62,057 bases of DNA, taken from Clostridium sp. (GTDB taxonomy: Bacteria > Bacillota_I > Bacilli_A > RF39 > UBA660). Below are positions 1 to 62,057 of this stretch, one piece after another; position 1 is the stretch's first letter; every line of letters begins with the position of its first letter. The translations under genes were made by a program, and so were the position numbers. The stretch covers positions 1 through 62,057 of the forward strand of contig JAMPDH010000007.1 of assembly GCA_023665725.1 (NCBI GenBank), in the 5' to 3' direction. Below the pieces are notes generated by a model. The model had not been told where the DNA came from. It saw only the letters and a program-made list of their open reading frames with translations, and made no database searches.

Positions 1-2
1 AA

Positions 3-197
3 GGATTAGAGCAAGGCATGAAGCAAGGCATAGAAAGAGGAATTGAACAAGGAATGAAAGAAGGGAAAATACAAGGAATTAATGAGAGAAATATAGAAAT
101 AGCTAAAAGTATGTTAAGTAAAAATTTTGATTTAAAGATTATATCTGAAATAACAAAATTACCTATTTCAGATATAACAAAACTAAATGAATCTTAA
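3..197 (+). CDS. Rpn/PD-(D/E)XK transposase-like protein, C-terminal fragment
   Basis: This is the 3' end of a gene that begins outside the window; only the last 64 residues are visible. They consist of a repeated Gly-Glu/Lys pattern (GIERGIEQGMKEGK), followed by a short helix-turn segment with Ile/Leu spacing that ends in TKLNES. This tail is characteristic of the Rpn family (recombination-promoting nuclease / PDDEXK_2 putative transposase), in which the nuclease core lies upstream. The nuclease itself cannot be judged here. A long perfect palindrome (219-253) follows the stop codon. Confidence 0.75.
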   Translation, partial: GLEQGMKQGIERGIEQGMKEGKIQGINERNIEIAKSMLSKNFDLKIISEITKLPISDITKLNES

Positions 198-218
198 TAA
201 TTCATAAAAATATATTAA

Positions 219-253
219 TTTATTTATAAACTATATTATAGTTTATAAATAAA
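219..253. repeat. 17-bp perfect inverted repeat with 1-nt centre
   Basis: The left arm (219-235) and right arm (237-253) are exact reverse complements around one base, giving a strong AT-rich hairpin just after the Rpn-like stop codon. No T-run follows, so it is not a typical terminator. It could end the upstream transcript, or mark the edge of a mobile element. Confidence 0.75.
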
Positions 254-269
254 GAGGTATTAGTTTTTA

Positions 270-296
270 ACACTTCTAATAATATTTCATACTATA
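270..296 (+). promoter_or_regulatory. candidate sigma-K-type promoter of spoVIF
   Basis: CATACTATA at 288-296 fits the sigma-K -10 pattern CATANNNTA, and an AC dinucleotide at 270-271 lies 16 bases upstream, matching the AC -35 element. In Bacillus subtilis, spoVIF is a sigma-K-dependent mother-cell gene, so motif and gene agree. Sigma-E recognition is also possible because the -10 classes overlap. Confidence 0.45.
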
Positions 297-313
297 TTTT
301 AGGAGTGGTTAAT

Positions 314-556
314 ATGAATTTTTCAGATAACTTTTTTAAAAAAATCGAAAATAAGACAAATGTAAATAAACAGACAATCTTAGATTTAGCTACAAAACTT
401 CAAAAAAATGATTTAAAGAATGAAAGTACATTAAGAGAAGTAATACAAGAACTAGGAAAAATGACAGGAAAAGATATATCAAAAGAAAAAGAAGATAAGA
501 TTATAAATGCTGTTGTAAACGACAATGTTCCAAAAGATATAGATAAAATGTTCTAA
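314..556 (+). CDS. spoVIF: Stage VI sporulation protein F
   Basis: This 80-residue protein resembles SpoVIF (YjcC), a small mother-cell protein needed for coat assembly and spore resistance in Bacillus. Family signatures are an N-terminal FFxKIExKT, a central ILDLATKLQ helix, and the C-terminal KEKEDKIINAVVNDNVPKDIDKM block. The ATG at 314 is chosen because AGGAG at 301-305 sits 8 bases upstream; the in-frame GTG at 305 would overlap that ribosome site. A sigma-K-like promoter precedes it and spoIVA lies 0.7 kb downstream on the same strand, so this is a small sporulation cluster. The role is inferred from family resemblance. Confidence 0.8.
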   Translation: MNFSDNFFKKIENKTNVNKQTILDLATKLQKNDLKNESTLREVIQELGKMTGKDISKEKEDKIINAVVNDNVPKDIDKMF

Positions 557-610
557 ATAAGTTGTTTTAAGTATTAAAAATGTGCTAAAATTAATAATAG
601 GTGGTTTAGC

Positions 611-1177
611 GTGATTGATATAAACAATTTTATAGAATTACTAGACAATATAGATGATTTAATAGATATATCCCTTGTTAGTTCCTTAAATGAAAATAGT
701 GAAAACCTTGAAGTAGGGATATTAAGTTATATTAATAAAAACTATCCTTTTATATTAATATCAAAAGGGCCTATTTTAGAAATAGCAGAAAATGGATATA
801 AAACTAGAACTATAAAATTTAAGGAAAATATGAAATTTAAGGTAGCAGATATAAGGTATAAATTAAATGAAAATATAATAGAAATTATTCAGGATGAAAT
901 AGATAAATTAAATAAACTTTTTACTTCTATCACGCTTGGAAGTAATTTTAATTATTTAGATTATATAGAAGATACTGTAGGAAATATAATGAAACTTCTC
1001 GTAGAAAAAAGTCATGGGTCCATGGTTTTTGCTAGAAATTCAATGAGCGTTAGAAAAGATGTTGAAACAATGATAAGTTCGTATTATCTAAATACAATGA
1101 GGGATTATGGCGAAAATTTAAAAATCAACTTTAAAATAAGTCAAAATATTATTGGCAATACAAAAACTAATTATTAA
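611..1177 (+). CDS. Uncharacterised protein between spoVIF and spoIVA
   Basis: This 188-residue soluble protein starts at GTG 611, with AGGTGG about 6 bases upstream. I do not recognise a family. It has no signal peptide or membrane segment. The first 90 residues look like mixed alpha/beta, and residues 90-165 look helical, including a conserved-looking SHGSMVFARNSMSVRKDVETM stretch. The gene lies between two sporulation genes on the same strand and ends at a weak hairpin with a T-run. A sporulation role is suggested only by position. Confidence 0.7.
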   Translation: MIDINNFIELLDNIDDLIDISLVSSLNENSENLEVGILSYINKNYPFILISKGPILEIAENGYKTRTIKFKENMKFKVADIRYKLNENIIEIIQDEIDKLNKLFTSITLGSNFNYLDYIEDTVGNIMKLLVEKSHGSMVFARNSMSVRKDVETMISSYYLNTMRDYGENLKINFKISQNIIGNTKTNY

Positions 1178-1202
1178 AATCTTGTTAAATACAAGTTTTT
1201 TT
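1176..1202 (+). terminator. weak intrinsic terminator
   Basis: CTTGT (1181-1185) pairs with ACAAG (1191-1195) around a 5-base loop, with flanking A-run/T-run pairing and seven T's. It ends the transcript of the 611-1177 gene and separates it from spoIVA. Confidence 0.5.
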
Positions 1203-1262
1203 ATGTTCTAATGCTTTTTTTATTTACATATATTTAACTAGATTATGGAAAGTAGGGAATAT

Positions 1263-2738
1263 ATGGAAAAAATTGAGATAATAAAAAGCATTACCGAAAG
1301 AACAGGTGGCGAACTTTATTTAGGAGTAGTAGGAGCAGTTAGAACAGGAAAATCAACTTTTATAAAAAAAGTTATTGAAAATTTAGTTGTACCTAATATT
1401 CAGGATGAATATGAAAGAAAAAGAGCTTTAGATGAAATTCCACAATCAGCGCAAGGAAAAGCTATAATGACAATGGAACCTAAATTTGTTCCAAGTAATG
1501 CTGCTAATATACAAATAGATGATTTTACAACTAGTGTTAGACTTGTAGATTGTGTTGGATATGTTATACCTGGGGCTAAAGGATATGAAGATGATAATGG
1601 ACCTAGAATGGTAAAAACACCTTGGTATGATGATGAAATACCATTTGTAGAGGCTGCTGAAATCGGAACTAGTAAAGTCATAAAAGATCATTCTACTATT
1701 GGTATAGTTGTTACAACAGATGGATCAATAGGAGAGATATCTCGTGAAAATTACATAGAAGCAGAAGAAAGAATAGTAACAGAATTAAAAGAAATTGGCA
1801 AACCTTTTATAATGGTTTTAAATTCAACACATCCAAATTCGAGTGAAACTAATTCTTTAGCAACCGAATTACAAGATAATTATAATGTACCCGTAATACC
1901 TATAAGCGTTGAGGACATGTCAGAACGTGACATATATTCAATTTTAAGAAGTGCGCTTTACGAATTTCCTGTATTAGAAGTTAAAGTAAATATGCCAGAT
2001 TGGATAGCTTGTTTATCTCCCAATAATTGGTTAAAGAAAATTTATATAGAAAAAATAAGAGAAAGTGTAATTGAAATTGATAAATTAAAAGATATAGATA
2101 ATATAACAACACATTTTATAGATTGTGAATATATTAAAAAAGCATATTTATCAGATGTAGATACATCTACTGGAATTGTAACTATTACGTTAGAATCACC
2201 AGATGATTTATATAATCAAGTACTTAAGGAAATAATAGGGATAGATATTAATAGTAAAAGTCAATTATTAAAATTATTTCAAGATTATGAAGAAGCTAAA
2301 AAGGAATATGATCAAATTAAAGATGCCTTAAAAATGGTAAAAGCAACAGGATATGGTGTTGCAAGCCCATCTCTTGCTGATATGAAATTGGATACACCAG
2401 AAATAATTAAGCAAGGTGGAAGATATGGTGTAAAACTTAAAGCAGTCGCACCTTCTATACATATGATTAGAGTTGATGTTGAATCTACATTCGAACCAAT
2501 TATAGGATCTGAAATACAAAGTAAAGAACTTATAAATTATTTAATGAAGGACTATAATACTGAACCAGATACTATTTGGAAAAGCGAAATATTTGGAAGA
2601 AGTTTAGATGTTATTGTTAAAGAAGGAATTCAAGCTAAATTATCATTAATGCCAGAAAATGCAAGACATAAATTACAGTTAACATTATCTAAACTTGTAA
2701 ATAAAGGTTCAGGAAACTTATTTGCTATAGTATTATAA
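1263..2738 (+). CDS. spoIVA: Stage IV sporulation protein A (spore coat ATPase)
   Basis: SpoIVA is the mother-cell ATPase that polymerises on the outer forespore membrane to form the coat basement layer. The 491 residues align essentially end to end with Bacillus SpoIVA (492 residues). Visible are a Walker A GAVRTGKST near residue 24, a PQSAQGKAIMTMEPKFVP segment, the G-domain-like LVDCVGY, and a well kept C-terminus (FGRSLDVIVKEGIQAKLSLM) used for SpoVM-dependent anchoring and polymerisation. ATG 1263 is preferred over ATG 1245 because it matches the family N-terminus and has AGTAGGG about 6 bases upstream. A terminator follows immediately. The gene looks intact. Confidence 0.97.
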   Translation: MEKIEIIKSITERTGGELYLGVVGAVRTGKSTFIKKVIENLVVPNIQDEYERKRALDEIPQSAQGKAIMTMEPKFVPSNAANIQIDDFTTSVRLVDCVGYVIPGAKGYEDDNGPRMVKTPWYDDEIPFVEAAEIGTSKVIKDHSTIGIVVTTDGSIGEISRENYIEAEERIVTELKEIGKPFIMVLNSTHPNSSETNSLATELQDNYNVPVIPISVEDMSERDIYSILRSALYEFPVLEVKVNMPDWIACLSPNNWLKKIYIEKIRESVIEIDKLKDIDNITTHFIDCEYIKKAYLSDVDTSTGIVTITLESPDDLYNQVLKEIIGIDINSKSQLLKLFQDYEEAKKEYDQIKDALKMVKATGYGVASPSLADMKLDTPEIIKQGGRYGVKLKAVAPSIHMIRVDVESTFEPIIGSEIQSKELINYLMKDYNTEPDTIWKSEIFGRSLDVIVKEGIQAKLSLMPENARHKLQLTLSKLVNKGSGNLFAIVL

Positions 2739-2766
2739 GCGTTATTTAACGCTTTTAATTTTTTTT
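2737..2766 (+). terminator. intrinsic terminator of spoIVA
   Basis: AAGCGTTA (2737-2744) pairs with TAACGCTT (2747-2754), followed by a T-rich tract. The stem begins in the stop codon. Confidence 0.8.
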
Positions 2767-2795
2767 AAAAAGTATTATAATATTTAAGGTGAAGC

Positions 2796-3608
2796 ATGAG
2801 AGTATATATAAATAAACATGTAATTAATTCTAAAGTTGATTTAAATATAGTTCATATATCTGATATACATTATCATGATAATTATAATTTAAAAAATTTA
2901 GATAAAATAGTAAATAGTATAGATAAGTTAAATCCAAATTATATATGTATAACAGGTGATTTAATAGATACTAGCGACATAAGTGATGAAAATATAGATA
3001 AATTTTGTATATTTTTAACTAAATTAACTAATATTTCTAAAGTCATAGTTGTTTTGGGTAATCATGATGTTATAAGTATAATTGGTAAAAAACGCATTTA
3101 TCATGTTAATGAATATTTTATATCTAAATTATATAACATAAAGAATTTATATTTACTTAGAAATTCAAAAATAACATTTACAAATATAACATTTATAGGA
3201 TATGAACCTAGTATAGATTATTATGAAATTATGAAAATTAATAATTTTAATTTACCGAATTTAAACAAAGAAAATTTTAATATATTATTAACCCATATAC
3301 CAGATCTCGTGTTAAATAATAATATAAATGTTGAAAATATCGATTTAATTTTATGTGGACATACACATGGTGGATTAATGCCAGAGTTTATAAAAGGTAA
3401 TATGGGATTAATATCGCCAACAAAAGAGTTTTTTCCTAAAAATGTTAGAGGTATAATAACACTTAAAAATACGGAACTTATAATATCAAGTGGTATAACT
3501 AAATTATCTAAATTATCACATTTATCACTATTTAATGGATTATATAGTAGTAATATTGTTAATATTATTGTGAAAACTAAGGTAATAAAATCAAAAAACA
3601 TATATTAA
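2796..3608 (+). CDS. Calcineurin-like metallophosphoesterase (YkuE/YaeI type)
   Basis: This is a 270-residue dinuclear-metal phosphoesterase. The metal ligands appear in order: SDIH (residue ~23), GDLID, GNHD, a TH(I)P histidine, and the closing GHTHGG. This pattern matches the YkuE/YaeI group, some of which act on lipid-linked phosphates at the membrane, but the substrate cannot be read from sequence. There is no signal peptide or N-terminal membrane helix, unlike many YaeI proteins. AGGTGA lies 6 bases before ATG. It stands alone between the spoIVA terminator and the hup promoter. Confidence 0.88.
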   Translation: MRVYINKHVINSKVDLNIVHISDIHYHDNYNLKNLDKIVNSIDKLNPNYICITGDLIDTSDISDENIDKFCIFLTKLTNISKVIVVLGNHDVISIIGKKRIYHVNEYFISKLYNIKNLYLLRNSKITFTNITFIGYEPSIDYYEIMKINNFNLPNLNKENFNILLTHIPDLVLNNNINVENIDLILCGHTHGGLMPEFIKGNMGLISPTKEFFPKNVRGIITLKNTELIISSGITKLSKLSHLSLFNGLYSSNIVNIIVKTKVIKSKNIY

Positions 3609-3622
3609 AATTACAAAAAACA

Positions 3623-3651
3623 TTGATTTTACATACTTAGTATGGTAATAT
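3623..3651 (+). promoter_or_regulatory. sigma-A-type promoter of hup
   Basis: TTGATT (3623-3628), a 17-base spacer and TAATAT (3646-3651), about 50 bases before the HU start codon. Confidence 0.65.
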
Positions 3652-3702
3652 TAAATTGTAAGCAAGATAGAGCTTGTTTATTAATACGAGGAGGTATATT
3701 AA

Positions 3703-3975
3703 ATGACAAAAACTGATTTAGTTGAATTCGTAGCAGAAAAAACAGGATTTACTAAAGCTGATTCTTCACGTGCTTTAGAGGCAGTGATAGAAGGAATTAC
3801 TAAAGGATTAAAAAAAGAAGGAAAGGTAGTAATAACTGGATTTTTAACTGCTACTGCTAAGCACAAAGATGCTAAACAAGGGCATAATCCAAGAACAGGA
3901 GAAAAACTTACAATACCTGCAAGAATTGCTGTTACGTTTAAGGCTGGTTCTAAACTAAAAGATGCTTTAAACTAA
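3703..3975 (+). CDS. hup: HU family nucleoid DNA-binding protein
   Basis: HU is the abundant histone-like dimer that bends and compacts DNA. The 90 residues match the usual HU length: N-terminal MTKTDLVEFVAEKTGF helices, a beta-arm with HNPRTGEKLTIPA, and VTFKAGSKLKDALN at the end. The usual F-x-P-G motif reads FKAG and the arm starts with Lys-rich KHKDAKQG, which are minor variants. It has a strong AGGAGG site, its own promoter and a downstream terminator, so it is a monocistronic, probably highly expressed gene. The symbol is generic; hbs would be the Bacillus name. Confidence 0.95.
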   Translation: MTKTDLVEFVAEKTGFTKADSSRALEAVIEGITKGLKKEGKVVITGFLTATAKHKDAKQGHNPRTGEKLTIPARIAVTFKAGSKLKDALN

Positions 3976-4000
3976 AATTGATAATAAATAAGCAGTAAAG

Positions 4001-4042
4001 AATATGTATTTAGACTTAATAGTTTAAATACGTATTTTTTTT
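4001..4042 (+). terminator. intrinsic terminator of hup
   Basis: A roughly 14-bp AT-rich stem (about 4001-4015 with 4021-4035), followed by eight T's. Confidence 0.75.
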
Positions 4043-4340
4043 GATAAAAAATATATATAGTGATATTAATTATATTAAATTCAGATGATTAATATCATAA
4101 AAATTAGTCAAATAATAGTAAATTAAATTGGTTAAAACTTTAAAATATGTATTTAAACGAAATAAATTATTAATATGAATTATCATCAATAATATTAATG
4201 TTTGCAATAATAGCTATAGTACTAGTTTTATAACAGCATTTAAATCTAAATTATAAAATAACTAAAGGGGTATAATTAAATATTTATGAATTTTTTAATT
4301 TATATAATAATATTAAGCATATATTTTTATAGGTGTTTTT
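4043..4340. other. non-coding AT-rich spacer
   Basis: About 300 bases between the hup terminator and the next gene. I see no ORF with a ribosome site, no tRNA, no repeat pair and no clear promoter beyond generic AT-rich boxes. Confidence 0.5.
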
Positions 4341-4976
4341 ATGAAAAAGAGTTTAATAATACTTATATTATTAGTTTTAAATATAACTATATATATAAGT
4401 AAAAGTAAGACAATGGAAGTTGGAATTATAGATTTAAACTTAAATGAAAATGATAAAGCCTTTACATTATTATCACTTGAAAACAGTAAGTCAATACTTA
4501 TAAATAACCAAGATTTATTACTACTAGAATATATTGATTCAACAGATATAGAAAAATCCTTAAAATTATATGGTATAGATATACTAAATAATTTAATATT
4601 AACTTCTCCAACTACAATAAATATAAAAAGTTATAATAAACAAACATTAAATCATAACATAAATATAAGTAATATAAATGTAATAAAAAAGGATAATATA
4701 ATATTAATGGATTATTATAATTATAGATTTTGTATATATAAAAGTGGCAAAGAAAAAGATTTGGAAAGTTGTGATTTTATATATTTTTTAAGTATAGATA
4801 ACGTTGATTTTTCTGATAATATTTTAGCTGTATTTTTTGACTTAGGAATTGAAAAAGAAAAAATAGAAAGATATTATGATAAATGGGTTGATAGTTATAT
4901 ATTAAAAGAAAATAGTTTTTATACATTAAAATTATCAAAAAATTTTTATGATGTCATTGAAGTACCATTAAATTAA
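4341..4976 (+). CDS. Exported protein, possible degenerate ComEC/metallo-beta-lactamase-like fold
   Basis: This 211-residue protein has an N-terminal hydrophobic segment (residues 4-19) that could be a signal or anchor. The order of motifs recalls the soluble lactamase domain of ComEC: VGIIDLNLNENDKAF where ComEC has its DVGQGD strand, then LKLYGIDILNNLILTSPTTIN where ComEC has LDYLILTHPHSDH, and a later DFIYFLS strand. All metal-binding His residues are missing. It would therefore be an inactive relative, if related at all. AGGTG precedes ATG. dnaD follows with its own apparent promoter. Confidence 0.6.
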   Translation: MKKSLIILILLVLNITIYISKSKTMEVGIIDLNLNENDKAFTLLSLENSKSILINNQDLLLLEYIDSTDIEKSLKLYGIDILNNLILTSPTTINIKSYNKQTLNHNINISNINVIKKDNIILMDYYNYRFCIYKSGKEKDLESCDFIYFLSIDNVDFSDNILAVFFDLGIEKEKIERYYDKWVDSYILKENSFYTLKLSKNFYDVIEVPLN

Positions 4977-5025
4977 TATACAAAATACTTAAAATAAGGT
5001 ATAATAACTTATGGTGATTTACGTG

Positions 5026-5649
5026 ATGGATAAATTTATACAAGTTATAAGTGAAAAGGATTATATTGTTCCAAAATTAATTTTACTTAACTATAAAAAA
5101 CTTTCAATAACTGCAGAAGAATTGATTTTAATAATTTATTTGATAAATAATGATAATTGTTTTGATTTAAAAAAAATAAGTTATGATTTAAATGTTGAAA
5201 GCAAATCTATAATGCAACTTATAAATAGTTTAGTATCTAAAAATCTTGCAACATTAGAAGTTAAAAAGAAAGGTAATACAAGAAGTGAATATGTAAACCT
5301 AGGACAAATATATAAAAAAATAGCTTTTGACTTTATAGAAGAAAAACAAGAAAAAAATAATAATATATTTGATAGATTTGAGACAGAATTTGGAAGAACA
5401 CTATCCCCAATGGAGTATGAAATAATAAATTCTTGGTTAGAAAATTTTAAGGAAGAAACTATTATACTAGCGCTAAAGGAATCTATTTATAATGGAGTAA
5501 GTAATTTAAGATATATAGATAGAATTTTATACGAATGGCAAAAAAAAGGTATTGAAACTGAGGAAGACATAGAAAAAGATAGAAAAAAGTTTAATTCACA
5601 TAAAAAAGTAACTGAAACATTCGATTATGACTGGTTAAATAATGAATAG
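5026..5649 (+). CDS. dnaD: DnaD replication initiation/primosome protein
   Basis: DnaD remodels the origin and helps load the replicative helicase together with DnaA, DnaB and DnaI in low-GC Gram-positives. The 207 residues contain the N-terminal winged-helix domain (about 1-105) and the C-terminal DnaD domain (about 115-195), with the diagnostic FETEFGRTLSPMEYE, ALKESIYNG and LRYIDRILYEWQKKGI. It aligns over its full length with Bacillus DnaD. ATG 5026 is chosen over ATG 5011 because GGTGAT sits just upstream and the family begins here. It overlaps nth by 8 bases; the dnaD-nth pair is conserved in Bacilli. Confidence 0.93.
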   Translation: MDKFIQVISEKDYIVPKLILLNYKKLSITAEELILIIYLINNDNCFDLKKISYDLNVESKSIMQLINSLVSKNLATLEVKKKGNTRSEYVNLGQIYKKIAFDFIEEKQEKNNNIFDRFETEFGRTLSPMEYEIINSWLENFKEETIILALKESIYNGVSNLRYIDRILYEWQKKGIETEEDIEKDRKKFNSHKKVTETFDYDWLNNE

Positions 5650-6256
5650 CAAAATATTTGATTATTTAGATGAATTGATACCAAATCCTACATGTGAATT
5701 AAATTATAAAAAAGACTATGAACTTTTAATAGCTACAATGTTAAGTGCCCAAACAACTGATAAGAGAGTTAATAGTGTAACAGAAGTTTTATTTAAAAAA
5801 TATCCAACTATAAAAGATTTAAAAGATGCACCAATAAATGATGTTAAAAATATAATAAGATCTATTGGGACATATAATAAAAAAGCTATCAATGTTATTG
5901 ATATAGCAAATCATCTTTATTTAGAACAAAACGGTATAGTTCCAAACGATAGGAATTATTTAGAAAACTTGCCTGGAGTGGGAAGAAAAACAACTAATGT
6001 TGTATTAAGCAATTTATATAATGAACCATGTATTGCAGTTGATACGCATGTTAAAAGAGTAAGTGCAAGGCTTGGAATATCTAAATTTACAGATAATGTT
6101 TTAGAAGTTGAAAAAAAGCTAAATAAAGTAATCCCAAAAGAAAAATTATCTAGGATTCATCATCAATTTGTATTATTTGGAAGATATTATTGTAAAGCCA
6201 AGAATCCTAATTGTAATAATTGCAAAATAAAAGAATTTTGTAAGAAAAATGATTAA
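5642..6256 (+). CDS. nth: Endonuclease III (DNA glycosylase/AP lyase)
   Basis: Nth removes oxidised pyrimidines and nicks abasic sites in base-excision repair. The 204 residues show the helix-hairpin-helix LPGVGRKTTNVV with catalytic Lys, the catalytic Asp in VDTHVKRVS, and a C-terminal 4Fe-4S cluster with spacing C-x6-C-x2-C-x5-C (CKAKNPNCNNCKIKEFC). All catalytic parts are intact. The start overlaps the dnaD stop, implying translational coupling. Confidence 0.96.
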   Translation: MNSKIFDYLDELIPNPTCELNYKKDYELLIATMLSAQTTDKRVNSVTEVLFKKYPTIKDLKDAPINDVKNIIRSIGTYNKKAINVIDIANHLYLEQNGIVPNDRNYLENLPGVGRKTTNVVLSNLYNEPCIAVDTHVKRVSARLGISKFTDNVLEVEKKLNKVIPKEKLSRIHHQFVLFGRYYCKAKNPNCNNCKIKEFCKKND

Positions 6257-6317
6257 TTTTCAATGCTATTTGGATAATTTTAAGAAAAATATTCAATATA
6301 ATATTGAGGAGGAATTT

Positions 6318-6755
6318 ATGGATAATAAAGAAAATGAAGTAAATGTATTAGATGAGTTGAATAAAGGGGCATGTATGGGAATGGATGCAATACACTATGT
6401 TATAGAAAAAGTTGAAGATGATTCCTTACATAAGGTTTTAACTGCACAATATAATGAATATAAGCAGATATCTGACAAAATTTGTGATTTATACCCAGAA
6501 TATAGTGAAAAAAAGCCTCATGAAACAAATGTAATGAATAAGGTAATGACATGGTATGGTGTACAACTAAATTTATTAACTGACAAAAGTAATTCTAAAA
6601 TAGCAGAACTTTTATTGCAAGGAACTAATATGGGGATTATTGAAGGAAGAAAATTATTAAATAATAAAAATACAGATAATGAAGTTCATTCTTTAGTAGA
6701 AAAGTATGTTGCAGTTCAGGAAAAGGCAGTAGAAAAATTAAAAACTTTTTTGTAA
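6318..6755 (+). CDS. Ferritin-like four-helix-bundle protein, function unknown
   Basis: This 145-residue helical protein has the pattern of a clostridial hypothetical family: a first helix with LDELNKGACMGMDAIHYV, a middle ETNVMNKVMTWYGVQLNLLTDKS, and ISTAELLLQGTNMGI-like text before the last helix. Four long helices suggest a ferritin-like or DUF2383-like bundle. A canonical E-x2-H di-iron motif is not evident. ATG 6318 follows GAGGAGG, which is far better than the upstream in-frame ATG 6249 that overlaps nth. A bidirectional terminator closes the dnaD-nth transcript. Confidence 0.7.
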   Translation: MDNKENEVNVLDELNKGACMGMDAIHYVIEKVEDDSLHKVLTAQYNEYKQISDKICDLYPEYSEKKPHETNVMNKVMTWYGVQLNLLTDKSNSKIAELLLQGTNMGIIEGRKLLNNKNTDNEVHSLVEKYVAVQEKAVEKLKTFL

Positions 6756-6784
6756 AAAAAGCTTAGCAATAGCTTAAGCTTTTT
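6756..6784. terminator. bidirectional intrinsic terminator
   Basis: AAAAAGCTTA (6756-6765) pairs perfectly with TAAGCTTTTT (6775-6784). A/T runs flank the stem on both sides, so it can terminate both the 6318-6755 gene and the convergent XRE gene, whose stop codon lies in the stem. Confidence 0.85.
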
Positions 6785-7013
6785 ATAATTCTTTTCTATT
6801 TATATTTTCTGCAGTTAGAGTAACACTTTTATTGATGAATTCTATTTCAAATCCACATGCTTTAGAAATAGTATATACAGTATTATAACTTGGTTCAAAT
6901 TTTTCATTTTCATACTGAGAAATAGTATTTTGAGGAATACCTGTAATATTTGATAACTCCTCTTGAGTTAACCCTCTACTTTTTCTAATAGTTTTCAGGA
7001 TTTTTCCAATCAT
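6783..7013 (-). CDS. XRE-family transcriptional regulator, copy 1
   Basis: This 76-residue one-domain Cro/CI-type repressor contains a helix-turn-helix spanning LTQEELSNITGIPQNTISQYE, followed by a short strand tail (CGFEIEFINKSVTLTAENINRKEL). It is a close paralogue of the gene at 7098-7328, with an identical NINRKEL ending. The ATG at 7013 has GGGTGG upstream; the TTG at 7028 is a longer alternative. A perfect TATAAT on this strand (7039-7044) lies inside an operator-like inverted repeat, consistent with negative autoregulation. Confidence 0.9.
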   Translation of the reverse strand: MIGKILKTIRKSRGLTQEELSNITGIPQNTISQYENEKFEPSYNTVYTISKACGFEIEFINKSVTLTAENINRKEL

Positions 7014-7032
7014 AATAACCACCCGCAATAAT

Positions 7033-7049
7033 TATCTCATTATAAGATA
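7033..7049. promoter_or_regulatory. XRE operator site 1 (TATCT-N7-AGATA)
   Basis: TATCTCATTATAAGATA. It contains the likely -10 box (TATAAT on the minus strand) of the adjacent XRE gene, so binding would block transcription. Confidence 0.65.
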
Positions 7050-7063
7050 TTTTTTTCTTGAAA

Positions 7064-7080
7064 TATCTTTGAGGCAGATA
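7064..7080. promoter_or_regulatory. XRE operator site 2 (TATCT-N7-AGATA)
   Basis: TATCTTTGAGGCAGATA, starting 31 bases from site 1, or three helical turns on the same DNA face. Confidence 0.65.
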
Positions 7081-7097
7081 TATAATATTAGTAGAAC

Positions 7098-7328
7098 TTA
7101 AAGTTCCTTTCTATTAATATTATTTGATGTAAGGGTACAAGATTTTCCTTTAAATTCTATTTCAAACTCGCAAGCATTAGAAATTTTAGTTATTATTTCA
7201 AAAGTAGGTTCAATTCTACCGGTTTCATATTGAGAAATAGTATTTTGAGGGATACCGGTCATATTTGATAAGTTAGTTTGTGTCATGCCTTTAAGTTTTC
7301 TCATGGTTTTTAATATTTTTCCAATCAT
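7098..7328 (-). CDS. XRE-family transcriptional regulator, copy 2
   Basis: A 76-residue paralogue of the 6783-7013 gene, same length and same layout: helix-turn-helix with MTQTNLSNMTGIPQNTISQYE, then CEFEIEFKGKSCTLTSNNINRKEL. ATG 7328 is preferred by alignment with the paralogue; an ATG three codons upstream (7337) is possible. Operator pairs upstream of both genes are displaced by 318 bases, so the duplicated unit includes the promoter. It is divergent from the small gene at 7431 and shares its upstream region with it. These are probably phage- or TA-type repressors adapted to the chromosome. Confidence 0.9.
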   Translation of the reverse strand: MIGKILKTMRKLKGMTQTNLSNMTGIPQNTISQYETGRIEPTFEIITKISNACEFEIEFKGKSCTLTSNNINRKEL

Positions 7329-7350
7329 ATTAATCATCTCATGAATAAAT

Positions 7351-7367
7351 TATCTCAAAGTTAGATA
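7351..7367. promoter_or_regulatory. XRE operator site 3 (TATCT-N7-AGATA)
   Basis: TATCTCAAAGTTAGATA, upstream of XRE copy 2. It shares TATCTCA with site 1. Confidence 0.65.
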
Positions 7368-7381
7368 TAACATTGTCGATT

Positions 7382-7398
7382 TATCTATTTTTGAGATA
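7382..7398. promoter_or_regulatory. XRE operator site 4 (TATCT-N7-AGATA)
   Basis: TATCTATTTTTGAGATA, starting 31 bases from site 3, the same spacing as sites 1 and 2. It lies nearest the divergent gene at 7431. Confidence 0.65.
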
Positions 7399-7430
7399 GA
7401 AATTAAATTTATAACATTAAGGAGTAAAGT

Positions 7431-7718
7431 ATGAATGAATATTTAAAAAAAATAGTATTAAATTATATTTTACCTAATTATGATAAATATTCAAAAGATG
7501 GATTTGAGTTTTGGCTTCATGATGATTATATTAGAATAAAGTATAATCATAAAGTATATAAAGCAAAAATAATATTCGAAAATAGTACTTTATATTGGTA
7601 TTTAACTCCATATAATAAATCATACTTTTTGACTGAAATTAAAAATGATAATTCATTTGAAGCATTAATATTTGCAATACGAGATAATCATAATTATTTT
7701 GAAAATAGTGAAAACTAA
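7431..7718 (+). CDS. Small uncharacterised protein divergent from the XRE pair
   Basis: This 95-residue soluble protein is rich in Tyr, Asn and Lys, with no signal peptide or membrane helix. The profile suggests an N-terminal helix, several beta-strands (FEFWLHDDYIRIKYNHKVYKAKIIF, then LYWYLTPYN) and a C-terminal helix. I do not recognise the family. It starts 11 bases after an AAGGAG site and shares its control region with XRE operators 3 and 4, so it is the most likely regulatory target of the repressors. Confidence 0.65.
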   Translation: MNEYLKKIVLNYILPNYDKYSKDGFEFWLHDDYIRIKYNHKVYKAKIIFENSTLYWYLTPYNKSYFLTEIKNDNSFEALIFAIRDNHNYFENSEN

Positions 7719-7752
7719 TTTTTTTTATAAATATAATATAATGGTGGTTATT

Positions 7753-8349
7753 TTGTTAATATCTCATAGGGGTAATGGATTACATAAGTATGCGGAAAAT
7801 ACAAAAGAAGCAATTTTTTCTGTATTAAATGAAGCAGTAGATGGTGTAGAGTTTGATGTAAGACTCACATTAGATAATAAATTAATCATAAGTCATGATC
7901 CTATTATTAATGGAAATATTATACGATTAACTCCACTTAAAATTTTAAAAAAGCATGCAAATGTATCCACGTTAAATGAAATTTTAAAAAAAATAAAAAC
8001 TAATAAAATAATATTGATAGATATAAAATCAGAGTTAGATGATCATATAAAAATATGTAATTTATTAAATAACATATTAAAAAAATACAACTTAAATATA
8101 TATATTTGTAGTTTTAATAAAAAAATAATTGATAATTTAATTGGCAAAGTTGGATTGTTAATAGGATATTATATAAATAAGAAATATTTATACAATAATT
8201 ATTATTTTAATATAGTCCATTATAATTATAAAGATTTAATTGATTCTAAAAAGGAAACCTTTATTTGGACTATAAATGATAAAAATAAAGCAATTTTAAT
8301 AGATAGTAATAAATATATAATTACCGATAAATACTATTTAATTAAGTAG
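7753..8349 (+). CDS. Glycerophosphodiester phosphodiesterase
   Basis: GDPD enzymes hydrolyse glycerophosphodiesters to glycerol-3-phosphate and an alcohol. The sequence begins with the hallmark ISHRGNG, followed by AENTKEAI, the metal-binding VEFDVRLTLD, and ISHDP. Later strands include ILIDIKSEL, YICSFNKK and FIWTINDK, in the order expected for a GDPD TIM barrel. At about 198 residues it is shorter than the usual 240-250, so some barrel loops are trimmed. The TTG at 7753 follows GGTGG (7743-7747); ATG 7741 is the alternative start, but its ribosome site would fall inside the gene. Its 3' end overlaps the convergent UPF0316 gene by 12 bases. Confidence 0.82.
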   Translation: MLISHRGNGLHKYAENTKEAIFSVLNEAVDGVEFDVRLTLDNKLIISHDPIINGNIIRLTPLKILKKHANVSTLNEILKKIKTNKIILIDIKSELDDHIKICNLLNNILKKYNLNIYICSFNKKIIDNLIGKVGLLIGYYINKKYLYNNYYFNIVHYNYKDLIDSKKETFIWTINDKNKAILIDSNKYIITDKYYLIK

Positions 8350-8796
8350 TACTTTTTCTATTATTATAACAACACTTTTATCAATACTTTTTATTATTTT
8401 ACATATTTCATTTTTATTTTTTCTTTTAGATAATAAAATTATTTTCCCATTATCTTTAGTATTTATTATTTTGTAATCTTTAAGTATTTTTAATAGTCTT
8501 TTTTTATACTTTGGATTTATTATACATGTAATCATATTATTACCCATGGCAATAGATTCCTCAATCAAACTTCCTATATATGAGCCTATGGAAGTGCCTA
8601 GAATAAAAGCAATTACTTTAAAATAATCATTTGAAACATCAATTATAACTATACCTGTAATTATAATCCAAACTAAACTTATGAATAGCTGTAGTATAGC
8701 ACCAATTATTTTTTTTCCATTTGCTACAACTATTAACCTCATTGTACTTAAAGCATTTTCTATAACTTTTGATATAAATATTATAAAGTATATCAT
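8338..8796 (-). CDS. UPF0316 membrane protein (YebE-like)
   Basis: This 152-residue protein has about three transmembrane segments in the first 75 residues. It keeps the family motifs ISKVIENALSTMRLI and FILGTSIGSYIGSLIEESIAMG, then a cytoplasmic DUF2179-like domain (about 85-150). It belongs to UPF0316/DUF5698; the biochemical role is unknown. Its start overlaps the stop of spoIID (ATG at 8796, stop at 8793-8795), so the two are co-transcribed from the minus strand. Confidence 0.85.
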   Translation of the reverse strand: MIYFIIFISKVIENALSTMRLIVVANGKKIIGAILQLFISLVWIIITGIVIIDVSNDYFKVIAFILGTSIGSYIGSLIEESIAMGNNMITCIINPKYKKRLLKILKDYKIINTKDNGKIILLSKRKNKNEICKIIKSIDKSVVIIIEKVLLN

Positions 8797-10193
8797 TTTA
8801 TAGTAACTCCGCTATAATAGTGTTTTATAATTTGTGAATAATTATATCCGAGTTTTGCCATTTCATTCGCACCATATTGACTCATTCCAACACCATGACC
8901 ATATCCATACGTTGTAATTTCCACATTATCATCATTTAAAGAAACTTCAAAGTCAGCGGATCGTAATTTTAAAATCTCCCTAAATTTAACACCAGTAAAA
9001 CTTTTATTATTTATTATAATATTCCTAACTCTTCCCGAATCGTTATGAATTATTTCATAAGTAATAGGTTCTTCTATATCAAGTCCTAATAAATTGGTAA
9101 ATTCATCTATAGAAAATTTTACTGTTTTCTTATATGAATTAACTTTTTTATCCCAACTACTTTCAACACTTTTAAGGTATGGTAAACTTTTTCCCCATAC
9201 TTCAGAACTATTTTCAGTATATCCATTACTAGTAGAATGATAATAAGCTTCAATATATGAATTGTTATATAGAACTACTTTACCTTTTGTAGATTCAACA
9301 GCTGATTTTATTTTAGAGTAATATTTACTATAATCACTACCCCATACAGCTTGCAACTGTTTATTATCTTTATATGCTTGTGTTGAAACTGTATCTGTAA
9401 GTTTTTTACCATCTTGTATGCTTTTTAATGCATATGTCCTAGCTACTATAGCTTGAGCTTTTAATGCTTCTATATTAAATGATGCAGGCATCTCCGCACC
9501 TACTACACCGATTATATATTCCTCTAGTTCTATATTTAATATAGTTCCATTATTTCTATATACAGTTACCATTTGAGCATTATTTTTTTCATTTGTTACC
9601 TTGTTTTGAGTAGTAGAAGAGGTTTCTTTTGATACATTATTTGTAGTATTATTTTGATGTGTTTGCGTATTTTTATTTGTAGATGAGGTATTATTTGATG
9701 AACTAGTATTTTTTTTAGTAGTACTTTGATTTTTATTTTGCGATGAGCTAGTGTTTTTATTTTGTGACTCTTTATTAGAAGTTTTATTATTAGTTGTAGA
9801 ACTGTTTTTTTCACTTGCAGGTTTTTCTTCCTTTATACTTTCCACTTCTTGTTTTTTAGAAATATCATTTGTATCATCTATAATTATTTCATAATCTGTT
9901 AAGTTTTTTTCCGTAAAATCATGTATTATTATTTTAGATACATAATTATATGGATTGGGCGTTAAAACTGAATTTTGAAGCTTAATAGGGTTAATTAGTA
10001 AAGTGCTTATTATTATACCAGAAACTACTACAAGAACTTTTTTTCCAGTGAAGTTAATACTTTTTATAAAGGATTTTATATTTTTAAATATACCATCACT
10101 TTTAAAATCTTTAGAAAATTCATAATTATAATCTAGATATAGAAATAAAACATCTTCTCCATTTTGGTTAATTATTTTATATCCGCTTATCAT
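8793..10193 (-). CDS. spoIID: SpoIID/LytB-domain peptidoglycan lytic transglycosylase
   Basis: SpoIID cleaves glycan strands during forespore engulfment, working with SpoIIP and SpoIIM. The 466 residues begin with about 50 cytoplasmic residues, then a membrane helix (about 52-69), a 130-residue low-complexity Asn/Thr/Ser/Lys linker, and the catalytic SpoIID domain from about residue 210. Visible motifs are EEYIIGVVGAEMP with the expected catalytic Glu, KAQAIVARTYAL, YYHSTSNGYTENSSEVWG and GYGHGVGMSQYGANEMA. ATG 10193 has AGGTGAT upstream; GTG 10202 would remove it. The cytoplasmic head and linker make it longer than Bacillus SpoIID (about 343 residues). No SpoIIP or SpoIIM is in the window. 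Confidence 0.88.
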   Translation of the reverse strand: MISGYKIINQNGEDVLFLYLDYNYEFSKDFKSDGIFKNIKSFIKSINFTGKKVLVVVSGIIISTLLINPIKLQNSVLTPNPYNYVSKIIIHDFTEKNLTDYEIIIDDTNDISKKQEVESIKEEKPASEKNSSTTNNKTSNKESQNKNTSSSQNKNQSTTKKNTSSSNNTSSTNKNTQTHQNNTTNNVSKETSSTTQNKVTNEKNNAQMVTVYRNNGTILNIELEEYIIGVVGAEMPASFNIEALKAQAIVARTYALKSIQDGKKLTDTVSTQAYKDNKQLQAVWGSDYSKYYSKIKSAVESTKGKVVLYNNSYIEAYYHSTSNGYTENSSEVWGKSLPYLKSVESSWDKKVNSYKKTVKFSIDEFTNLLGLDIEEPITYEIIHNDSGRVRNIIINNKSFTGVKFREILKLRSADFEVSLNDDNVEITTYGYGHGVGMSQYGANEMAKLGYNYSQIIKHYYSGVTIK

Positions 10194-10304
10194 TAATATC
10201 ACCTGTTTTATTATTGGTAAAAAACATAAAAAAATACTAATTACATAGTATAATGTTATAAGTAATCTAAAATTATTAAAATAAATATAAAAGGTATTAA
10301 AAAA

Positions 10305-10332
10305 TGTCGAATTTTGTGTTATTATATATAAT
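10305..10332 (+). promoter_or_regulatory. ezrA promoter with 0A-like box at -35
   Basis: TATAAT at 10327-10332 precedes the ezrA ribosome site. At the -35 position lies TGTCGAA (10305-10311), an exact Spo0A-box heptamer, instead of a good TTGACA. This is the arrangement of Spo0A-activated promoters. The heptamer is short, so chance occurrence is possible. Confidence 0.4.
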
Positions 10333-10348
10333 ATAGAGGTGGACTAAT

Positions 10349-12061
10349 ATGGATTCAATATTGTTGATACTTATTACTGTGTTTTTAGTTTCTATGATTT
10401 TAGTTGCAATAGTTTTGAATGTAATGCAAAGTAGAAAAAATTCTAAAATAAAGAAACAAATAGATAAATTAGAAGTTGAAAAAAATGAAATAAATAGTAT
10501 GCCTATAGTTCCAGAACTTTCTAAATTAGATTCATTTTTAAAAAATGATAAATTTGAAGAAATGTATAATGATTGGAAATCAAGGCTTAATGATATAAAA
10601 GAAAATCAATTGCCTAAAATAACAGACATGTTAGTAGAAAGTGATTTTGTTTTAAATCAAAAAGATTATAGAGGGGCATTACTTAAAATAGCTAAACTTG
10701 AAATAGAACTTTGTAAAGTGAAAACAAGTTCTACTGAACTTCTAAATGAAATAAAAGAAATAACTGGAAGTGAAGAAAAAAATAGGGCAATAATAACTAA
10801 TTTAAAATCTAAATATAGAGAATTATATAAAAAATTTACTGAAACAGAACCTGAATTCGGAGATATAGGGAAATCTGTGCATTTACAATTTGAAAAAATA
10901 TCCAAAAGTTTTGAAGCTTTTGAAATTGCCATGGAAAATAATGAATATATTGAGGTAACTAAAATAATAGAATCTATTGATAAGTTATTAAATCATATGG
11001 AAACTGTTATAGAAGAAATACCTGCTATAGTAATAATGGCGACTAATGTTTTACCTAACAAAATAAATGATTTAAAAATTGAATATGATAAGATGGTTAA
11101 AAATGGATATCCTCTTGATTATTTAAATGTTGAATATAATATTGAAGAGGCTTATAAAAAAATTCAAGAAATTATGGATCGAACTAAAGTTTTAAATCTG
11201 GAAGATGGTTTATTTGAACTTAAGGTATTGTTAGAATACTTTGATTCTATTTTTAACGATTTTGAAAAAGAAAAAATAGATTGCAATAATTATGATGAAA
11301 CAAATAAAAAGTTTAGAGTTAAATTATCTAAGTTAGATGAATTGATAAAAGATATATTTAATCAAATAAACGATATTAAAAATGTTTATCACTTATCAGA
11401 TGAAGACATTAAATTATTAGAGGAATCTAGAAAAGATGTAGAAAAATTAAAAGAAGATTATAAAACACTTATGGAACATTCTAGAAAAAATACATTTGCA
11501 TTTTCTAAATTAACTAAAGAAATTGATAATTTATTTATAAAGCTTATAATGATAGAAGATAGAGTAGATAATACATTAGATGTAATTGGTGGAATGAGAG
11601 AAGATGAAGCTCGTGCTAGACAACAGTTAGATGAAATAAAATCAATTTTAAAAGATTCAAAGTCTAAAATTAGAGAATATAATCTACCAGTTATTCCAAA
11701 AACATACTTTGTAGAACTAAAAGAAGCGCAGGCGGCTATAAAAGAGATTATAAAAGAACTTGATAAAAAACCTATAACTATAGAAACATTAAATACTAGA
11801 GTTGATACAGCACGTGATTTAGTGTTAAAATTATTTACTAAATCAAAGGAAATGATAAAAACTGCTATGTTTGCTGAAATGGCTATAGTATATGGAAACA
11901 GATATAGAAGTAGTGTAGAGGATTTAGATAAGTGTTTATCAACATCAGAAGCATTATTTTTTAAAGGTGAATATCAAAAATCTTTAGAGTTAAGTATAAA
12001 CTTTTTAAATAGAATAGAACATGGAATATATGATAAACTTTTAAAATTATATAATGTCTAA
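10349..12061 (+). CDS. ezrA: Septation ring formation regulator EzrA
   Basis: EzrA is a spectrin-like membrane protein that restrains FtsZ ring assembly and couples division to wall synthesis in Bacillota. The 570 residues fit the family (about 560-575). It has an N-terminal transmembrane helix (about 4-26), a short positively charged linker, then almost continuous coiled coil. Family motifs seen include SKLDSFLKNDKFEEMYNDW, TEPEFGDIG and the C-terminal YGNRYRSS. AGGTGG lies 8 bases upstream of ATG. It is monocistronic: a hairpin follows the stop codon. Confidence 0.93.
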   Translation: MDSILLILITVFLVSMILVAIVLNVMQSRKNSKIKKQIDKLEVEKNEINSMPIVPELSKLDSFLKNDKFEEMYNDWKSRLNDIKENQLPKITDMLVESDFVLNQKDYRGALLKIAKLEIELCKVKTSSTELLNEIKEITGSEEKNRAIITNLKSKYRELYKKFTETEPEFGDIGKSVHLQFEKISKSFEAFEIAMENNEYIEVTKIIESIDKLLNHMETVIEEIPAIVIMATNVLPNKINDLKIEYDKMVKNGYPLDYLNVEYNIEEAYKKIQEIMDRTKVLNLEDGLFELKVLLEYFDSIFNDFEKEKIDCNNYDETNKKFRVKLSKLDELIKDIFNQINDIKNVYHLSDEDIKLLEESRKDVEKLKEDYKTLMEHSRKNTFAFSKLTKEIDNLFIKLIMIEDRVDNTLDVIGGMREDEARARQQLDEIKSILKDSKSKIREYNLPVIPKTYFVELKEAQAAIKEIIKELDKKPITIETLNTRVDTARDLVLKLFTKSKEMIKTAMFAEMAIVYGNRYRSSVEDLDKCLSTSEALFFKGEYQKSLELSINFLNRIEHGIYDKLLKLYNV

Positions 12062-12093
12062 TAAGTTTTGGAATAATATCCAAAACTTATTTT
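12061..12093 (+). terminator. intrinsic terminator of ezrA
   Basis: ATAAGTTTTGGA (12061-12072) pairs perfectly with TCCAAAACTTAT (12079-12090). Only a short T-run follows. Confidence 0.65.
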
Positions 12094-12171
12094 CAAATAA
12101 AAATTTTGACTTGTAAATATCCTATATGTATAATAATAAATATGTCCATTTTAAAAGAAAGGAAAATAATT

Positions 12172-13344
12172 ATGGAAAAACTTTTATTGGTAAAATATGC
12201 AGAATTAACAACAAAAAAGGGAAATAGGAAACAATTTATAAAAATTTTATATCAAAATATTGAACATGCTCTTTTAAATACAGAATATGAAATAAAATAT
12301 AATTTATCTTGTATGTATATAAAAACTTCTGATAAATATTTAAATGACATAATTCATAAACTTTCAAACGTATTTGGTATACATAGTATAACAGTATCCG
12401 AAAAGGTAAATAATAATATAGACGACATAGGATTAAAAGTAATTGAAGTTTTAAAAATGAGAAATTTTAAAACTTTTAAGATAGAGACAAAAAGATCAGA
12501 TAAAAATTTTAAATTTACATCTTTGCAAACTAGTTCTAAAATAGGTGCGATAGTTTTGAAAAATATAGATTGTTCTGTAGATGTACACAATCCAGATATA
12601 ACAGTTTTTGTTGAAATTAGAAATGAAGGTACTTATATATATATAGATTTCATTAAAGGACTTGGAGGTTATCCTGTAGGGATTCAAGGGAAGGGACTTT
12701 TAATGTTAAGTGGAGGTATAGATAGTCCTGTAGCAGGTTATTTATCCTTAAAAAGAGGAGTTAACATAGAATGTCTATACTTTGAATCATTACCACATAC
12801 TAGCATAGAAGCAAGAAATAAAGTTTTAAAACTAGCAAGCATTTTAAACAATTATTCTAAAAATATAAAAGTTCATGTAGTTCCTTTTACAAAAATTCAA
12901 GAAACTATATATAAAAATGTAGAGGATAGTTATATTATAACCATTATGAGAAGGATGATGTATAGAATAGCTAGTATATATTCTAAAAAATTAAAATGTA
13001 AAATTATAATAAATGGAGAAAGTATAGGGCAAGTTGCATCTCAAACATTAACTAGTATGAGTGTTATTAATAATGTTACAAATATTCCTATCATCAGGCC
13101 TGTTGTTTGTATGGATAAATTAGAAATTATAGAGGTAGCAAAAAAAATAAATACTTATGAAACAAGTATATTACCATATGAAGATTGCTGTACTATATTT
13201 TTACCAAAACATCCAGTTATAAATCCAGAATTAAATAAATGTTTAGAATTTGAAAAAAAGTTTAATTATGAAAATCTAATAGATGAAGCAATTAATAACA
13301 TTAAAATTTTTAAAGTAGATGAAAAGAAAAATGATTTATTATAA
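12172..13344 (+). CDS. thiI: tRNA 4-thiouridine synthase ThiI
   Basis: ThiI adenylates and thiolates U8 of tRNA and can supply sulfur for thiazole synthesis. The 390 residues contain the N-terminal ferredoxin-like and THUMP regions (about 1-165), then the PP-loop ATPase with LSGGIDSPVAGY, NGESIGQVASQTL, and the conserved PYEDCCTIF. There is no C-terminal rhodanese domain, as in Bacillus, so sulfur should come from a dedicated cysteine desulfurase (NifZ/IscS), which is not in this window. ATG 12172 follows AAAGGAA and matches the family N-terminus; the in-frame ATG 12106 has no ribosome site. Confidence 0.95.
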   Translation: MEKLLLVKYAELTTKKGNRKQFIKILYQNIEHALLNTEYEIKYNLSCMYIKTSDKYLNDIIHKLSNVFGIHSITVSEKVNNNIDDIGLKVIEVLKMRNFKTFKIETKRSDKNFKFTSLQTSSKIGAIVLKNIDCSVDVHNPDITVFVEIRNEGTYIYIDFIKGLGGYPVGIQGKGLLMLSGGIDSPVAGYLSLKRGVNIECLYFESLPHTSIEARNKVLKLASILNNYSKNIKVHVVPFTKIQETIYKNVEDSYIITIMRRMMYRIASIYSKKLKCKIIINGESIGQVASQTLTSMSVINNVTNIPIIRPVVCMDKLEIIEVAKKINTYETSILPYEDCCTIFLPKHPVINPELNKCLEFEKKFNYENLIDEAINNIKIFKVDEKKNDLL

Positions 13345-13378
13345 AAAAATTAAACCAAAAATTACCAATAAAAAATAT

Positions 13379-13407
13379 GTATGAAATTTGAACTTGTACA
13401 CATGCTA
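13379..13407 (+). promoter_or_regulatory. candidate sigma-G promoter of the first SASP gene
   Basis: GTATG at 13379-13383 fits the GHATR -35 element and CATGCTA at 13401-13407 is one base from the CATHHTA -10 element; the spacer is 17 (18 is usual). Forespore sigma-G is the known factor for ssp genes. Confidence 0.45.
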
Positions 13408-13430
13408 TTAGTGTACAGGAGGTGAAAACC

Positions 13431-13640
13431 ATGAATAACAGTAAATCAACTAATAAATTCGTAGTTCCTGGAGCTAAACAAGCTATAGATAAAATGAAAT
13501 ATGAAATAGCTAGCGAATTAGGAGTTAATTTAGGACCAGATGCTACTTCAAGAGCTAATGGTACAGTTGGTGGTTATATCACTAAGAGATTAGTTCAAAT
13601 GGGTGAACAACACTTAGGATCTTCAAATTACCAAGGATAA
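13431..13640 (+). CDS. Alpha/beta-type small acid-soluble spore protein, copy 1
   Basis: SASPs saturate forespore DNA, protect it from UV and heat, and are degraded by Gpr at germination. The 69 residues carry both family signatures: [26 protein letters not shown], including the Glu-Ile-Ala region cut by the germination protease, and [14 protein letters not shown] at the C-terminus. GGAGGTG sits 7 bases before ATG 13431. It has its own terminator and a sigma-G-like promoter. A paralogue follows 0.15 kb downstream. Confidence 0.97.
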
Positions 13641-13652
13641 TTTAAGAAAAAT

Positions 13653-13678
13653 AGGACAGTTTTTATGACTGTCTTTTT
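13653..13678 (+). terminator. intrinsic terminator of SASP copy 1
   Basis: GACAGT (13655-13660) pairs with ACTGTC (13668-13673) and is followed by five T's. Confidence 0.8.
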
Positions 13679-13785
13679 AATTCCCATTATTATTTTTAAC
13701 ATTTATTATCATAATATTAGTGGTAGAAATTGTATAATTAAATTAAGGTATTATGGAAATAATAATAATAAAGGCGGTGAAATAT

Positions 13786-13974
13786 ATGAGTAATAAATTA
13801 GTAGTTCCTGGAAGTAAAAAAGCAATAGAAAATTTAAAGTATGAAATCGCTAGCGAACTAGGAATTAAATTAGGTGCAGATACCACAAGTAGACTTAATG
13901 GTACAGTAGGCGGATATATGACAAAAAAATTAGTTGAACTTGGTAAACAATATTACCAAGATTCAAGTAAGTAA
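13786..13974 (+). CDS. Alpha/beta-type small acid-soluble spore protein, copy 2
   Basis: A 62-residue SASP with [25 protein letters not shown] and the GTVGGYMTKKLVELGKQ C-terminal signature. It is clearly a paralogue of the preceding gene, with a shorter N-terminus. AAAGGCGGTGA precedes ATG 13786; the upstream in-frame ATG 13753 lacks a ribosome site and would add non-family residues. CATAATA at 13710 could be a sigma-G -10 box but has no convincing -35. Confidence 0.96.
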   Translation: MSNKLVVPGSKKAIENLKYEIASELGIKLGADTTSRLNGTVGGYMTKKLVELGKQYYQDSSK

Positions 13975-13980
13975 ATTATA

Positions 13981-14014
13981 TTAAAACTATTAACATTTTA
14001 AGTTAATAGTTTTT
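13981..14014 (+). terminator. intrinsic terminator of SASP copy 2
   Basis: AAAACTATTAAC (13983-13994) pairs with GTTAATAGTTTT (14002-14013). The stem is strong and the T-run short. Confidence 0.65.
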
Positions 14015-14058
14015 AAATGAAAAATAAAATTAAAAATATCTAATAAGTTTATTTTTTC

Positions 14059-14625
14059 TTACAAAATTTTATCAATTAACCCATACTCTAATGCTTCTTC
14101 TGCGTCTAAAAAATGATCTCTTTCGGTATCTATTTCTATTTGTTTTAAATCTTTACCAGTTTGGATAGATAAAATTTTATTTAATTTGCTTTTAAGTTTT
14201 AAAATTCTTTCGGCTGCAATTTTTATTTCAGTTGCTTGGCCTTGCGCTCCACCTAGCGGTTGATGTATCATAACTTCACTATTAGGAAGTGCATATCTTT
14301 TTCCTTTTTTACCACTTGAAAGTAAGAATGCTGCCATACTTGCACACATTCCAATACAAATAGTAGAAACATCACTTTTTATAAAATTCATTGTATCATA
14401 TATAGCCATCCCAGATGTAATAGATCCACCTGGTGAATTAATATACAAACTAATATCATCATGATTTATAGAATCTAAGTATAAAAGCTGTGCTACAACT
14501 ATATTCGCACTATTATCATTAATTTCATCGCTTATTATAATTATTCTATCTTTTAGTAATCTAGAATAAATATCATAAGCTCTTTCTGAATTATTGTTAC
14601 GTTCAATAACTGTTGGTATAAGCAT
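14059..14625 (-). CDS. clpP: ATP-dependent Clp protease proteolytic subunit
   Basis: ClpP forms the tetradecameric serine-protease chamber that works with ClpX or ClpC unfoldases. The 188 residues hold the full triad: Ser in [11 protein letters not shown], His in [12 protein letters not shown], and Asp in the [19 protein letters not shown] region. The start [24 protein letters not shown] is the classic N-terminus, preceded by AAAGGAGAG. It is single and convergent with the SASP genes. I see no CtsR or CIRCE operator upstream. Confidence 0.97.
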
Positions 14626-14742
14626 ATTATCACTCTCCTTTTATATAATAGAATATAAAAGTATAAATTATTCATTAAAATATGTGACAAATTTCTAATT
14701 TTTTGGTAGAATTATATTGTAAATAGAATAAGAGGGAAAAAG

Positions 14743-16407
14743 ATGGCTAAAATATTAAAAGTTAATTTTAGAAATACTGAAACTATGAGCTTTGAGGAAG
14801 GCACTACATTTTATGAAATAAGCAAAAGTTTTCAAAAACATTATAATTACGATATAGTTGGCGCGAGAGTAGATAATCAAATAGTGGATTTATCAACAAA
14901 AATAAAAAATAAATGTGATATTGATTTTTATGATAGAAGTAGTATACCTGGAAATAGTATTTATGCAGCTAGTGTTCAATTTTTAATGATAGTTGCATTT
15001 AATAAAATTTATCCTGATGCTGAAATTATAATTCAAAATTCAATAGATAAAGGTGTTTACTGCGATATAATAGGTTTAAAAATTAGTGAAAATGACCTAA
15101 AAAGAGTAGAAGAAAAAATGTTTGAACTTCATAAACAAAACTTATTATATACTAAACTTAGTGTTGATAGACTAGATGCTATTAGTTATTTTGAAAAGAA
15201 AAAACAAATTGATAAAGTTAAAGTCTTAAAATATATAAGCAATAGTTATATAAATTTATATAGATTAGATGATGTATATGATTATTATTTTAGTGATATG
15301 GCTTATAGTACAGAAGCTATAAATGATTTTAAATTAACTTATATAAAGGAAGATGGATTTGTTTTGAGTTGGCCAAATATATATAATCCTGAGTGTACTT
15401 TAGATTATGTACACAAACCAATGGTAGCACAGACATTTGCTGATTACACAAGATGGGGTAGTATTGTAAATGTTTCTAATGCGGCTGATTTAAATGAAAT
15501 AGTATCATCTGGAGACTATGGAGATATTGTAAGACTTGCAGAAACACATTTTGATAATCAACTATCAGATATAGCAGGGCAAATTTATCAAAGAAAAGAA
15601 ACCGTAAAATTTGTACTTCTTGCAGGACCTAGTTCAAGTGGTAAAACTACAACTTCTAAGAAATTGGAAATTTATCTACAGAGTAGAGGTTTTAAAACTC
15701 ATCGTATTTCAGTAGATGATTACTTTATAAACCGTAAAAATGTAAAACCAGATGAGTCTGGAGAATACGATTTTGAAAGTTTAAAAGTTGTGGATTTAAA
15801 TTTGTTTAACAGACACTTATCTAAACTATTAGAGGGTGAAAAAATTCAATTACCAGAATACAACTTTATTACTGGTGAAAGGGAATATAATAAGAAATAT
15901 TTAAAATTAGAAGAAAATGATATAGTAATAATAGAGGGTTTACATGCATTAAATGATGAACTTACATTGACAGTAGATAGAATTAACAAATTTAAGATAT
16001 TTATCGCGCCATTTACTCAAATAAATATAGACAATCATAATAGAATACATACAAGTGATACTAGAAGACTTAGAAGGATTATTAGAGATAGTAAGACAAG
16101 AGGATATAGCGCTGCAGATACATTAAGAATGTGGAAAAAAATTAGGGATGGAGAAGAAAAATATATTTTTCCATATCAAAATGATATTGATGCCGTAATA
16201 AATTCTGCATTATTATATGAACTTGGTGTTTTAAAAACTTATGTAGAACCTTTACTATTTTCTGTTGAAAAAACAGATGAAGTTTATCCGGAAGCCATAA
16301 GATTAATAAACTTTCTAAGAAACTTTTTACCAATACCTAGTGATGAAGTTCCAATGGATTCAATACTTAGAGAATTTATTGGTGGAAGTGGATTTAAAGA
16401 TAAATAG
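14743..16407 (+). CDS. Nucleoside (uridine) kinase with TGS/ThrRS-like N-terminal domains
   Basis: This 554-residue protein belongs to the fused family with a threonyl-tRNA-synthetase-like N-terminus and a C-terminal uridine-kinase-like P-loop domain. Residues 1-70 look like a TGS domain, and about 70-270 resemble the ThrRS second domain. From about 285 come Walker [14 protein letters not shown], the SVDDYFINR loop, [10 protein letters not shown], and [10 protein letters not shown]. It probably phosphorylates uridine/cytidine or a related nucleoside; the purpose of the N-terminal domains is unknown. The gap gene starts 14 bases after its stop, so the two are probably co-transcribed. Confidence 0.9.
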
Positions 16408-16421
16408 GAAAGAGGAAAAAA

Positions 16422-17432
16422 ATGATAAGAGTTGCCATAAATGGTTTTGGAAGAATAGGACGTTTAATTTTTAGAGAAATGTTTAATAATGGATTTGAAA
16501 TAGTTGCTATAAACGATTTAACAAGTCCAGATATGCTTGCATACTTACTTAAATATGATTCTGTTCAAAAAAGATTTGAAGGTCATGAAATAAAATCAAC
16601 TGAAAATTCTATTATAATTGATGGAAAAGAAATACGAGTATATAAAGAACAAAATCCAGCTAATTTAAAGTGGAAGGAATTAGCAATAGATGTAGTTATG
16701 GAATGTACAGGTATGTTTTGCTCTAAAGAAAAATCTATGTCCCATATATTAGCAGGTGCTAAAAAAGTAATAATTTCAGCTCCAGCAGGAGATGAATTAC
16801 CTACAATTGTTTATGGAGTTAATGAAAAAGTATTAACTAAGGAAGATAAAATTATAAGTGCAGCATCATGTACTACTAATTGTTTAGCTCCAATGGCTAA
16901 TGCACTTAATAAATATGCCGAAATTAAAAGTGGCGTAATGACAACAGTTCATGCTTACACAGGAGATCAAATGTTATTAGATGGTCCACATCGTAAAGGT
17001 AATTTAAGAAGAGCAAGAGCAGCGGGAATTAATATAGTTCCAAATTCAACAGGAGCTGCCAAAGCTATTGGACTTGTAATTCCAGAGTTAAATGGAAAAT
17101 TAATAGGTTCTGCTCAGCGTGTACCAGTTGCAACTGGTTCTTCAACAATTTTAACAGCGGTGGTAGTTGGTAATAATGTAACAAAAGAAGCTGTAAATGA
17201 ACATATGAAAGAATATTCTAATGAGTCATTTGGCTATAATGATGAAGAAATTGTATCATCTGATGTTATTGGAATACATTATGGCTCTCTTTTCGATGCT
17301 ACTCAAACTATGGTAATACCAATAGATAATAATATGTATCAAGTACAAGTAGTATCTTGGTATGATAATGAATATGGATATGCATGTCAAATGGTACGAA
17401 CTGCTAGATATTTAATGGAAAATGTAGGGTAA
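16422..17432 (+). CDS. gap: Glyceraldehyde-3-phosphate dehydrogenase
   Basis: GAPDH oxidatively phosphorylates glyceraldehyde-3-phosphate with NAD. The 336 residues show the Rossmann start [31 protein letters not shown], the catalytic Cys in [12 protein letters not shown], the active His in [10 protein letters not shown], and SWYDNEYGY near the end. All key residues are present. It follows the nucleoside-kinase gene closely and opens the glycolytic stretch (pgk, tpiA, gpmI and pyk follow on the same strand). GGAAAGAGG is the ribosome site. Confidence 0.98.
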
Positions 17433-17494
17433 TTAATTTCTACTTGCAAAAGTTTTTAAAAAAATATATACTGTATATAGTATAAGAGGTGCTT

Positions 17495-17857
17495 ATGAAA
17501 AAAGGATTTACTTTAATAGAATTAATTGGAATAATAATTATTTTAAGTTTAATAGTTTTATTTTCATTTCCCTCTATAATAAAATCATTAAAATCTAATG
17601 ATAATTTGGAATATGAAAAATTTCTAGAAAATTTATATATGGCCGCAGAAACTTATTATCAAAGCAATAAGAGTATATGTAATTTTAATGAAAAAGAAAC
17701 TTGTGATATAGAAATAAGTATATTAGCAGATGCTGGTTTAGTTAAAGAATCTACTATTAATCCAAGTACTAACAAGAAAATATCAAGACTTGATATGATT
17801 ACATTAAAAAAATCAGAAGATAATAGTATTTCTTATACATACACCCCAGTTGAGTAA
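17495..17857 (+). CDS. Type IV pilin-like / competence pseudopilin (ComGC-like) protein
   Basis: This 120-residue protein carries the class III prepilin leader MKKGFTLIELIG: short basic leader, cleavage between Gly and Phe, Glu at +5, then a hydrophobic helix (about 3-28). The C-terminal domain has two Cys residues (CNFNEKETC) likely to form a disulfide loop. A prepilin peptidase and assembly ATPase would be needed, but none is in the window. ATG 17495 follows GAGGTG; the GTG at 17489 would place the ribosome site inside the gene. It is a solitary pilin gene between gap and pgk. Confidence 0.8.
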   Translation: MKKGFTLIELIGIIIILSLIVLFSFPSIIKSLKSNDNLEYEKFLENLYMAAETYYQSNKSICNFNEKETCDIEISILADAGLVKESTINPSTNKKISRLDMITLKKSEDNSISYTYTPVE

Positions 17858-17918
17858 CATTAATAAATACTAAATTTAAATATTAATAATAAATTATATT
17901 AAGAAAGGAATTTGTAAT

Positions 17919-18167
17919 ATGAACGATAAGGAAAAATGTTTATCTAAAATAGAAAGAAATATGAGTGTAATTAATGAGGTTCCAAAAAATTATAAGGATG
18001 CCTTTATAGCGCATATAACATGGTCAAATACAATGCTTGAACAATTAGATACTTTATATTATCAACAACAGTATAATACTATTGAAAAGATATGTTCAAT
18101 CTTGGACTATGATTATGCGAGTATTGGATTAGAAATTGAAAATCAAATTAATTCTAAAGGTAAATAG
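17919..18167 (+). CDS. Small uncharacterised helical protein
   Basis: This 82-residue, probably all-helical cytosolic protein has segments around residues 5-20, 24-50 and 54-78. I recognise no family. AAGAAAGGA precedes ATG. It sits between the pilin gene and a clear terminator at 18182-18208, so it may be the last gene of the pilin transcript. Confidence 0.65.
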   Translation: MNDKEKCLSKIERNMSVINEVPKNYKDAFIAHITWSNTMLEQLDTLYYQQQYNTIEKICSILDYDYASIGLEIENQINSKGK

Positions 18168-18181
18168 TTTAGTACTCTATA

Positions 18182-18208
18182 GAACACGAAAAATATTCGT
18201 GTTTTTTT
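18182..18208 (+). terminator. intrinsic terminator before pgk
   Basis: AACACGAA (18183-18190) pairs with TTCGTGTT (18196-18203), followed by a T-run. Confidence 0.85.
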
Positions 18209-18215
18209 ATTAAGA

Positions 18216-18244
18216 TTTACATTTTAAATTGGTAGTGATATAAT
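18216..18244 (+). promoter_or_regulatory. sigma-A-type promoter of the pgk operon
   Basis: TTTACA (18216-18221), a 17-base spacer and a perfect TATAAT (18239-18244), about 36 bases before the pgk start. Confidence 0.7.
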
Positions 18245-18279
18245 TTAAATAATTATAATATTAGTCTAAGGAGAATGAT

Positions 18280-19461
18280 ATGAAAAAGACAATAAGAGAT
18301 TATGACTTAGAAGGTAAAAAAGTAATAATAAGAGTAGATTTTAATGTTCCGATAAAAGATGGTATTATACAGGATGATAATAGAATAAAAGAAAGTTTGC
18401 AAACAATTAATTATGCAATTGATAATAATGCTAAAGTTATACTTCTTTCACATTTAGGAAAAGTTAAAACACAAGAGGATAAAATAAAAAACAACTTAGA
18501 ACCTATTTCCGCAAGATTAAGTGACCTTCTTAATAGGAATGTTATTTTTATAAATGATACAAGAGGTAAAGAAGTCGAAGATGTAGTAAATAATATGAAT
18601 GAAAAAGATGTTATCTTACTTCAAAATACAAGGTATGAAGATTTAAATGGTGAAAAAGAAAGTTCTAATGATCCGGAGCTTGGAGAATACTGGGCTAGTC
18701 TTGGCGACATATTTATAAATGATGCATTTGGAACAAGTCATAGATCCCATGCTTCAAATGTTGGAATTGCATCACATCTTCCAAATGGAATAGGATTCTT
18801 GGTAGAAAAAGAATTAAATACAATATTACCAGCTATAAATAATCCTATAAGACCATTTACTGTAATATTAGGTGGTTTTAAAGTAAGTGATAAAATAGGT
18901 GTAATTGAAAATTTAGTTAATAAGGCAGATTATATATTAATTGGAGGTGCTATGGCATTTACATTTTTATATGCTCAAGGGATAGAAATAGGGTCTTCGA
19001 TTTTAGACAAAGAAAATGTAGATTTTTGTAAAAAAATATTAAAAGAGAATGAAGATAAAATAATTTTACCAATAGATGTTATGTGTTCAACAAAAGAAGA
19101 TGCTATAACAAAACAATGCTTTATAACTGATATGTTAAAAGGAGATACTGGATGTGATATTGGACCTCAAACTGTTAAACTATTTAATAATTATTTAAAA
19201 TCAAGCAAAACTATAATTTGGAATGGTCCTGTTGGAAAATTTGAAGTTGAAAGATTTTCTTATGGTACAAAAACATTATTAAAAGAATTGTCAAATATAG
19301 AAAATTCAACTATAATATTAGGTGGAGGAGATACATCATCTGCTGCAATAAATTATGGCTATAAGGATATATTTACACATATATCAACAGGTGGTGGAGC
19401 GTCTTTATACCTACTTGCAGGAAAAAATTTACCAGGGAGTGATATTATAAATGATAAATAA
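18280..19461 (+). CDS. pgk: Phosphoglycerate kinase
   Basis: Pgk transfers the acyl phosphate of 1,3-bisphosphoglycerate to ADP. The 393 residues contain RVDFNVPIKDG, the substrate-binding LSHLGK, INDAFGTSHRSHAS, GGFKVSDKIGVI (Phe where Ala is usual), and the nucleotide-loop GGGDTSSAA with HISTGGGASL. Length and order are typical. It is transcribed from its own promoter and overlaps the next small gene by 11 bases, beginning a run of overlapping genes through tpiA. Confidence 0.97.
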   Translation: MKKTIRDYDLEGKKVIIRVDFNVPIKDGIIQDDNRIKESLQTINYAIDNNAKVILLSHLGKVKTQEDKIKNNLEPISARLSDLLNRNVIFINDTRGKEVEDVVNNMNEKDVILLQNTRYEDLNGEKESSNDPELGEYWASLGDIFINDAFGTSHRSHASNVGIASHLPNGIGFLVEKELNTILPAINNPIRPFTVILGGFKVSDKIGVIENLVNKADYILIGGAMAFTFLYAQGIEIGSSILDKENVDFCKKILKENEDKIILPIDVMCSTKEDAITKQCFITDMLKGDTGCDIGPQTVKLFNNYLKSSKTIIWNGPVGKFEVERFSYGTKTLLKELSNIENSTIILGGGDTSSAAINYGYKDIFTHISTGGGASLYLLAGKNLPGSDIINDK

Positions 19462-19894
19462 GGTTATATTTAAATCAGGGATAGATTTAAATGATATAAA
19501 AAATAGAGCAAACATATATACCTATTTTATTGAAATGAATGAAAAAGGTTTATTAGAAAATATAAAATTTACTAAAATGCAAGTAGAGAAACAAATAAGT
19601 GAAAATAATGGTTTTATTACAAACCCTATAATATTTAATATGGCTAATACGACTTTTAAAGATATTGTATTTTTATATGATAGTAATAATAAAATAATTG
19701 GTCACATGTATTCTTCTATTTCTGCACCATTTGAAAAACCTTTCAACTATTCTATTAAAACCTATGATAGTTATTTTCCAGAGGATATTAATGATGATTT
19801 AATAACTAATTATATAAGAGAAAGATTAGAAAATAATCTTTCCTTAGAATGTGAACTTTCTAAAAATGAGCAAAAAGTCAAAAAAATGGATTAA
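19451..19894 (+). CDS. Uncharacterised protein in the pgk operon
   Basis: This 147-residue soluble protein overlaps the 3' end of pgk by 11 bases and the next membrane-protein gene by 29. I recognise no family. The composition suggests an alpha/beta fold with a strand-rich middle (FKDIVFLYDSNNKIIGHMYSSIS). AGGGAGTG lies about 10 bases before the ATG. The overlaps imply translational coupling with Pgk and the flippase-like protein; its function is unknown. Confidence 0.6.
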   Translation: MINKVIFKSGIDLNDIKNRANIYTYFIEMNEKGLLENIKFTKMQVEKQISENNGFITNPIIFNMANTTFKDIVFLYDSNNKIIGHMYSSISAPFEKPFNYSIKTYDSYFPEDINDDLITNYIRERLENNLSLECELSKNEQKVKKMD

Positions 19895-20882
19895 TTTTTT
19901 ACTTTTGTTTATAGTTGTAGGGATAGTTTTATATTTTTCATTAAAAGACAATTTTTTCCTAATAATAAATGAGTTAAAGCATATAGATTATTTTTTTCTA
20001 ATAATTGCTTTAATAATTGTTATATTTTATTATATTCTTAGATCATTTTCATTATATGAATTTATTAAAACTGCAAATAAAGATATTAAATTTATATCAG
20101 TAGTTAGATTAATTTTAATGATGACTTTCTTTGATGGAGTTACTCCTTTCGCATCTGGAAGCCAACCTTTTCAAATTTATTATTTAAAGAAAAAAGGTGT
20201 GACAATTGCAGATGCTACAAATATAACAATACAAAATTTTATTGTATATCAACTTGCACTTGTTTTGTTTGGTGTATTTGCAATAATTTCTAATTATATG
20301 TTTAATATATTTACAGTTAACTCATTACTTAAAAATTTAGTATTATTAGGTTTTATAACAAATTTGCTCGTAACAATAGGATTATTTATGTTAGCTTTTT
20401 TAAAAAGATTTAACAAATTTGTTGTAAAAATTATAATTACTCTATTGTATAAATTAAAAATAGTAAAAAATAAAGAAGAGAAAATAAAAGAATTTGAGGA
20501 ACAATTAATTGAATTTAATTTAGGTGCAAAAGAATTATTAAAAAATAAGAACCTATTTTTAAAAGGCATATTTTTTAATATTTTATCTCTTTCATTTCTT
20601 TATTCAGTACCTTTATTTATATTATTTTCTCTGAATGATTTTACAAGTATTAATTTATTTAATTCAATAGTTACCACATCCTATGTAATGCTTATAGGTT
20701 CATTTGTTCCAATCCCGGGGGGTACGGGTGGTTTAGAATATGGATTTATAGCTTTCTTTAGTAATTTTTTAATTGGTGAAAAATTAACTGCTGCAATGCT
20801 TGTATGGAGAGTTGCAACATACTATTTTGGAATACTAATAGGCGCTTTAGCGCTCATAAAAAGAAGGAAGAAAAAAATATGA
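19866..20882 (+). CDS. YbhN/UPF0104 (LPG synthase flippase-domain-like) membrane protein
   Basis: This 338-residue polytopic protein has about eight hydrophobic helices. It matches the lysylphosphatidylglycerol-synthetase transmembrane-region family (UPF0104), seen in DGVTPFASGSQPFQIYYLKKKGV and the later SFVPIPGGTGGLEYGF. Members are thought to move lipids or lipid-linked precursors across the membrane. It overlaps the following glycosyltransferase by ATGA, suggesting the pair synthesises and translocates a glycolipid; that is inference. ATG 19866 is chosen over GTG 19851. The ribosome site is weak, fitting coupling to the overlapping upstream gene. Confidence 0.85.
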   Translation: MSKKSKKWINFLLLFIVVGIVLYFSLKDNFFLIINELKHIDYFFLIIALIIVIFYYILRSFSLYEFIKTANKDIKFISVVRLILMMTFFDGVTPFASGSQPFQIYYLKKKGVTIADATNITIQNFIVYQLALVLFGVFAIISNYMFNIFTVNSLLKNLVLLGFITNLLVTIGLFMLAFLKRFNKFVVKIIITLLYKLKIVKNKEEKIKEFEEQLIEFNLGAKELLKNKNLFLKGIFFNILSLSFLYSVPLFILFSLNDFTSINLFNSIVTTSYVMLIGSFVPIPGGTGGLEYGFIAFFSNFLIGEKLTAAMLVWRVATYYFGILIGALALIKRRKKKI

Positions 20883-22099
20883 GAATAGGAATATTTACAG
20901 ATACTTATCCACCTTATATTAATGGTGTATCTACAAGTATTTTAATGTTGCAGCATGCATTAGAAAAACTTGGACATACTGTTTATATTGTTACTGTTAA
21001 TGCAGAAAAAATGGCATATAAGTATGAAAATGAGGATAAAATAATTAGAATTCCAGGAATACTTACAGGGATATATGATTATAGATTGACCGGCATATAT
21101 CCATTAAAAATAGTAAGTAAGATTAAAAAATGGAACTTAGATGTAATACATACACATAGTGAATTTAGTGTAGGCATATTTGCTAGAATTATAGCAAAAC
21201 AATTTTCAATCCCTATTGTACATACATATCATACATTGTATGAAGATTATGTCCATTATATAACTAAGGGATACTTTGATAAATCAAGTAAAAAAATAGT
21301 TGAATATTTAACCAAATTTTATTGTGATAAAACAGCTACAGAACTTATTGTCCCAACCAAGAAAATATATAATTTATTTAAAGAAAAATATAAAATTGAT
21401 AAAAATATTCATATAGTTCCTACAGGTATAGAAATAGAAAGATTTTATAGGGAAAATTATAATCAAAAAGAAATTGATGCATTTAAAAAGAGTTTAGGTT
21501 TTAAAAAAAGTGATTTCATAATATTATCAGTAAGTAGAATTGCTCAAGAAAAAAATGTACCACTTCTTTTAGATGCTCAAGAGGAAATATATAAAAAACA
21601 TAAAAATTGTAAATTGTTAATAGTAGGTGATGGACCTGACTTAGAAAGTTTAAAGGAAAAATATAAAGAAAATAAATCCATAACTTTTGTAGGAAAAGTC
21701 CCATATGAAGAAGTAGTAAAATATTATTTAGTTGCAAATATTTTCGCAACAGCGTCACGTACTGAAACGCAGGGGCTTACAGTAATAGAGGCATCTGCTG
21801 CTTCTATTGTACCAATATGTATAGAAGATGAAAGCTTTTTATCAGTCATAATAGATGATTTAAATGGAAGGATTTTTAAAGATAAAAAAGAATATATAAA
21901 AATAATAGATGAGCTAATTTTAGATAAATCTAAATTAAAAAGATTATCAAACCAAGCAAGGATTAGTTCAGATGCTTATTCATCAAAGTATTATGCACAA
22001 CGTGTCATTGATGTTTATAATGTAGCTATAAACTCTTATAAAAATAAGAAGAAATTTTTTAAAAAAGCCAAGAAAGAGGAAGAACTAAATGAGAAATAA
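20879..22099 (+). CDS. GT4 glycosyltransferase, probable diacylglycerol glucosyltransferase
   Basis: This 406-residue GT-B enzyme strongly resembles the monoglucosyldiacylglycerol synthase of Acholeplasma. Seen are MRIGIFTDTYPPYINGVSTSI, HTHSEFSVGIFAR, VHTYHTLYEDYVHY, the lysine-rich IVPTKKIY, VPTGIEIERF, and the C-terminal E-x7-E region ASRTETQGLTVIEASAA. The likely role is making the membrane anchor glucolipid (and possibly the LTA anchor, given the LtaS-like protein downstream). ATG 20879 overlaps the preceding stop as ATGA and follows AGAAGGAAG. It overlaps tpiA by 11 bases. Confidence 0.88.
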   Translation: MRIGIFTDTYPPYINGVSTSILMLQHALEKLGHTVYIVTVNAEKMAYKYENEDKIIRIPGILTGIYDYRLTGIYPLKIVSKIKKWNLDVIHTHSEFSVGIFARIIAKQFSIPIVHTYHTLYEDYVHYITKGYFDKSSKKIVEYLTKFYCDKTATELIVPTKKIYNLFKEKYKIDKNIHIVPTGIEIERFYRENYNQKEIDAFKKSLGFKKSDFIILSVSRIAQEKNVPLLLDAQEEIYKKHKNCKLLIVGDGPDLESLKEKYKENKSITFVGKVPYEEVVKYYLVANIFATASRTETQGLTVIEASAASIVPICIEDESFLSVIIDDLNGRIFKDKKEYIKIIDELILDKSKLKRLSNQARISSDAYSSKYYAQRVIDVYNVAINSYKNKKKFFKKAKKEEELNEK

Positions 22100-22802
22100 A
22101 ATAATAGTGGCAAATCAAAAGATGCTAGTAAAATCGTTTGATGAAGTTAAAAATTTTGTTTATAATTTTAAATACAAAGATAAGGTTATCATATGTCCAT
22201 CTAGTATATATCTTCAATATTTTGCTCAAAATGGATATAATATCGCAATACAAAATATTCATTTTGAAGATAGTGGCTCATATACAGGAGAGATTTCTAT
22301 TAATCAAGCAAAAGATATAGGAGTAAGTTATACAATAATAGGTCATAGTGAAAGAAGAAAATATTTTAATGAAACCGATGAAATTATAAATAAAAAAATA
22401 AAGTCGTGCATTAAAAATAATATGAATTTTATATTATGTATTGGGGAAAATTTATTAGACTATAAAAGTGGTAAATCACAGGAAGCCATTAAAAATCAAT
22501 TAATAAAAGCATTTGATGGAATAGAAATACCGCGTGATGCTATAATAGCTTATGAACCTACCTGGTCTATTGGTACGGGAGAGGCTTTAAGTGTTTTAGA
22601 AATAGAAAGTATAGTAGGTTTCATAAGAGATTTTATTAATGATAACTTTAAGAAATCTGTTAAAGTTTTATATGGTGGTAGCGTAAGCGATGATAATATA
22701 GAAGAAATAAAAAAGGTTGTTAATATAGATGGAATATTAGTAGGAGAAACATCAGTATTTAGTTCAAAATTAAGTAAAGTAGTAGAAGTTGTAAGTTTAT
22801 GA
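22089..22802 (+). CDS. tpiA: Triosephosphate isomerase
   Basis: TpiA interconverts dihydroxyacetone phosphate and glyceraldehyde-3-phosphate. The 237 residues include the substrate Lys in ANQKM (usual GNWKM, so Trp becomes Gln), the catalytic His in IIGHSERR, the catalytic Glu in AYEPTWSIGTG, and the phosphate-binding YGGSV. It is slightly shorter than typical (about 250). It ends in TGA, confirming the standard code, and overlaps the glycosyltransferase gene. Confidence 0.96.
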   Translation: MRNKIIVANQKMLVKSFDEVKNFVYNFKYKDKVIICPSSIYLQYFAQNGYNIAIQNIHFEDSGSYTGEISINQAKDIGVSYTIIGHSERRKYFNETDEIINKKIKSCIKNNMNFILCIGENLLDYKSGKSQEAIKNQLIKAFDGIEIPRDAIIAYEPTWSIGTGEALSVLEIESIVGFIRDFINDNFKKSVKVLYGGSVSDDNIEEIKKVVNIDGILVGETSVFSSKLSKVVEVVSL

Positions 22803-22816
22803 CTTCTTTTTGCTTT

Positions 22817-22837
22817 TTTTGACAAAATTCGTCAAAA
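22817..22837. promoter_or_regulatory. inverted 0A-like boxes upstream of spo0A
   Basis: TTTTGAC (22817-22823) and GTCAAAA (22831-22837) form a perfect inverted repeat around seven bases. Read on the minus strand, 22817-22826 gives TTTGTCAAAA, matching the Spo0A-box core TTTGTCRAA. No T-run follows, so it is not a terminator. It lies about 80 bases before spo0A, upstream of TATAAT (22879-22884). Confidence 0.5.
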
Positions 22838-22914
22838 CTAGATATTTTTAGCTATAGTGAATTAAGAGTAATTGGTAGTATAATATTAATGTTAAGATAA
22901 AGAGGGAGAAAAAA

Positions 22915-23676
22915 ATGATAAAAATATTAATGATAGATGATAATATTAATTTAGTGAAAATGGTAGAAGAATATTTTAAAGATAAGGAAAATATATCAAT
23001 TTGTTTTAAAGCCTATGATGGGAAAGATGGGATTGAATTAATAGAAAGTAAGCAAAATGATTATGATATTATATTACTTGATTTAATTATGCCTAAAAAA
23101 GATGGTTTATATGTTCTTGAGGAAATGAAGAAAAGAAAAATAGATAAAAAGGTAATAGTTGAAACAAGTTATAATACACAAGAAGTTATAAAACAAGTAT
23201 CAGATTATGGAGTAAATTATTTTATTTTGAAACCATTTGAATTAGATGATTTAGAAAATAGAATTACTAGCTTATTTAATAGAAAAGATGACTCTAAAAC
23301 ATTAGACTTTTATCACAATAATTTACGTGTTTCTATAACTAAAATTTTACATGAACTTGGAATACCATCTCATATAAAAGGTTATCAATATATAAGAGAA
23401 GGCATAAGTATAATATTTGAACGTCCTGAAACAATTGGTGGTATAACAAAAGAATTATATCCAGAACTAGCTTTAAAATTTGATACAACGGTTTCTAGAG
23501 TAGAAAGGGCAATTAGACATGCAATAGAGGTTAGCTGGAACAGAGGAGATTGGTCTTTAATGGAAGAAATATTTGGACATAGTGTAGATATAGATAAAGC
23601 AAAACCAACTAATTCAGAATTCATTGTAACTGTCGCAGATAAGTTAAGACTTGAAAACTATAAGGTTGAAAATTAA
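22915..23676 (+). CDS. spo0A: Master sporulation response regulator Spo0A
   Basis: Spo0A, once phosphorylated, switches the cell into sporulation. The 253 residues comprise a receiver domain (about 1-120) with the acidic pair DD (residues 9-10), phospho-acceptor Asp in [14 protein letters not shown] and Lys in ILKPF, and the Spo0A_C DNA-binding domain (about 140-253). The latter is nearly identical to Bacillus in [20 protein letters not shown] and KAPTNSEF-type text ([20 protein letters not shown]). GAGGGAG precedes ATG. It is embedded between tpiA and gpmI, an unusual home. An inverted 0A-like repeat suggests autoregulation; GTGAATTA at 22857-22864 resembles a sigma-H -10. Confidence 0.98.
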
Positions 23677-23677
23677 T

Positions 23678-23703
23678 ACAAGAAAAAAATTCTTGTTTTT
23701 TTT
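23678..23703 (+). terminator. intrinsic terminator of spo0A
   Basis: ACAAGAA (23678-23684) pairs with TTCTTGT (23690-23696), followed by seven T's. Confidence 0.85.
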
Positions 23704-23748
23704 ACAAAAATAATTTTACTGTGTTAAAATAGTATAGGAGATGATTAT

Positions 23749-25242
23749 ATGAAACCAGTTGTACTTTGTATATTAGATGGAGTTGGAGAAAGAAAAGAAG
23801 TGCATGGTAATGCGGTTAAATTAGCAAATACTCCTACTATTGATTATTTATTAAATAACTATCCACATAGCTTATTAAATGCTAGCGGAACATATGTAGG
23901 TCTTCCCGATAATCAGATGGGTAATAGCGAAGTGGGACATTTAAATATAGGAGCAGGAAGAGTTGTCTATCAACCTTTACAATTTATTACTAAAAGCATT
24001 GAAAATAAAACTTTTTTTAATAATGAAAACTTATTAGAAGTTATTAATCATGTAAAAAAAAATAAATCCAAATTACATATATGTGGATTATTAAGCGATG
24101 GTGGAATTCACTCACATATATCTCACCTTTATGCAATATTAGATATGTGTAAGCAAGAAAATATACAAAATATTTATCTTCACATGTTTACTGATGGAAG
24201 GGATACTTATCCAAGATATGCATTTAACTTTTTTGATGAATTAGATAAAAAATTAAAAGATTTAGGAATAGGGAAAATTGCTACAATATCAGGTAGATAT
24301 TATGCAATGGATAGAGATAATAATTATGACAGAATAAAAAAAGCATATGATGTAATGGTTTTAGGAAGTGGTAATAAATATAAAGATTATAAAAATCTTA
24401 TAAATGAAAATTATAATAAAGAAATAGATGATGAGTTTATAATTCCTGGGGTATTAGATGACAATGGTCTTATAGAATCAAATGATGGAATAATAGTATT
24501 TAATTATAGACCAGATAGGTTAAGAGAATTATTTAGTAGTTTAACTAATCCTAACTTCAATGGATTTAATACAAAAAAATTAGATAATATTAAACTTGTT
24601 ACTATGATGCCTGTAAGTAATGAAGTAATATGTAAAAATGCATTTGGAATACAAACATTAAATAATACATTAGGCGAATATATAAGTGGTTTAGGATTGA
24701 AACAGTTAAGAATTGCAGAAACCGAAAAATTTGCGCATGTAACTTACTTTTTTGATGGCGGTGAGGATAAACAATTAAAAAATTGTGATAGAGTATTGAT
24801 TCCATCACCAAAAGTTGCGACATATGATATGAAACCAGAAATGAGTGCTTATGAGATAACTGATACATTATTACAAAAAATTAAAGATTATGATTTGGTT
24901 ATATTAAACTATGCAAATGGTGATATGGTAGGTCACACTGGTAATTTAGAAGCATCAATAAATGCTATGCAAGTACTTGATAAATGTTTAAAAAAATTGC
25001 TTGATAAAGTAAAAGAATTAGATTGTAATTTACTTATTATTGCAGATCATGGTAATTGTGAATATATGCTAGATGAAAACAATAATAGACTTACCACACA
25101 TACTACTTCATTAGTTAATTGTATATTGTGTAATAAAAATTATAGATTAAAAAATGGATCTTTATGTGATGTGGCACCTACAGTATTAAAACTTATGGGT
25201 ATAGATATCCCTAAAGAAATGACAGGTAATACATTAATATAA
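23749..25242 (+). CDS. gpmI: 2,3-bisphosphoglycerate-independent phosphoglycerate mutase
   Basis: GpmI converts 3- to 2-phosphoglycerate using two Mn ions and a phosphoserine intermediate. The 497 residues carry CILDGVG, the nucleophile Ser in MGNSEVGHLNIGAGR, FTDGRDT, YYAMDRDNNYDR, RPDR, and the metal sites YANGDMVGHTGN and IADHGNCE. It is complete. Its own terminator follows and spo0A's precedes it, so it is a single-gene unit. Such sporulating Bacillota also use this pH-sensitive enzyme during spore formation and outgrowth. Confidence 0.97.
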   Translation: MKPVVLCILDGVGERKEVHGNAVKLANTPTIDYLLNNYPHSLLNASGTYVGLPDNQMGNSEVGHLNIGAGRVVYQPLQFITKSIENKTFFNNENLLEVINHVKKNKSKLHICGLLSDGGIHSHISHLYAILDMCKQENIQNIYLHMFTDGRDTYPRYAFNFFDELDKKLKDLGIGKIATISGRYYAMDRDNNYDRIKKAYDVMVLGSGNKYKDYKNLINENYNKEIDDEFIIPGVLDDNGLIESNDGIIVFNYRPDRLRELFSSLTNPNFNGFNTKKLDNIKLVTMMPVSNEVICKNAFGIQTLNNTLGEYISGLGLKQLRIAETEKFAHVTYFFDGGEDKQLKNCDRVLIPSPKVATYDMKPEMSAYEITDTLLQKIKDYDLVILNYANGDMVGHTGNLEASINAMQVLDKCLKKLLDKVKELDCNLLIIADHGNCEYMLDENNNRLTTHTTSLVNCILCNKNYRLKNGSLCDVAPTVLKLMGIDIPKEMTGNTLI

Positions 25243-25278
25243 ATTTTATACAATATAATTAAAAATTACATTAAATAG

Positions 25279-25302
25279 AGCATTAATAGTGCTTTTTTTT
25301 TT
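25279..25302 (+). terminator. intrinsic terminator of gpmI
   Basis: AGCATT (25279-25284) pairs with AGTGCT (25288-25293, one G-T pair), followed by nine T's. Confidence 0.75.
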
Positions 25303-25345
25303 AACACATGTTATAATAATTAAAGAATAAAGTAGGTGTAATAAA

Positions 25346-26761
25346 ATGGGGAAAACAAAAATTGTAGTTACTATTGGTAAATCTACTAATACTAAGGAAA
25401 AAATGAGAAATTTAGTATTAGAAGGTACTGATGTAATAAAGATAAATATGGATGAAAATGATTATGAATTTTGTGATAGCGTTTTGGATACATTAGATGA
25501 AGTTAATAAAGAATTAAATACTAATGTTGCAGTAATGCTTGATATAAATGCAAATTGTATGAAAATAGATTTGATAAATAATAATGAGGCTTCATTAGAA
25601 TCTAATTCTATTATTAGAATATATTCTTCTAATATACTTGGTGATGAAACAAAATTCTCAGTTAATTATTCAAAAATAATAGATGATTTAGATATTGGGA
25701 GTATAATTACTGTAGATAATGGTTCATTAGAACTTAGTGTTATAGAAAAAAATTATGAATATTTGAAATGCAAAGTAATGAAGGCAGGTACAATTTATTC
25801 TAATTCAATAATACATGTAATAGGTATAAAACCAAGCACATCGTTTTTAAATGAGAAAGGTAAAAAAGATATATTATATGCGATAAATAAAAATATAGAT
25901 TATATAGCTATGTCATTTGTAAATTCATATGAGGATATACTTGAGGTAAATGATATGTTAATTGAACTTGGAAATGATCATATAGGCATAATTTCAAAAA
26001 TAGAAACAGAAAGTTCAGTAGAAGATATAGATGAAATAATTAAAGTTAGCGATGGTGTTATAATTGCACGTGGAGATTTAGGGGTAGAAATACCACCTGA
26101 AAGAATACCAGGTATACAAAAGTCAATTATTAGTAAATGTCATATGGCAGGTAAAATAAGTATAGTTGCAACTGAGTTAATACCTAGTATGGAGGAAAAC
26201 CTTACACCTACAAGAGCAGAGGTGTCTGATATAGCTAATGCAGTACTTGATGGAGTTGACGCAATTATATTATCAAGAGAAACTAGTAATGGACTTTATC
26301 CTATTGAAACTATAAATTCTGTTGAAAAAGTAATTACATCTGCAGAGGAAGGTATAGATTATATGAGTCTTCTTGATAAAGCGGCAAGAACGGAAAAACA
26401 AGATACTACGGGTGAAATATCTTATAGTGTAGCTACTCTTGCTTATAGATTAAAATCAAAAGCAATAGTTTGCCCAACTATTAGTGGATATACAGCAAAA
26501 AAAATAAGTAGATTTAGACCTAATTCATTTATAGTTGCGATAAGTAATAATATACAAACTGTTAAATCTTTATCTCTTTATTTTGGAGTAGTTCCAGTTT
26601 TAGTAAGTGAAATGAAAAGTTTAGATGTAATGATAGATAAATCAAGAGAAATTGCAATTTCTAAACTTAACTTAGAAGAAAAGGATAAAATAATAATAAC
26701 GGGAGGATATCCTTTTAAAGAAGTAAAACATACAAATTTCATTAAAGTAGAAGAAATTTAA
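25346..26761 (+). CDS. pyk: Pyruvate kinase, atypical
   Basis: The 471 residues align along the full pyruvate-kinase fold: barrel strands, a beta-domain, KIETESSVEDIDEI with the catalytic Lys, ARGDLGVEIPPE with metal-binding acids, ATELIPSM, and a C-terminal allosteric-type domain. The N-terminal active-site motifs deviate. The usual R-x-N-F-S-H reads KINMDE (32-37) and D-T-K-G-P-E-I-R reads DINANCMK (66-73), replacing both substrate Arg residues by Lys and most potassium ligands. ILSRETS replaces MLSGETA. It may be a divergent active enzyme or a regulatory relative. AGTAGGTG precedes ATG; GH31 starts 10 bases after its stop. Confidence 0.85.
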   Translation: MGKTKIVVTIGKSTNTKEKMRNLVLEGTDVIKINMDENDYEFCDSVLDTLDEVNKELNTNVAVMLDINANCMKIDLINNNEASLESNSIIRIYSSNILGDETKFSVNYSKIIDDLDIGSIITVDNGSLELSVIEKNYEYLKCKVMKAGTIYSNSIIHVIGIKPSTSFLNEKGKKDILYAINKNIDYIAMSFVNSYEDILEVNDMLIELGNDHIGIISKIETESSVEDIDEIIKVSDGVIIARGDLGVEIPPERIPGIQKSIISKCHMAGKISIVATELIPSMEENLTPTRAEVSDIANAVLDGVDAIILSRETSNGLYPIETINSVEKVITSAEEGIDYMSLLDKAARTEKQDTTGEISYSVATLAYRLKSKAIVCPTISGYTAKKISRFRPNSFIVAISNNIQTVKSLSLYFGVVPVLVSEMKSLDVMIDKSREIAISKLNLEEKDKIIITGGYPFKEVKHTNFIKVEEI

Positions 26762-26771
26762 GGGTGATAAA

Positions 26772-29165
26772 ATGTATAAAATAGGGGAACAATTTAAAAT
26801 GAATCAAAATGCAGTATCTAAAACAGATAGTGTGATAAAAGGAAATAAATATAGAATTACAGTACTTTCGGAAAGATTATTAAGACTTGAGTATAATGAA
26901 AATGGAATTTTTATAGATAATGCTAGTGAACTTGTTATAAATAGAAATTTTGATATACCAAAGTTTGAAAAAATAGAAACGAATGAACAATTATTTATAT
27001 CCACACCATGTTTTAGATTAGTTTATCAAAAGGAAAAAGTATTTGGAACATCAAAACTTATAGGAAGTCAAAATTTAAGAATAGATGTTTATGGTACTAA
27101 AAAAGTTTGGTTTTTTGGTACAGAGCAAGTTAGAAATTATGGGGCACCAGGTACTGAACTTGCTTATGATAATGCTTTAAGTAAACTAAAAAAAAGTTTA
27201 TATTCACCGGATGGTTATACAATACTTGATGATTCAAATGGAAGGATATTTGATGAAGAAGGTAACATATTAGATAGAGATACTAATGGAATAGATATGT
27301 ATTTTTTTGCATATGGTCATGATTTTATATCTTGCTTATCTGATTATTATAAACTAACCGGCTATCCAAGTTTAGTTCCACGATATGTTCTAGGAAATTG
27401 GTGGTATAGAGAATATGCATATTCTGAAGAAGAATTAAAAAAATTAATAAATAAGTTTTATGATAACGATATTCCGCTTTCTATAGTAATGCTAGGAAGT
27501 GGATGGCATATAAATAATAAACAAAATAGCGGTTTTACATTTAATAAAGAAAAATTTCCTGAACCAAAATCTATAATAAATTATTTACATAATATGGGAA
27601 TAAGACTTGGATTAAGTGTAAATCCAATAGATGGGTTTTATCCAACAGAGGATAATTATGAAGAATTAAAAAAATACTTACAAGAGGAAAAAGGTAAAAT
27701 ACCTTTTAATGCATTAGATTCTAGATGTATTGATGTTTATTTAAAACTTATAATTCATAAATTAGATAATTATGGTGTTGATTTTTATTGGATAGATTAC
27801 TTTGATAAAAACAAATTAGATACATTAAATATATTGAAACATTACCATTTTTACGATATGAAAAGAGATTACCGAAAAAGACCATTAGTATTTGCGAATA
27901 ATTCACTTATCGCACCTCATAGATATCCTGTTCTTTATTCAGGACATACAAAGGTTTCGTGGGAAACTTTAAAGGCACTATCTTATCATAATGTAAATTC
28001 AACTAATATAGGTGTTTCATGGTGGTGTCATGATATAGGTGGCTATAGTGGTGGTATTGAAGATAATGAACTTTATACAAGATATGTTCAACTTGGTACT
28101 TTTAGTCCAATTTTAAGACTTTCAGCAGGACCAAGCAAATTTTATAAGAGGGAACCATGGCGATGGGAAATAAAAACTTATGAAATATCTAAAATGTACT
28201 TAAAGCTAAGACATAAATTAATTCCATATTTATATAGTGAGGCATATTTAAATTCTAAATATGGAGTTCCACTTATAACCCCTCTATATTATATAAAACA
28301 TGAAATGTATGATGATGTATTATATAAATCAGAGTATTATTTTGGGAGTCAATTATTTATTTCACCTATAGTCACTTCAAAAGATTATACTATGGATAGA
28401 GTAATACATAAATTTTATATACCTGATGGGACTTGGTATGATTTCTTTACAGGTAAAAGATTTACCGGTAATAAAAAATATGTTTCCTTCTTCAAGGATG
28501 AAGATTACCCTGTATTTGCTAAACAAGGCGCTATAATACCACTAGGTACTAATAAAAATATAAATGATACGACACTTCCAACAGATATGGAAATACATAT
28601 ATTTCCAGGAAAATCTAATACATTTAAACTATATGAAGATGATGGGGTAAGTAATTTATATTTAAGTGATTACTATCTAATGACTATTATTGATTATAAT
28701 TATATGCCTAATAATTACACTTTAATAATAAGAGCAGCTGAAGGAAAAAGTGGTATTGTTCCTGAGAAAAGAAATTATAAATTTAAATTTAGAAATACAA
28801 AACAAGCCGATGAAGTAAGTGTATATTTAGGAAATGAAAAGATAAATTTTAATTCATATGTAGAAAAGGAAAATTTTATAGTTGAAGTAAATGATATAGA
28901 AACCATAGGAAAGCAGTTAACAGTTAATTGTAAGGGTAAAGACATTGAAGTAGATGCCATAGGAATACTAAATGAAGATATAGAAGATATCCTATCTGAT
29001 TTACCAATAGAAACAACTATGAAGGAAGAAATAGCAAAGGTTTTATTTGGAAATTTATCTATTAATAAAAAAAGAATCGCTATTAGAAGGTTTTCCAACA
29101 AAGGTTTAGATAGAAAATTTATTCAATTGTTACTTAAATTACTTGAATATGTTAAAGAAATATAA
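26772..29165 (+). CDS. Glycoside hydrolase family 31 protein with altered acid/base residue
   Basis: This 797-residue GH31 protein (alpha-glucosidase/xylosidase superfamily) has an N-terminal beta-sandwich (about 1-200), a catalytic barrel (about 200-560) and C-terminal beta domains. The nucleophile Asp is present at residue 342 (YWIDY), as is SWWCHDIGGYSGG. The segment that normally reads SGDT/N, holding the acid/base Asp, reads YSGHTKVSW with His392. The last ~60 residues are an extra helical tail. There is no signal peptide, so it is cytosolic. AGGGTGA overlaps the pyk stop region, implying co-transcription with pyk. Confidence 0.85.
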   Translation: MYKIGEQFKMNQNAVSKTDSVIKGNKYRITVLSERLLRLEYNENGIFIDNASELVINRNFDIPKFEKIETNEQLFISTPCFRLVYQKEKVFGTSKLIGSQNLRIDVYGTKKVWFFGTEQVRNYGAPGTELAYDNALSKLKKSLYSPDGYTILDDSNGRIFDEEGNILDRDTNGIDMYFFAYGHDFISCLSDYYKLTGYPSLVPRYVLGNWWYREYAYSEEELKKLINKFYDNDIPLSIVMLGSGWHINNKQNSGFTFNKEKFPEPKSIINYLHNMGIRLGLSVNPIDGFYPTEDNYEELKKYLQEEKGKIPFNALDSRCIDVYLKLIIHKLDNYGVDFYWIDYFDKNKLDTLNILKHYHFYDMKRDYRKRPLVFANNSLIAPHRYPVLYSGHTKVSWETLKALSYHNVNSTNIGVSWWCHDIGGYSGGIEDNELYTRYVQLGTFSPILRLSAGPSKFYKREPWRWEIKTYEISKMYLKLRHKLIPYLYSEAYLNSKYGVPLITPLYYIKHEMYDDVLYKSEYYFGSQLFISPIVTSKDYTMDRVIHKFYIPDGTWYDFFTGKRFTGNKKYVSFFKDEDYPVFAKQGAIIPLGTNKNINDTTLPTDMEIHIFPGKSNTFKLYEDDGVSNLYLSDYYLMTIIDYNYMPNNYTLIIRAAEGKSGIVPEKRNYKFKFRNTKQADEVSVYLGNEKINFNSYVEKENFIVEVNDIETIGKQLTVNCKGKDIEVDAIGILNEDIEDILSDLPIETTMKEEIAKVLFGNLSINKKRIAIRRFSNKGLDRKFIQLLLKLLEYVKEI

Positions 29166-29189
29166 TATAATATATAATATATTTAAAAA

Positions 29190-29388
29190 CATTGAGAAAA
29201 GAGTAGTAATAACTTAAGCATTATATAGAGAAAAAGTGGTTGGTGAAAACTTTTAATACTTAATTATGAACTTGCCTTTTGAGTTGCTAATAATAGCCGC
29301 TTATAGCGTTAAAAGTAAAAGTTGCATAAAATATTATGAATTAAGGTGGTACCGCGAGTAATTCGTCCTTAAGTTTATAATATTTTTT
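29190..29388 (+). promoter_or_regulatory. T-box riboswitch, leucine specific
   Basis: A full T-box leader. It has an AGTA/GNUG-type stem I region with GGTTGGTGAAAAC, a specifier segment GAA-CTT-GCC with Leu codon CTT at 29271-29273, the conserved T-box AAGGTGGTACCGCG at 29343-29356, and a terminator helix (about 29330-29348 with 29367-29386) ending in eight T's. Uncharged tRNA-Leu should stabilise the antiterminator and allow expression of the small membrane protein and leuS. Confidence 0.93.
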
Positions 29389-29400
29389 TTGGAGGAAAAA

Positions 29401-29745
29401 ATGAAAGTATTATATTTAGGGATATTATGTTTTATATTTGTTTATTTATTTTATTTAATAACAGTTGTAACTAATAAAAAGAAGATAAAAACTTTTTTAG
29501 ATACAAGACAAGCTCAGTATTTTATAATTAAATATAAATTGAACAAAGACAAAATAAAATCAAGAGGTTTTGCAAATATAATTTCTATAGCAAACTCTTT
29601 AATTATTTCTATAACTTTAATGGTAACAGAAATAGTTGATAACTATTTATTAAAGTTATTAGTAGGAATAGTTATTTTAATACCACTTATATTATTTATT
29701 TATTTTATAATTGGTAAAATATATAAAAAGAAAGAAGGAAAATAG
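29401..29745 (+). CDS. Small membrane protein under T-box control
   Basis: This 114-residue protein has three predicted transmembrane helices (about 5-23, 62-80 and 85-105). The central cytoplasmic loop is basic ([30 protein letters not shown]) and the tail ends in Lys-rich [12 protein letters not shown] recognise no family. GGAGG lies 7 bases before ATG 29401; the in-frame TTG at 29389 is less likely. It is the first gene after the Leu T-box terminator and is followed by leuS after one base, so its expression follows leucyl-tRNA charging. Confidence 0.75.
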
Positions 29746-29746
29746 T

Positions 29747-32146
29747 ATGTATGATTTTAAAGATGTAGAAAAGAAATGGCAAAAATATTGGGAAGAAAAT
29801 AATACTTTTAAGACAAATACAAAAGATTTTAGTAAACCTAAATTTTATGCACTTGATATGTTTCCTTATCCATCAGGAGTAGGTCTTCACGCAGGTCATC
29901 CGGAGGGATATACTGCAACAGATATTGTATCTCGTATGAAAAGAATGCAAGGATATAACGTACTTCATCCAATGGGATTTGATTCATTTGGACTTCCAGC
30001 AGAACAGTATGCAATAAAAACTGGTAATAACCCATATACTTTTACTAAGAAAAATATAGAAACATTTAAAACACAATTGAAAATGTTAGGTTTTTCTTAT
30101 GATTGGGATAGGGAAATTTCTACTTGCGATCCGTCATATTATAAATGGACACAGTGGATTTTTAAAAAATTATTTGAAGATGGTTATGCAAGAAAAGTTG
30201 ATATGCCCGTAAATTGGTGTGAAGAACTTGGAACTGTTTTAGCAAACGATGAAGTTATTAATGGGAAAAGTGAAAGAGGAGGATTCCCAGTTGTTAGAAA
30301 AAATATGAAACAATGGGTAATCGATATTCCTTCTTTTGCAGAAAGATTATTAGAAAACCTAAATATGTTAGATTGGCCTGAATCTACAAAGGAGATACAA
30401 AGAAATTGGATAGGTAAATCAGTTGGAGCTCATGTTGATTTTAAAGTTAAAGATAGTAATTGTTCATTTACTGTATTTACAACTCGTCCTGATACTTTAT
30501 TTGGAGCAACTTACTGTGTATTATCACCAGAACACGAACTTGTTAATATTATAACTTCAATAGAAAAAAAGGATGAAGTAGACGCTTATAAAAGGGAATG
30601 CTCAAATAAATCAGAAATGGAAAGAACTGAGCTTAATAAAGAAAAAACAGGAGTATTTATTGGAGCGTATGCAATAAATCCTGTAAATAACAAAGAAATA
30701 CCTATATGGATATCAGATTATGTGCTTTCTTCATATGGAACAGGTGCAATTATGGCAGTACCTGCACATGATGAAAGAGATTATGAGTTTGCTAAAAAAT
30801 TCAATATTGACATTATTCCTGTAATAGAGGGTGGAAATATTGAAAAAGAAGCCTATATATTAGATGGAATTCATATAAATTCAGAATTTTTAAATGGATT
30901 AAATAAACAAGATGCAATTGATAAAATGATTTCATGGTTAGAAAAAAATAAATTAGGTAATAAAAAAATAAATTATAGATTAAGAGATTGGATTTTTGCT
31001 CGTCAAAGATATTGGGGAGAACCAATACCAATTGTTGAATATGAGGATGGAACGTTAAGCGCTATATCTGATAGTGATTTACCTTTAATTTTACCAGAAT
31101 TAGAGGATTATAGTCCAAGTAAAAATGGAGCTTCTCCTTTGGAAAAAGCTACAGATTGGGTAAATATTACTATAGATGGAAGATACGCAAAACGTGAGAC
31201 CTCAACTATGCCAGGTTCTGCAGGTTCTAGTTGGTACTATATAAGGTATATTGATCCAACTAATGATAAAGAAATAGCAGATAAAGAGTTAATTGAACAT
31301 TGGTTACCAGTTGATTTATATGTTGGTGGACCAGAACATGCTGTCGGACATTTATTATATTCTAGAATGTGGAATAATTATTTATATGATTTGGGCATAG
31401 TTAAAACAAAAGAGCCATTTAAAAAATTAGTACATCAAGGTATGATACTTGGGTCTAATGGCATAAAGATGGGAAAAAGATTTCCAGAATATGTAGTTGA
31501 TCCTAATGATATAGTAAGGGATTATGGTGCAGATGCATTAAGGCTTTATGAAATGTTTATGGGACCATTACAGGCTGATAAACCATGGGATCAAAATGGT
31601 ATAGAGGGTTCTAGAAAGTTTATAGATAGAGTTTATAGAGTAATTATAGAGGACAATAAAGTACAAGATAAAGATAATAAAAGCTTAGAAAAAATATACA
31701 ATCAAACTGTTAAAAAAGTAACAGAAGATTATGAAACATTAAACTTTAATACAGCAATAAGTGCTATGATGATATTTATAAATGCAGTTTATAAAGAAGA
31801 TATTTTTCCTAAATATATGGCAGAAGGTTTTATAAAACTTATAAACCCTGTTTGTCCACATGTGGCAGAAGAAATGTGGCATCTATTAGGTCATGATAAT
31901 ACTATTGCATATGAAACTTGGCCTACATATGATATTGAAAAAACAAAAGAAGAAGAATATGAACTTGTTGTTCAAGTAAATGGAAAATTAAGAGGCAAAG
32001 TTATTACTAATATGAATGCTTCTAAGGAAGAAATAGAGCATCTTGCTTTTGAACTTGATAATGTTAAGAAGTATATAGATGGTAAAGAAATTGTTAAAGT
32101 AATAACAATACCTAAAAAATTAGTAAATATAGTTGTAAAAATGTAG
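29747..32146 (+). CDS. leuS: Leucyl-tRNA synthetase
   Basis: LeuRS charges tRNA-Leu. The 799 residues show the class I HIGH motif as HAGHPEG, the connective-peptide editing domain (about 220-410) with [14 protein letters not shown] and [15 protein letters not shown], the catalytic-loop [17 protein letters not shown], and a signature lysine loop that reads KMGKR in place of KMSKS. The C-terminal domain ends with [14 protein letters not shown] 29747 matches the family start ([15 protein letters not shown]) with AAGAAGGAA upstream. Regulation is by the Leu T-box 0.36 kb upstream. Confidence 0.97.
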
Positions 32147-32162
32147 ATTTCTACATTTTTTC
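32137..32162 (+). terminator. intrinsic terminator of leuS
   Basis: AAAATGTAG overlapping the stop codon pairs with CTACATTTT after a 4-base loop; T's follow. Confidence 0.8.
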
Positions 32163-32210
32163 TTTTAAAAAAATGAGGTATAATAGTTTAATAAACAAGA
32201 GGTGAATAGT

Positions 32211-32678
32211 ATGCAGTATGGTATTGGAAGTATAGTATTGCTTGAAAGGATTATATTTAAAAGTACATACAGAAATGGGGAAGTTATATCTAAATTTAGT
32301 AGTGATCATTCATATAGTAGACCAGTAATGATAATAGCTGAAGATAGTGAAAATACTTATTTTTTGCCTGTTACTACAAAAAAGTGCATCAATTTTAAAA
32401 AAATAAAAAATAACTACCCTATTGGAAATATAGATTCAAGAAATTCATATGTTTGTCTTGGAAGTATTCAAAAAAGAAATGTTTGTTATAGAGAAGAAAT
32501 AGCTAGACTTAAACCAGAAGTTCTTTTAAGAGTATTACAAGAATTCTGTGAATTTCAAGAAACAACTAATCTTGATCCTGAGTATAATGAAATCAAAGAA
32601 TTAATATATGAAAAAATAAATGAATTAAATGATGATGTTTATAAAAAAACTAAAAAATTAATACGTTTAAAGAAATAA
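32211..32678 (+). CDS. PemK/MazF-like protein, solitary
   Basis: This 155-residue protein has an N-terminal PemK/MazF-like beta-barrel: GIGSIVLLERI, SRPVMIIAEDSENTYFLPVTTK, then SYVCLGSIQKRNVCYREEIARLKPE. The C-terminal 50 residues are helical and Lys/Glu-rich. MazF-type toxins are mRNA interferases normally paired with a small antitoxin gene upstream; none is present here, so a toxin role is doubtful. ATG 32211 follows AGAGGTG; GTG 32202 is too close to the ribosome site. Family assignment is moderate. Confidence 0.55.
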   Translation: MQYGIGSIVLLERIIFKSTYRNGEVISKFSSDHSYSRPVMIIAEDSENTYFLPVTTKKCINFKKIKNNYPIGNIDSRNSYVCLGSIQKRNVCYREEIARLKPEVLLRVLQEFCEFQETTNLDPEYNEIKELIYEKINELNDDVYKKTKKLIRLKK

Positions 32679-32747
32679 TTAAATTTAATTTTTTAAATAA
32701 CATAATTTTCTAATACTGAATTATTATAAAATAATTTATAACTATAA

Positions 32748-32776
32748 TTTACTTATTATTGTCGAAATGATATAAT
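32748..32776 (+). promoter_or_regulatory. rnhB promoter with 0A-like box, leaderless arrangement
   Basis: TTTACT (32748-32753), 17 bases, and TATAAT (32771-32776). The rnhB ATG begins at 32783, seven bases after the -10 box, so transcription would start at or next to the start codon. TTGTCGAA (32759-32766), an exact Spo0A-box core, lies in the spacer, where binding would repress. Confidence 0.55.
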
Positions 32777-32782
32777 AAATAT

Positions 32783-33409
32783 ATGGAAAATATAGATAAT
32801 TATAAATATGAAAAAGAATTGTGGCAACAAGGGTTTAATAACATAGCAGGAGTAGATGAAGTAGGAAGAGGTCCATTAATAGGACCTGTAGTTACTGCGT
32901 GTGTAGTTCTTCCAAAAGATTTTAAGTTAGAAGGATTAACTGATTCTAAAAAACTATCAGAGAAAAAACGAAATATATTTGCAGATTATATAAAAGATAA
33001 TTGTATTGCATATTCAATAGGAATTGTTTCACCAGAAGAAATTGATGAGATTAATATATATGAAGCAAGTAGAAAAGCAATGATAAATGCAATAAAAGAA
33101 GTAAGAAATAAGGTACAAGTTGACTATGTACTGAGTGATGCTATGCCAATAGATATGGATATACCAGTTATGCCTATAACAAAAGGAGATTTAAAAAGTG
33201 TTACAATAGCCGCTGCAAGCGTAATAGCAAAAGTAACCAGGGATGAAATGATGTATGAGTTATCTAAAAAATATCCAATGTATGGTTTTGATAAACATAA
33301 AGGGTATCCGACAAAAAAACATATAGAGGCTTTAAAACAATATGGATTAATAGATGGGTATAGAAAAACTTATGGCCCTGTGAAGGAAATACTAGAAAGG
33401 AATAAATAA
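32783..33409 (+). CDS. rnhB: Ribonuclease HII
   Basis: RNase HII cuts RNA in RNA-DNA hybrids and single ribonucleotides in DNA. The 208 residues contain the catalytic DEVGRGPLIGPV motif (first Asp-Glu pair), TDSKKLSEKKR, the third carboxylate in VLSDAMPI, and KGDLKSVTIAAASVIAKVTRD. No Shine-Dalgarno sequence precedes ATG 32783, and no other in-frame start exists after the upstream TGA at 32768. The promoter position suggests a leaderless mRNA. A small basic gene follows after one base. Confidence 0.96.
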   Translation: MENIDNYKYEKELWQQGFNNIAGVDEVGRGPLIGPVVTACVVLPKDFKLEGLTDSKKLSEKKRNIFADYIKDNCIAYSIGIVSPEEIDEINIYEASRKAMINAIKEVRNKVQVDYVLSDAMPIDMDIPVMPITKGDLKSVTIAAASVIAKVTRDEMMYELSKKYPMYGFDKHKGYPTKKHIEALKQYGLIDGYRKTYGPVKEILERNK

Positions 33410-33410
33410 A

Positions 33411-33656
33411 ATGAATCCATTTCAAAATAATTTTAATAAACAAGCACGTATTGTTCCTAAAACTACTACATTTGAATATAAAAGAAAAACTCCAGAAGAA
33501 ATAAAAATTGAAAAAGAGGAAAATAAAACAAGAGAAATGTTTAATAAAGTTAATAATTTAACACCTAATAAATCACAAGCTAATTTTAATAGACTAAATA
33601 ATCAAAGAATGAATTCTATAAAGAATAATTTAAATAGAAAGAATGGTATATTATGA
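33411..33656 (+). CDS. Small basic Asn/Lys-rich protein
   Basis: This 81-residue hydrophilic protein has high Asn, Lys and Thr content and is probably largely disordered, with a helical middle (EEIKIEKEENKTREMFNKV). I recognise no family. AAAGGAATAA precedes ATG one base after the rnhB stop, and the following lipoprotein gene overlaps its end by 4 bases, so all three genes are translated from one mRNA. Confidence 0.55.
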   Translation: MNPFQNNFNKQARIVPKTTTFEYKRKTPEEIKIEKEENKTREMFNKVNNLTPNKSQANFNRLNNQRMNSIKNNLNRKNGIL

Positions 33657-34063
33657 AAAAATTTTCAATCATTTTAACTATTTTAATGTTTATTGTAGGT
33701 TGTTCTGGCAATGAAAACAATGAAACAGTGGAAAAAAATAGTACTAATTTATTAAAGCAAAATTCAAATCCTGAAGTTATAAAAAAACAAGAAATAGATA
33801 ATATTTCATTTGATAATATAAGATTAATATCAAATGAAAATATGTCTACATTTACTGCAGATGTTGTAAATATGTCGGATGAAATAAAAAAAATAAGCTA
33901 TATAAAAATAATTATATATGATAATGATAATAAATCCGTATTTACAGCATATATAGGCGAAGAACTTTTCCCTAATGAAAAGGTTCCTTTAGTAACTAAT
34001 GTAGAAGGGGATCTAACAAATGCCATCTCTATAAAATATGAAATAATTTATGAAGAAGACTAA
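33653..34063 (+). CDS. Lipoprotein, FxLYD-like
   Basis: This 136-residue secreted lipoprotein has signal peptide MKKFSIILTILMFIVGC with lipobox Val-Gly-Cys (lipidated Cys about residue 17), then a short polar linker. The beta-sandwich domain (about 45-136) resembles FxLYD domains, in the pattern NIRLISNENMSTFTADVVNMSDEIKKISYIKIIIYD. Function is unknown. It overlaps the preceding small gene by ATGA and is followed by a terminator. Confidence 0.75.
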   Translation: MKKFSIILTILMFIVGCSGNENNETVEKNSTNLLKQNSNPEVIKKQEIDNISFDNIRLISNENMSTFTADVVNMSDEIKKISYIKIIIYDNDNKSVFTAYIGEELFPNEKVPLVTNVEGDLTNAISIKYEIIYEED

Positions 34064-34075
34064 ATGTCTTTTTTT
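34053..34075 (+). terminator. intrinsic terminator after the rnhB operon
   Basis: AAGAC (34056-34060) pairs with GTCTT (34066-34070), extendable by A-T and G-T pairs, followed by T's. Confidence 0.65.
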
Positions 34076-34082
34076 ATTTTAC

Positions 34083-34111
34083 TTGATAAATGCTAAATCA
34101 TATCATATAAT
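34083..34111 (+). promoter_or_regulatory. sigma-A-type promoter of trhP1-trhP2
   Basis: TTGATA (34083-34088), 17-base spacer, TATAAT (34106-34111). Confidence 0.7.
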
Positions 34112-34144
34112 TATATAAAATGCTTGTTAAAAGAGGAGTTTAAT

Positions 34145-34981
34145 ATGTATAAAATAATAGTTATACCAAAAAATAAAGAAATGATAAATATAGAATGTGA
34201 CGCAATACTCTTAGGAATAAAAAATTATAGTGTTAATTTGCCATTTTATATTGATATAGATGAATTAGAACAAATAACGAAAAATATTAAATCAGAAATA
34301 TTTATATCACTTAATAAAAATATTCATGATAGTGAAATAGAAACTTTAAAAGATATACTTTTAAAATTAAATAATTATAATATAAAAGGGGTATTCTTTT
34401 ATGATATATCAATACTTAATTTAAAGAAAAAATTAAATCTTAATTATGATCTAGTTTGGAACCAAGAACATTTTACAACAAATTATGAAACAATAAATTA
34501 TTGGTTTAAAAATGGAGCAAAATATACGTGCTTATCTAGTGAAATTACTATTAAGGAAGTTATAGAAATAACAAATAAAACTTCTTCTAAACTAATTATG
34601 CCAATTTTTGGGTATATTCCAATAATGAACTCTAGAAGACATCTTATTGATAATTATTTAAAAGAATTTGATCTTAATAAAAAAAATGGTATAAATTATA
34701 TAGAAAAAGAAGGGAAAACATATCCTATAATTGATGACGGGTTAGGAACTACTGTGTATACAAATGCCCCATTAAATGGTATAAGAGATGTTTTATCTAT
34801 AAATACAGAGTATGTGCTTTTAAATAGTTTTTTAATAGATGAAGATAATTTTAAAAAGATTTTAAATATGTTTAAAACAGTAACAGTAGAAAATTGTGAA
34901 GAATATTATAACACAATAAATAGTATATTTAACTCAGATACATATTTTCTTCATAAAGAAACAATATACAAAGTAAAATAA
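34145..34981 (+). CDS. trhP1: U32 peptidase-like tRNA hydroxylation subunit, TrhP1/YrrN-like
   Basis: This 278-residue protein resembles the smaller U32-family partner (YrrN) that works with YrrO in prephenate-dependent 5-hydroxylation of tRNA wobble uridine (ho5U34). It has a TIM-barrel-like series of strands (FYIDIDELEQI, GVFFYDISIL, YDLVWNQEHFTTNYETINYWFKNG, LIMPIFGYIPIMNSRRHLIDNYL), with SRRHL matching the family. It has no Fe-S cysteine cluster. ATG 34145 follows AAAGAGGAG. The catalytic partner starts 14 bases downstream. The symbol is given by context and similarity to YrrN, not certainty. Confidence 0.8.
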   Translation: MYKIIVIPKNKEMINIECDAILLGIKNYSVNLPFYIDIDELEQITKNIKSEIFISLNKNIHDSEIETLKDILLKLNNYNIKGVFFYDISILNLKKKLNLNYDLVWNQEHFTTNYETINYWFKNGAKYTCLSSEITIKEVIEITNKTSSKLIMPIFGYIPIMNSRRHLIDNYLKEFDLNKKNGINYIEKEGKTYPIIDDGLGTTVYTNAPLNGIRDVLSINTEYVLLNSFLIDEDNFKKILNMFKTVTVENCEEYYNTINSIFNSDTYFLHKETIYKVK

Positions 34982-34995
34982 GGAGAGATGTATTA

Positions 34996-36189
34996 ATGAA
35001 ACCAGAATTACTCGCACCAGCAGGAGATTTAGAAAGATTAAAAATAGCATTTTTATATGGAGCTGATGCCGTATATATAGGTGGAACTTTATTTGGACTT
35101 AGGGCGAATGCTGCTAATTTTACACTAGAAGAAATAAAGATGGGTGTAGAATACGCACATAAATTAGGTAAAAAAGTTTATGTTACAGTAAATATAGTAC
35201 TTCACAATAAAGAAATTAAATTTTTAAAGGACTATTTAAAAAAATTGGATGAATATAGAGTAGATGCAATTATAGTAAGTGATCCTACAGTAATACAGGT
35301 AGCGCATGAAAATACTAATTTAGATATACATCTATCAACACAACAATCTACGCTTAATCGTGAATCTATAGAGTTTTTTAAAAACCAAGGCATTTCTCGA
35401 ATTGTGCTTGCACGGGAATGTTCAAAAGACGATATAAAATCAATCAAAAAAAATATAAATATAGAATTAGAAATGTTTATACATGGGGCAATGTGTACAT
35501 CATATAGTGGCAGGTGTGTATTATCTAATTATTTTACTAATAGAGATTCTAATAGAGGTGGATGTAGTCAAGTATGTAGATGGGACTTCAACTTACTGGA
35601 TAGTTCTTTAAACAATATAAAAGGCGAAAAGGATTTTACTTTTTGCTCAAAAGACTTATCTATGTTAAAATATATCCCTGAATTAATTGATATGGGAATA
35701 AACTCATTTAAAATAGAGGGTAGAATGAGATCTCTATATTATATTGCAACAATTGTTAGCGTATATAGAAAAGTAATTGATGAGTACTGTAACAATAAGG
35801 AAAATTATAAATATAATATAGAGTACGAAAAAATATTGAGTGAATGTGCCAATAGAAGTTCAGTTACACAATTTTATAACAATATTTATGATAATACATG
35901 TAGTTATTATAACGGTAGACAAGAAATATCTAATCAGGACTTTTTGGGTATAATACTCGATTATGATCAAAAAACGTCATTTGCTTTAGTAGAACAAAGA
36001 AATTATTTTAAAAAAGGTGATGTAGTTGAAGTATTTGGCCCAAAAACAAGTATTACAACCTTTAAAATAGATGAAATATTAGATATTAATGATGAAAAAA
36101 TAGAAATTGTTAGGCATCCAAAACAAATTGTTAAAATAAAATTTAATAAGAAATTATATAGAAATGATATTATGAAAATAAAAAAGTAA
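34996..36189 (+). CDS. trhP2: U32 family tRNA hydroxylation protein, TrhP2/YrrO-like
   Basis: The 397-residue U32-family protein contains MKPELLAPAGDLERLKIAFLYGADAVYIGG at the start, HLSTQQSTLN, the U32 signature FIHGAMCTSYSGRCVLSNY, and DSNRGGCSQVCRWDF with the conserved cysteines that bind an Fe-S cluster. KDLSMLKYIPELIDMGINSFKIEGRMRS follows. YrrO/TrhP makes 5-hydroxyuridine in tRNA. Bacillus has yrrM-yrrN-yrrO-udk-greA in one cluster; here trhP1-trhP2-greA stay together while the yrrM (trmR) homologue lies 10 kb away. Confidence 0.9.
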   Translation: MKPELLAPAGDLERLKIAFLYGADAVYIGGTLFGLRANAANFTLEEIKMGVEYAHKLGKKVYVTVNIVLHNKEIKFLKDYLKKLDEYRVDAIIVSDPTVIQVAHENTNLDIHLSTQQSTLNRESIEFFKNQGISRIVLARECSKDDIKSIKKNINIELEMFIHGAMCTSYSGRCVLSNYFTNRDSNRGGCSQVCRWDFNLLDSSLNNIKGEKDFTFCSKDLSMLKYIPELIDMGINSFKIEGRMRSLYYIATIVSVYRKVIDEYCNNKENYKYNIEYEKILSECANRSSVTQFYNNIYDNTCSYYNGRQEISNQDFLGIILDYDQKTSFALVEQRNYFKKGDVVEVFGPKTSITTFKIDEILDINDEKIEIVRHPKQIVKIKFNKKLYRNDIMKIKK

Positions 36190-36192
36190 AAC

Positions 36193-36221
36193 TTGACAAA
36201 AAAATATATTTGTAGTATCAT
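36193..36221 (+). promoter_or_regulatory. sigma-A-type promoter of greA
   Basis: A perfect TTGACA (36193-36198), 17-base spacer, TATCAT (36216-36221). Confidence 0.75.
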
Positions 36222-36253
36222 TTTGTGGACTTAAAAAATAAGAGGTGAAAGAC

Positions 36254-36721
36254 ATGAGTGCAAAAGAATTTTACTTGACCGAAGACGGTTTAAATGAGTT
36301 AAAGAAGGAATTAGATTTTTTAAAGTTAGAAAAAAGACCAGAGGTTATTTCAGCTTTAAAGGATGCAAGAGCTCAAGGTGATTTAAGTGAAAATGCAGAA
36401 TATGATGCTGCAAGAACAGAACAAGCTCTAGTTGAATCTAAAATATCAGAGTTAGAACATATGATAGAAAATGCAATTGTTATTAAAAACGTGTCAACAG
36501 ACAAAGTTTCAATAGGAACTAAGGTTAAAATAGAATATGTTGAAGATAAAGATACAGAAGTTTATTCAATAGTTGGTAGTAAAGAAGCAGATCCATTTAA
36601 TAATAAAATATCAAATGAATCTCCAATCGCGCAATCAATAATGAATAAAAAAGTTGGGGATATAGTAAGTGTTAGTAGTCCTAATGGAGAATATAAAGTA
36701 AAAATACTTGAAATATTTTAA
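36254..36721 (+). CDS. greA: Transcription elongation factor GreA
   Basis: GreA rescues backtracked RNA polymerase by stimulating transcript cleavage. The 155 residues show the N-terminal coiled-coil hairpin with ARAQGDLSENAEYDAAR (the acidic tip Asp and Glu), and a C-terminal FKBP-like domain containing SIGTKVKIEYVED, SIVGSKEADP and SPIAQSIMNKKVGD. ATG 36254 is preceded by GAGGTG; GTG 36245 would overlap it. It has its own strong promoter and terminator. Confidence 0.97.
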   Translation: MSAKEFYLTEDGLNELKKELDFLKLEKRPEVISALKDARAQGDLSENAEYDAARTEQALVESKISELEHMIENAIVIKNVSTDKVSIGTKVKIEYVEDKDTEVYSIVGSKEADPFNNKISNESPIAQSIMNKKVGDIVSVSSPNGEYKVKILEIF

Positions 36722-36745
36722 GAGGTACTTTTAAGTGCCTTTTTA
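36721..36745 (+). terminator. intrinsic terminator of greA
   Basis: AGGTAC (36723-36728) pairs with GTGCCT (36735-36740), then five T's. Confidence 0.75.
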
Positions 36746-36772
36746 TTTAAATATCATAAAAGAGGTGATTAT

Positions 36773-37576
36773 ATGAATGAAAGTGAAAAAGAGTTTTTGA
36801 TAAAGTGTTTTAAAAGATACGAAGAACTTAAAATACATCTTTCTAACAAATCTAATAATTTAGAAAAATATAATTTAGATGAAATATCAAAAAATATTAT
36901 AAATATATATATGAGTAATAATTTAAATTATGATATTTTCGAATTAACACAGAAATTTAAAGAGTTATATGTTAATTCAGAAAGTAAGATAGAAAATAAT
37001 GAAAGCAAAGAAGAAAAGTTTGGTATAGCAGAAATATATGATTATATATGTAATTATGACTTTAAAACAAAAAAATTTAATATATTTACGGAGTCATTAA
37101 TAATACATATGAATTTATATTCAAAATGCTTAGGAAAAGAGTTTGGTGGAAAGTTAAGAGAAGAACAAGCATTGCTTTTTGATACAAATATAGAGGTAGT
37201 TCCACCAAATATTGCAAAATTAGAATTTAATAAGTACATTTCAGAAACCGATAAACTAATTAATGAATTAGATAAAGGAGATATTTTTGAATATATAAAT
37301 GGATGTTTAAAAATAATGGTTGATTTAATTAAATTGCAACCATTTGCAGATGGCAATAAAAGAACATTTAGATCGCTTTTTAATCTAATGTTAAAAAGAA
37401 AAAATATTCCGCCAGTTTATATTGGCTTGGAAGATACTGATGTATTTAGTTCAAGCTTATTAAAAGCAATGGTTAATAATGACTATAGCGATTTAAATAG
37501 GCTATATATAAGATTAATATGTGATTCCATATCATTACTAGGTTTGGAACAAAAAAATATAAATCGTATTCATTAG
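36773..37576 (+). CDS. Fic-domain protein with non-canonical active motif
   Basis: Fic proteins normally transfer AMP or related groups to target proteins. The 267 residues have a helical N-terminus (about 1-85), then a Fic fold with GGKLREEQALLFDTNIEVVPP and the active loop LQPFADGNKRTFR (about 188-200). The usual HPFxxGNGR catalytic His is Gln189, and GNGR reads GNKR as in Doc-type members. It may lack AMPylation activity or do another reaction. GAGGTGA precedes ATG. The stop codon lies inside the CIRCE element of clpB. No toxin-antitoxin partner is visible. Confidence 0.8.
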   Translation: MNESEKEFLIKCFKRYEELKIHLSNKSNNLEKYNLDEISKNIINIYMSNNLNYDIFELTQKFKELYVNSESKIENNESKEEKFGIAEIYDYICNYDFKTKKFNIFTESLIIHMNLYSKCLGKEFGGKLREEQALLFDTNIEVVPPNIAKLEFNKYISETDKLINELDKGDIFEYINGCLKIMVDLIKLQPFADGNKRTFRSLFNLMLKRKNIPPVYIGLEDTDVFSSSLLKAMVNNDYSDLNRLYIRLICDSISLLGLEQKNINRIH

Positions 37577-37599
37577 CACTCGTTATTGACAAGTGCTAT
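37573..37599. promoter_or_regulatory. CIRCE element (HrcA operator) of clpB
   Basis: TTAGCACTC (37573-37581), nine bases, then AAGTGCTAT (37591-37599). The left arm is a perfect CIRCE half-site; the right arm has two changes from GAGTGCTAA. It overlaps the -35 box. Confidence 0.88.
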
Positions 37600-37613
37600 A
37601 AAAGTGGTATAAT
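37586..37613 (+). promoter_or_regulatory. sigma-A-type promoter of clpB
   Basis: A perfect TTGACA (37586-37591), 16-base spacer, perfect TATAAT (37608-37613). It overlaps the CIRCE element, so HrcA would block RNA polymerase. Confidence 0.8.
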
Positions 37614-37662
37614 TGTAATTGGATGATTTTTCATTCAATTTTTTAATAAAGGAGGAGTATTT

Positions 37663-39774
37663 ATGAATAATCAAAATCCTTATCAAGAAAATTTAGAAAA
37701 TGTACTTGAAAAGTATGGTAGAGATATAGTAAAAATGGTTAAAGATGGGAAAGTAGATCCAGTAATAGGTAGAGATGAAGAAATTAGAACTATTACTAGA
37801 ATTTTATCTAGAAAAACTAAAAATAATCCTGTTTTAATTGGAGAACCAGGGGTTGGAAAAACAGCAGTAGTAGAAGGACTTGCATCAAGAATTGTAAAAG
37901 GAGATGTTCCAAATAGTTTAAAAAACAAAACTATATGGGAATTAAATATGGGAGCATTAATAGCGGGTGCTAAATATAGAGGTGAATTTGAAGAGAGATT
38001 AAAAGCTGTTTTAGATGAAATAAAAAAATCGGAAGGTAACATAATTCTATTTATAGATGAAATCCATATGATAGTAGGTTCTGGGGCATTAGAAGGTGCA
38101 ATGGATGCTGGAAATATGTTAAAGCCTTTACTTGCTCGTGGTGAAATCCATTTGATAGGAGCTACTACATTAAATGAATATAGAAAATATATAGAAAAAG
38201 ATGGAGCCTTAGAAAGAAGATTTCAAAAAGTACAAGTATCGGAGCCAACTGTAGAGGATACAATAACTATACTTAGGGGGTTAAAGCAAAGATTCGAAGT
38301 ATACCATGGAGTCAATATAAAAGATAATGCTTTAATTGCTGCAGCAAACCTTTCAAATAGATATATAACAGATAGATTTTTGCCGGATAAAGCAATAGAT
38401 TTAGTAGATGAAGCTTGTGCTACTATAAAGGTCCAAATGGATTCTGTTCCTGCATCACTAGATAACCTAACTAGAAATATAATGAGACTCGAGATAGAAA
38501 AACAGGCAATAAAAAAAGATAGTGATGAGATTTCTAAAAAAAGATTATCTGAAATAAATGAAACTTTATTAAATTTAAAAAAAGATGAGGAAGACTTAAG
38601 AAAAAAATGGGAAAAAGAAAAATCAATAAATGATAACATTTCTAAGAAGAAAGAAGAGTTAGAACAATCTAATTTTAAGCTTGAACAAGCAGAAAATAAC
38701 TATGATTTAGAAACTGCGGCAAAGTTAAGACATGCTATTATACCAAAACTCGAACAAGAACTTTTAGAATTAAAAAGTTTAGATGAATCTCAAATATTAA
38801 GTGATACTGTATATGAAGACGATATTGCATCTATTATTTCTAAATGGACTAAAATTCCAATACAAAAACTTGTAAGTGGTGAGAGGGAAAAACTATTATT
38901 ATTAGAAGAAAATATGAAAAAAAGAGTAAAAGGTCAAGATGAAGCAATAGAACTTGTAAGTAATGCTATAAAAAGAAGTAGAGCTGGAATTAATGATCCT
39001 AATAAACCAATTGGCTCATTTATATTTCTAGGACCTACTGGAGTTGGAAAAACAGAGGTAGCTAGAACTTTAGCATATGAACTTTTTGATGATGAACATC
39101 ATATGGTTAGAATTGATATGAGTGAATATATGGAAAGCCATTCAGTTGCAAGACTTGTTGGAGCACCTCCAGGATATGTAGGCTATGATGAGGGTGGTCA
39201 ATTGACTGAAGCTGTAAGGAGAAATCCTTATTCTATAGTTTTATTTGACGAGATAGAAAAAGCACATAGAGATGTACTTAATTTATTACTTCAAATTTTA
39301 GATGATGGAAGGATTACTGATTCACAAGGTAGAACAGTTGATTTTAAAAATACAATTATAATTATGACCTCTAATTTAGGCAGTGAATACATATTAGAAG
39401 GTGGAAAAGATAGCAAACAATTAGTACTTAATGAGTTGAAACATAATTTTAAACCTGAATTTATTAATAGAATTGATGAAATAATTGTATTTAATTCATT
39501 AAGCCAAGAAATAGTGTATGATATTTTAAATAAGCTTATTATTAATTTAGAAAAAACATTAGAAAAGTTTAACCTAAAATTAGATATTCCCTTAAAAGTA
39601 AAAAAATTTATAGTGGACAATTCATATGATGAAAGATTTGGTGCAAGACCTTTGAAAAGATATATGACCAAAAATATAGAAAATTTAATAGCAAATTCTA
39701 TGATAGAAAATAAAATTAAACCTAATAGTGTTATAACTTTTGATATAAAGGATGACAAAATAGTTATAAAATAA
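37663..39774 (+). CDS. clpB: ClpB disaggregase lacking the N-terminal domain
   Basis: ClpB extracts proteins from aggregates with DnaK. The 703 residues contain AAA+ domain 1 (Walker [10 protein letters not shown], Walker [10 protein letters not shown]), the ClpB-type coiled-coil middle domain (about 270-395, with [15 protein letters not shown]), AAA+ domain 2 ([19 protein letters not shown]) and the C-terminal small domain ([10 protein letters not shown]). The usual 150-residue N-terminal Clp_N domain is missing: the protein starts with [27 protein letters not shown], matching the short ClpB isoform. A GGAGGAG site and CIRCE promoter directly precede this start, so the short form is the encoded form. 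Confidence 0.93.
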
Positions 39775-39781
39775 TTTAATA

Positions 39782-39814
39782 AAATGTAGGTATTAAAAAG
39801 TACCTATATTTTTA
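39782..39814 (+). terminator. intrinsic terminator of clpB
   Basis: TAGGTA (39787-39792) pairs with TACCTA (39801-39806), extended by A-T pairs, followed by T's. Confidence 0.75.
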
Positions 39815-39856
39815 TTTATTACTTTATAAAATTTCATTAACTTAAAATTATATTTA

Positions 39857-39885
39857 TTGCTAATTATTATAGTTTATTATATAAT
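39857..39885 (+). promoter_or_regulatory. sigma-A-type promoter of xfp
   Basis: TTGCTA (39857-39862), 17-base spacer, TATAAT (39880-39885). Confidence 0.65.
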
Positions 39886-39910
39886 GTTATCGTAAAGGAG
39901 CTGTAGAAAA

Positions 39911-42292
39911 ATGCAAGAATATGAAAATGTATTATCAAATGAAGAATTAGAAAAAATAGATAAATATTTTAGAGCTGCAAACTATTTATCTGTAGGGCAA
40001 TTATACTTATTAGATAATCCTTTATTAAGAGAACCTTTAAAAATATCAGATATTAAAAAAAATGTAGTTGGGCATTGGGGAACTGTACCAGGGCAAAACT
40101 TTATATATGCTCATTTAAATAGAATTATAAATAAATATGATTTAAATATGATTTATGTTTCAGGTCCAGGTCATGGAGGAAATGCAATAGTTGCTAACAC
40201 TTACTTAGAAGGTAGTTACAGTGAAATATATCCAAACATAACTACTGATATTATAGGTATGAAAAAACTATTTAAACAATTTAGTTTTCCAGGTGGAATT
40301 TCAAGCCATGTTGCACCTGAAACACCAGGATCTATTAATGAAGGCGGTGAATTAGGATATAGTTTATCTCATTCTTTTGGAGCTGCGTTAGATAACCCTG
40401 ATTTAATAGTAGCATGTGTTGTGGGTGATGGAGAAGCAGAGACAGGTCCACTTGCTACTAGTTGGCATTCTAATAAATTTTTAAATCCGAAAAAGGATGG
40501 AGTAGTTTTACCAATATTACATTTAAATGGATATAAAATAGCAAATCCTACAATATTTGATCGTATTTCTAGAGAAGAATTAATTTCATTTTTTAAGGGA
40601 TGTGGATGGGACCCTTACATAGTAGAAGGTAAAGATCCAAATATTATGCATCAAAAAATGGCATATGCATTAGACAAAGTTATATCAAGAATAAAAGAAA
40701 TTAAGGAAAATTCAAATAATGAAATATCTAGGCCAATATGGCCAATGATAATTTTACGTACACCAAAAGGTTGGACAGGTCCAAAAGTTGTAGGTGGTAA
40801 AAATATTGAAGGTACGTTTAGAGCGCATCAAGTACCAATAGTTATATCTGAAAATCAAGAAGAAAATATAAAACTACTAGAACAATGGTTAAGAAGTTAT
40901 AGACCCGAGGAATTATTTGATGAAAATGGAACTTTATTTAAAGAACTAAAAGATTTGGCTCCAACTGGAAATAGAAGAATGGGAATGAATCCTATCGCAA
41001 ATGGTGGAATTTTATTAGAGGAATTACGTACTCCAGATTTTAGAAATTATGGAGTTAAAGTGGATATTCCTGGTTCCACTATGGCACAAGATATGAAGGA
41101 ATTAGGTTTATATGTTAAAGACTTAATTAAATTAAATGAGGATAAGCATAATTTCCGTATTTTTGGACCAGATGAAGCATTATCTAATCGTTTAAATTAT
41201 GTGTTTGATGCAACTAAAAGACAATGGAATGGAGTATCCTACTCATTTGATGAATTTTTATCAAATGATGGAAGGGTAATAGATTCAATGTTATCTGAAC
41301 ATTTATGTGAGGGTTGGTTAGAAGGGTACTTGCTTACTGGAAGACATGGATTTTTTCATAGCTATGAAGCATTTGTTAGAATAGTTGATTCTATGGCTAG
41401 TCAGCATGCAAAATGGTTAAAAGTTACTTCAGAGCTTTCTTGGAGGAGACCTATAGCATCTTTAAATTATGTATTATCTAGTCATATTTGGCAACAAGAC
41501 CATAATGGATATACACATCAAGATCCGGGATTTTTAAATCATTTAGTAACTAAAAAAGCCGATTTTGTTCGTATGTATTTGCCACCAGATGCTAATTGCT
41601 TATTATCTTGTTTTGAACATTGTATTAAAAGTAAAAATTATATAAATGTAATCATCGCAAGTAAACATCCGAGACCTCAATGGTTAACCATGGATCAAGC
41701 TGTAAAACATTGTACTCAAGGAATTGGAATATGGGGATGGGCAAGCAATGATGGGAATAGTGAACCTGATATTGTAATGGCCTGTTGTGGAGATACGCCT
41801 ACTTTAGAAACCTTAGCTGCTGTTTCAATTTTAAGAAATGAATTTAAAGAATTAAAAATTCGTGTTGTAAATGTTGTGGATTTAATGAGACTACAATCAA
41901 ATATGGAACATCCACATGGCCTATCAAACGAAGATTATAATTTATTATTTACAAAAAATAAGCCAATTATTTTTGCATTTCATGGATATGCATCTTTAAT
42001 TCATCAACTAACTTATAAAAGAGATAACAAGGAATTACATGTTCATGGATATATAGAAGAAGGTACTATAACAACTCCTTTTGATATGCGTGTTCAAAAT
42101 CAATTAGATAGATATCATTTAGTAATAGATGCGATAAAGTATTTACCACAATTAGGTAATCGAGGTGCATTATTACATCAATGGTGTAAGGACAAATTAG
42201 TAGAACATAAACAATATATTAAGGAATACGGAGATGATTTACCTGAAGTAAAAGATTGGACTTGGGAAGATTCGATGAATAAGAATAATTAA
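39911..42292 (+). CDS. xfp: Xylulose-5-phosphate/fructose-6-phosphate phosphoketolase
   Basis: This thiamine-diphosphate enzyme splits xylulose-5-P (or fructose-6-P) into acetyl-phosphate and glyceraldehyde-3-P (or erythrose-4-P). The 793 residues fit the family (about 790-800). Visible are [41 protein letters not shown], the ThDP-binding [34 protein letters not shown], and ENGTLFKEL before the second half with [25 protein letters not shown] precedes ATG. It has its own promoter and terminator. With acetate kinase this would give a high-ATP pentose route; ackA is not in the window. Confidence 0.97.
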
Positions 42293-42299
42293 AGTTTTT

Positions 42300-42329
42300 A
42301 AGACTCTTAATGTATTAAGAGTCTTTTGT
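42300..42329 (+). terminator. intrinsic terminator of xfp
   Basis: AAGACTCTTAA (42300-42310) pairs perfectly with TTAAGAGTCTT (42315-42325), then T's. Confidence 0.88.
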
Positions 42330-42360
42330 TATTAAGAATTTAAAGTGTAATTTATATGTA

Positions 42361-42388
42361 TTGTATTTATTTTAAATTTATATATAAT
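42361..42388 (+). promoter_or_regulatory. promoter of the dGTPase-like gene
   Basis: TTGTAT (42361-42366), 16-base spacer, TATAAT (42383-42388). Confidence 0.5.
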
Positions 42389-42407
42389 TATAGATAAGGT
42401 GATTTTA

Positions 42408-43505
42408 ATGATAGAAGAAAATATGTTAAAAAATGAAAGTGGGCTATCACAATATGCATCTAAAAGTATTGATTCCATTAGATTTGAAAATATTAAAAAT
42501 GATATAAGACCTAGTTATTTTCGAGATTATGATAGGATAATTTACTCACAATGCTATTCTAGATATATTGGTAAAACACAAGTATTTACATTTAAAAATA
42601 ATGATCATATAACAAAAAGAATTATACATGTTCAATTAGTTAGCAAAATTGCTCGTACAATAGGAAGAGCTCTAAATTTAAATGAAGACTTAATAGAGGC
42701 AATATCAATTGGGCATGATGTTGGCCATGTAGGGGAAGGTATATTAAATGAAATAAGTATAAATAATTTAAATCAACCTTTTTTACATAATGTTCAAAGT
42801 GTTAGAAATTTATTATATTTAGAAAATGGAGGAAAAGGTCTTAATTTATCCATACAAGTTTATGATGGTATTTTATGCTATAATGGAGAAAAAATATTGA
42901 ATACATATACTTATAAAGAAAAAACAAAGGAAGAATTTTTAAAAGAGTACAATAATTGTTGCAAGGATAGTAAATATTCGAAAAATTTATCCCCCATGAC
43001 ATTAGAAGGTTGTGTTGTAAGAATAAGTGATGTTATAGCTTATTTAGGTAAGGATATTGAAGATGCTATAATGCTTAAAATATTATCTAAAAAAGATATA
43101 CCTAATCATATTAAAAATATGTTGGGAGATAATAATAAAAGTATTATTAATTATATAATAATGGATATTATAGAAAATAGTATAAATAAGCCCTATATAA
43201 AATTATCTGATGATTGTTTTAAAATAATGAATGAATTATTAAATTTTAATTATAAAAATATATATGCAAAAGCATATACAAGTAATGAAAAAGAAAATAT
43301 TAAGGATATGTTTAATAAATTATATAAGTATTATTTAGATGCATTAAATAATAAAGATGTTAAAAATTCTATATATAAGGTATATCTAATTAAAATGAAT
43401 AAAGATTATATGACTAATAACTCAAATGAAAGAATAGTAATAGATTATATAGCCGGAATGACAGATGAATATTTTATAAATGAATACAATAGTTTGTACA
43501 AATAA
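42408..43505 (+). CDS. dGTPase-like HD-domain protein with shortened metal motif
   Basis: This 365-residue protein resembles deoxyguanosinetriphosphate triphosphohydrolases: SRYIGKTQVF near the N-terminus, the histidine helix ITKRIIHVQLVSKIARTIGRALNLN, and the HD signature IGHDVGH. Canonical enzymes read HDxGHxPFGHxGE; here the text is HDVGHVGEGILNEI, as if about five residues (xPFGH) were missing, removing one conserved His. The remaining 250 residues are mostly helical, as in the family. ATG 42408 follows AAGGTGAT. Activity on dNTPs is uncertain. Confidence 0.75.
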   Translation: MIEENMLKNESGLSQYASKSIDSIRFENIKNDIRPSYFRDYDRIIYSQCYSRYIGKTQVFTFKNNDHITKRIIHVQLVSKIARTIGRALNLNEDLIEAISIGHDVGHVGEGILNEISINNLNQPFLHNVQSVRNLLYLENGGKGLNLSIQVYDGILCYNGEKILNTYTYKEKTKEEFLKEYNNCCKDSKYSKNLSPMTLEGCVVRISDVIAYLGKDIEDAIMLKILSKKDIPNHIKNMLGDNNKSIINYIIMDIIENSINKPYIKLSDDCFKIMNELLNFNYKNIYAKAYTSNEKENIKDMFNKLYKYYLDALNNKDVKNSIYKVYLIKMNKDYMTNNSNERIVIDYIAGMTDEYFINEYNSLYK

Positions 43506-43547
43506 TAATTTAGTTTAATAATCTGGGTTACACATATATTTAAAGTA

Positions 43548-43576
43548 TTGATTAAATAAATAAATAATGTTAAAAT
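43548..43576 (+). promoter_or_regulatory. promoter of the ireB operon
   Basis: TTGATT (43548-43553), 17-base spacer, TAAAAT (43571-43576). Confidence 0.6.
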
Positions 43577-43606
43577 AAAATTGTATTTATAAAGTGGGTG
43601 ATAAAA

Positions 43607-43846
43607 GTGGAAGAAACTAAAATTTATAGTGCAGAAGAGTTTAATGATGCCTTGATAGAAGAAACAATTAAAGAAATTATTGGAATTTTAAAAGAAAAAG
43701 GATATAATCCAACAAATCAAATTGTAGGATATTTAATGAGTGGGGATCCTGGTTATATTTCTAGTTATAAAGATGCAAGAAATAAAATAACTAGATATGA
43801 AAGAGCAAAACTAATAGAAGTTTTACTTAAAAAATTCGTTAAATGA
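43607..43846 (+). CDS. ireB: IreB family regulatory phosphoprotein (UPF0297)
   Basis: IreB is a small substrate of the PASTA kinase IreK/PrkC that affects cell-wall stress resistance. The 79 residues carry the signature ALIEETIKEIIGILKEKGYNP..NQIVGYLMSGDPGYI and DARNKITRYER. The start is a GTG (43607) with GGGTGAT 5 bases upstream; an earlier GTG at 43598 overlaps that site. A phospho-accepting Thr is possible at residue 3 (MEET). It opens an operon in the order ireB-ruvX-yrzB-mltG-trmR, as in Bacillus, and overlaps ruvX by ATGA. Confidence 0.92.
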   Translation: MEETKIYSAEEFNDALIEETIKEIIGILKEKGYNPTNQIVGYLMSGDPGYISSYKDARNKITRYERAKLIEVLLKKFVK

Positions 43847-44280
43847 GATATTTAGGATTTGATTTAGGCACTAGAACTTTGGGAATATCAATAAGTGATT
43901 TGACAGGAGTAGTTGCGTCTACTTATGAAACATTAAGATTTAGTGATTCAAATTACCAAGAAATAATACCAAAAATATTAGATATTATTAAAAAAGAAAA
44001 TATTAGATGTATTGTTTTAGGTTTGCCGAAAAATATGAATAATACATATGGTGATGCAACAGATAGAGTCTTAGAATTTAAAAAGATATTAGAACAAAAT
44101 ACAGATATAGAAATAGTACTTCAAGATGAGAGATTATCTACAAAAGAAGCTAGTTATTATATGATTTTAGCCGATGTTTCAAGAAAAAAAAGAAAGAAAA
44201 AAATTGATGCATTAGCCGCTAATATAATACTTCAAACTTATCTTGACAAAATTAAAGGAGAAAATTATGGAAACAAATGA
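43843..44280 (+). CDS. ruvX: Pre-16S rRNA nuclease YqgF/RuvX
   Basis: YqgF-family RNase-H-fold nuclease involved in 16S rRNA 5'-end processing. The 145 residues include the opening LGFDLGTRTLGISISD (first catalytic Asp), CIVLGLPKNMNNTYGDATDRV, LQDERLSTKEA (catalytic Glu region), and KKKIDALAANIILQTYLD with the last Asp. It overlaps ireB by 4 bases and yrzB by 14. The name yrrK is used in Bacillus. Confidence 0.95.
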   Translation: MRYLGFDLGTRTLGISISDLTGVVASTYETLRFSDSNYQEIIPKILDIIKKENIRCIVLGLPKNMNNTYGDATDRVLEFKKILEQNTDIEIVLQDERLSTKEASYYMILADVSRKKRKKKIDALAANIILQTYLDKIKGENYGNK

Positions 44281-44557
44281 AAAAATGTCATTTAAAGTAA
44301 AAGGAACAGATGGAAAAGAAGTAGAATATGAAGTTTTATTTACTTTTGAGTCTGATGAAACAAAGAAAAACTATATAGTATATACTGATAATACATTAGA
44401 TAAAGATGGGAATACAAAAGTTTATGCCTCTATTTATACTCCAGGCGAAACAGAATCTGAATTATTACCTATAGAAACTGATAAAGAGTGGAAAATTATA
44501 GAAACAATACTTGGACAAATTCAAGAACAATTAAAGGAGGAAAATGGGGATAGTTAG
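44267..44557 (+). CDS. yrzB: DUF1292 protein (YrzB-like)
   Basis: This 96-residue protein has the DUF1292 pattern: a strand-rich EYEVLFTFESDETKKNYIVYTDN followed by DGNTKVYASIYTP and the acidic end LPIETDKEWKIIETIL. Its function is unknown, but the gene is part of the conserved ireB-ruvX-yrzB set. ATG 44267 has AAAGGAG upstream and lies inside the ruvX end; the earlier ATG 44243 lacks a ribosome site. A hairpin-plus-T-run begins just before its stop. Confidence 0.85.
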   Translation: METNEKMSFKVKGTDGKEVEYEVLFTFESDETKKNYIVYTDNTLDKDGNTKVYASIYTPGETESELLPIETDKEWKIIETILGQIQEQLKEENGDS

Positions 44558-44573
44558 AGCTAATCCCTTTTTT
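44546..44573 (+). terminator. intra-operon terminator between yrzB and mltG
   Basis: GGGA/TCCC outer pairs with an inner TTAG/CTAA stem (44547-44567), followed by six T's just 6 bases before the mltG start. It probably attenuates downstream expression. Confidence 0.65.
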
Positions 44574-44578
44574 GAAGT

Positions 44579-45670
44579 ATGAAGAGAAAATTAAATACAA
44601 AAGGAAAAATATTAATAATAATATTATCTATTATAGTTTTACTTATAATACTTTTTTTAAGTTTATTTATTGCTTATAAAATAAATATAGGTAAAGTTAG
44701 TAATAATACTGATATAATTGAAATTGAAATCACTAAAGGAGATTCTTATTATTCCATAGCGTCATCCTTGAAAGAAAAAAATTTAATTAAATCTGAATTA
44801 TTTTATAAAGTATATATAAAACTTAGCAAACCAGATTCATTAAAGGCAGGAACATATTCATTAAGTCAAAATATGAGTGTTGAAGATATAGTAAAACTTT
44901 TCTCTGTTGGCGTTCCAAAAAGAGGAGAAATGATAACATTTAAAGAAGGATTAAATATGTCCCAAATAGCGTCATTAATTGCTTCAAAAACAAATAATAA
45001 AGAGGAAGATGTTTATGAAGTATTAAAGGATGAAGAATATATAGACTCATTAATAGAAAAATATTGGTTTATAACAGATGATATAAAAAATAATGACATT
45101 TATTACTCGTTAGAAGGATATCTATTCCCTGAAACATATGAATTCTATGTAGATAGTGTAACTGTAAAAGAAATATTTAATACAATGATTAATCAAACAG
45201 GTAAAAGACTAGAACCATATAAAAATGAAATTATTTCTTCTAAATATAGTGTTCATGAAATTTTAACTTTAGCCTCTATCATAGAACTAGAAGGCAAATT
45301 AGCGCAGGATAGAAAAGATATAGCAGGAGTATTTTATAATAGATTAAATAGTGGAATGAGCCTTGGCAGTGATGTTACTACATATTATGGAGCTAAAGTA
45401 AATATGAGTGATAGAGATTTATATGTGTCAGAAATCAATGATGTTAATGCGTATAATACTAGAAGTTCTGCTTTAGCAGGTAAACTCCCAGTTGGTCCGA
45501 TAAGTAATCCTTCTATTACCTCAATTGTTGCTGCACTGAGTCCTAATACAAATGATTATTATTATTTTGTAGCAGATAAATATGGAAAAACTTACTTTTC
45601 TAAAAACTATAGTGAACATAATAGAACTATTGCAAGCTTAAAGGAACAAAATCTATGGTACACATATTAG
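44579..45670 (+). CDS. mltG: Endolytic murein transglycosylase MltG
   Basis: MltG cuts nascent glycan strands at the membrane and ends polymerisation. The 363 residues start with a basic stretch and a single transmembrane helix (about 9-31), then a LysM-like EIEITKGDSYYSIASSLKEKNLI, and the YceG domain with EGYLFPETYEF, LASIIELEGKLAQDRKDIAGVFYNRL (catalytic Glu), and GPISNPSITSIVAAL. Its ribosome site is weak and lies within the T-run of the terminator before it, so output is probably low. It overlaps trmR by 16 bases. Confidence 0.94.
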   Translation: MKRKLNTKGKILIIILSIIVLLIILFLSLFIAYKINIGKVSNNTDIIEIEITKGDSYYSIASSLKEKNLIKSELFYKVYIKLSKPDSLKAGTYSLSQNMSVEDIVKLFSVGVPKRGEMITFKEGLNMSQIASLIASKTNNKEEDVYEVLKDEEYIDSLIEKYWFITDDIKNNDIYYSLEGYLFPETYEFYVDSVTVKEIFNTMINQTGKRLEPYKNEIISSKYSVHEILTLASIIELEGKLAQDRKDIAGVFYNRLNSGMSLGSDVTTYYGAKVNMSDRDLYVSEINDVNAYNTRSSALAGKLPVGPISNPSITSIVAALSPNTNDYYYFVADKYGKTYFSKNYSEHNRTIASLKEQNLWYTY

Positions 45671-46239
45671 AAGATATAGAGCATTATGCAGAAGAAAATA
45701 ATGTTCCTATAATGCAAAAAGAAGGAATAGAATTTTTAAAAGATTATATAGAGAAAAATAATATAGTAAATATTTTAGAAATTGGTACTGCTATAGGTTA
45801 TTCAGCTATAAAGATGTGCATAAATAAAAACATAATGATAACTACAATAGAAAGAGATAAGAAAAGATTTGAAATAGCTTTAAAAAATATAAAAAAAGTA
45901 AAATTAGAAGATCAAATAACCATTATAAATGATGATGCATTTAATATTGATTTAAAAGATAAATTTGATTTAATATTTATAGATGCCGCAAAGGGACAAT
46001 ATATTAAATTCTTTGAAAAATTTGAAAAAAATTTAAATAGAAATGGAACAATTATATCTGATAATCTTTATTTTCATGGACTTACAAAACAAATTGAAAC
46101 TATTAAAAGTAGAAACTTAAGACAATTAGTAAGAAAAATAAATAAATATGTAGATTTTATAACAAATCATCCATATTATGACACTAAAATATATAATATA
46201 GGTGATGGAATAGGAGTCACGAGGAGAAAGAATGAGTAA
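45655..46239 (+). CDS. trmR: tRNA 5-hydroxyuridine O-methyltransferase TrmR (YrrM-like)
   Basis: This 194-residue SAM methyltransferase of the caffeoyl-CoA/catechol O-methyltransferase family has NILEIGTAIGYSAIKM (SAM site), TTIERDKKRF, and the metal-binding FIDAAKGQYIKFF with ISDNLYFHG. In Bacillus the same neighbour of mltG, YrrM/TrmR, methylates ho5U34 to mo5U34. The presence of trhP1-trhP2 here supplies its substrate. AAAGGAAC precedes ATG inside mltG. Confidence 0.88.
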   Translation: MVHILEDIEHYAEENNVPIMQKEGIEFLKDYIEKNNIVNILEIGTAIGYSAIKMCINKNIMITTIERDKKRFEIALKNIKKVKLEDQITIINDDAFNIDLKDKFDLIFIDAAKGQYIKFFEKFEKNLNRNGTIISDNLYFHGLTKQIETIKSRNLRQLVRKINKYVDFITNHPYYDTKIYNIGDGIGVTRRKNE

Positions 46240-47227
46240 ATTTAAATACTTAATTAAAAGAATATTTAAAATGAATTATGGAAGAATGTTTAAAACAATT
46301 AATGAAATTCATGGAAAAACTGGTAAAAATAGAGTTAAATTATTTTTTGATATAATTTATTGTGGTATAAAATATCAAGCTGGATATTTAGATTATAGTT
46401 TGTTTGAAATGTATAATTTAAATTCAAAGCAGAGAAAGACAGTAATAACCAGGGGAATAAATAATCAGTTTATAAAAAAATACAATAATCCTAAATTTAC
46501 ACATATTTTTAATAATAAAAATGAATTCAATGAAATGTTTAAAGATTTTATTAAAAGAGATTGGATGATTGTAGGTTCAAATAATAAAAAAGAATTTTTA
46601 GAGTTTGTAAAGGATAAAAAAGAAATAATTATAAAACCTATAGATGGTACACATGGAGATAGAATAGAGAGGTTAAGCACTAGTACAAAAAATCTTTATG
46701 AACATATATTGGAAACGAAAGCATATCTTGTCGAGGAAGTTATAGTACAAAATAAAGTAATGCAAAGACTTAATTCTAGTAGTGTTAACACAATAAGAGC
46801 TATAACAGTATTTAAAAATGATAAAGCATATATAGTTGCAGCATATATTAGAATTGGAAATGGTAAGGTTGTAGATAATTTTAATAATGGTGGAATGACT
46901 GCGCCTATAAATGTAGATAATGCAACTATTGAATTCCCAGCTTTAGATAAAAAGGGGAATCTATATTACAAGCATCCAATTACTAATACACCAATTGTTG
47001 GATTTAAAATACCTAATTGGGAAAAAATCCAAGAGTTAGTCACTAGTGCTGGAAGATTAGTAAAAGAGGTAAGATTTGTTGGTTGGGATGTTTGTATTAC
47101 AGAGGATGGTGCATTACTTATAGAAGGAAACGACTTCCCAGGACATGATATATATCAATTACCACCACATAGGAAAGATGGAATAGGAATGTTACCTCAA
47201 TTTGAAAGAATTCTTAATGAAGACTAA
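46232..47227 (+). CDS. Sugar-transfer-associated ATP-grasp domain protein
   Basis: This 331-residue protein has an ATP-grasp fold of the sugar-transfer type (ATPgrasp_ST): IIIKPIDGTHGDRIERL (ATP-binding), AYLVEEVIVQ, NTIRAITVFKNDKAYIVAAYIRIGNG, and the metal-binding C-terminus WDVCITEDGALLIEGNDFPGHDI. Such proteins occur in capsule or polysaccharide loci and probably ligate an acid to an amine or hydroxyl. It overlaps trmR by 8 bases and ends the operon at a terminator. Substrate is unknown. Confidence 0.82.
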   Translation: MSKFKYLIKRIFKMNYGRMFKTINEIHGKTGKNRVKLFFDIIYCGIKYQAGYLDYSLFEMYNLNSKQRKTVITRGINNQFIKKYNNPKFTHIFNNKNEFNEMFKDFIKRDWMIVGSNNKKEFLEFVKDKKEIIIKPIDGTHGDRIERLSTSTKNLYEHILETKAYLVEEVIVQNKVMQRLNSSSVNTIRAITVFKNDKAYIVAAYIRIGNGKVVDNFNNGGMTAPINVDNATIEFPALDKKGNLYYKHPITNTPIVGFKIPNWEKIQELVTSAGRLVKEVRFVGWDVCITEDGALLIEGNDFPGHDIYQLPPHRKDGIGMLPQFERILNED

Positions 47228-47239
47228 TGGTCTTTTTTT
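47218..47239 (+). terminator. terminator of the ireB operon
   Basis: AAGAC (47220-47224) pairs with GTCTT (47230-47234) after a short loop, then T's. Confidence 0.65.
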
Positions 47240-47392
47240 CTTATAATAAAGCATATTTATAAGAAATGCTTAATATTTACAATTAAAATTCCATATGATA
47301 TAATTCTTATAGACATAAGTTTACATAGATACTAAAATATTATATATAAAAAATATGATTTTTTTGGTATAATTTAGGTAAGTAGGTGAATC

Positions 47393-48049
47393 ATGAAAAA
47401 AGCAATACTATTAATTGCTCTACTTCTAGTTAGTGGTTGTACAGTTGTTAGAATTGATACTGAAAGTATAGATAATATAGTAGATGTAGTTTTATCTAAA
47501 AATAATACTTTATATAATCAAATAGGTAAGGGATATAAGTATTACATACCAAGAGGGGTTTCTTATATAGAAACAACAGAGTATAATGATACACTTTACT
47601 CTGAGGGTAATTATTACTATTTATATATTGATGCTATTGCGTATTATTATGATGAAACTATAGCTTGTGAATCAGTAGATGGTGCATACTATTTTAGAGA
47701 AATAAATAACAATGATAAAACAGGATATCTTTTAATTAAAAAAATGGATAATAAATATCTTGTTGAATTTGTTTATAATTATGCTAAAATCGAGGCACTA
47801 GTAGAAAAAAGTCAAATAAATGATGTTGTATTAGATTCTTCTTATATACTTTCTACTATAAAATATAATTACAATGTTATAAAAATTATGTTAGATAGCG
47901 ATTACTTTAAGAATAAAGAAGAAAAGTATACTATTTTTGAGTCACAGCCTGGAAATGAAAGCTTCTTTCCAATATACGAAGATGATGGTACTGAAGAAAA
48001 AATAGATGAAAATATTAGTGAAGATGAAATAAAAGAGGATAATCAATAG
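47393..48049 (+). CDS. Uncharacterised lipoprotein
   Basis: This 218-residue protein starts with a lipoprotein signal (MKKAILLIALLLVSGC, Cys at about 16). The body is a Tyr-rich alpha/beta domain (VKxYIPRGVSYIETTEYNDTLYSEGNYYYLYID), and the tail is acidic and probably disordered (EKIDENISEDEIKED). I recognise no named family. AGGTGAATC precedes ATG. It begins an envelope gene string: the next gene starts 11 bases downstream. Confidence 0.75.
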   Translation: MKKAILLIALLLVSGCTVVRIDTESIDNIVDVVLSKNNTLYNQIGKGYKYYIPRGVSYIETTEYNDTLYSEGNYYYLYIDAIAYYYDETIACESVDGAYYFREINNNDKTGYLLIKKMDNKYLVEFVYNYAKIEALVEKSQINDVVLDSSYILSTIKYNYNVIKIMLDSDYFKNKEEKYTIFESQPGNESFFPIYEDDGTEEKIDENISEDEIKEDNQ

Positions 48050-48060
48050 GAAGGTGAATT

Positions 48061-48975
48061 ATGAAATTTGTAGATAAAATAAAAAATATGTTTACAGAAG
48101 AAGTAGAAGAAGAAAGACCAACTATAAAAAAAGAAGTTACACATGTTGAAATAAATACACCAAAGATAGAACCTGAAAGTGTCCCTGTGGAAGAAAAAAA
48201 CGAAGAAGAACCAAAACAGCCAGAAAAAGCAGCACCAATTTTCTTTGATGATAAAGATTTTGATACATTGGAAAAACCTAAACCAAAGGAAGAAAAAAGT
48301 GAAAAAAAAGAGGAAAAACCATCTTATAAAGATAAATATAAAGGAACACCTGCTGTAGAAGTTAAGCAAAAAACCTTTAAACCATCACCAATAATATCAC
48401 CAGTTTATGGTATACTAGATAAAAATTATAAAAAAGAGGATATAGAACCAAAAACTACTATACCTACAACAGTTTATACAGATCCTAAAGATGTAACTAT
48501 AGATACAGTTAGACAAAAGGCATATGGCACTTTAGAGGATGACATTGAAACAACTATGTTTGGTATTCAAGAGGAACCAAGGCATAAACAAAAGGATGGG
48601 CTTCTTGATGACTTATTACTAGATGATGATATTTTAGGAGAAAACCAAGATATTAAAATGTCTGGATTAGATGATTTTGATGACTTTGAATATGAAGAAA
48701 AGTATAAAAAATTAGACGATGAAGAGGATATAGAATCAAAACATGGTGGATTAGAAATAGATGAAGAAACAGACTACTCTAATGAAGATAATTTAAATAT
48801 TTCAGAACAAAAGCATGTAGATGAATCGACAAGTATGGAAGATGATTTTGATTTATCAGATGATATTATGAATAGTTATCAAGATGATGAACAAGATAAT
48901 AATGAAAATATTTCAGATAGTGATTTATTTGATTTGATTGATTCAATGTATGAAAAGAGTGATAGTGATGAATAA
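48061..48975 (+). CDS. Acidic, largely disordered protein with SPIISPVYGIL motif
   Basis: This 304-residue cytosolic protein is dominated by Glu, Asp and Lys. Its first 15 residues (MKFVDKIKNMFTEEV) look like a membrane-targeting amphipathic helix. After a low-complexity Pro/Glu/Lys stretch comes a short hydrophobic island FKPSPIISPVYGILDKNY (106-123), then weakly structured acidic text. This architecture (amphipathic tip, linker, short binding motif) is typical of scaffold or division-site adaptor proteins, but I cannot name it. The stop overlaps the next gene by 8 bases. Confidence 0.7.
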   Translation: MKFVDKIKNMFTEEVEEERPTIKKEVTHVEINTPKIEPESVPVEEKNEEEPKQPEKAAPIFFDDKDFDTLEKPKPKEEKSEKKEEKPSYKDKYKGTPAVEVKQKTFKPSPIISPVYGILDKNYKKEDIEPKTTIPTTVYTDPKDVTIDTVRQKAYGTLEDDIETTMFGIQEEPRHKQKDGLLDDLLLDDDILGENQDIKMSGLDDFDDFEYEEKYKKLDDEEDIESKHGGLEIDEETDYSNEDNLNISEQKHVDESTSMEDDFDLSDDIMNSYQDDEQDNNENISDSDLFDLIDSMYEKSDSDE

Positions 48976-49246
48976 TTTTTTTCCACTCATATTATATATT
49001 CTTTTGAGTATATTAGTAATAGTAATAACTATATTTGTAATAAGACTTTTTAAAACCTTGAATAAAGTAGATAAAGTAATAGATGATTTAAACTTTAAAC
49101 TTGAAAAAGTAAATGGTGTTTTTGAAATAGTAGATAAAAGTACAAGTTTTATAGATTCAATTGGAAATAAAATAACTGATATGATTATGGGACTTATTTC
49201 AAAAATATCTAGAGGTAAAAAGAGAAAGGAAAATGATTATGAGTAA
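48968..49246 (+). CDS. DUF948-like membrane protein (YtxG-like)
   Basis: This 92-residue protein has one N-terminal transmembrane helix (about 5-27) followed by a coiled coil with KTLNKVDKVIDDLNFKLEKVNGVFEIVDKS, the DUF948 pattern. The tail is basic (ISRGKKRKEN). Bacillus ytxG-ytxH form a general-stress pair; here the YtxH-like gene overlaps by 8 bases. ATG 48968 is preferred by spacing to AGAGTGAT; the upstream ATG lies in the acidic gene. Confidence 0.75.
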   Translation: MNNFFPLILYILLSILVIVITIFVIRLFKTLNKVDKVIDDLNFKLEKVNGVFEIVDKSTSFIDSIGNKITDMIMGLISKISRGKKRKENDYE

Positions 49247-49646
49247 AAAAAAGGGAACTTTAAAATTTTTAGCGGGTGTTGGAGCAGGTGTTGGTCTAGG
49301 AATTTTATTCGCACCTAAAAAAGGTAGCGAGACTAGAAAAGAGTTAAAACAAAAATTTGATGAAATGTTAGATAAAGTAAAAAATCTAGATAAAGAAGAA
49401 GTAAAAAAAAATATAGAGAATAAAATAAATGAAATAAAAAAGGAACTATCAGATTTAGATAAAGAAAAAGTTTTAAAAGTTGCTAAGAAAAAAGCGAAGG
49501 ATATTCAAGAAAAAGCGCAACAATTAGTTGAATATGCTATAGAAAAAGGAACACCAGTTTTAGAAAAATCAGCAACAGCCATAAGGGAAAAAGCAATAGA
49601 TGTTACAAAAGAAATACTTGCAAAATTAGAAAAAACAGATAAATAA
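49239..49646 (+). CDS. YtxH-domain protein
   Basis: This 135-residue protein starts with a short Gly-rich membrane helix, LKFLAGVGAGVGLGILFAPKKGSETRKELKQK, the defining YtxH (COG4980) signature, followed by about 90 residues of Lys/Glu-rich amphipathic helix. Function is unknown; expression in Bacillus is linked to general stress. AAAGGA is 8 bases before ATG 49239; ATG 49233 is too close to it. A terminator overlaps the end. Confidence 0.85.
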   Translation: MSKKKGTLKFLAGVGAGVGLGILFAPKKGSETRKELKQKFDEMLDKVKNLDKEEVKKNIENKINEIKKELSDLDKEKVLKVAKKKAKDIQEKAQQLVEYAIEKGTPVLEKSATAIREKAIDVTKEILAKLEKTDK

Positions 49647-49657
49647 TTCTGTTTTTT
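49631..49657 (+). terminator. intrinsic terminator after ytxH
   Basis: AAAAACAGA (49631-49639) pairs with TCTGTTTTT (49648-49656). Confidence 0.8.
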
Positions 49658-49662
49658 TCAAT

Positions 49663-49691
49663 TTGCTTAAATTATAAAAGTATAGTATAAT
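49663..49691 (+). promoter_or_regulatory. sigma-A-type promoter of the receptor operon
   Basis: TTGCTT (49663-49668), 17-base spacer, TATAAT (49686-49691). Confidence 0.65.
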
Positions 49692-49712
49692 TAATAAGAT
49701 TGGAGTGGTTAT

Positions 49713-50228
49713 GTGAAGTTTATAAAGAAAAATAGATCAATACTTATAATTTTATCAGTAATAATTGTAATACTTTTGATAACTTTTTTCGCACTATACA
49801 ACTTTCTGTTTTCAGGATATAATTCATCACCATGGGGTAATAGATTAGATGGCATAGAGGAAGTCCCTATATCCGAAGAAACTATTAATTCAGGAAAGAA
49901 AATTTTTACTGATATTGATGGTGTTCAAAATGTAACTTATAGTTTATCTGGGAAAAGATGTAATTTTATAATTACTGTTTCTAAAGATACAAAATATGAA
50001 AATATAATAAAATTAGAGGATAAATTTTTAGAATTATTCACTGATGAACAAAAAAATTTTTATGATTTTCAAATATATATAGATATTAATGAAGAAAGTG
50101 ATATATATCCTATAATAGGATATAAAAAGAATACATCTATAAAAAAAGATGAAGCAACAGGAGAAATGATAACATTAAATGAATCATTCACATGGTTAAT
50201 AGGTAAGGAAGAACAAAATGAAGAATAA
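49713..50228 (+). CDS. Membrane-anchored protein co-transcribed with the SBP-GGDEF receptor
   Basis: This 171-residue protein starts at GTG 49713, with TTGGAGTGG upstream. It has one N-terminal transmembrane helix (about 9-32) and an extracytoplasmic alpha/beta domain (about 50-165) including DGVQNVTYSLSGKRCNFIITVSKDTKYE. I recognise no family. It overlaps the receptor gene by 11 bases, so the two proteins are probably made together and may interact on the outside of the membrane. Confidence 0.65.
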   Translation: MKFIKKNRSILIILSVIIVILLITFFALYNFLFSGYNSSPWGNRLDGIEEVPISEETINSGKKIFTDIDGVQNVTYSLSGKRCNFIITVSKDTKYENIIKLEDKFLELFTDEQKNFYDFQIYIDINEESDIYPIIGYKKNTSIKKDEATGEMITLNESFTWLIGKEEQNEE

Positions 50229-52257
50229 AAGAGTAATTATTATTTCTATTATTGTAGTTTTACTAGGATTAATAGGCTTTGGAATATTTTATTTCTTAAA
50301 TAATGAAGATGAAGCAACTTCTCTTTCGTTATTAGATAAGCAATGGATAGAAAATAACAAAAAAAATATAGTTGATTTATCAATATTTACAGATGTATCA
50401 ACTGTAAGCGATAAAGGAAATGGATTAATATTCGATTTTTTAAATAGTTTAGAACGCGATACGACATTAACTTTTAATACTATAGCATATAAAGTAGATG
50501 AATCACCTAAAACAGATTATGCATTTAAAAGAGTTGATAAAATGGGTCAAAATCAGCTACTTTTATATAGAGATAATGAGATATTAATATCTAAAAAAGA
50601 TATAACTTATAGTAGGTTATCTGATGTAAAAAATATTAAAATAGGGGTATTAAAAACTTCTAAAGAAAGAGTAAGTAAATATTTATCAATTTGTGAAGGA
50701 ATAAGATTAGAAGAATTTGATTCTATAAATGAATTAATAGGAGAATTATCTAATGAATCTTCTACAATAGATGCTATAATATTACCACGTTTAGAAAGTT
50801 TTAAAGATATATTTGCAAGCAATTTATATATATCATATAATCTTACCGATTTAACAGATGATTATGTATTAGCGCTTGGAAATAACGAAAGATTAAATCA
50901 AATTATTACGAAGTACTTCGAAAAGTGGAAATCAAATAATATAGATAATTTATATAATAAATATTTTTCAGATAATATATTAAATTATCTTGAAATTCCT
51001 GAAAAAGATAAATCAGATTTTAAGGGTAAAAGATATACTTACGGTTTTGTTGAAGTAGAGCCTTATGATATAACTATTGATGGGAAATTAATGGGTATAA
51101 ATAAAAGCGTCTTGGAAAACTTTTCAACTACATTTGGTGTTGAGTTTATATATAAGAAATATTCAAATTATAATGAACTTGTAAATGCATTTAATAATAA
51201 AGAAATTGATATATTTTTTGATGTATATAAGACAGATACTTATGAAATAGATAATATTGAATTAAATTCTATGTTCAATGAAAAAGCTATTGTGTTAACT
51301 AATAAAGTTATAAATATAGATTCCATATACTCATTAATTGGTGAGCAAGTTATAACAGTTCAAAACAGCAAGTTATCCAAAGAATTAGAGGATCTAGGAA
51401 TAAATGTTAAAACTTATAAAAATGTGGAAGAAGTAATTAAAAAAGCAAATTCTATGGATATAATAGTTATAGATAATGAAAGTTATAATTATTATGTTTC
51501 AAAAAATAGTTTAAAGTTTAAAAATGTATATACTTATAATATGAATTCAAATTATTATTATAGAGTTAATAATTCCAATGAAAATAAAATTTTTATAAAA
51601 GTATTTGATAATTATTTAAAATCTACTCAAACTCATTCTCTAGTTATAACTGGGTATAATGATTTAGTAAATATTAAAATGATGCCTATAATAATTAAAT
51701 ATATATCAATTGCTCTTGCATCTTTAATATCAATATGCTTAATATTCCTTTTAGTATTAAAAATAAAACATAGTGTTAGTTCAACAGATAAAGCATTTAC
51801 TAAAGAAGATAAGCTTCGTTATATTGATATGCTTACATCATTAAAGAATAGAAATTATTTAAATGACAACTTGGAAAAATGGGATAATAGTGAAATATAT
51901 CCTCAGGCAATAATAATTGTTGATTTAAACAATATTGCGTATATAAATGATAATTATGGACATGAAGAAGGAGATAAAGTAATAGGGGAAGCAGCTAATA
52001 TATTGATAAGAAATCAAATGTCTAATACAGAGGTTATAAGAACTAGTGGTAATGAATTTTTAATATATTTAGTTTCTTATGATGAAAAACAAGTTGTTTC
52101 TTATATTAAAAAATTAAATAAAGAATTTAAAGAATTATCACATAAATTTGGAGCATCCTTAGGTTATAGTATGATAAACGATGGAATTAAAACAGTAGAT
52201 GACGCTATTAATGAAGCAACACTTGATATGAGAAGTAATAAGGAAGAATTGAATTAA
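50218..52257 (+). CDS. Two SBP-like domains, membrane helix and degenerate GGDEF domain
   Basis: This 679-residue receptor has an N-terminal membrane helix (about 6-26) and two tandem extracellular solute-binding-like domains (about 35-260 and 265-485, each with FDVYKTD- or LPRLESF-like strands). A second membrane helix follows (about 500-522), then a GGDEF-type domain (about 540-679). The GGDEF domain keeps YIDMLTSLKNRNYL, DLNNIAYINDNYGHEEGD, but the signature reads TSGNEF (610-614), with the catalytic Asp replaced by Asn. A missing active site suggests a c-di-GMP-insensitive or partner-signalling role. A terminator overlaps its 3' end. Confidence 0.85.
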   Translation: MKNKRVIIISIIVVLLGLIGFGIFYFLNNEDEATSLSLLDKQWIENNKKNIVDLSIFTDVSTVSDKGNGLIFDFLNSLERDTTLTFNTIAYKVDESPKTDYAFKRVDKMGQNQLLLYRDNEILISKKDITYSRLSDVKNIKIGVLKTSKERVSKYLSICEGIRLEEFDSINELIGELSNESSTIDAIILPRLESFKDIFASNLYISYNLTDLTDDYVLALGNNERLNQIITKYFEKWKSNNIDNLYNKYFSDNILNYLEIPEKDKSDFKGKRYTYGFVEVEPYDITIDGKLMGINKSVLENFSTTFGVEFIYKKYSNYNELVNAFNNKEIDIFFDVYKTDTYEIDNIELNSMFNEKAIVLTNKVINIDSIYSLIGEQVITVQNSKLSKELEDLGINVKTYKNVEEVIKKANSMDIIVIDNESYNYYVSKNSLKFKNVYTYNMNSNYYYRVNNSNENKIFIKVFDNYLKSTQTHSLVITGYNDLVNIKMMPIIIKYISIALASLISICLIFLLVLKIKHSVSSTDKAFTKEDKLRYIDMLTSLKNRNYLNDNLEKWDNSEIYPQAIIIVDLNNIAYINDNYGHEEGDKVIGEAANILIRNQMSNTEVIRTSGNEFLIYLVSYDEKQVVSYIKKLNKEFKELSHKFGASLGYSMINDGIKTVDDAINEATLDMRSNKEELN

Positions 52258-52270
52258 ATTCTTCCTTTTG
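52240..52270 (+). terminator. intrinsic terminator of the receptor operon
   Basis: AAGGAAGAATT (52240-52250) pairs with AATTCTTCCTT (52257-52267); the stem lies over the last codons. Confidence 0.75.
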
Positions 52271-52312
52271 ACTTTTAATGTTAAATATTGTATATTTATA
52301 ATTGGTGAATAT

Positions 52313-53140
52313 ATGAAAGAATATTTTGATAGAGTATTATTATGGTTTAAAAAACTTTTTAGGATAATTAATAGACCAGATATGAAAGTATTACCTGGTC
52401 ATTTAGCGTTCTTTCTTGTAATGTCAATATTTCCTGTTTTTACATTAATAGGTTTTTTCTCCTCATTATTTAATCTTTCTATTGATTCATTAACTAACTT
52501 ATTAAGTACAGCTATACCAAAAGATGTAAGTGGTTTATTAATTTCTTTTATAACCGGATCATTAGATTTTAAAGTAGGATTTTCTATGTTAGCAGGATTT
52601 ATTATTGCCTCAAATGGTGCATATTCTTTAATAGTTACATCAAATCAACTATATAAATTAGATAGTTCAAATTATATAAAAAGAAGAATAAAAGCAATAT
52701 TGTTAACAATACTATTATTAGTACTATTTATATTTTTAATAGTTGTATTTGCTTTTGGAAATGATATAATTAGATTTTTATCCAATATTGGCTTTTTAAA
52801 TGGCGTAATTAATATAATTATGAAAGTATATCAGATTTTTAAAATCCCATTAGGACTTTTAATAGTATTTTTGATAATTAAAATAATATATGCTACTACA
52901 CCAGATTCTAGAGTTCCAGGTAAGTATACAACAAATGGCGCAATATTTACAACTGTTGTTGGTGCATTAGTAACTATTATATATTCTTATTATGTGGATA
53001 ATTTTAGTAATTATGGTCTATTTTATGGAAGTTTAACTAATATTGTTGTATTAATGATGTATTTATATTTTATATCATATATTATAGTTATAGGGATCAG
53101 TATAAATGCTAATAATTATAATATAGAAAAAAGTGAATAA
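52313..53140 (+). CDS. YihY/BrkB-family integral membrane protein
   Basis: The 275-residue protein has about six transmembrane helices and the YihY pattern: GHLAFFLVMSIFPVFTLIGF, ISFITGSLDFKVGFSMLAGFIIASNGAYSL, and the VPGKYTTNGAIFTTVVGALVTIIYSYYV segment before NFSNYGLFYGSLTNIVVLMMYLYF. The family was once called RNase BN by error; its real role (possibly transport or envelope) is unclear. ATG 52313 follows GGTGAAT. Confidence 0.9.
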   Translation: MKEYFDRVLLWFKKLFRIINRPDMKVLPGHLAFFLVMSIFPVFTLIGFFSSLFNLSIDSLTNLLSTAIPKDVSGLLISFITGSLDFKVGFSMLAGFIIASNGAYSLIVTSNQLYKLDSSNYIKRRIKAILLTILLLVLFIFLIVVFAFGNDIIRFLSNIGFLNGVINIIMKVYQIFKIPLGLLIVFLIIKIIYATTPDSRVPGKYTTNGAIFTTVVGALVTIIYSYYVDNFSNYGLFYGSLTNIVVLMMYLYFISYIIVIGISINANNYNIEKSE

Positions 53141-53169
53141 ATAAGTAAATAAAAATAATAATAATAAGT

Positions 53170-53191
53170 GGCACATAATTTTATATGTGCC
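53170..53191. repeat. perfect 8-bp hairpin without T-run
   Basis: GGCACATA (53170-53177) pairs with TATGTGCC (53184-53191). It lies in the non-coding gap 53141-53403 and is followed by no T-run. Confidence 0.6.
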
Positions 53192-53288
53192 TACATCTTA
53201 TGTGATATTTTATATGGTATAGATGATAAGCTTTAAGTTTTTATCAGTTTTATAATATATTAATATAAGTATGTATTCTCCTAAATAG

Positions 53289-53320
53289 CAAATAGATAAA
53301 CACTTATCTATTTGTTTTTA
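53289..53320 (+). terminator. intrinsic terminator in the 53.2-kb gap
   Basis: CAAATAGATAA (53289-53299) pairs perfectly with TTATCTATTTG (53304-53314), then T's. It is 150 bases after the yihY stop, so either a long 3' UTR or a small RNA ends here. Confidence 0.8.
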
Positions 53321-53403
53321 TTATAATGTAAAGTATCCTATAGTTATCTTTTAATTTAATCAATTATGTGATATACTTAATTTTAGTGTTTGAGGTGATA
53401 ATT

Positions 53404-55458
53404 TTGAAAAAAATTATAAACAAAACTAAAGATAAATTAAAAAAAACATTACTATCTATAAAAAAATTTGATTATAGAGGTTATTATAACGAAAATAAGT
53501 TAATGATAATTTTTATATTAACATCCCTTATTAATGCAATGTTACTTAGATTTTTAACTATTAAAAATTATTTTGATATTCAACCTGTATTATGTGATTT
53601 TATAATACTAGTAATATTAAGTTCATTTAGTTATTTAATTAAGAAAAAAAATAGAATAAAATACTTTTTCTTTCTCTCTATATTATTTACTTTAATATGC
53701 ATAATTAACTCTATGTATTATACAAACTATTTGTCATTTGCTTCAATTTCATTATTTTCAACAGCTTTTCAAGTAGTAGATGTTGTTGATGCAGTATATG
53801 AGAATATATTGGAGTTAAAAGATTTCTGCTATATATGGCAAATAGTTGCTATATCATTTGCCTATTTTAATATCAAGAAAAAGGAAGATATAAAAAAATC
53901 AAATAAAAGAGAAAAAAATAAGTTTTTAAATACATTAATATTTGGAATTTTATCACTTGGTTTATTTGCACTTACTTTGTCACCAACAGATATTGGAAGG
54001 ATAACAAAGCAATGGAATAGAAATTATATAATTTCTAAGTATGGAGTATATGCTTATCAAATAAGTGATGCAATATTTAGTGTAACACCCAAAATAACTA
54101 GTATATTTGGATATGATAAAAATTATAAAATGTTTAGAGATTACTATAATGAAAAAAATCCAACTATTCCTAATAATTATACTAATATATTTGAGGGTAA
54201 AAATATCTTAGTAATACATGCTGAAAGTATTCAGGCTTTTACTATGCAAACTTCGTTTAATGGAATAGAAGTAACACCAAATTTAAATAGACTTGCAAAT
54301 GAAGGAATATATTTTTCTAATTTTTATGCACAAGAAAGTGTAGGGACTAGTAGCGATAGTGAGTTTACATTTAATACCTCTCTTTTACCATCATCTACAG
54401 GGACAATTGCTATTAATCATTGGGAAAGTGAGTATGAAACTATAGAAAAGCTTTTAAAACAAAAAGGTTATTATACATTTAGTATGCATGGTAATAATTG
54501 CTCTTTTTGGAATAGAAATTTACTTCATCAACAATTTGGGTATGATAAATTTTATTGTTATACAAATGATTATGTAATAGATGAGGAAATTGGACTTGGT
54601 TTATCCGATAAATCATTCTTCAATCAATCAGTACCAAAAATAGAAGATATAAATAATAATCATTCTAACTGGTATGGGCTTCTTATAATGCTTTCAAATC
54701 ATACACCATTTTCCGATATAGATGGTTATACTGATTATGAAGTAGATTATAAGTATGAAACAATAGATGAAAAAACAGGGAAAAAAGTAATATCTTCTGC
54801 TCCTTATTTGGAAGGGACGGTACTTGGAAACTATATTAAATCCGTTCATTACGCTGATGAAGCATTGGGACAATTAATGCAAGATCTAGATGAATCAGGA
54901 CTTCTTGATAATACTGTTGTAGTAATATATGGAGATCATGATGCCAAAATAAAAAAATCAGAGTATGAGAGATTCTATAATTATGACTATAAAACTGATA
55001 CAGTTTTATCACCTAATGATTTAGGTTATATAGAGTTTGATTCTATTGATTATGAACTAAATAGAAAAGTTCCTTTTATAATATGGAGTAAGGATATGGA
55101 TCCCACATATTCAAAAGAGGTAACAGAAGTTATGGGAATGTACGATGTACTACCAACTCTTGCTAATATGTTAAATATTAAACCTAATTATAATTTGGGT
55201 AGTGATATATTTAGTAAAAAAGATAACATTGTTATTTTTCCAGATTCTAGCTGGATTACTAATGATATATATTATGAGTCTTCGACTGGTAAAATTTATA
55301 ATATAAGTAAGAATAATAACAATATAATTTATTCACAAGAGTATATTGATGAAATAAATAAAATGGTTGAAGAAAAGCTAGTTATTTCTAACTCCATAGC
55401 TTTATATGATTTAATAAAACAGGCAAATTTAGATAATTCAGTTGAATGCTCTGAATAG
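53404..55458 (+). CDS. LtaS-like membrane sulfatase (lipoteichoic acid synthase family)
   Basis: LtaS-family proteins polymerise glycerol-phosphate on a glycolipid anchor outside the cell. The 684 residues have about five N-terminal transmembrane helices (to about 220), then an extracellular sulfatase fold: the metal/nucleophile stretch ESVGTSSDSEFTFNTSLLPS with the Thr nucleophile, SMHGNNCSFWNRN, LLIMLSNHTPF, and YGDHDAKI. The TTG start at 53404 has GAGGTGAT 6 bases upstream. Together with the glucolipid synthase at 20879 it suggests an LTA-like polymer; the exact product is inferred. Confidence 0.9.
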   Translation: MKKIINKTKDKLKKTLLSIKKFDYRGYYNENKLMIIFILTSLINAMLLRFLTIKNYFDIQPVLCDFIILVILSSFSYLIKKKNRIKYFFFLSILFTLICIINSMYYTNYLSFASISLFSTAFQVVDVVDAVYENILELKDFCYIWQIVAISFAYFNIKKKEDIKKSNKREKNKFLNTLIFGILSLGLFALTLSPTDIGRITKQWNRNYIISKYGVYAYQISDAIFSVTPKITSIFGYDKNYKMFRDYYNEKNPTIPNNYTNIFEGKNILVIHAESIQAFTMQTSFNGIEVTPNLNRLANEGIYFSNFYAQESVGTSSDSEFTFNTSLLPSSTGTIAINHWESEYETIEKLLKQKGYYTFSMHGNNCSFWNRNLLHQQFGYDKFYCYTNDYVIDEEIGLGLSDKSFFNQSVPKIEDINNNHSNWYGLLIMLSNHTPFSDIDGYTDYEVDYKYETIDEKTGKKVISSAPYLEGTVLGNYIKSVHYADEALGQLMQDLDESGLLDNTVVVIYGDHDAKIKKSEYERFYNYDYKTDTVLSPNDLGYIEFDSIDYELNRKVPFIIWSKDMDPTYSKEVTEVMGMYDVLPTLANMLNIKPNYNLGSDIFSKKDNIVIFPDSSWITNDIYYESSTGKIYNISKNNNNIIYSQEYIDEINKMVEEKLVISNSIALYDLIKQANLDNSVECSE

Positions 55459-55468
55459 GGGAGGTAAC

Positions 55469-56092
55469 ATGAAAAGAAAGTTAAGTTTATCTAAAATTAT
55501 TATATTTTCTTTATATATTATATTTATAGGCCTTATTATTTTTGCTATTGTAAAAATACTTACACCTGATAAAAAAACAGTTGATATATCTGTAGTTGAC
55601 AGTATTGAAAATTATAATTATAAACTAGAGAGTAGTGCTACAAAATATCAAAAATCATTATTTAAGGAATTATCAGAATTACTTAGCAAAGAAGATTATA
55701 GTATAGAAGAGTATGCAAAATTGATATCAAAATTATTTGTTACAGATTTTTATACATTAGATAATAAACTAAACAAAAATGATATAGGAGGATTACAATA
55801 TATTTATTCTTATTTTAAAGAGGATTTCATATCTTATTCGAAAGAGACAGTATATAAGACAGTTAAAAATAATATGTATGGGGACAGAAATCAAAAATTA
55901 CCTATTGTAACAGGTGCAGAGGTTTTATCCATTTCCAATGATGAATTTAAGTATAATAGTGATACTTTAGATGCATATTATGTAGATATAAATGTTTCAT
56001 ATGAAGAAGATTTAGGATATCCTACTAGCATAAGCTTAGTTTTGGTAAAAAATAATAATAAAATAGAAGTAGTAAAAATGGAAACAAAATAG
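55469..56092 (+). CDS. Membrane-anchored uncharacterised protein
   Basis: This 207-residue protein has one N-terminal transmembrane helix (about 8-28) and an extracytoplasmic alpha/beta region (about 35-205) with a helical middle (KELSELLSKEDYSIEEYAKLISKLF) and C-terminal strands (LDAYYVDINVSYEE). I recognise no family. GGGGAGG is 7 bases before ATG 55469. It follows the LtaS-like gene by 10 bases, so it is probably an accessory of that system. Confidence 0.65.
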   Translation: MKRKLSLSKIIIFSLYIIFIGLIIFAIVKILTPDKKTVDISVVDSIENYNYKLESSATKYQKSLFKELSELLSKEDYSIEEYAKLISKLFVTDFYTLDNKLNKNDIGGLQYIYSYFKEDFISYSKETVYKTVKNNMYGDRNQKLPIVTGAEVLSISNDEFKYNSDTLDAYYVDINVSYEEDLGYPTSISLVLVKNNNKIEVVKMETK

Positions 56093-56105
56093 TTTTCATT
56101 TTTTT
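56076..56105 (+). terminator. intrinsic terminator of the LtaS-like operon
   Basis: AAATGGAAAC (56076-56085) pairs with GTTTTCATTT (56092-56101, one G-T pair), then T's. Confidence 0.8.
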
Positions 56106-56183
56106 AATATTATAATAAATATAAGTAGTTTAATTACCTTTATTAGCATAGTATTATAATGATACTAGAAAAGAGGTTTTAAG

Positions 56184-57704
56184 ATGAAAAATAATACTTT
56201 AAAACTTGTAATTAAGCAAATAAGAAAATATAAATTGACAAAATTATTTGAGGGTAAGGAACCAAAACAATTTGAAAAATGGATATCAATGTTAAACAGT
56301 AAACAAATTAATAATTTCCTTAGTTTAAATATAGATATTAATGAAATAAATTTTCCAATAGAAATATTACTTGATAATGATTTATTAAATTATGATGATT
56401 ATACTAGAAGAATTGAGGCCTTAATAAATTTTAAAAATTATGGTGATTGTTATATACATAGTTTTTTAAAAAGTAGCAATTTTTATAAGGATATTGAAGT
56501 AGTACTCAATAATAATATAAGAGATGGATTATGGATATTAGGAACAAAATCTTTTATTAATAGTCCCTATCATGATGAAGATTTAAATTTATTAATAAAA
56601 ACTCAAAGTGCTAATAATGATATATTCAATTCTAAAATTTCAGATGCTTTAGCAAGAGTCGCAGCAGATTATCATTCTATTAAAAGTCGATATCATCAAT
56701 TAGATATGAAATTAATAGCTCAATGTAAAGATGATTATTCATTACAAACAAATAAAGAAAATTATATAAAAATTTTAAGTAATTTAGCTATAAATGAAGT
56801 ATCATTGTCAGATAAGTATCATCTAGAAAATATGCAAATATTAGCGTCTAATCCTGTTTCTAAACAATTTTTATTTAAAATAATGACAGATGTAAAAACA
56901 ATAAATGGAAAATATTATCGTAAAGAAATAGAAGCTTTAGTTAAGGCTAAAAGTGAACATACAGCGGAAGCACTATATTATTATATAAAAAATCCAGGAT
57001 ATAATTTTGGAGATTCACATTATTATGATATTGAAGATGCACCATATGTTTATAATTGTAATTATGTATCTGGTCGTAATAATCCAGATTATCTAAAAAA
57101 TCTAGAACTAATAAATCAAATTAATGATAAGTTTGTAATACGTTTTGTATCTATTTTAATGAATCAAGATTTTATAAATAGCAATTATAAAAAATTTGAT
57201 TTGGAATTATTAGAATCTATTTCATCTGAATCGACCTTTATAGATTTATATAGACTAATGTTTGATAGTAAATTCTTAAATAGTATTCATCATAAGGAAG
57301 ATATTATTATTATAAGTCAAACTGCAAATAAGAGAATTAGGCAATTATTATTAAAAAAAGCTACAGATGAACATAGTATTTGTAGTATAAATCATAAGTA
57401 TGATATGAACTACATTTCAAAATTAGATATAGATAATATTAGCAATGAAATATATCGCTCTATATATTATTATTTATTTGATGAGAAAGGTATTAATAAT
57501 GAAGATCATATTTCTATATTAGAAAAACTTAGTAAAGGAATACCTGTTGATGTCAATGATTGTTTTTCAGAATACTTAAATAATTTAGAAAAACAAATAG
57601 ATGATAATGAGAATAATACAATTGAAATTATTAAATCTAATTCTAATGCTGAAAATAAACTTAAAATTTTAACTTTTATAAAAAAAATTATTCATAAAGG
57701 ATAA
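56184..57704 (+). CDS. Helical-repeat protein with YHxxD motif repeats
   Basis: This 506-residue cytosolic protein is built of helical repeats. A recurring motif, roughly (N/S)-x-x-Y-H-x-x-D/E-L/M-x-L-I/L, appears about nine times: near residues 68, 126, 167, 209, 241, 332, 366, 401 and 437. Examples are NSPYHDEDLNLLIKT, KSRYHQLDMKLIAQ and NSIHHKEDIIIISQ. Spacing is mostly 32-50 residues. No enzyme motif, signal or membrane helix is seen. A superhelical scaffold or binding protein is the likely form, but I cannot assign a known repeat family. GAGGTTTT precedes ATG; a bidirectional terminator follows. Confidence 0.75.
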   Translation: MKNNTLKLVIKQIRKYKLTKLFEGKEPKQFEKWISMLNSKQINNFLSLNIDINEINFPIEILLDNDLLNYDDYTRRIEALINFKNYGDCYIHSFLKSSNFYKDIEVVLNNNIRDGLWILGTKSFINSPYHDEDLNLLIKTQSANNDIFNSKISDALARVAADYHSIKSRYHQLDMKLIAQCKDDYSLQTNKENYIKILSNLAINEVSLSDKYHLENMQILASNPVSKQFLFKIMTDVKTINGKYYRKEIEALVKAKSEHTAEALYYYIKNPGYNFGDSHYYDIEDAPYVYNCNYVSGRNNPDYLKNLELINQINDKFVIRFVSILMNQDFINSNYKKFDLELLESISSESTFIDLYRLMFDSKFLNSIHHKEDIIIISQTANKRIRQLLLKKATDEHSICSINHKYDMNYISKLDIDNISNEIYRSIYYYLFDEKGINNEDHISILEKLSKGIPVDVNDCFSEYLNNLEKQIDDNENNTIEIIKSNSNAENKLKILTFIKKIIHKG

Positions 57705-57708
57705 CAAT

Positions 57709-57736
57709 AAAGTGTGTTTTATTTACACACTTTTTT
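57709..57736. terminator. bidirectional intrinsic terminator
   Basis: AAAGTGTGT (57709-57717) pairs with ACACACTTT (57725-57733), with T's on the + strand. It separates the repeat protein from the convergent gene. Confidence 0.8.
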
Positions 57737-58583
57737 AATTAAAATATTTTTGATAATTATAAGTTTTTCCTTCAATAATAATTTTATCTTCAGTTATTAT
57801 TTCAAATTTCCATGTTACAGGTTTATCTAATTTTTCTTTTTCCCCTATATCAGTTGTTTGATGTGTCATTATAGCAGTTAAAATATTATTTTCTACTTTA
57901 TAAGTACCATCAGCTGTATAACCACCACAAGCACTGTAAGGACAATTATTAACAAGATAATTAACCTTGCCATTTTTACCAAATTGCATAGCATACCAAG
58001 AATCTGTTTTTTTATAAACATAATATCCAGTTGTCTTAATAGTAGCAGATTCTACTTTTAAAGCAAAGTCTTTTTCTGTTTTATTACCACTCATATCAAC
58101 AGCGATATATTTTAAACTATATTCACCAATTTTATTATAATCATATTCTCCTTCAATAGTTGCAGTTATATTTTCATTAGAATTATCAGTTACTATTACA
58201 TTTTTTAATAAATCTGGTTTGCTTCCAACAGTAGTAGTTATTGCATCTTCACCTTCAATTAAAGGTGGAGTAGTATCTATGATAGTTACTTTGAATGATA
58301 AATTTTTTTCTTGTTTTTTTGTATTGTAATATTTAATAGTTATATCTTTTTCTCCAAGTTTAGAAGTATCTATTAATTCATTTTCATTTATAATTTCTAC
58401 ATTTTCTTTAGTTTTTATTAGAGATAGAATAGGAACTTTACTGTTAATTTCAAATTGTAATGTATCAGATAAAATAATTTTTTCTTTATTAATATTTAAA
58501 AATATAATTAATAATGTCGTTATTAGTATTAATAATGTTAGTGATATTATAATTAAAATCTTTTTATTTTTAGATAATTTCAT
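57735..58583 (-). CDS. Membrane-anchored protein with DUF5011/Ig-like domain
   Basis: This 282-residue surface protein has a basic N-terminus and one transmembrane anchor (about 9-30). Two beta-sandwich domains follow: about 35-105, then a DUF5011/Ig-like domain (about 105-180) with DTTPPLIEG, VTDNSNENITATIEG and YKIGEYSLKYIAVDMSGN-type text. The C-terminal domain (about 185-282) has two Cys (NNCPYSACGG) and a strand-rich end. This is typical of surface adhesive or wall-binding modules. Its ribosome site is AAGGTGAAAT on the minus strand. Confidence 0.8.
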   Translation of the reverse strand: MKLSKNKKILIIISLTLLILITTLLIIFLNINKEKIILSDTLQFEINSKVPILSLIKTKENVEIINENELIDTSKLGEKDITIKYYNTKKQEKNLSFKVTIIDTTPPLIEGEDAITTTVGSKPDLLKNVIVTDNSNENITATIEGEYDYNKIGEYSLKYIAVDMSGNKTEKDFALKVESATIKTTGYYVYKKTDSWYAMQFGKNGKVNYLVNNCPYSACGGYTADGTYKVENNILTAIMTHQTTDIGEKEKLDKPVTWKFEIITEDKIIIEGKTYNYQKYFN

Positions 58584-58688
58584 TTTTATTTCACCTTATT
58601 TTAATTATATCATTAAAAATTATAAAGTAAAGGGTAAGAGTTACTTTGTATTAAATTAATAAATAATAAAAAAAATGACAAAGTTTTG

Positions 58689-59585
58689 TCACTTTTTTAA
58701 AGTTTTAATACACTTATTTAATGTTCTCTTTTCTTTAGTTAATTCAGTATTGGTTACAGTATATTGTTTTGATAAATGTACTCTGCCATTATAATTGTTT
58801 GATTCTAATAGTACTGAACCAGTGGGCCAAGATTTGCACCCTCCCGTTGTTTCATGAAGTTGAATTTTTAATAATTCAGTTTTACTCAACTTTAATATTA
58901 ATTTATCTAACTCCAATAAATCTTTTTTATCAAAATCATTTTGATTATTTTGTCTAAATGAAATTAATTGATATAATATAGTTCCAAAATCCGCATTAAA
59001 ATGTGAACAAGATTCATATCCCTCTCTAATTATAAATAATGCATTTGCTAATGAGGGGTATTGCATAATCCCTTCATTAATTTTTTTCCATTGATGATTT
59101 GATATAAATTCCTGTAATGCTTTATTTGTATACATTTGCTTACCGTATGCTTGTGCAGGTGATATAATTTTCCCTTCATTAAAAATACTAATAATATTAA
59201 ATAATATATTGTTTTTGATTGAATCCCGAGTATTTAGATCAATAAAATGTACTGCTCCATTAGTAATAATTCTAAATTCATGAATACTTAGGCATTTAGG
59301 ATCGTTTTCCCTATGATTTACACGCCATAGCTCTAATTCAATAACATATGATTTCCCTTTATAATATATTCTTTTACAAAAATCTATATTTTTCCATGTA
59401 TCCTTATTTGTTTTAAAAATGATTTCTTCTTGTTCTAAAGAAATTATATCAAAATCTTGTCTAAAACTATCGGCAATAATGACATTTTGATTTCTATATG
59501 ATGCTAGAAATTTATATATAACTTCATATTCGTCATTGGAAATTTTTTCATCGTAATTAAAATACCAATTTTGTGGTATAATCAT
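58689..59585 (-). CDS. Uncharacterised protein next to tRNA-Cys
   Basis: This 298-residue soluble protein I cannot place. It has an alpha/beta first half with ELELWRVNHRENDPKCLSIHEF and a helical second half, ending in LHETTGGCKSWPTGSVLL and a charged tail. It has more Trp, Cys and His than its neighbours and an independent promoter, which suggests an accessory, possibly acquired gene beside a tRNA. ATG 59585 follows AAGGAG on the minus strand; the GTG at 59594 would overlap it. Confidence 0.65.
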   Translation of the reverse strand: MIIPQNWYFNYDEKISNDEYEVIYKFLASYRNQNVIIADSFRQDFDIISLEQEEIIFKTNKDTWKNIDFCKRIYYKGKSYVIELELWRVNHRENDPKCLSIHEFRIITNGAVHFIDLNTRDSIKNNILFNIISIFNEGKIISPAQAYGKQMYTNKALQEFISNHQWKKINEGIMQYPSLANALFIIREGYESCSHFNADFGTILYQLISFRQNNQNDFDKKDLLELDKLILKLSKTELLKIQLHETTGGCKSWPTGSVLLESNNYNGRVHLSKQYTVTNTELTKEKRTLNKCIKTLKK

Positions 59586-59615
59586 AAATTCCACTCCTTT
59601 TTAATTGCTAATCAT

Positions 59616-59644
59616 AATATATGCCTTTATTTAGAATTTGGCAA
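59616..59644 (-). promoter_or_regulatory. promoter of the 58689-59585 gene
   Basis: On the minus strand TTGCCA (59639-59644), 17-base spacer, TATATT (59616-59621). Confidence 0.6.
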
Positions 59645-59747
59645 CAGTATGTAATTTGGTTTTCTAACTAGATTTTTTTTACAAATATAAAAATATCATC
59701 AATAAATTTGATCACTTTTCAATTATAAATTTTATTATTTATCAAAG

Positions 59748-59775
59748 AAAAAAAACGAACCATAAGAGTTCGTAT
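59748..59775 (-). terminator. intrinsic terminator of tRNA-Cys
   Basis: ACGAAC (59755-59760) pairs with GTTCGT (59768-59773); read on the minus strand the stem is followed by seven or more T's. Confidence 0.85.
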
Positions 59776-59785
59776 ATTTTCAATC

Positions 59786-59861
59786 TGGAGGGCCTAGTCG
59801 GATTTGAACCAACGCATCAAGGAGTTGCAGTCCTTTGCCTTAGCCACTTGGCTATAGACCC
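59786..59861 (-). tRNA. tRNA-Cys (anticodon GCA)
   Basis: Reverse-complement reading gives acceptor GGGTCTA pairing with TAGGCCC (one G-T pair), discriminator T and an encoded CCA. The anticodon loop CTGCAAC contains GCA, read Cys. TTCAAATC in the T-loop is canonical. It is 76 bases long and single, with its own promoter and terminator. Confidence 0.96.
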
Positions 59862-59872
59862 ACAACACAAAA

Positions 59873-59901
59873 ATTATATCAAAAAACAAATAGAATTACA
59901 A
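59873..59901 (-). promoter_or_regulatory. promoter of tRNA-Cys
   Basis: On the minus strand TTGTAA (59896-59901), 17-base spacer, TATAAT (59873-59878), ending 11 bases before the tRNA 5' end. Confidence 0.7.
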
Positions 59902-60003
59902 TATTTTTTAAAATATTTGTAAACTTTTAAATAATTATATCAATTTTTTTTGTTAAAATGTATAATGTGGTTTATAATAATATATGTAGGTAGTGATGTA
60001 TGT

Positions 60004-61908
60004 ATGAAAAAAAAATTAAAATTAATTATGGAAAATAAATTAGCATTTATAATAATTGCTATTGTATTATTACTTTTAACAATAGGCACATTTTATCTAT
60101 TTTATGTAATATCATTATTAAATAATATAGAAAATGAACTTAGATTTTTATTTCAAATTATAATACTTTTTATATGGTTTATAATGTTGCATTTTAGTTT
60201 TAAGTCATTATTAAAGAATAAAAAAGTTATGTATATTTCACTAATAGTATTTATGATTATATATATAATTATACTAATTTTTGCATCTTTTACAGCTCAT
60301 AATTGGTATTTAAAAATTTCTAATATAAGTACAACTACTAATACCTATTCTATGAGTATTGTAACATTAAAAAGTAATTTAATAGAAGACATTAAAAATA
60401 TAGATAATAAAGATAAAATTGGAATAATAGATGATAATAATGCAAATGAAACTTCTATTCAAGAAGAAATATTGAAAAAAGAAAATCTATCTAATGAAAC
60501 TATACAATATAATGATTATGGACCATTATTAGAGGATTTACTAACTGGTAATATAAAATATGCCATATTACCTGCAAACTATGAAATAACATTTTCTTCT
60601 ATTGAAGAACTTGACATTGATAATATAAAGTCAATATATACTTATAGTAAAGATGTCAACGTAGAGACAACATCTAACGAGATATTAGACAAACCGTTTA
60701 CAGTTTTACTTATGGGAGTTGATTCTAAGGTAAGTGATATAAGAAATGCCTCTTTAAATGGTGATGCACTTATGTTAATAACATTTAATCCCGATACTTT
60801 AAATGCAACAATATTAAGTATACCAAGAGATACATATACATCTATATCTTGTTTTGCCGGAAATAGGAAAAATAAAATTACACATTCAGCTTGGTATGGA
60901 GAATCTTGTGTAGAAAAAACAATAGAAAATTTAGTTGGAATTGATATAGATTATTATGTAAAAATTGATTTTAAAGGACTTGTTGAATTAGTTGATTCGG
61001 TTGGAGGAATAGATGTAGATGTTCCTATTAAGTTTTGTGAACAAGATAGTGATAGGAATTTTGATAATTTAATTTGTTTGGATAAAGGTGTTCAAACCTT
61101 AAATGGAGAACAAGCACTAGCTCTATCAAGACATAGAAAAACAATAAATGATTTTATTAGAGGTCAAAATCAACAATTAGTTATAAAAGGTCTTATGGAT
61201 AAATTAATAAAAATACGTAATGTAGATACAATAGGAAATATACTTGATGCATTAAAAAATAATATTGAAACTAATATAACTACTAACCAGATTTTCTCAC
61301 TTTATAATGTTGCTTTAAAAGTAGTAGATTCTTCTAAGACAAATGATACATTTAATATGCAAAGATTATATATAAGTGGTTATGATAAATATATATTTGA
61401 TTATAGTAATCTATATAATGCAGGTATGAAATTAAATCTTTATAATTTTATACCATATGAAGGCTCTTTAAATGATGTAAGCAAAGCTATGAAAGTAAAT
61501 TTAGGTATAGAAGAAGAAGAACAAATTAAAAAATTAAATTTTGATATAAATAATCCATATAAAGAAACAATAATTGGAAAAGGAAAATACCAAATTACAA
61601 ATAGTTTGAATTTATTACCTAATTTTGTAGGTAAAAATGTATCAGTTGCGAATACCTATGCTAAAAATAATGGAATGAATATTACAATTAAAGAGACAAC
61701 AGGGAATAGTTCTAATTTTGTAGGTCAAATTATAAGTCAGTCACCATATGCTAATATAGATACAGATTTTATGGATAAAAGTAAGGGTATAACTGTGACT
61801 GTGGTCACTTCTATTGTTGACAATAATATACAAGATAATAATCAAAATATAGATAATAATGATAATGAAATAAAAGATGGGGATATTGTTATAGATAATG
61901 AAGAATGA
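60004..61908 (+). CDS. LytR-CpsA-Psr ligase fused to a PASTA domain
   Basis: LCP enzymes transfer teichoic-acid-like polymers from lipid carriers to peptidoglycan. The 634 residues have three N-terminal transmembrane helices (to about 100), then an extracellular accessory domain (about 110-215) with ILPANYEITF. The LCP domain (about 230-385) has LLMGVDSKVSD, LMLITFNPDTLNATILSIPRDTY with the catalytic Arg-Asp, and LSRHRKTINDFIRGQNQQ. Near the end is a PASTA domain (about 535-605) with LPNFVGKNVSVANTYAKNNGMNITI, then an acidic Asn/Asp tail. ATG 60004 is preferred over ATG 59950 because helix 1 starts there. Confidence 0.92.
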   Translation: MKKKLKLIMENKLAFIIIAIVLLLLTIGTFYLFYVISLLNNIENELRFLFQIIILFIWFIMLHFSFKSLLKNKKVMYISLIVFMIIYIIILIFASFTAHNWYLKISNISTTTNTYSMSIVTLKSNLIEDIKNIDNKDKIGIIDDNNANETSIQEEILKKENLSNETIQYNDYGPLLEDLLTGNIKYAILPANYEITFSSIEELDIDNIKSIYTYSKDVNVETTSNEILDKPFTVLLMGVDSKVSDIRNASLNGDALMLITFNPDTLNATILSIPRDTYTSISCFAGNRKNKITHSAWYGESCVEKTIENLVGIDIDYYVKIDFKGLVELVDSVGGIDVDVPIKFCEQDSDRNFDNLICLDKGVQTLNGEQALALSRHRKTINDFIRGQNQQLVIKGLMDKLIKIRNVDTIGNILDALKNNIETNITTNQIFSLYNVALKVVDSSKTNDTFNMQRLYISGYDKYIFDYSNLYNAGMKLNLYNFIPYEGSLNDVSKAMKVNLGIEEEEQIKKLNFDINNPYKETIIGKGKYQITNSLNLLPNFVGKNVSVANTYAKNNGMNITIKETTGNSSNFVGQIISQSPYANIDTDFMDKSKGITVTVVTSIVDNNIQDNNQNIDNNDNEIKDGDIVIDNEE

Positions 61909-61936
61909 AAATGGTGATTTATAGTCATCATTTTTT
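61908..61936 (+). terminator. intrinsic terminator of the LCP gene
   Basis: AAAATGGTGA (61908-61917) pairs with TCATCATTTT (61925-61934, one G-T pair), then T's. The rest of the window (to 62057) holds no recognisable feature. Confidence 0.75.
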
Positions 61937-62057
61937 GTTATAACTTTTTTGAGAAAAAATATATAAATAATGAATAAAATAATAAATTATAAACTATGTA
62001 ATATTGAAATAAAAACTAAATAAAAAATTTATAACAAAGAAAAATAAATATTTGGAT

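Follow-up and report, generated by a model that had tools for sequence, protein, structure and literature searches.

A divergent pyruvate kinase paralogue with a rewritten nucleotide-side active site and a lasting GH31 neighbour in uncultured Bacilli

The ATP-forming reaction of pyruvate kinase (PK) is known from every textbook, and the active site of the enzyme hardly varies. The K+ ligands are the Oγ of Ser76, Asn74, Asp112 and the main-chain carbonyl oxygen of Thr113 (rabbit numbering; PMC4374775; PMC4284704). A signature of K+-independence has been described, consisting of Lys117 together with Leu113/Gln114 in the same numbering (PMC8835810, PMC5501398), and crenarchaeal PKs that have Ser at position 117 and Ala replacing Ser76 are also active and K+-independent (PMC4374775). 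Predicted inactive PK paralogues, the Pykl genes, exist in Drosophila (PMC11836677). No comparable clade of PK pseudoenzymes in bacteria came up in our literature search, although this argues only weakly that there is none.

The locus described here lies in a stretch of 62,057 nucleotides (the window) of a draft MAG (1.09 Mb, 29 contigs, 95% complete). Its forward strand carries, at positions 25346..26761, an unbroken ORF of 471 aa encoding a divergent PK paralogue, which matches PK profiles and belongs to a clade of orthologues; the name PykX was coined in this analysis for that paralogue clade, and the gene is referred to as pykX. Profile searches revealed the full-length PK architecture (PF00224, 278 bits; PF02887, 98 bits) and a TIGR01064 pyruv_kin score of 427 bits (cut-off, 306). 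The nearest solved structures are 3t05 of S. aureus and 2e28 of G. stearothermophilus, and the best 50 PDB matches listed for the AF2 model (pLDDT 79.6, pTM 0.78) were PKs throughout, with a TM of about 0.8. As judged from its sequence and its modelled fold, the window PykX is a member of the PK family. Compared with the barrel segment at the N terminus, the PK_C (effector/alpha-beta) domain, encoded at 26417..26749 (+), shows unusually high conservation.

Residues are numbered below as in E. coli PykF unless stated otherwise; K220, E222 and D246 correspond to K218, E220 and D244 of the window protein. Two motifs have been rewritten. Residues 30–37 (25433..25456, +) read VIKINMDE instead of VxRxNFSH, a change that comprises R32K (PEP phosphate), S36D (K+ side-chain ligand) and H37E (nucleotide side) and leaves N34 in place. 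Residues 66–73 (25541..25564, +) read DINANCMK instead of DTKGPEIR, with the substitutions T67I, G69A, P70N, E71C and R73K, and with the K+ ligand D66 kept. Thus, on the substrate side, where an active PK has Arg32, Arg73, S36/H37 and DTKGPE, we found K32, K73, D36, E37 and DINANC. A P70Q variant of E. coli PykF, altered at the same proline, has been crystallised (PDB 8edr/8eds); our literature search for this variant returned no paper.

On the metal side, all residues looked for in an active PK are present: the catalytic Lys and the divalent-metal Glu within a K-I-E motif (own residues 218–220; 25997..26005, +), the divalent-metal Asp at the end of A-R-G-D (own residues 241–244; 26066..26077, +), and T278 (own Thr276; 26171..26173, +), which is Ala in the congeners G001 and G002. 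S312 and E314 are kept as well. The translated ORF and the alignments agree exactly with an earlier note on this DNA, which had read K32, K73, KINMDE and DINANCMK from the letters alone; its statement that the catalytic Lys and metal acids persist was also correct. The same note had named, as a finding that would refute its interpretation, a family whose members have these residues and are active enzymes. We found no such family: the orthologues form a gradient, and the combination of R32K, H37E, G69A, P70N and R73K occurs, among the copies read, in the window PykX only.

Both motifs arose by substitution and not by a slip of the frame, since the codon alignment of pykX with its closest congener (66% identity) contains no indels, the other frames are rich in stops, and divergence is highest at third codon positions (0.44, versus 0.26 and 0.16). 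This alignment rules out a frameshift or an assembly scramble as the origin of the motifs. The draft state of the genome and the reliance on a single strain would speak for an error in the sequencing or assembly of the MAG, but the changes are scattered in-frame codon substitutions with the third-position divergence of coding DNA, and S36 and H37 are replaced in G001 and G002 too. We regard this explanation as extremely unlikely.

The extent of the change was assessed at 60 core positions, which had to be invariant (in at least 15 of 16 sequences) in PKs of E. coli and other Bacilli families and to show a conservation of 90% or more among the canonical copies of the window genome's own family. 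The window PykX departs from the core at 15 of the 60 positions and the canonical PK of the same genome at none, which sets these changes apart from chance. Under a division into nucleotide and metal halves that is our own grouping from the known PK active site (K+ ligands as in PMC4374775), 7/9 positions on the K+/PEP-phosphate/nucleotide side are changed, compared with 0/9 on the enolate/metal side and 8/42 elsewhere (Fisher p=0.0014 versus the others; p=0.0023 versus the metal side).

So clean a split would be expected if only the phosphoryl-acceptor half had been abandoned, with the metal/enolate half now serving other pyruvate-enolate chemistry (e.g. the decarboxylation of oxaloacetate or the enolisation of pyruvate) or passing phosphate to a different acceptor. 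Both of these example reactions can take place at the metal site of PKs. However, the nucleotide side is less altered in G001 and G002, which have nevertheless lost T278 and changed G245, so the half retained in the window is not a conserved reaction centre common to the genus, and losses on the catalytic side reach 5 to 7/9 elsewhere in the clade (G167, G270, G366 and G357). We therefore consider a repurposed enzyme of this kind decidedly improbable.

The earlier note had also stated that the Thr and Ser potassium ligands are lost, and this is true of one of them. Among the four K+ ligands, the window PykX lacks only the Ser side chain (S36D), with Asn34 and Asp66 staying in place; Thr67 ligates K+ via its main chain, and T67I does not therefore remove a ligand side chain. 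The Lys117-type signature is missing, because at rabbit position 117 (E. coli 71) the protein has C71, preceded by I67 and N68, and we rejected its assignment to the classic K+-independent PKs. K+-independence may still apply, since the crenarchaeal PKs with Ser117 and Ala76 are active without K+. Lys does occur at position 71 in two PykX or PykX-like proteins, those of G140 (L163; motif DIKGPKVR) and G078 (L103), and was apparently gained there on its own within the family of the window genome.

An active but altered PK, probably K+-independent, in which Lys32, Lys73 and the nearby changes are compensatory and ATP is formed from PEP and ADP, perhaps more slowly or with another nucleotide, is one of the two possibilities raised by the earlier note, the other being a regulatory relative. 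The unaltered catalytic Lys, metal acids, Thr278 and Glu314, the score above the TIGR01064 cut-off, the activity of crenarchaeal PKs lacking Ser76 and Glu117 without monovalent cations (PMC4374775), and the many orthologues with intact motifs that are the only PK detected in their genomes (e.g. G003, G018 and G048) all argue for it. It is weakened by C71, by a set of substitutions unmatched in the other copies read, by the canonical PK and PPDK (pyruvate phosphate dikinase) encoded in the same genome, and by the active-site segment, whose divergence in the window lineage outpaces that of the C domain. On balance we think it possible, though rather unlikely.

The second PK of the window genome, for which the earlier note had suggested a search, is indeed present (G000:C23:30145-31548) and is canonical at 60/60 core positions. 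PPDK is encoded on contig C25 (TIGR01828, 1388 bits). The presence of both enzymes makes an altered or non-catalytic role of PykX easier to accept, which favours that part of the earlier proposal, whereas the missing Lys117 signature speaks against its potassium part.

The sampling of the family spans some 150 genera. PK is absent from 54/172 good genomes (about 31%) and PPDK is matched in 156/172 (about 91%), so that the conversion of PEP to pyruvate is independent of PK in this family and PK activity is dispensable. Frequent occurrence of PPDK genes was reported earlier for related environmental Tenericutes/Bacilli lineages (PMC7301438). A literature search found no paper that names PPDK together with RF39, the lineage to which the family is probably akin. 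Genomes with PykX that lack PPDK have either intact or nearly intact motifs (G137, G127) or a second PK (G103, G148), which fits the idea that PPDK permits loss of the active site, although four genomes prove nothing.

In a PK tree (n=153) the window PykX falls inside a clade of 89 sequences (support 0.989), apart from the canonical PK of its own genome. As sampled, the clade is limited to the family of the window genome, which consists of small-genome uncultured Bacilli; the search of the genome contigs for related loci returned only one close relative. Active-site residues were lost repeatedly within the clade. With weakly supported nodes collapsed, the minimum numbers of independent changes are 14 each for R73, H37 and T67, 17 for S36 (counting replacements by residues other than Ser and Thr), 7 each for T278 and D246, 4 for E222 and 1 for K220.

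Degeneration is uneven. No more than one active-site core change was found in 30/87 core PykX proteins, which are probably active PKs, and the clade is thus not a pseudoenzyme family; the remaining proteins have up to 11/18 changes. The window PykX has the most nucleotide-side changes and is the sole heavily changed member with an unaltered metal side. In the congeners G001 (L082) and G002 (L062), S36 and H37 are replaced as in the window, R32 and R73 are kept, and T278A is accompanied by G245A/T; PykX is the sole PK detected in both genomes, which may be devoid of PK activity and dependent on PPDK. The PykX proteins of G167 (L174), G270 (L166), G366 (L156) and G357 (L162), with 5 to 7/9 core changes on the metal/enolate side, are stronger pseudoenzyme candidates than that of the window. 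In G167, K220 itself has been lost (Lys to Arg). In G366 a canonical PK gene stands in tandem, upstream of pykX.

We found no dependence of PykX degeneration on the presence of a canonical PK (p=0.78). By hand count, some 28 genomes with a core PykX have it as their sole PF00224 PK, and 15 of these genomes reach a completeness of 90% or more, a count covering only genomes searched with PF00224 and including drafts, which miss genes. A clade-wide role of PykX as a regulatory subunit of canonical PK is disfavoured by these two results; such a role is possible in the window species, which has both proteins.

Despite these losses, pykX is under purifying selection and the protein is maintained. 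Pairwise dN/dS (NG86) between the window pykX and its congeners is 0.19–0.21, a rough figure given that dS exceeds 1, and that between G001 and G002, both with T278A, is 0.11. The frame is open in all complete copies read, and the window PykX retains 86/92 clade-conserved positions. Constraint has also shifted within the protein. When the divergence of the C domain is divided by that of the first barrel segment (A1), canonical PKs give a ratio of 1.48 (17 pairs), whereas PykX gives 0.90 (38 pairs; Mann-Whitney p=1.7e-5) and the window–G001 pair 0.64. In PykX, the C domain and the second half of the barrel are now guarded above the active-site cap.

These data bear on the suggestion that pykX is a functionless gene in slow decay, tolerated since PPDK and canonical PK suffice. 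The repeated residue losses, the absence of PK from about a third of the good genomes of the family and the near universality of PPDK are in keeping with decay. However, we found neither a broken frame nor selection relaxed over the whole length (dN/dS about 0.2), clade-conserved positions are kept, the C domain is better conserved than in active PKs, and the pairing with GH31 persists in 87/88 loci. Decay is accordingly disfavoured, and we judge it very unlikely.

That pairing, mentioned in the earlier note as mere adjacency, is the most conserved feature of the locus. In the window, a GH31 glycoside hydrolase gene (797 aa; 26772..29165, +) starts 10 nt past the pykX stop. It lies directly 3′ of pykX in 87 of the 88 core loci with enough sequence downstream (gap of at most 38 nt, median 15 nt), and the window pair has the arrangement typical of the clade, with GH31 on the same strand within 40 nt. 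Among early-branching PykX-like copies this holds for 1/20, and among canonical PK copies of the family (0/27) and outgroup-family copies (0/15) for none. In G210 (L118) the GH31 gene beside pykX is split into two ORFs, with a single TGA in frame.

Genes upstream of pykX are shuffled (38 clusters among 66 loci), so the pgk-tpi-spo0A-gpmI neighbourhood is specific to the window; this applies also to gpmI (iPGM; 23749..25242, +), the neighbour in the window species, which is unconserved in relatives. A glycolytic-operon role deduced from pgk-tpi-gpmI was rejected on the same grounds. The Spo0A gene between tpiA and gpmI (22915-23676; TIGR02875, 265 bits versus a cut-off of 200) is found here in a genome of 1.1 Mb.

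The pairing of pykX with GH31 suggests that the two genes are co-expressed and that their products may work together. GH31 does not exist only for PykX, being nearly universal in the family regardless of it (154/172 genomes). Moreover, leuS frequently comes after GH31 at these loci, so the downstream conservation may be partly plain synteny, and the adjacency, though lasting, is not proof of an interaction with PykX.

The explanation that we prefer, to which we give about an even chance, sees in PykX a PK paralogue in the course of divergence. Its window member would probably have given up the catalysis that forms ATP and would be maintained to bind or to regulate, possibly in connection with GH31. 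A duplicated PK gene would have become fixed upstream of GH31 as a two-gene unit. In the window species, the half of the active site that holds K+ and the phosphates of PEP and of the nucleotide has been rewritten, and the Lys/Glu/Asp/Thr half for the enolate and divalent metal is retained, as are the fold and the effector domain at the C terminus. Such a protein would no longer phosphorylate ADP from PEP at any useful speed, the flux from PEP to pyruvate being borne by the canonical PK and/or PPDK. It could still bind a ligand of the metal-enolate type, as well as an effector via the C domain, and would act by binding, in a regulatory or structural capacity; the most plausible partner would be the GH31 protein made from the same transcript, or PykX itself as an oligomer.

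Several observations count against this explanation: degeneration is unlinked to canonical PK, which misfits a simple release of PykX by a backup copy; all metal/enolate residues of the window protein are intact and both Arg changes are conservative (to Lys); and the clade includes the 30 probably active members. A bolder version, which we consider unlikely, is that PykX is a GH31-coupled regulatory pseudo-PK. It would respond to a ligand resembling PEP or pyruvate and to a sugar-phosphate effector, and would govern the alpha-glucan hydrolase produced along with it, its ATP-forming chemistry having been discarded many times independently in this one bacterial family.

The clade, in which the nucleotide/K+ half was dismantled repeatedly and yet selection and the GH31 pairing persist, would offer naturally occurring stages, between an intact and a gutted site, for the study of a glycolytic enzyme turning non-ATP-making. 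Automatic annotation labels every PykX as pyruvate kinase, and models built from the genomes of these uncultured bacteria may credit activity that some members lack.

Compared with bacterial K+-dependent PKs (TIGR01064; 3t05, 2e28 and E. coli PykF), the window PykX is homologous over its full length (A, B and C domains), is 35–36% identical to 3t05 and 2e28 across the whole protein, retains the modelled fold and keeps K220, E222, D246, T278 and E314, but it has R32, S36, H37, T67, G69, P70, E71 and R73 all replaced. Like the K+-independent PKs (the Lys117 type, e.g. one Vibrio cholerae isozyme, and the crenarchaeal enzymes), it lacks Glu117 and Thr113; unlike the Lys117 type, it has Cys at 117 and Ile/Asn for Leu113/Gln114, and its likeness to the crenarchaeal PKs, which are distant homologues, is drawn from K+-site positions only. 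The canonical PK of its own genome is of the same family (38% identity), but is intact at all core positions, lies away from GH31 and belongs to another clade of the tree. Like Drosophila Pykl, the window PykX is a PK duplicate with active-site loss alongside a canonical active copy, whereas the Pykl genes are animal, testis-biased, of unrelated origin and unpaired with a glycoside hydrolase. The interest of PykX lies in the recurrence of loss, the shifted constraint and the fixed GH31 partner.
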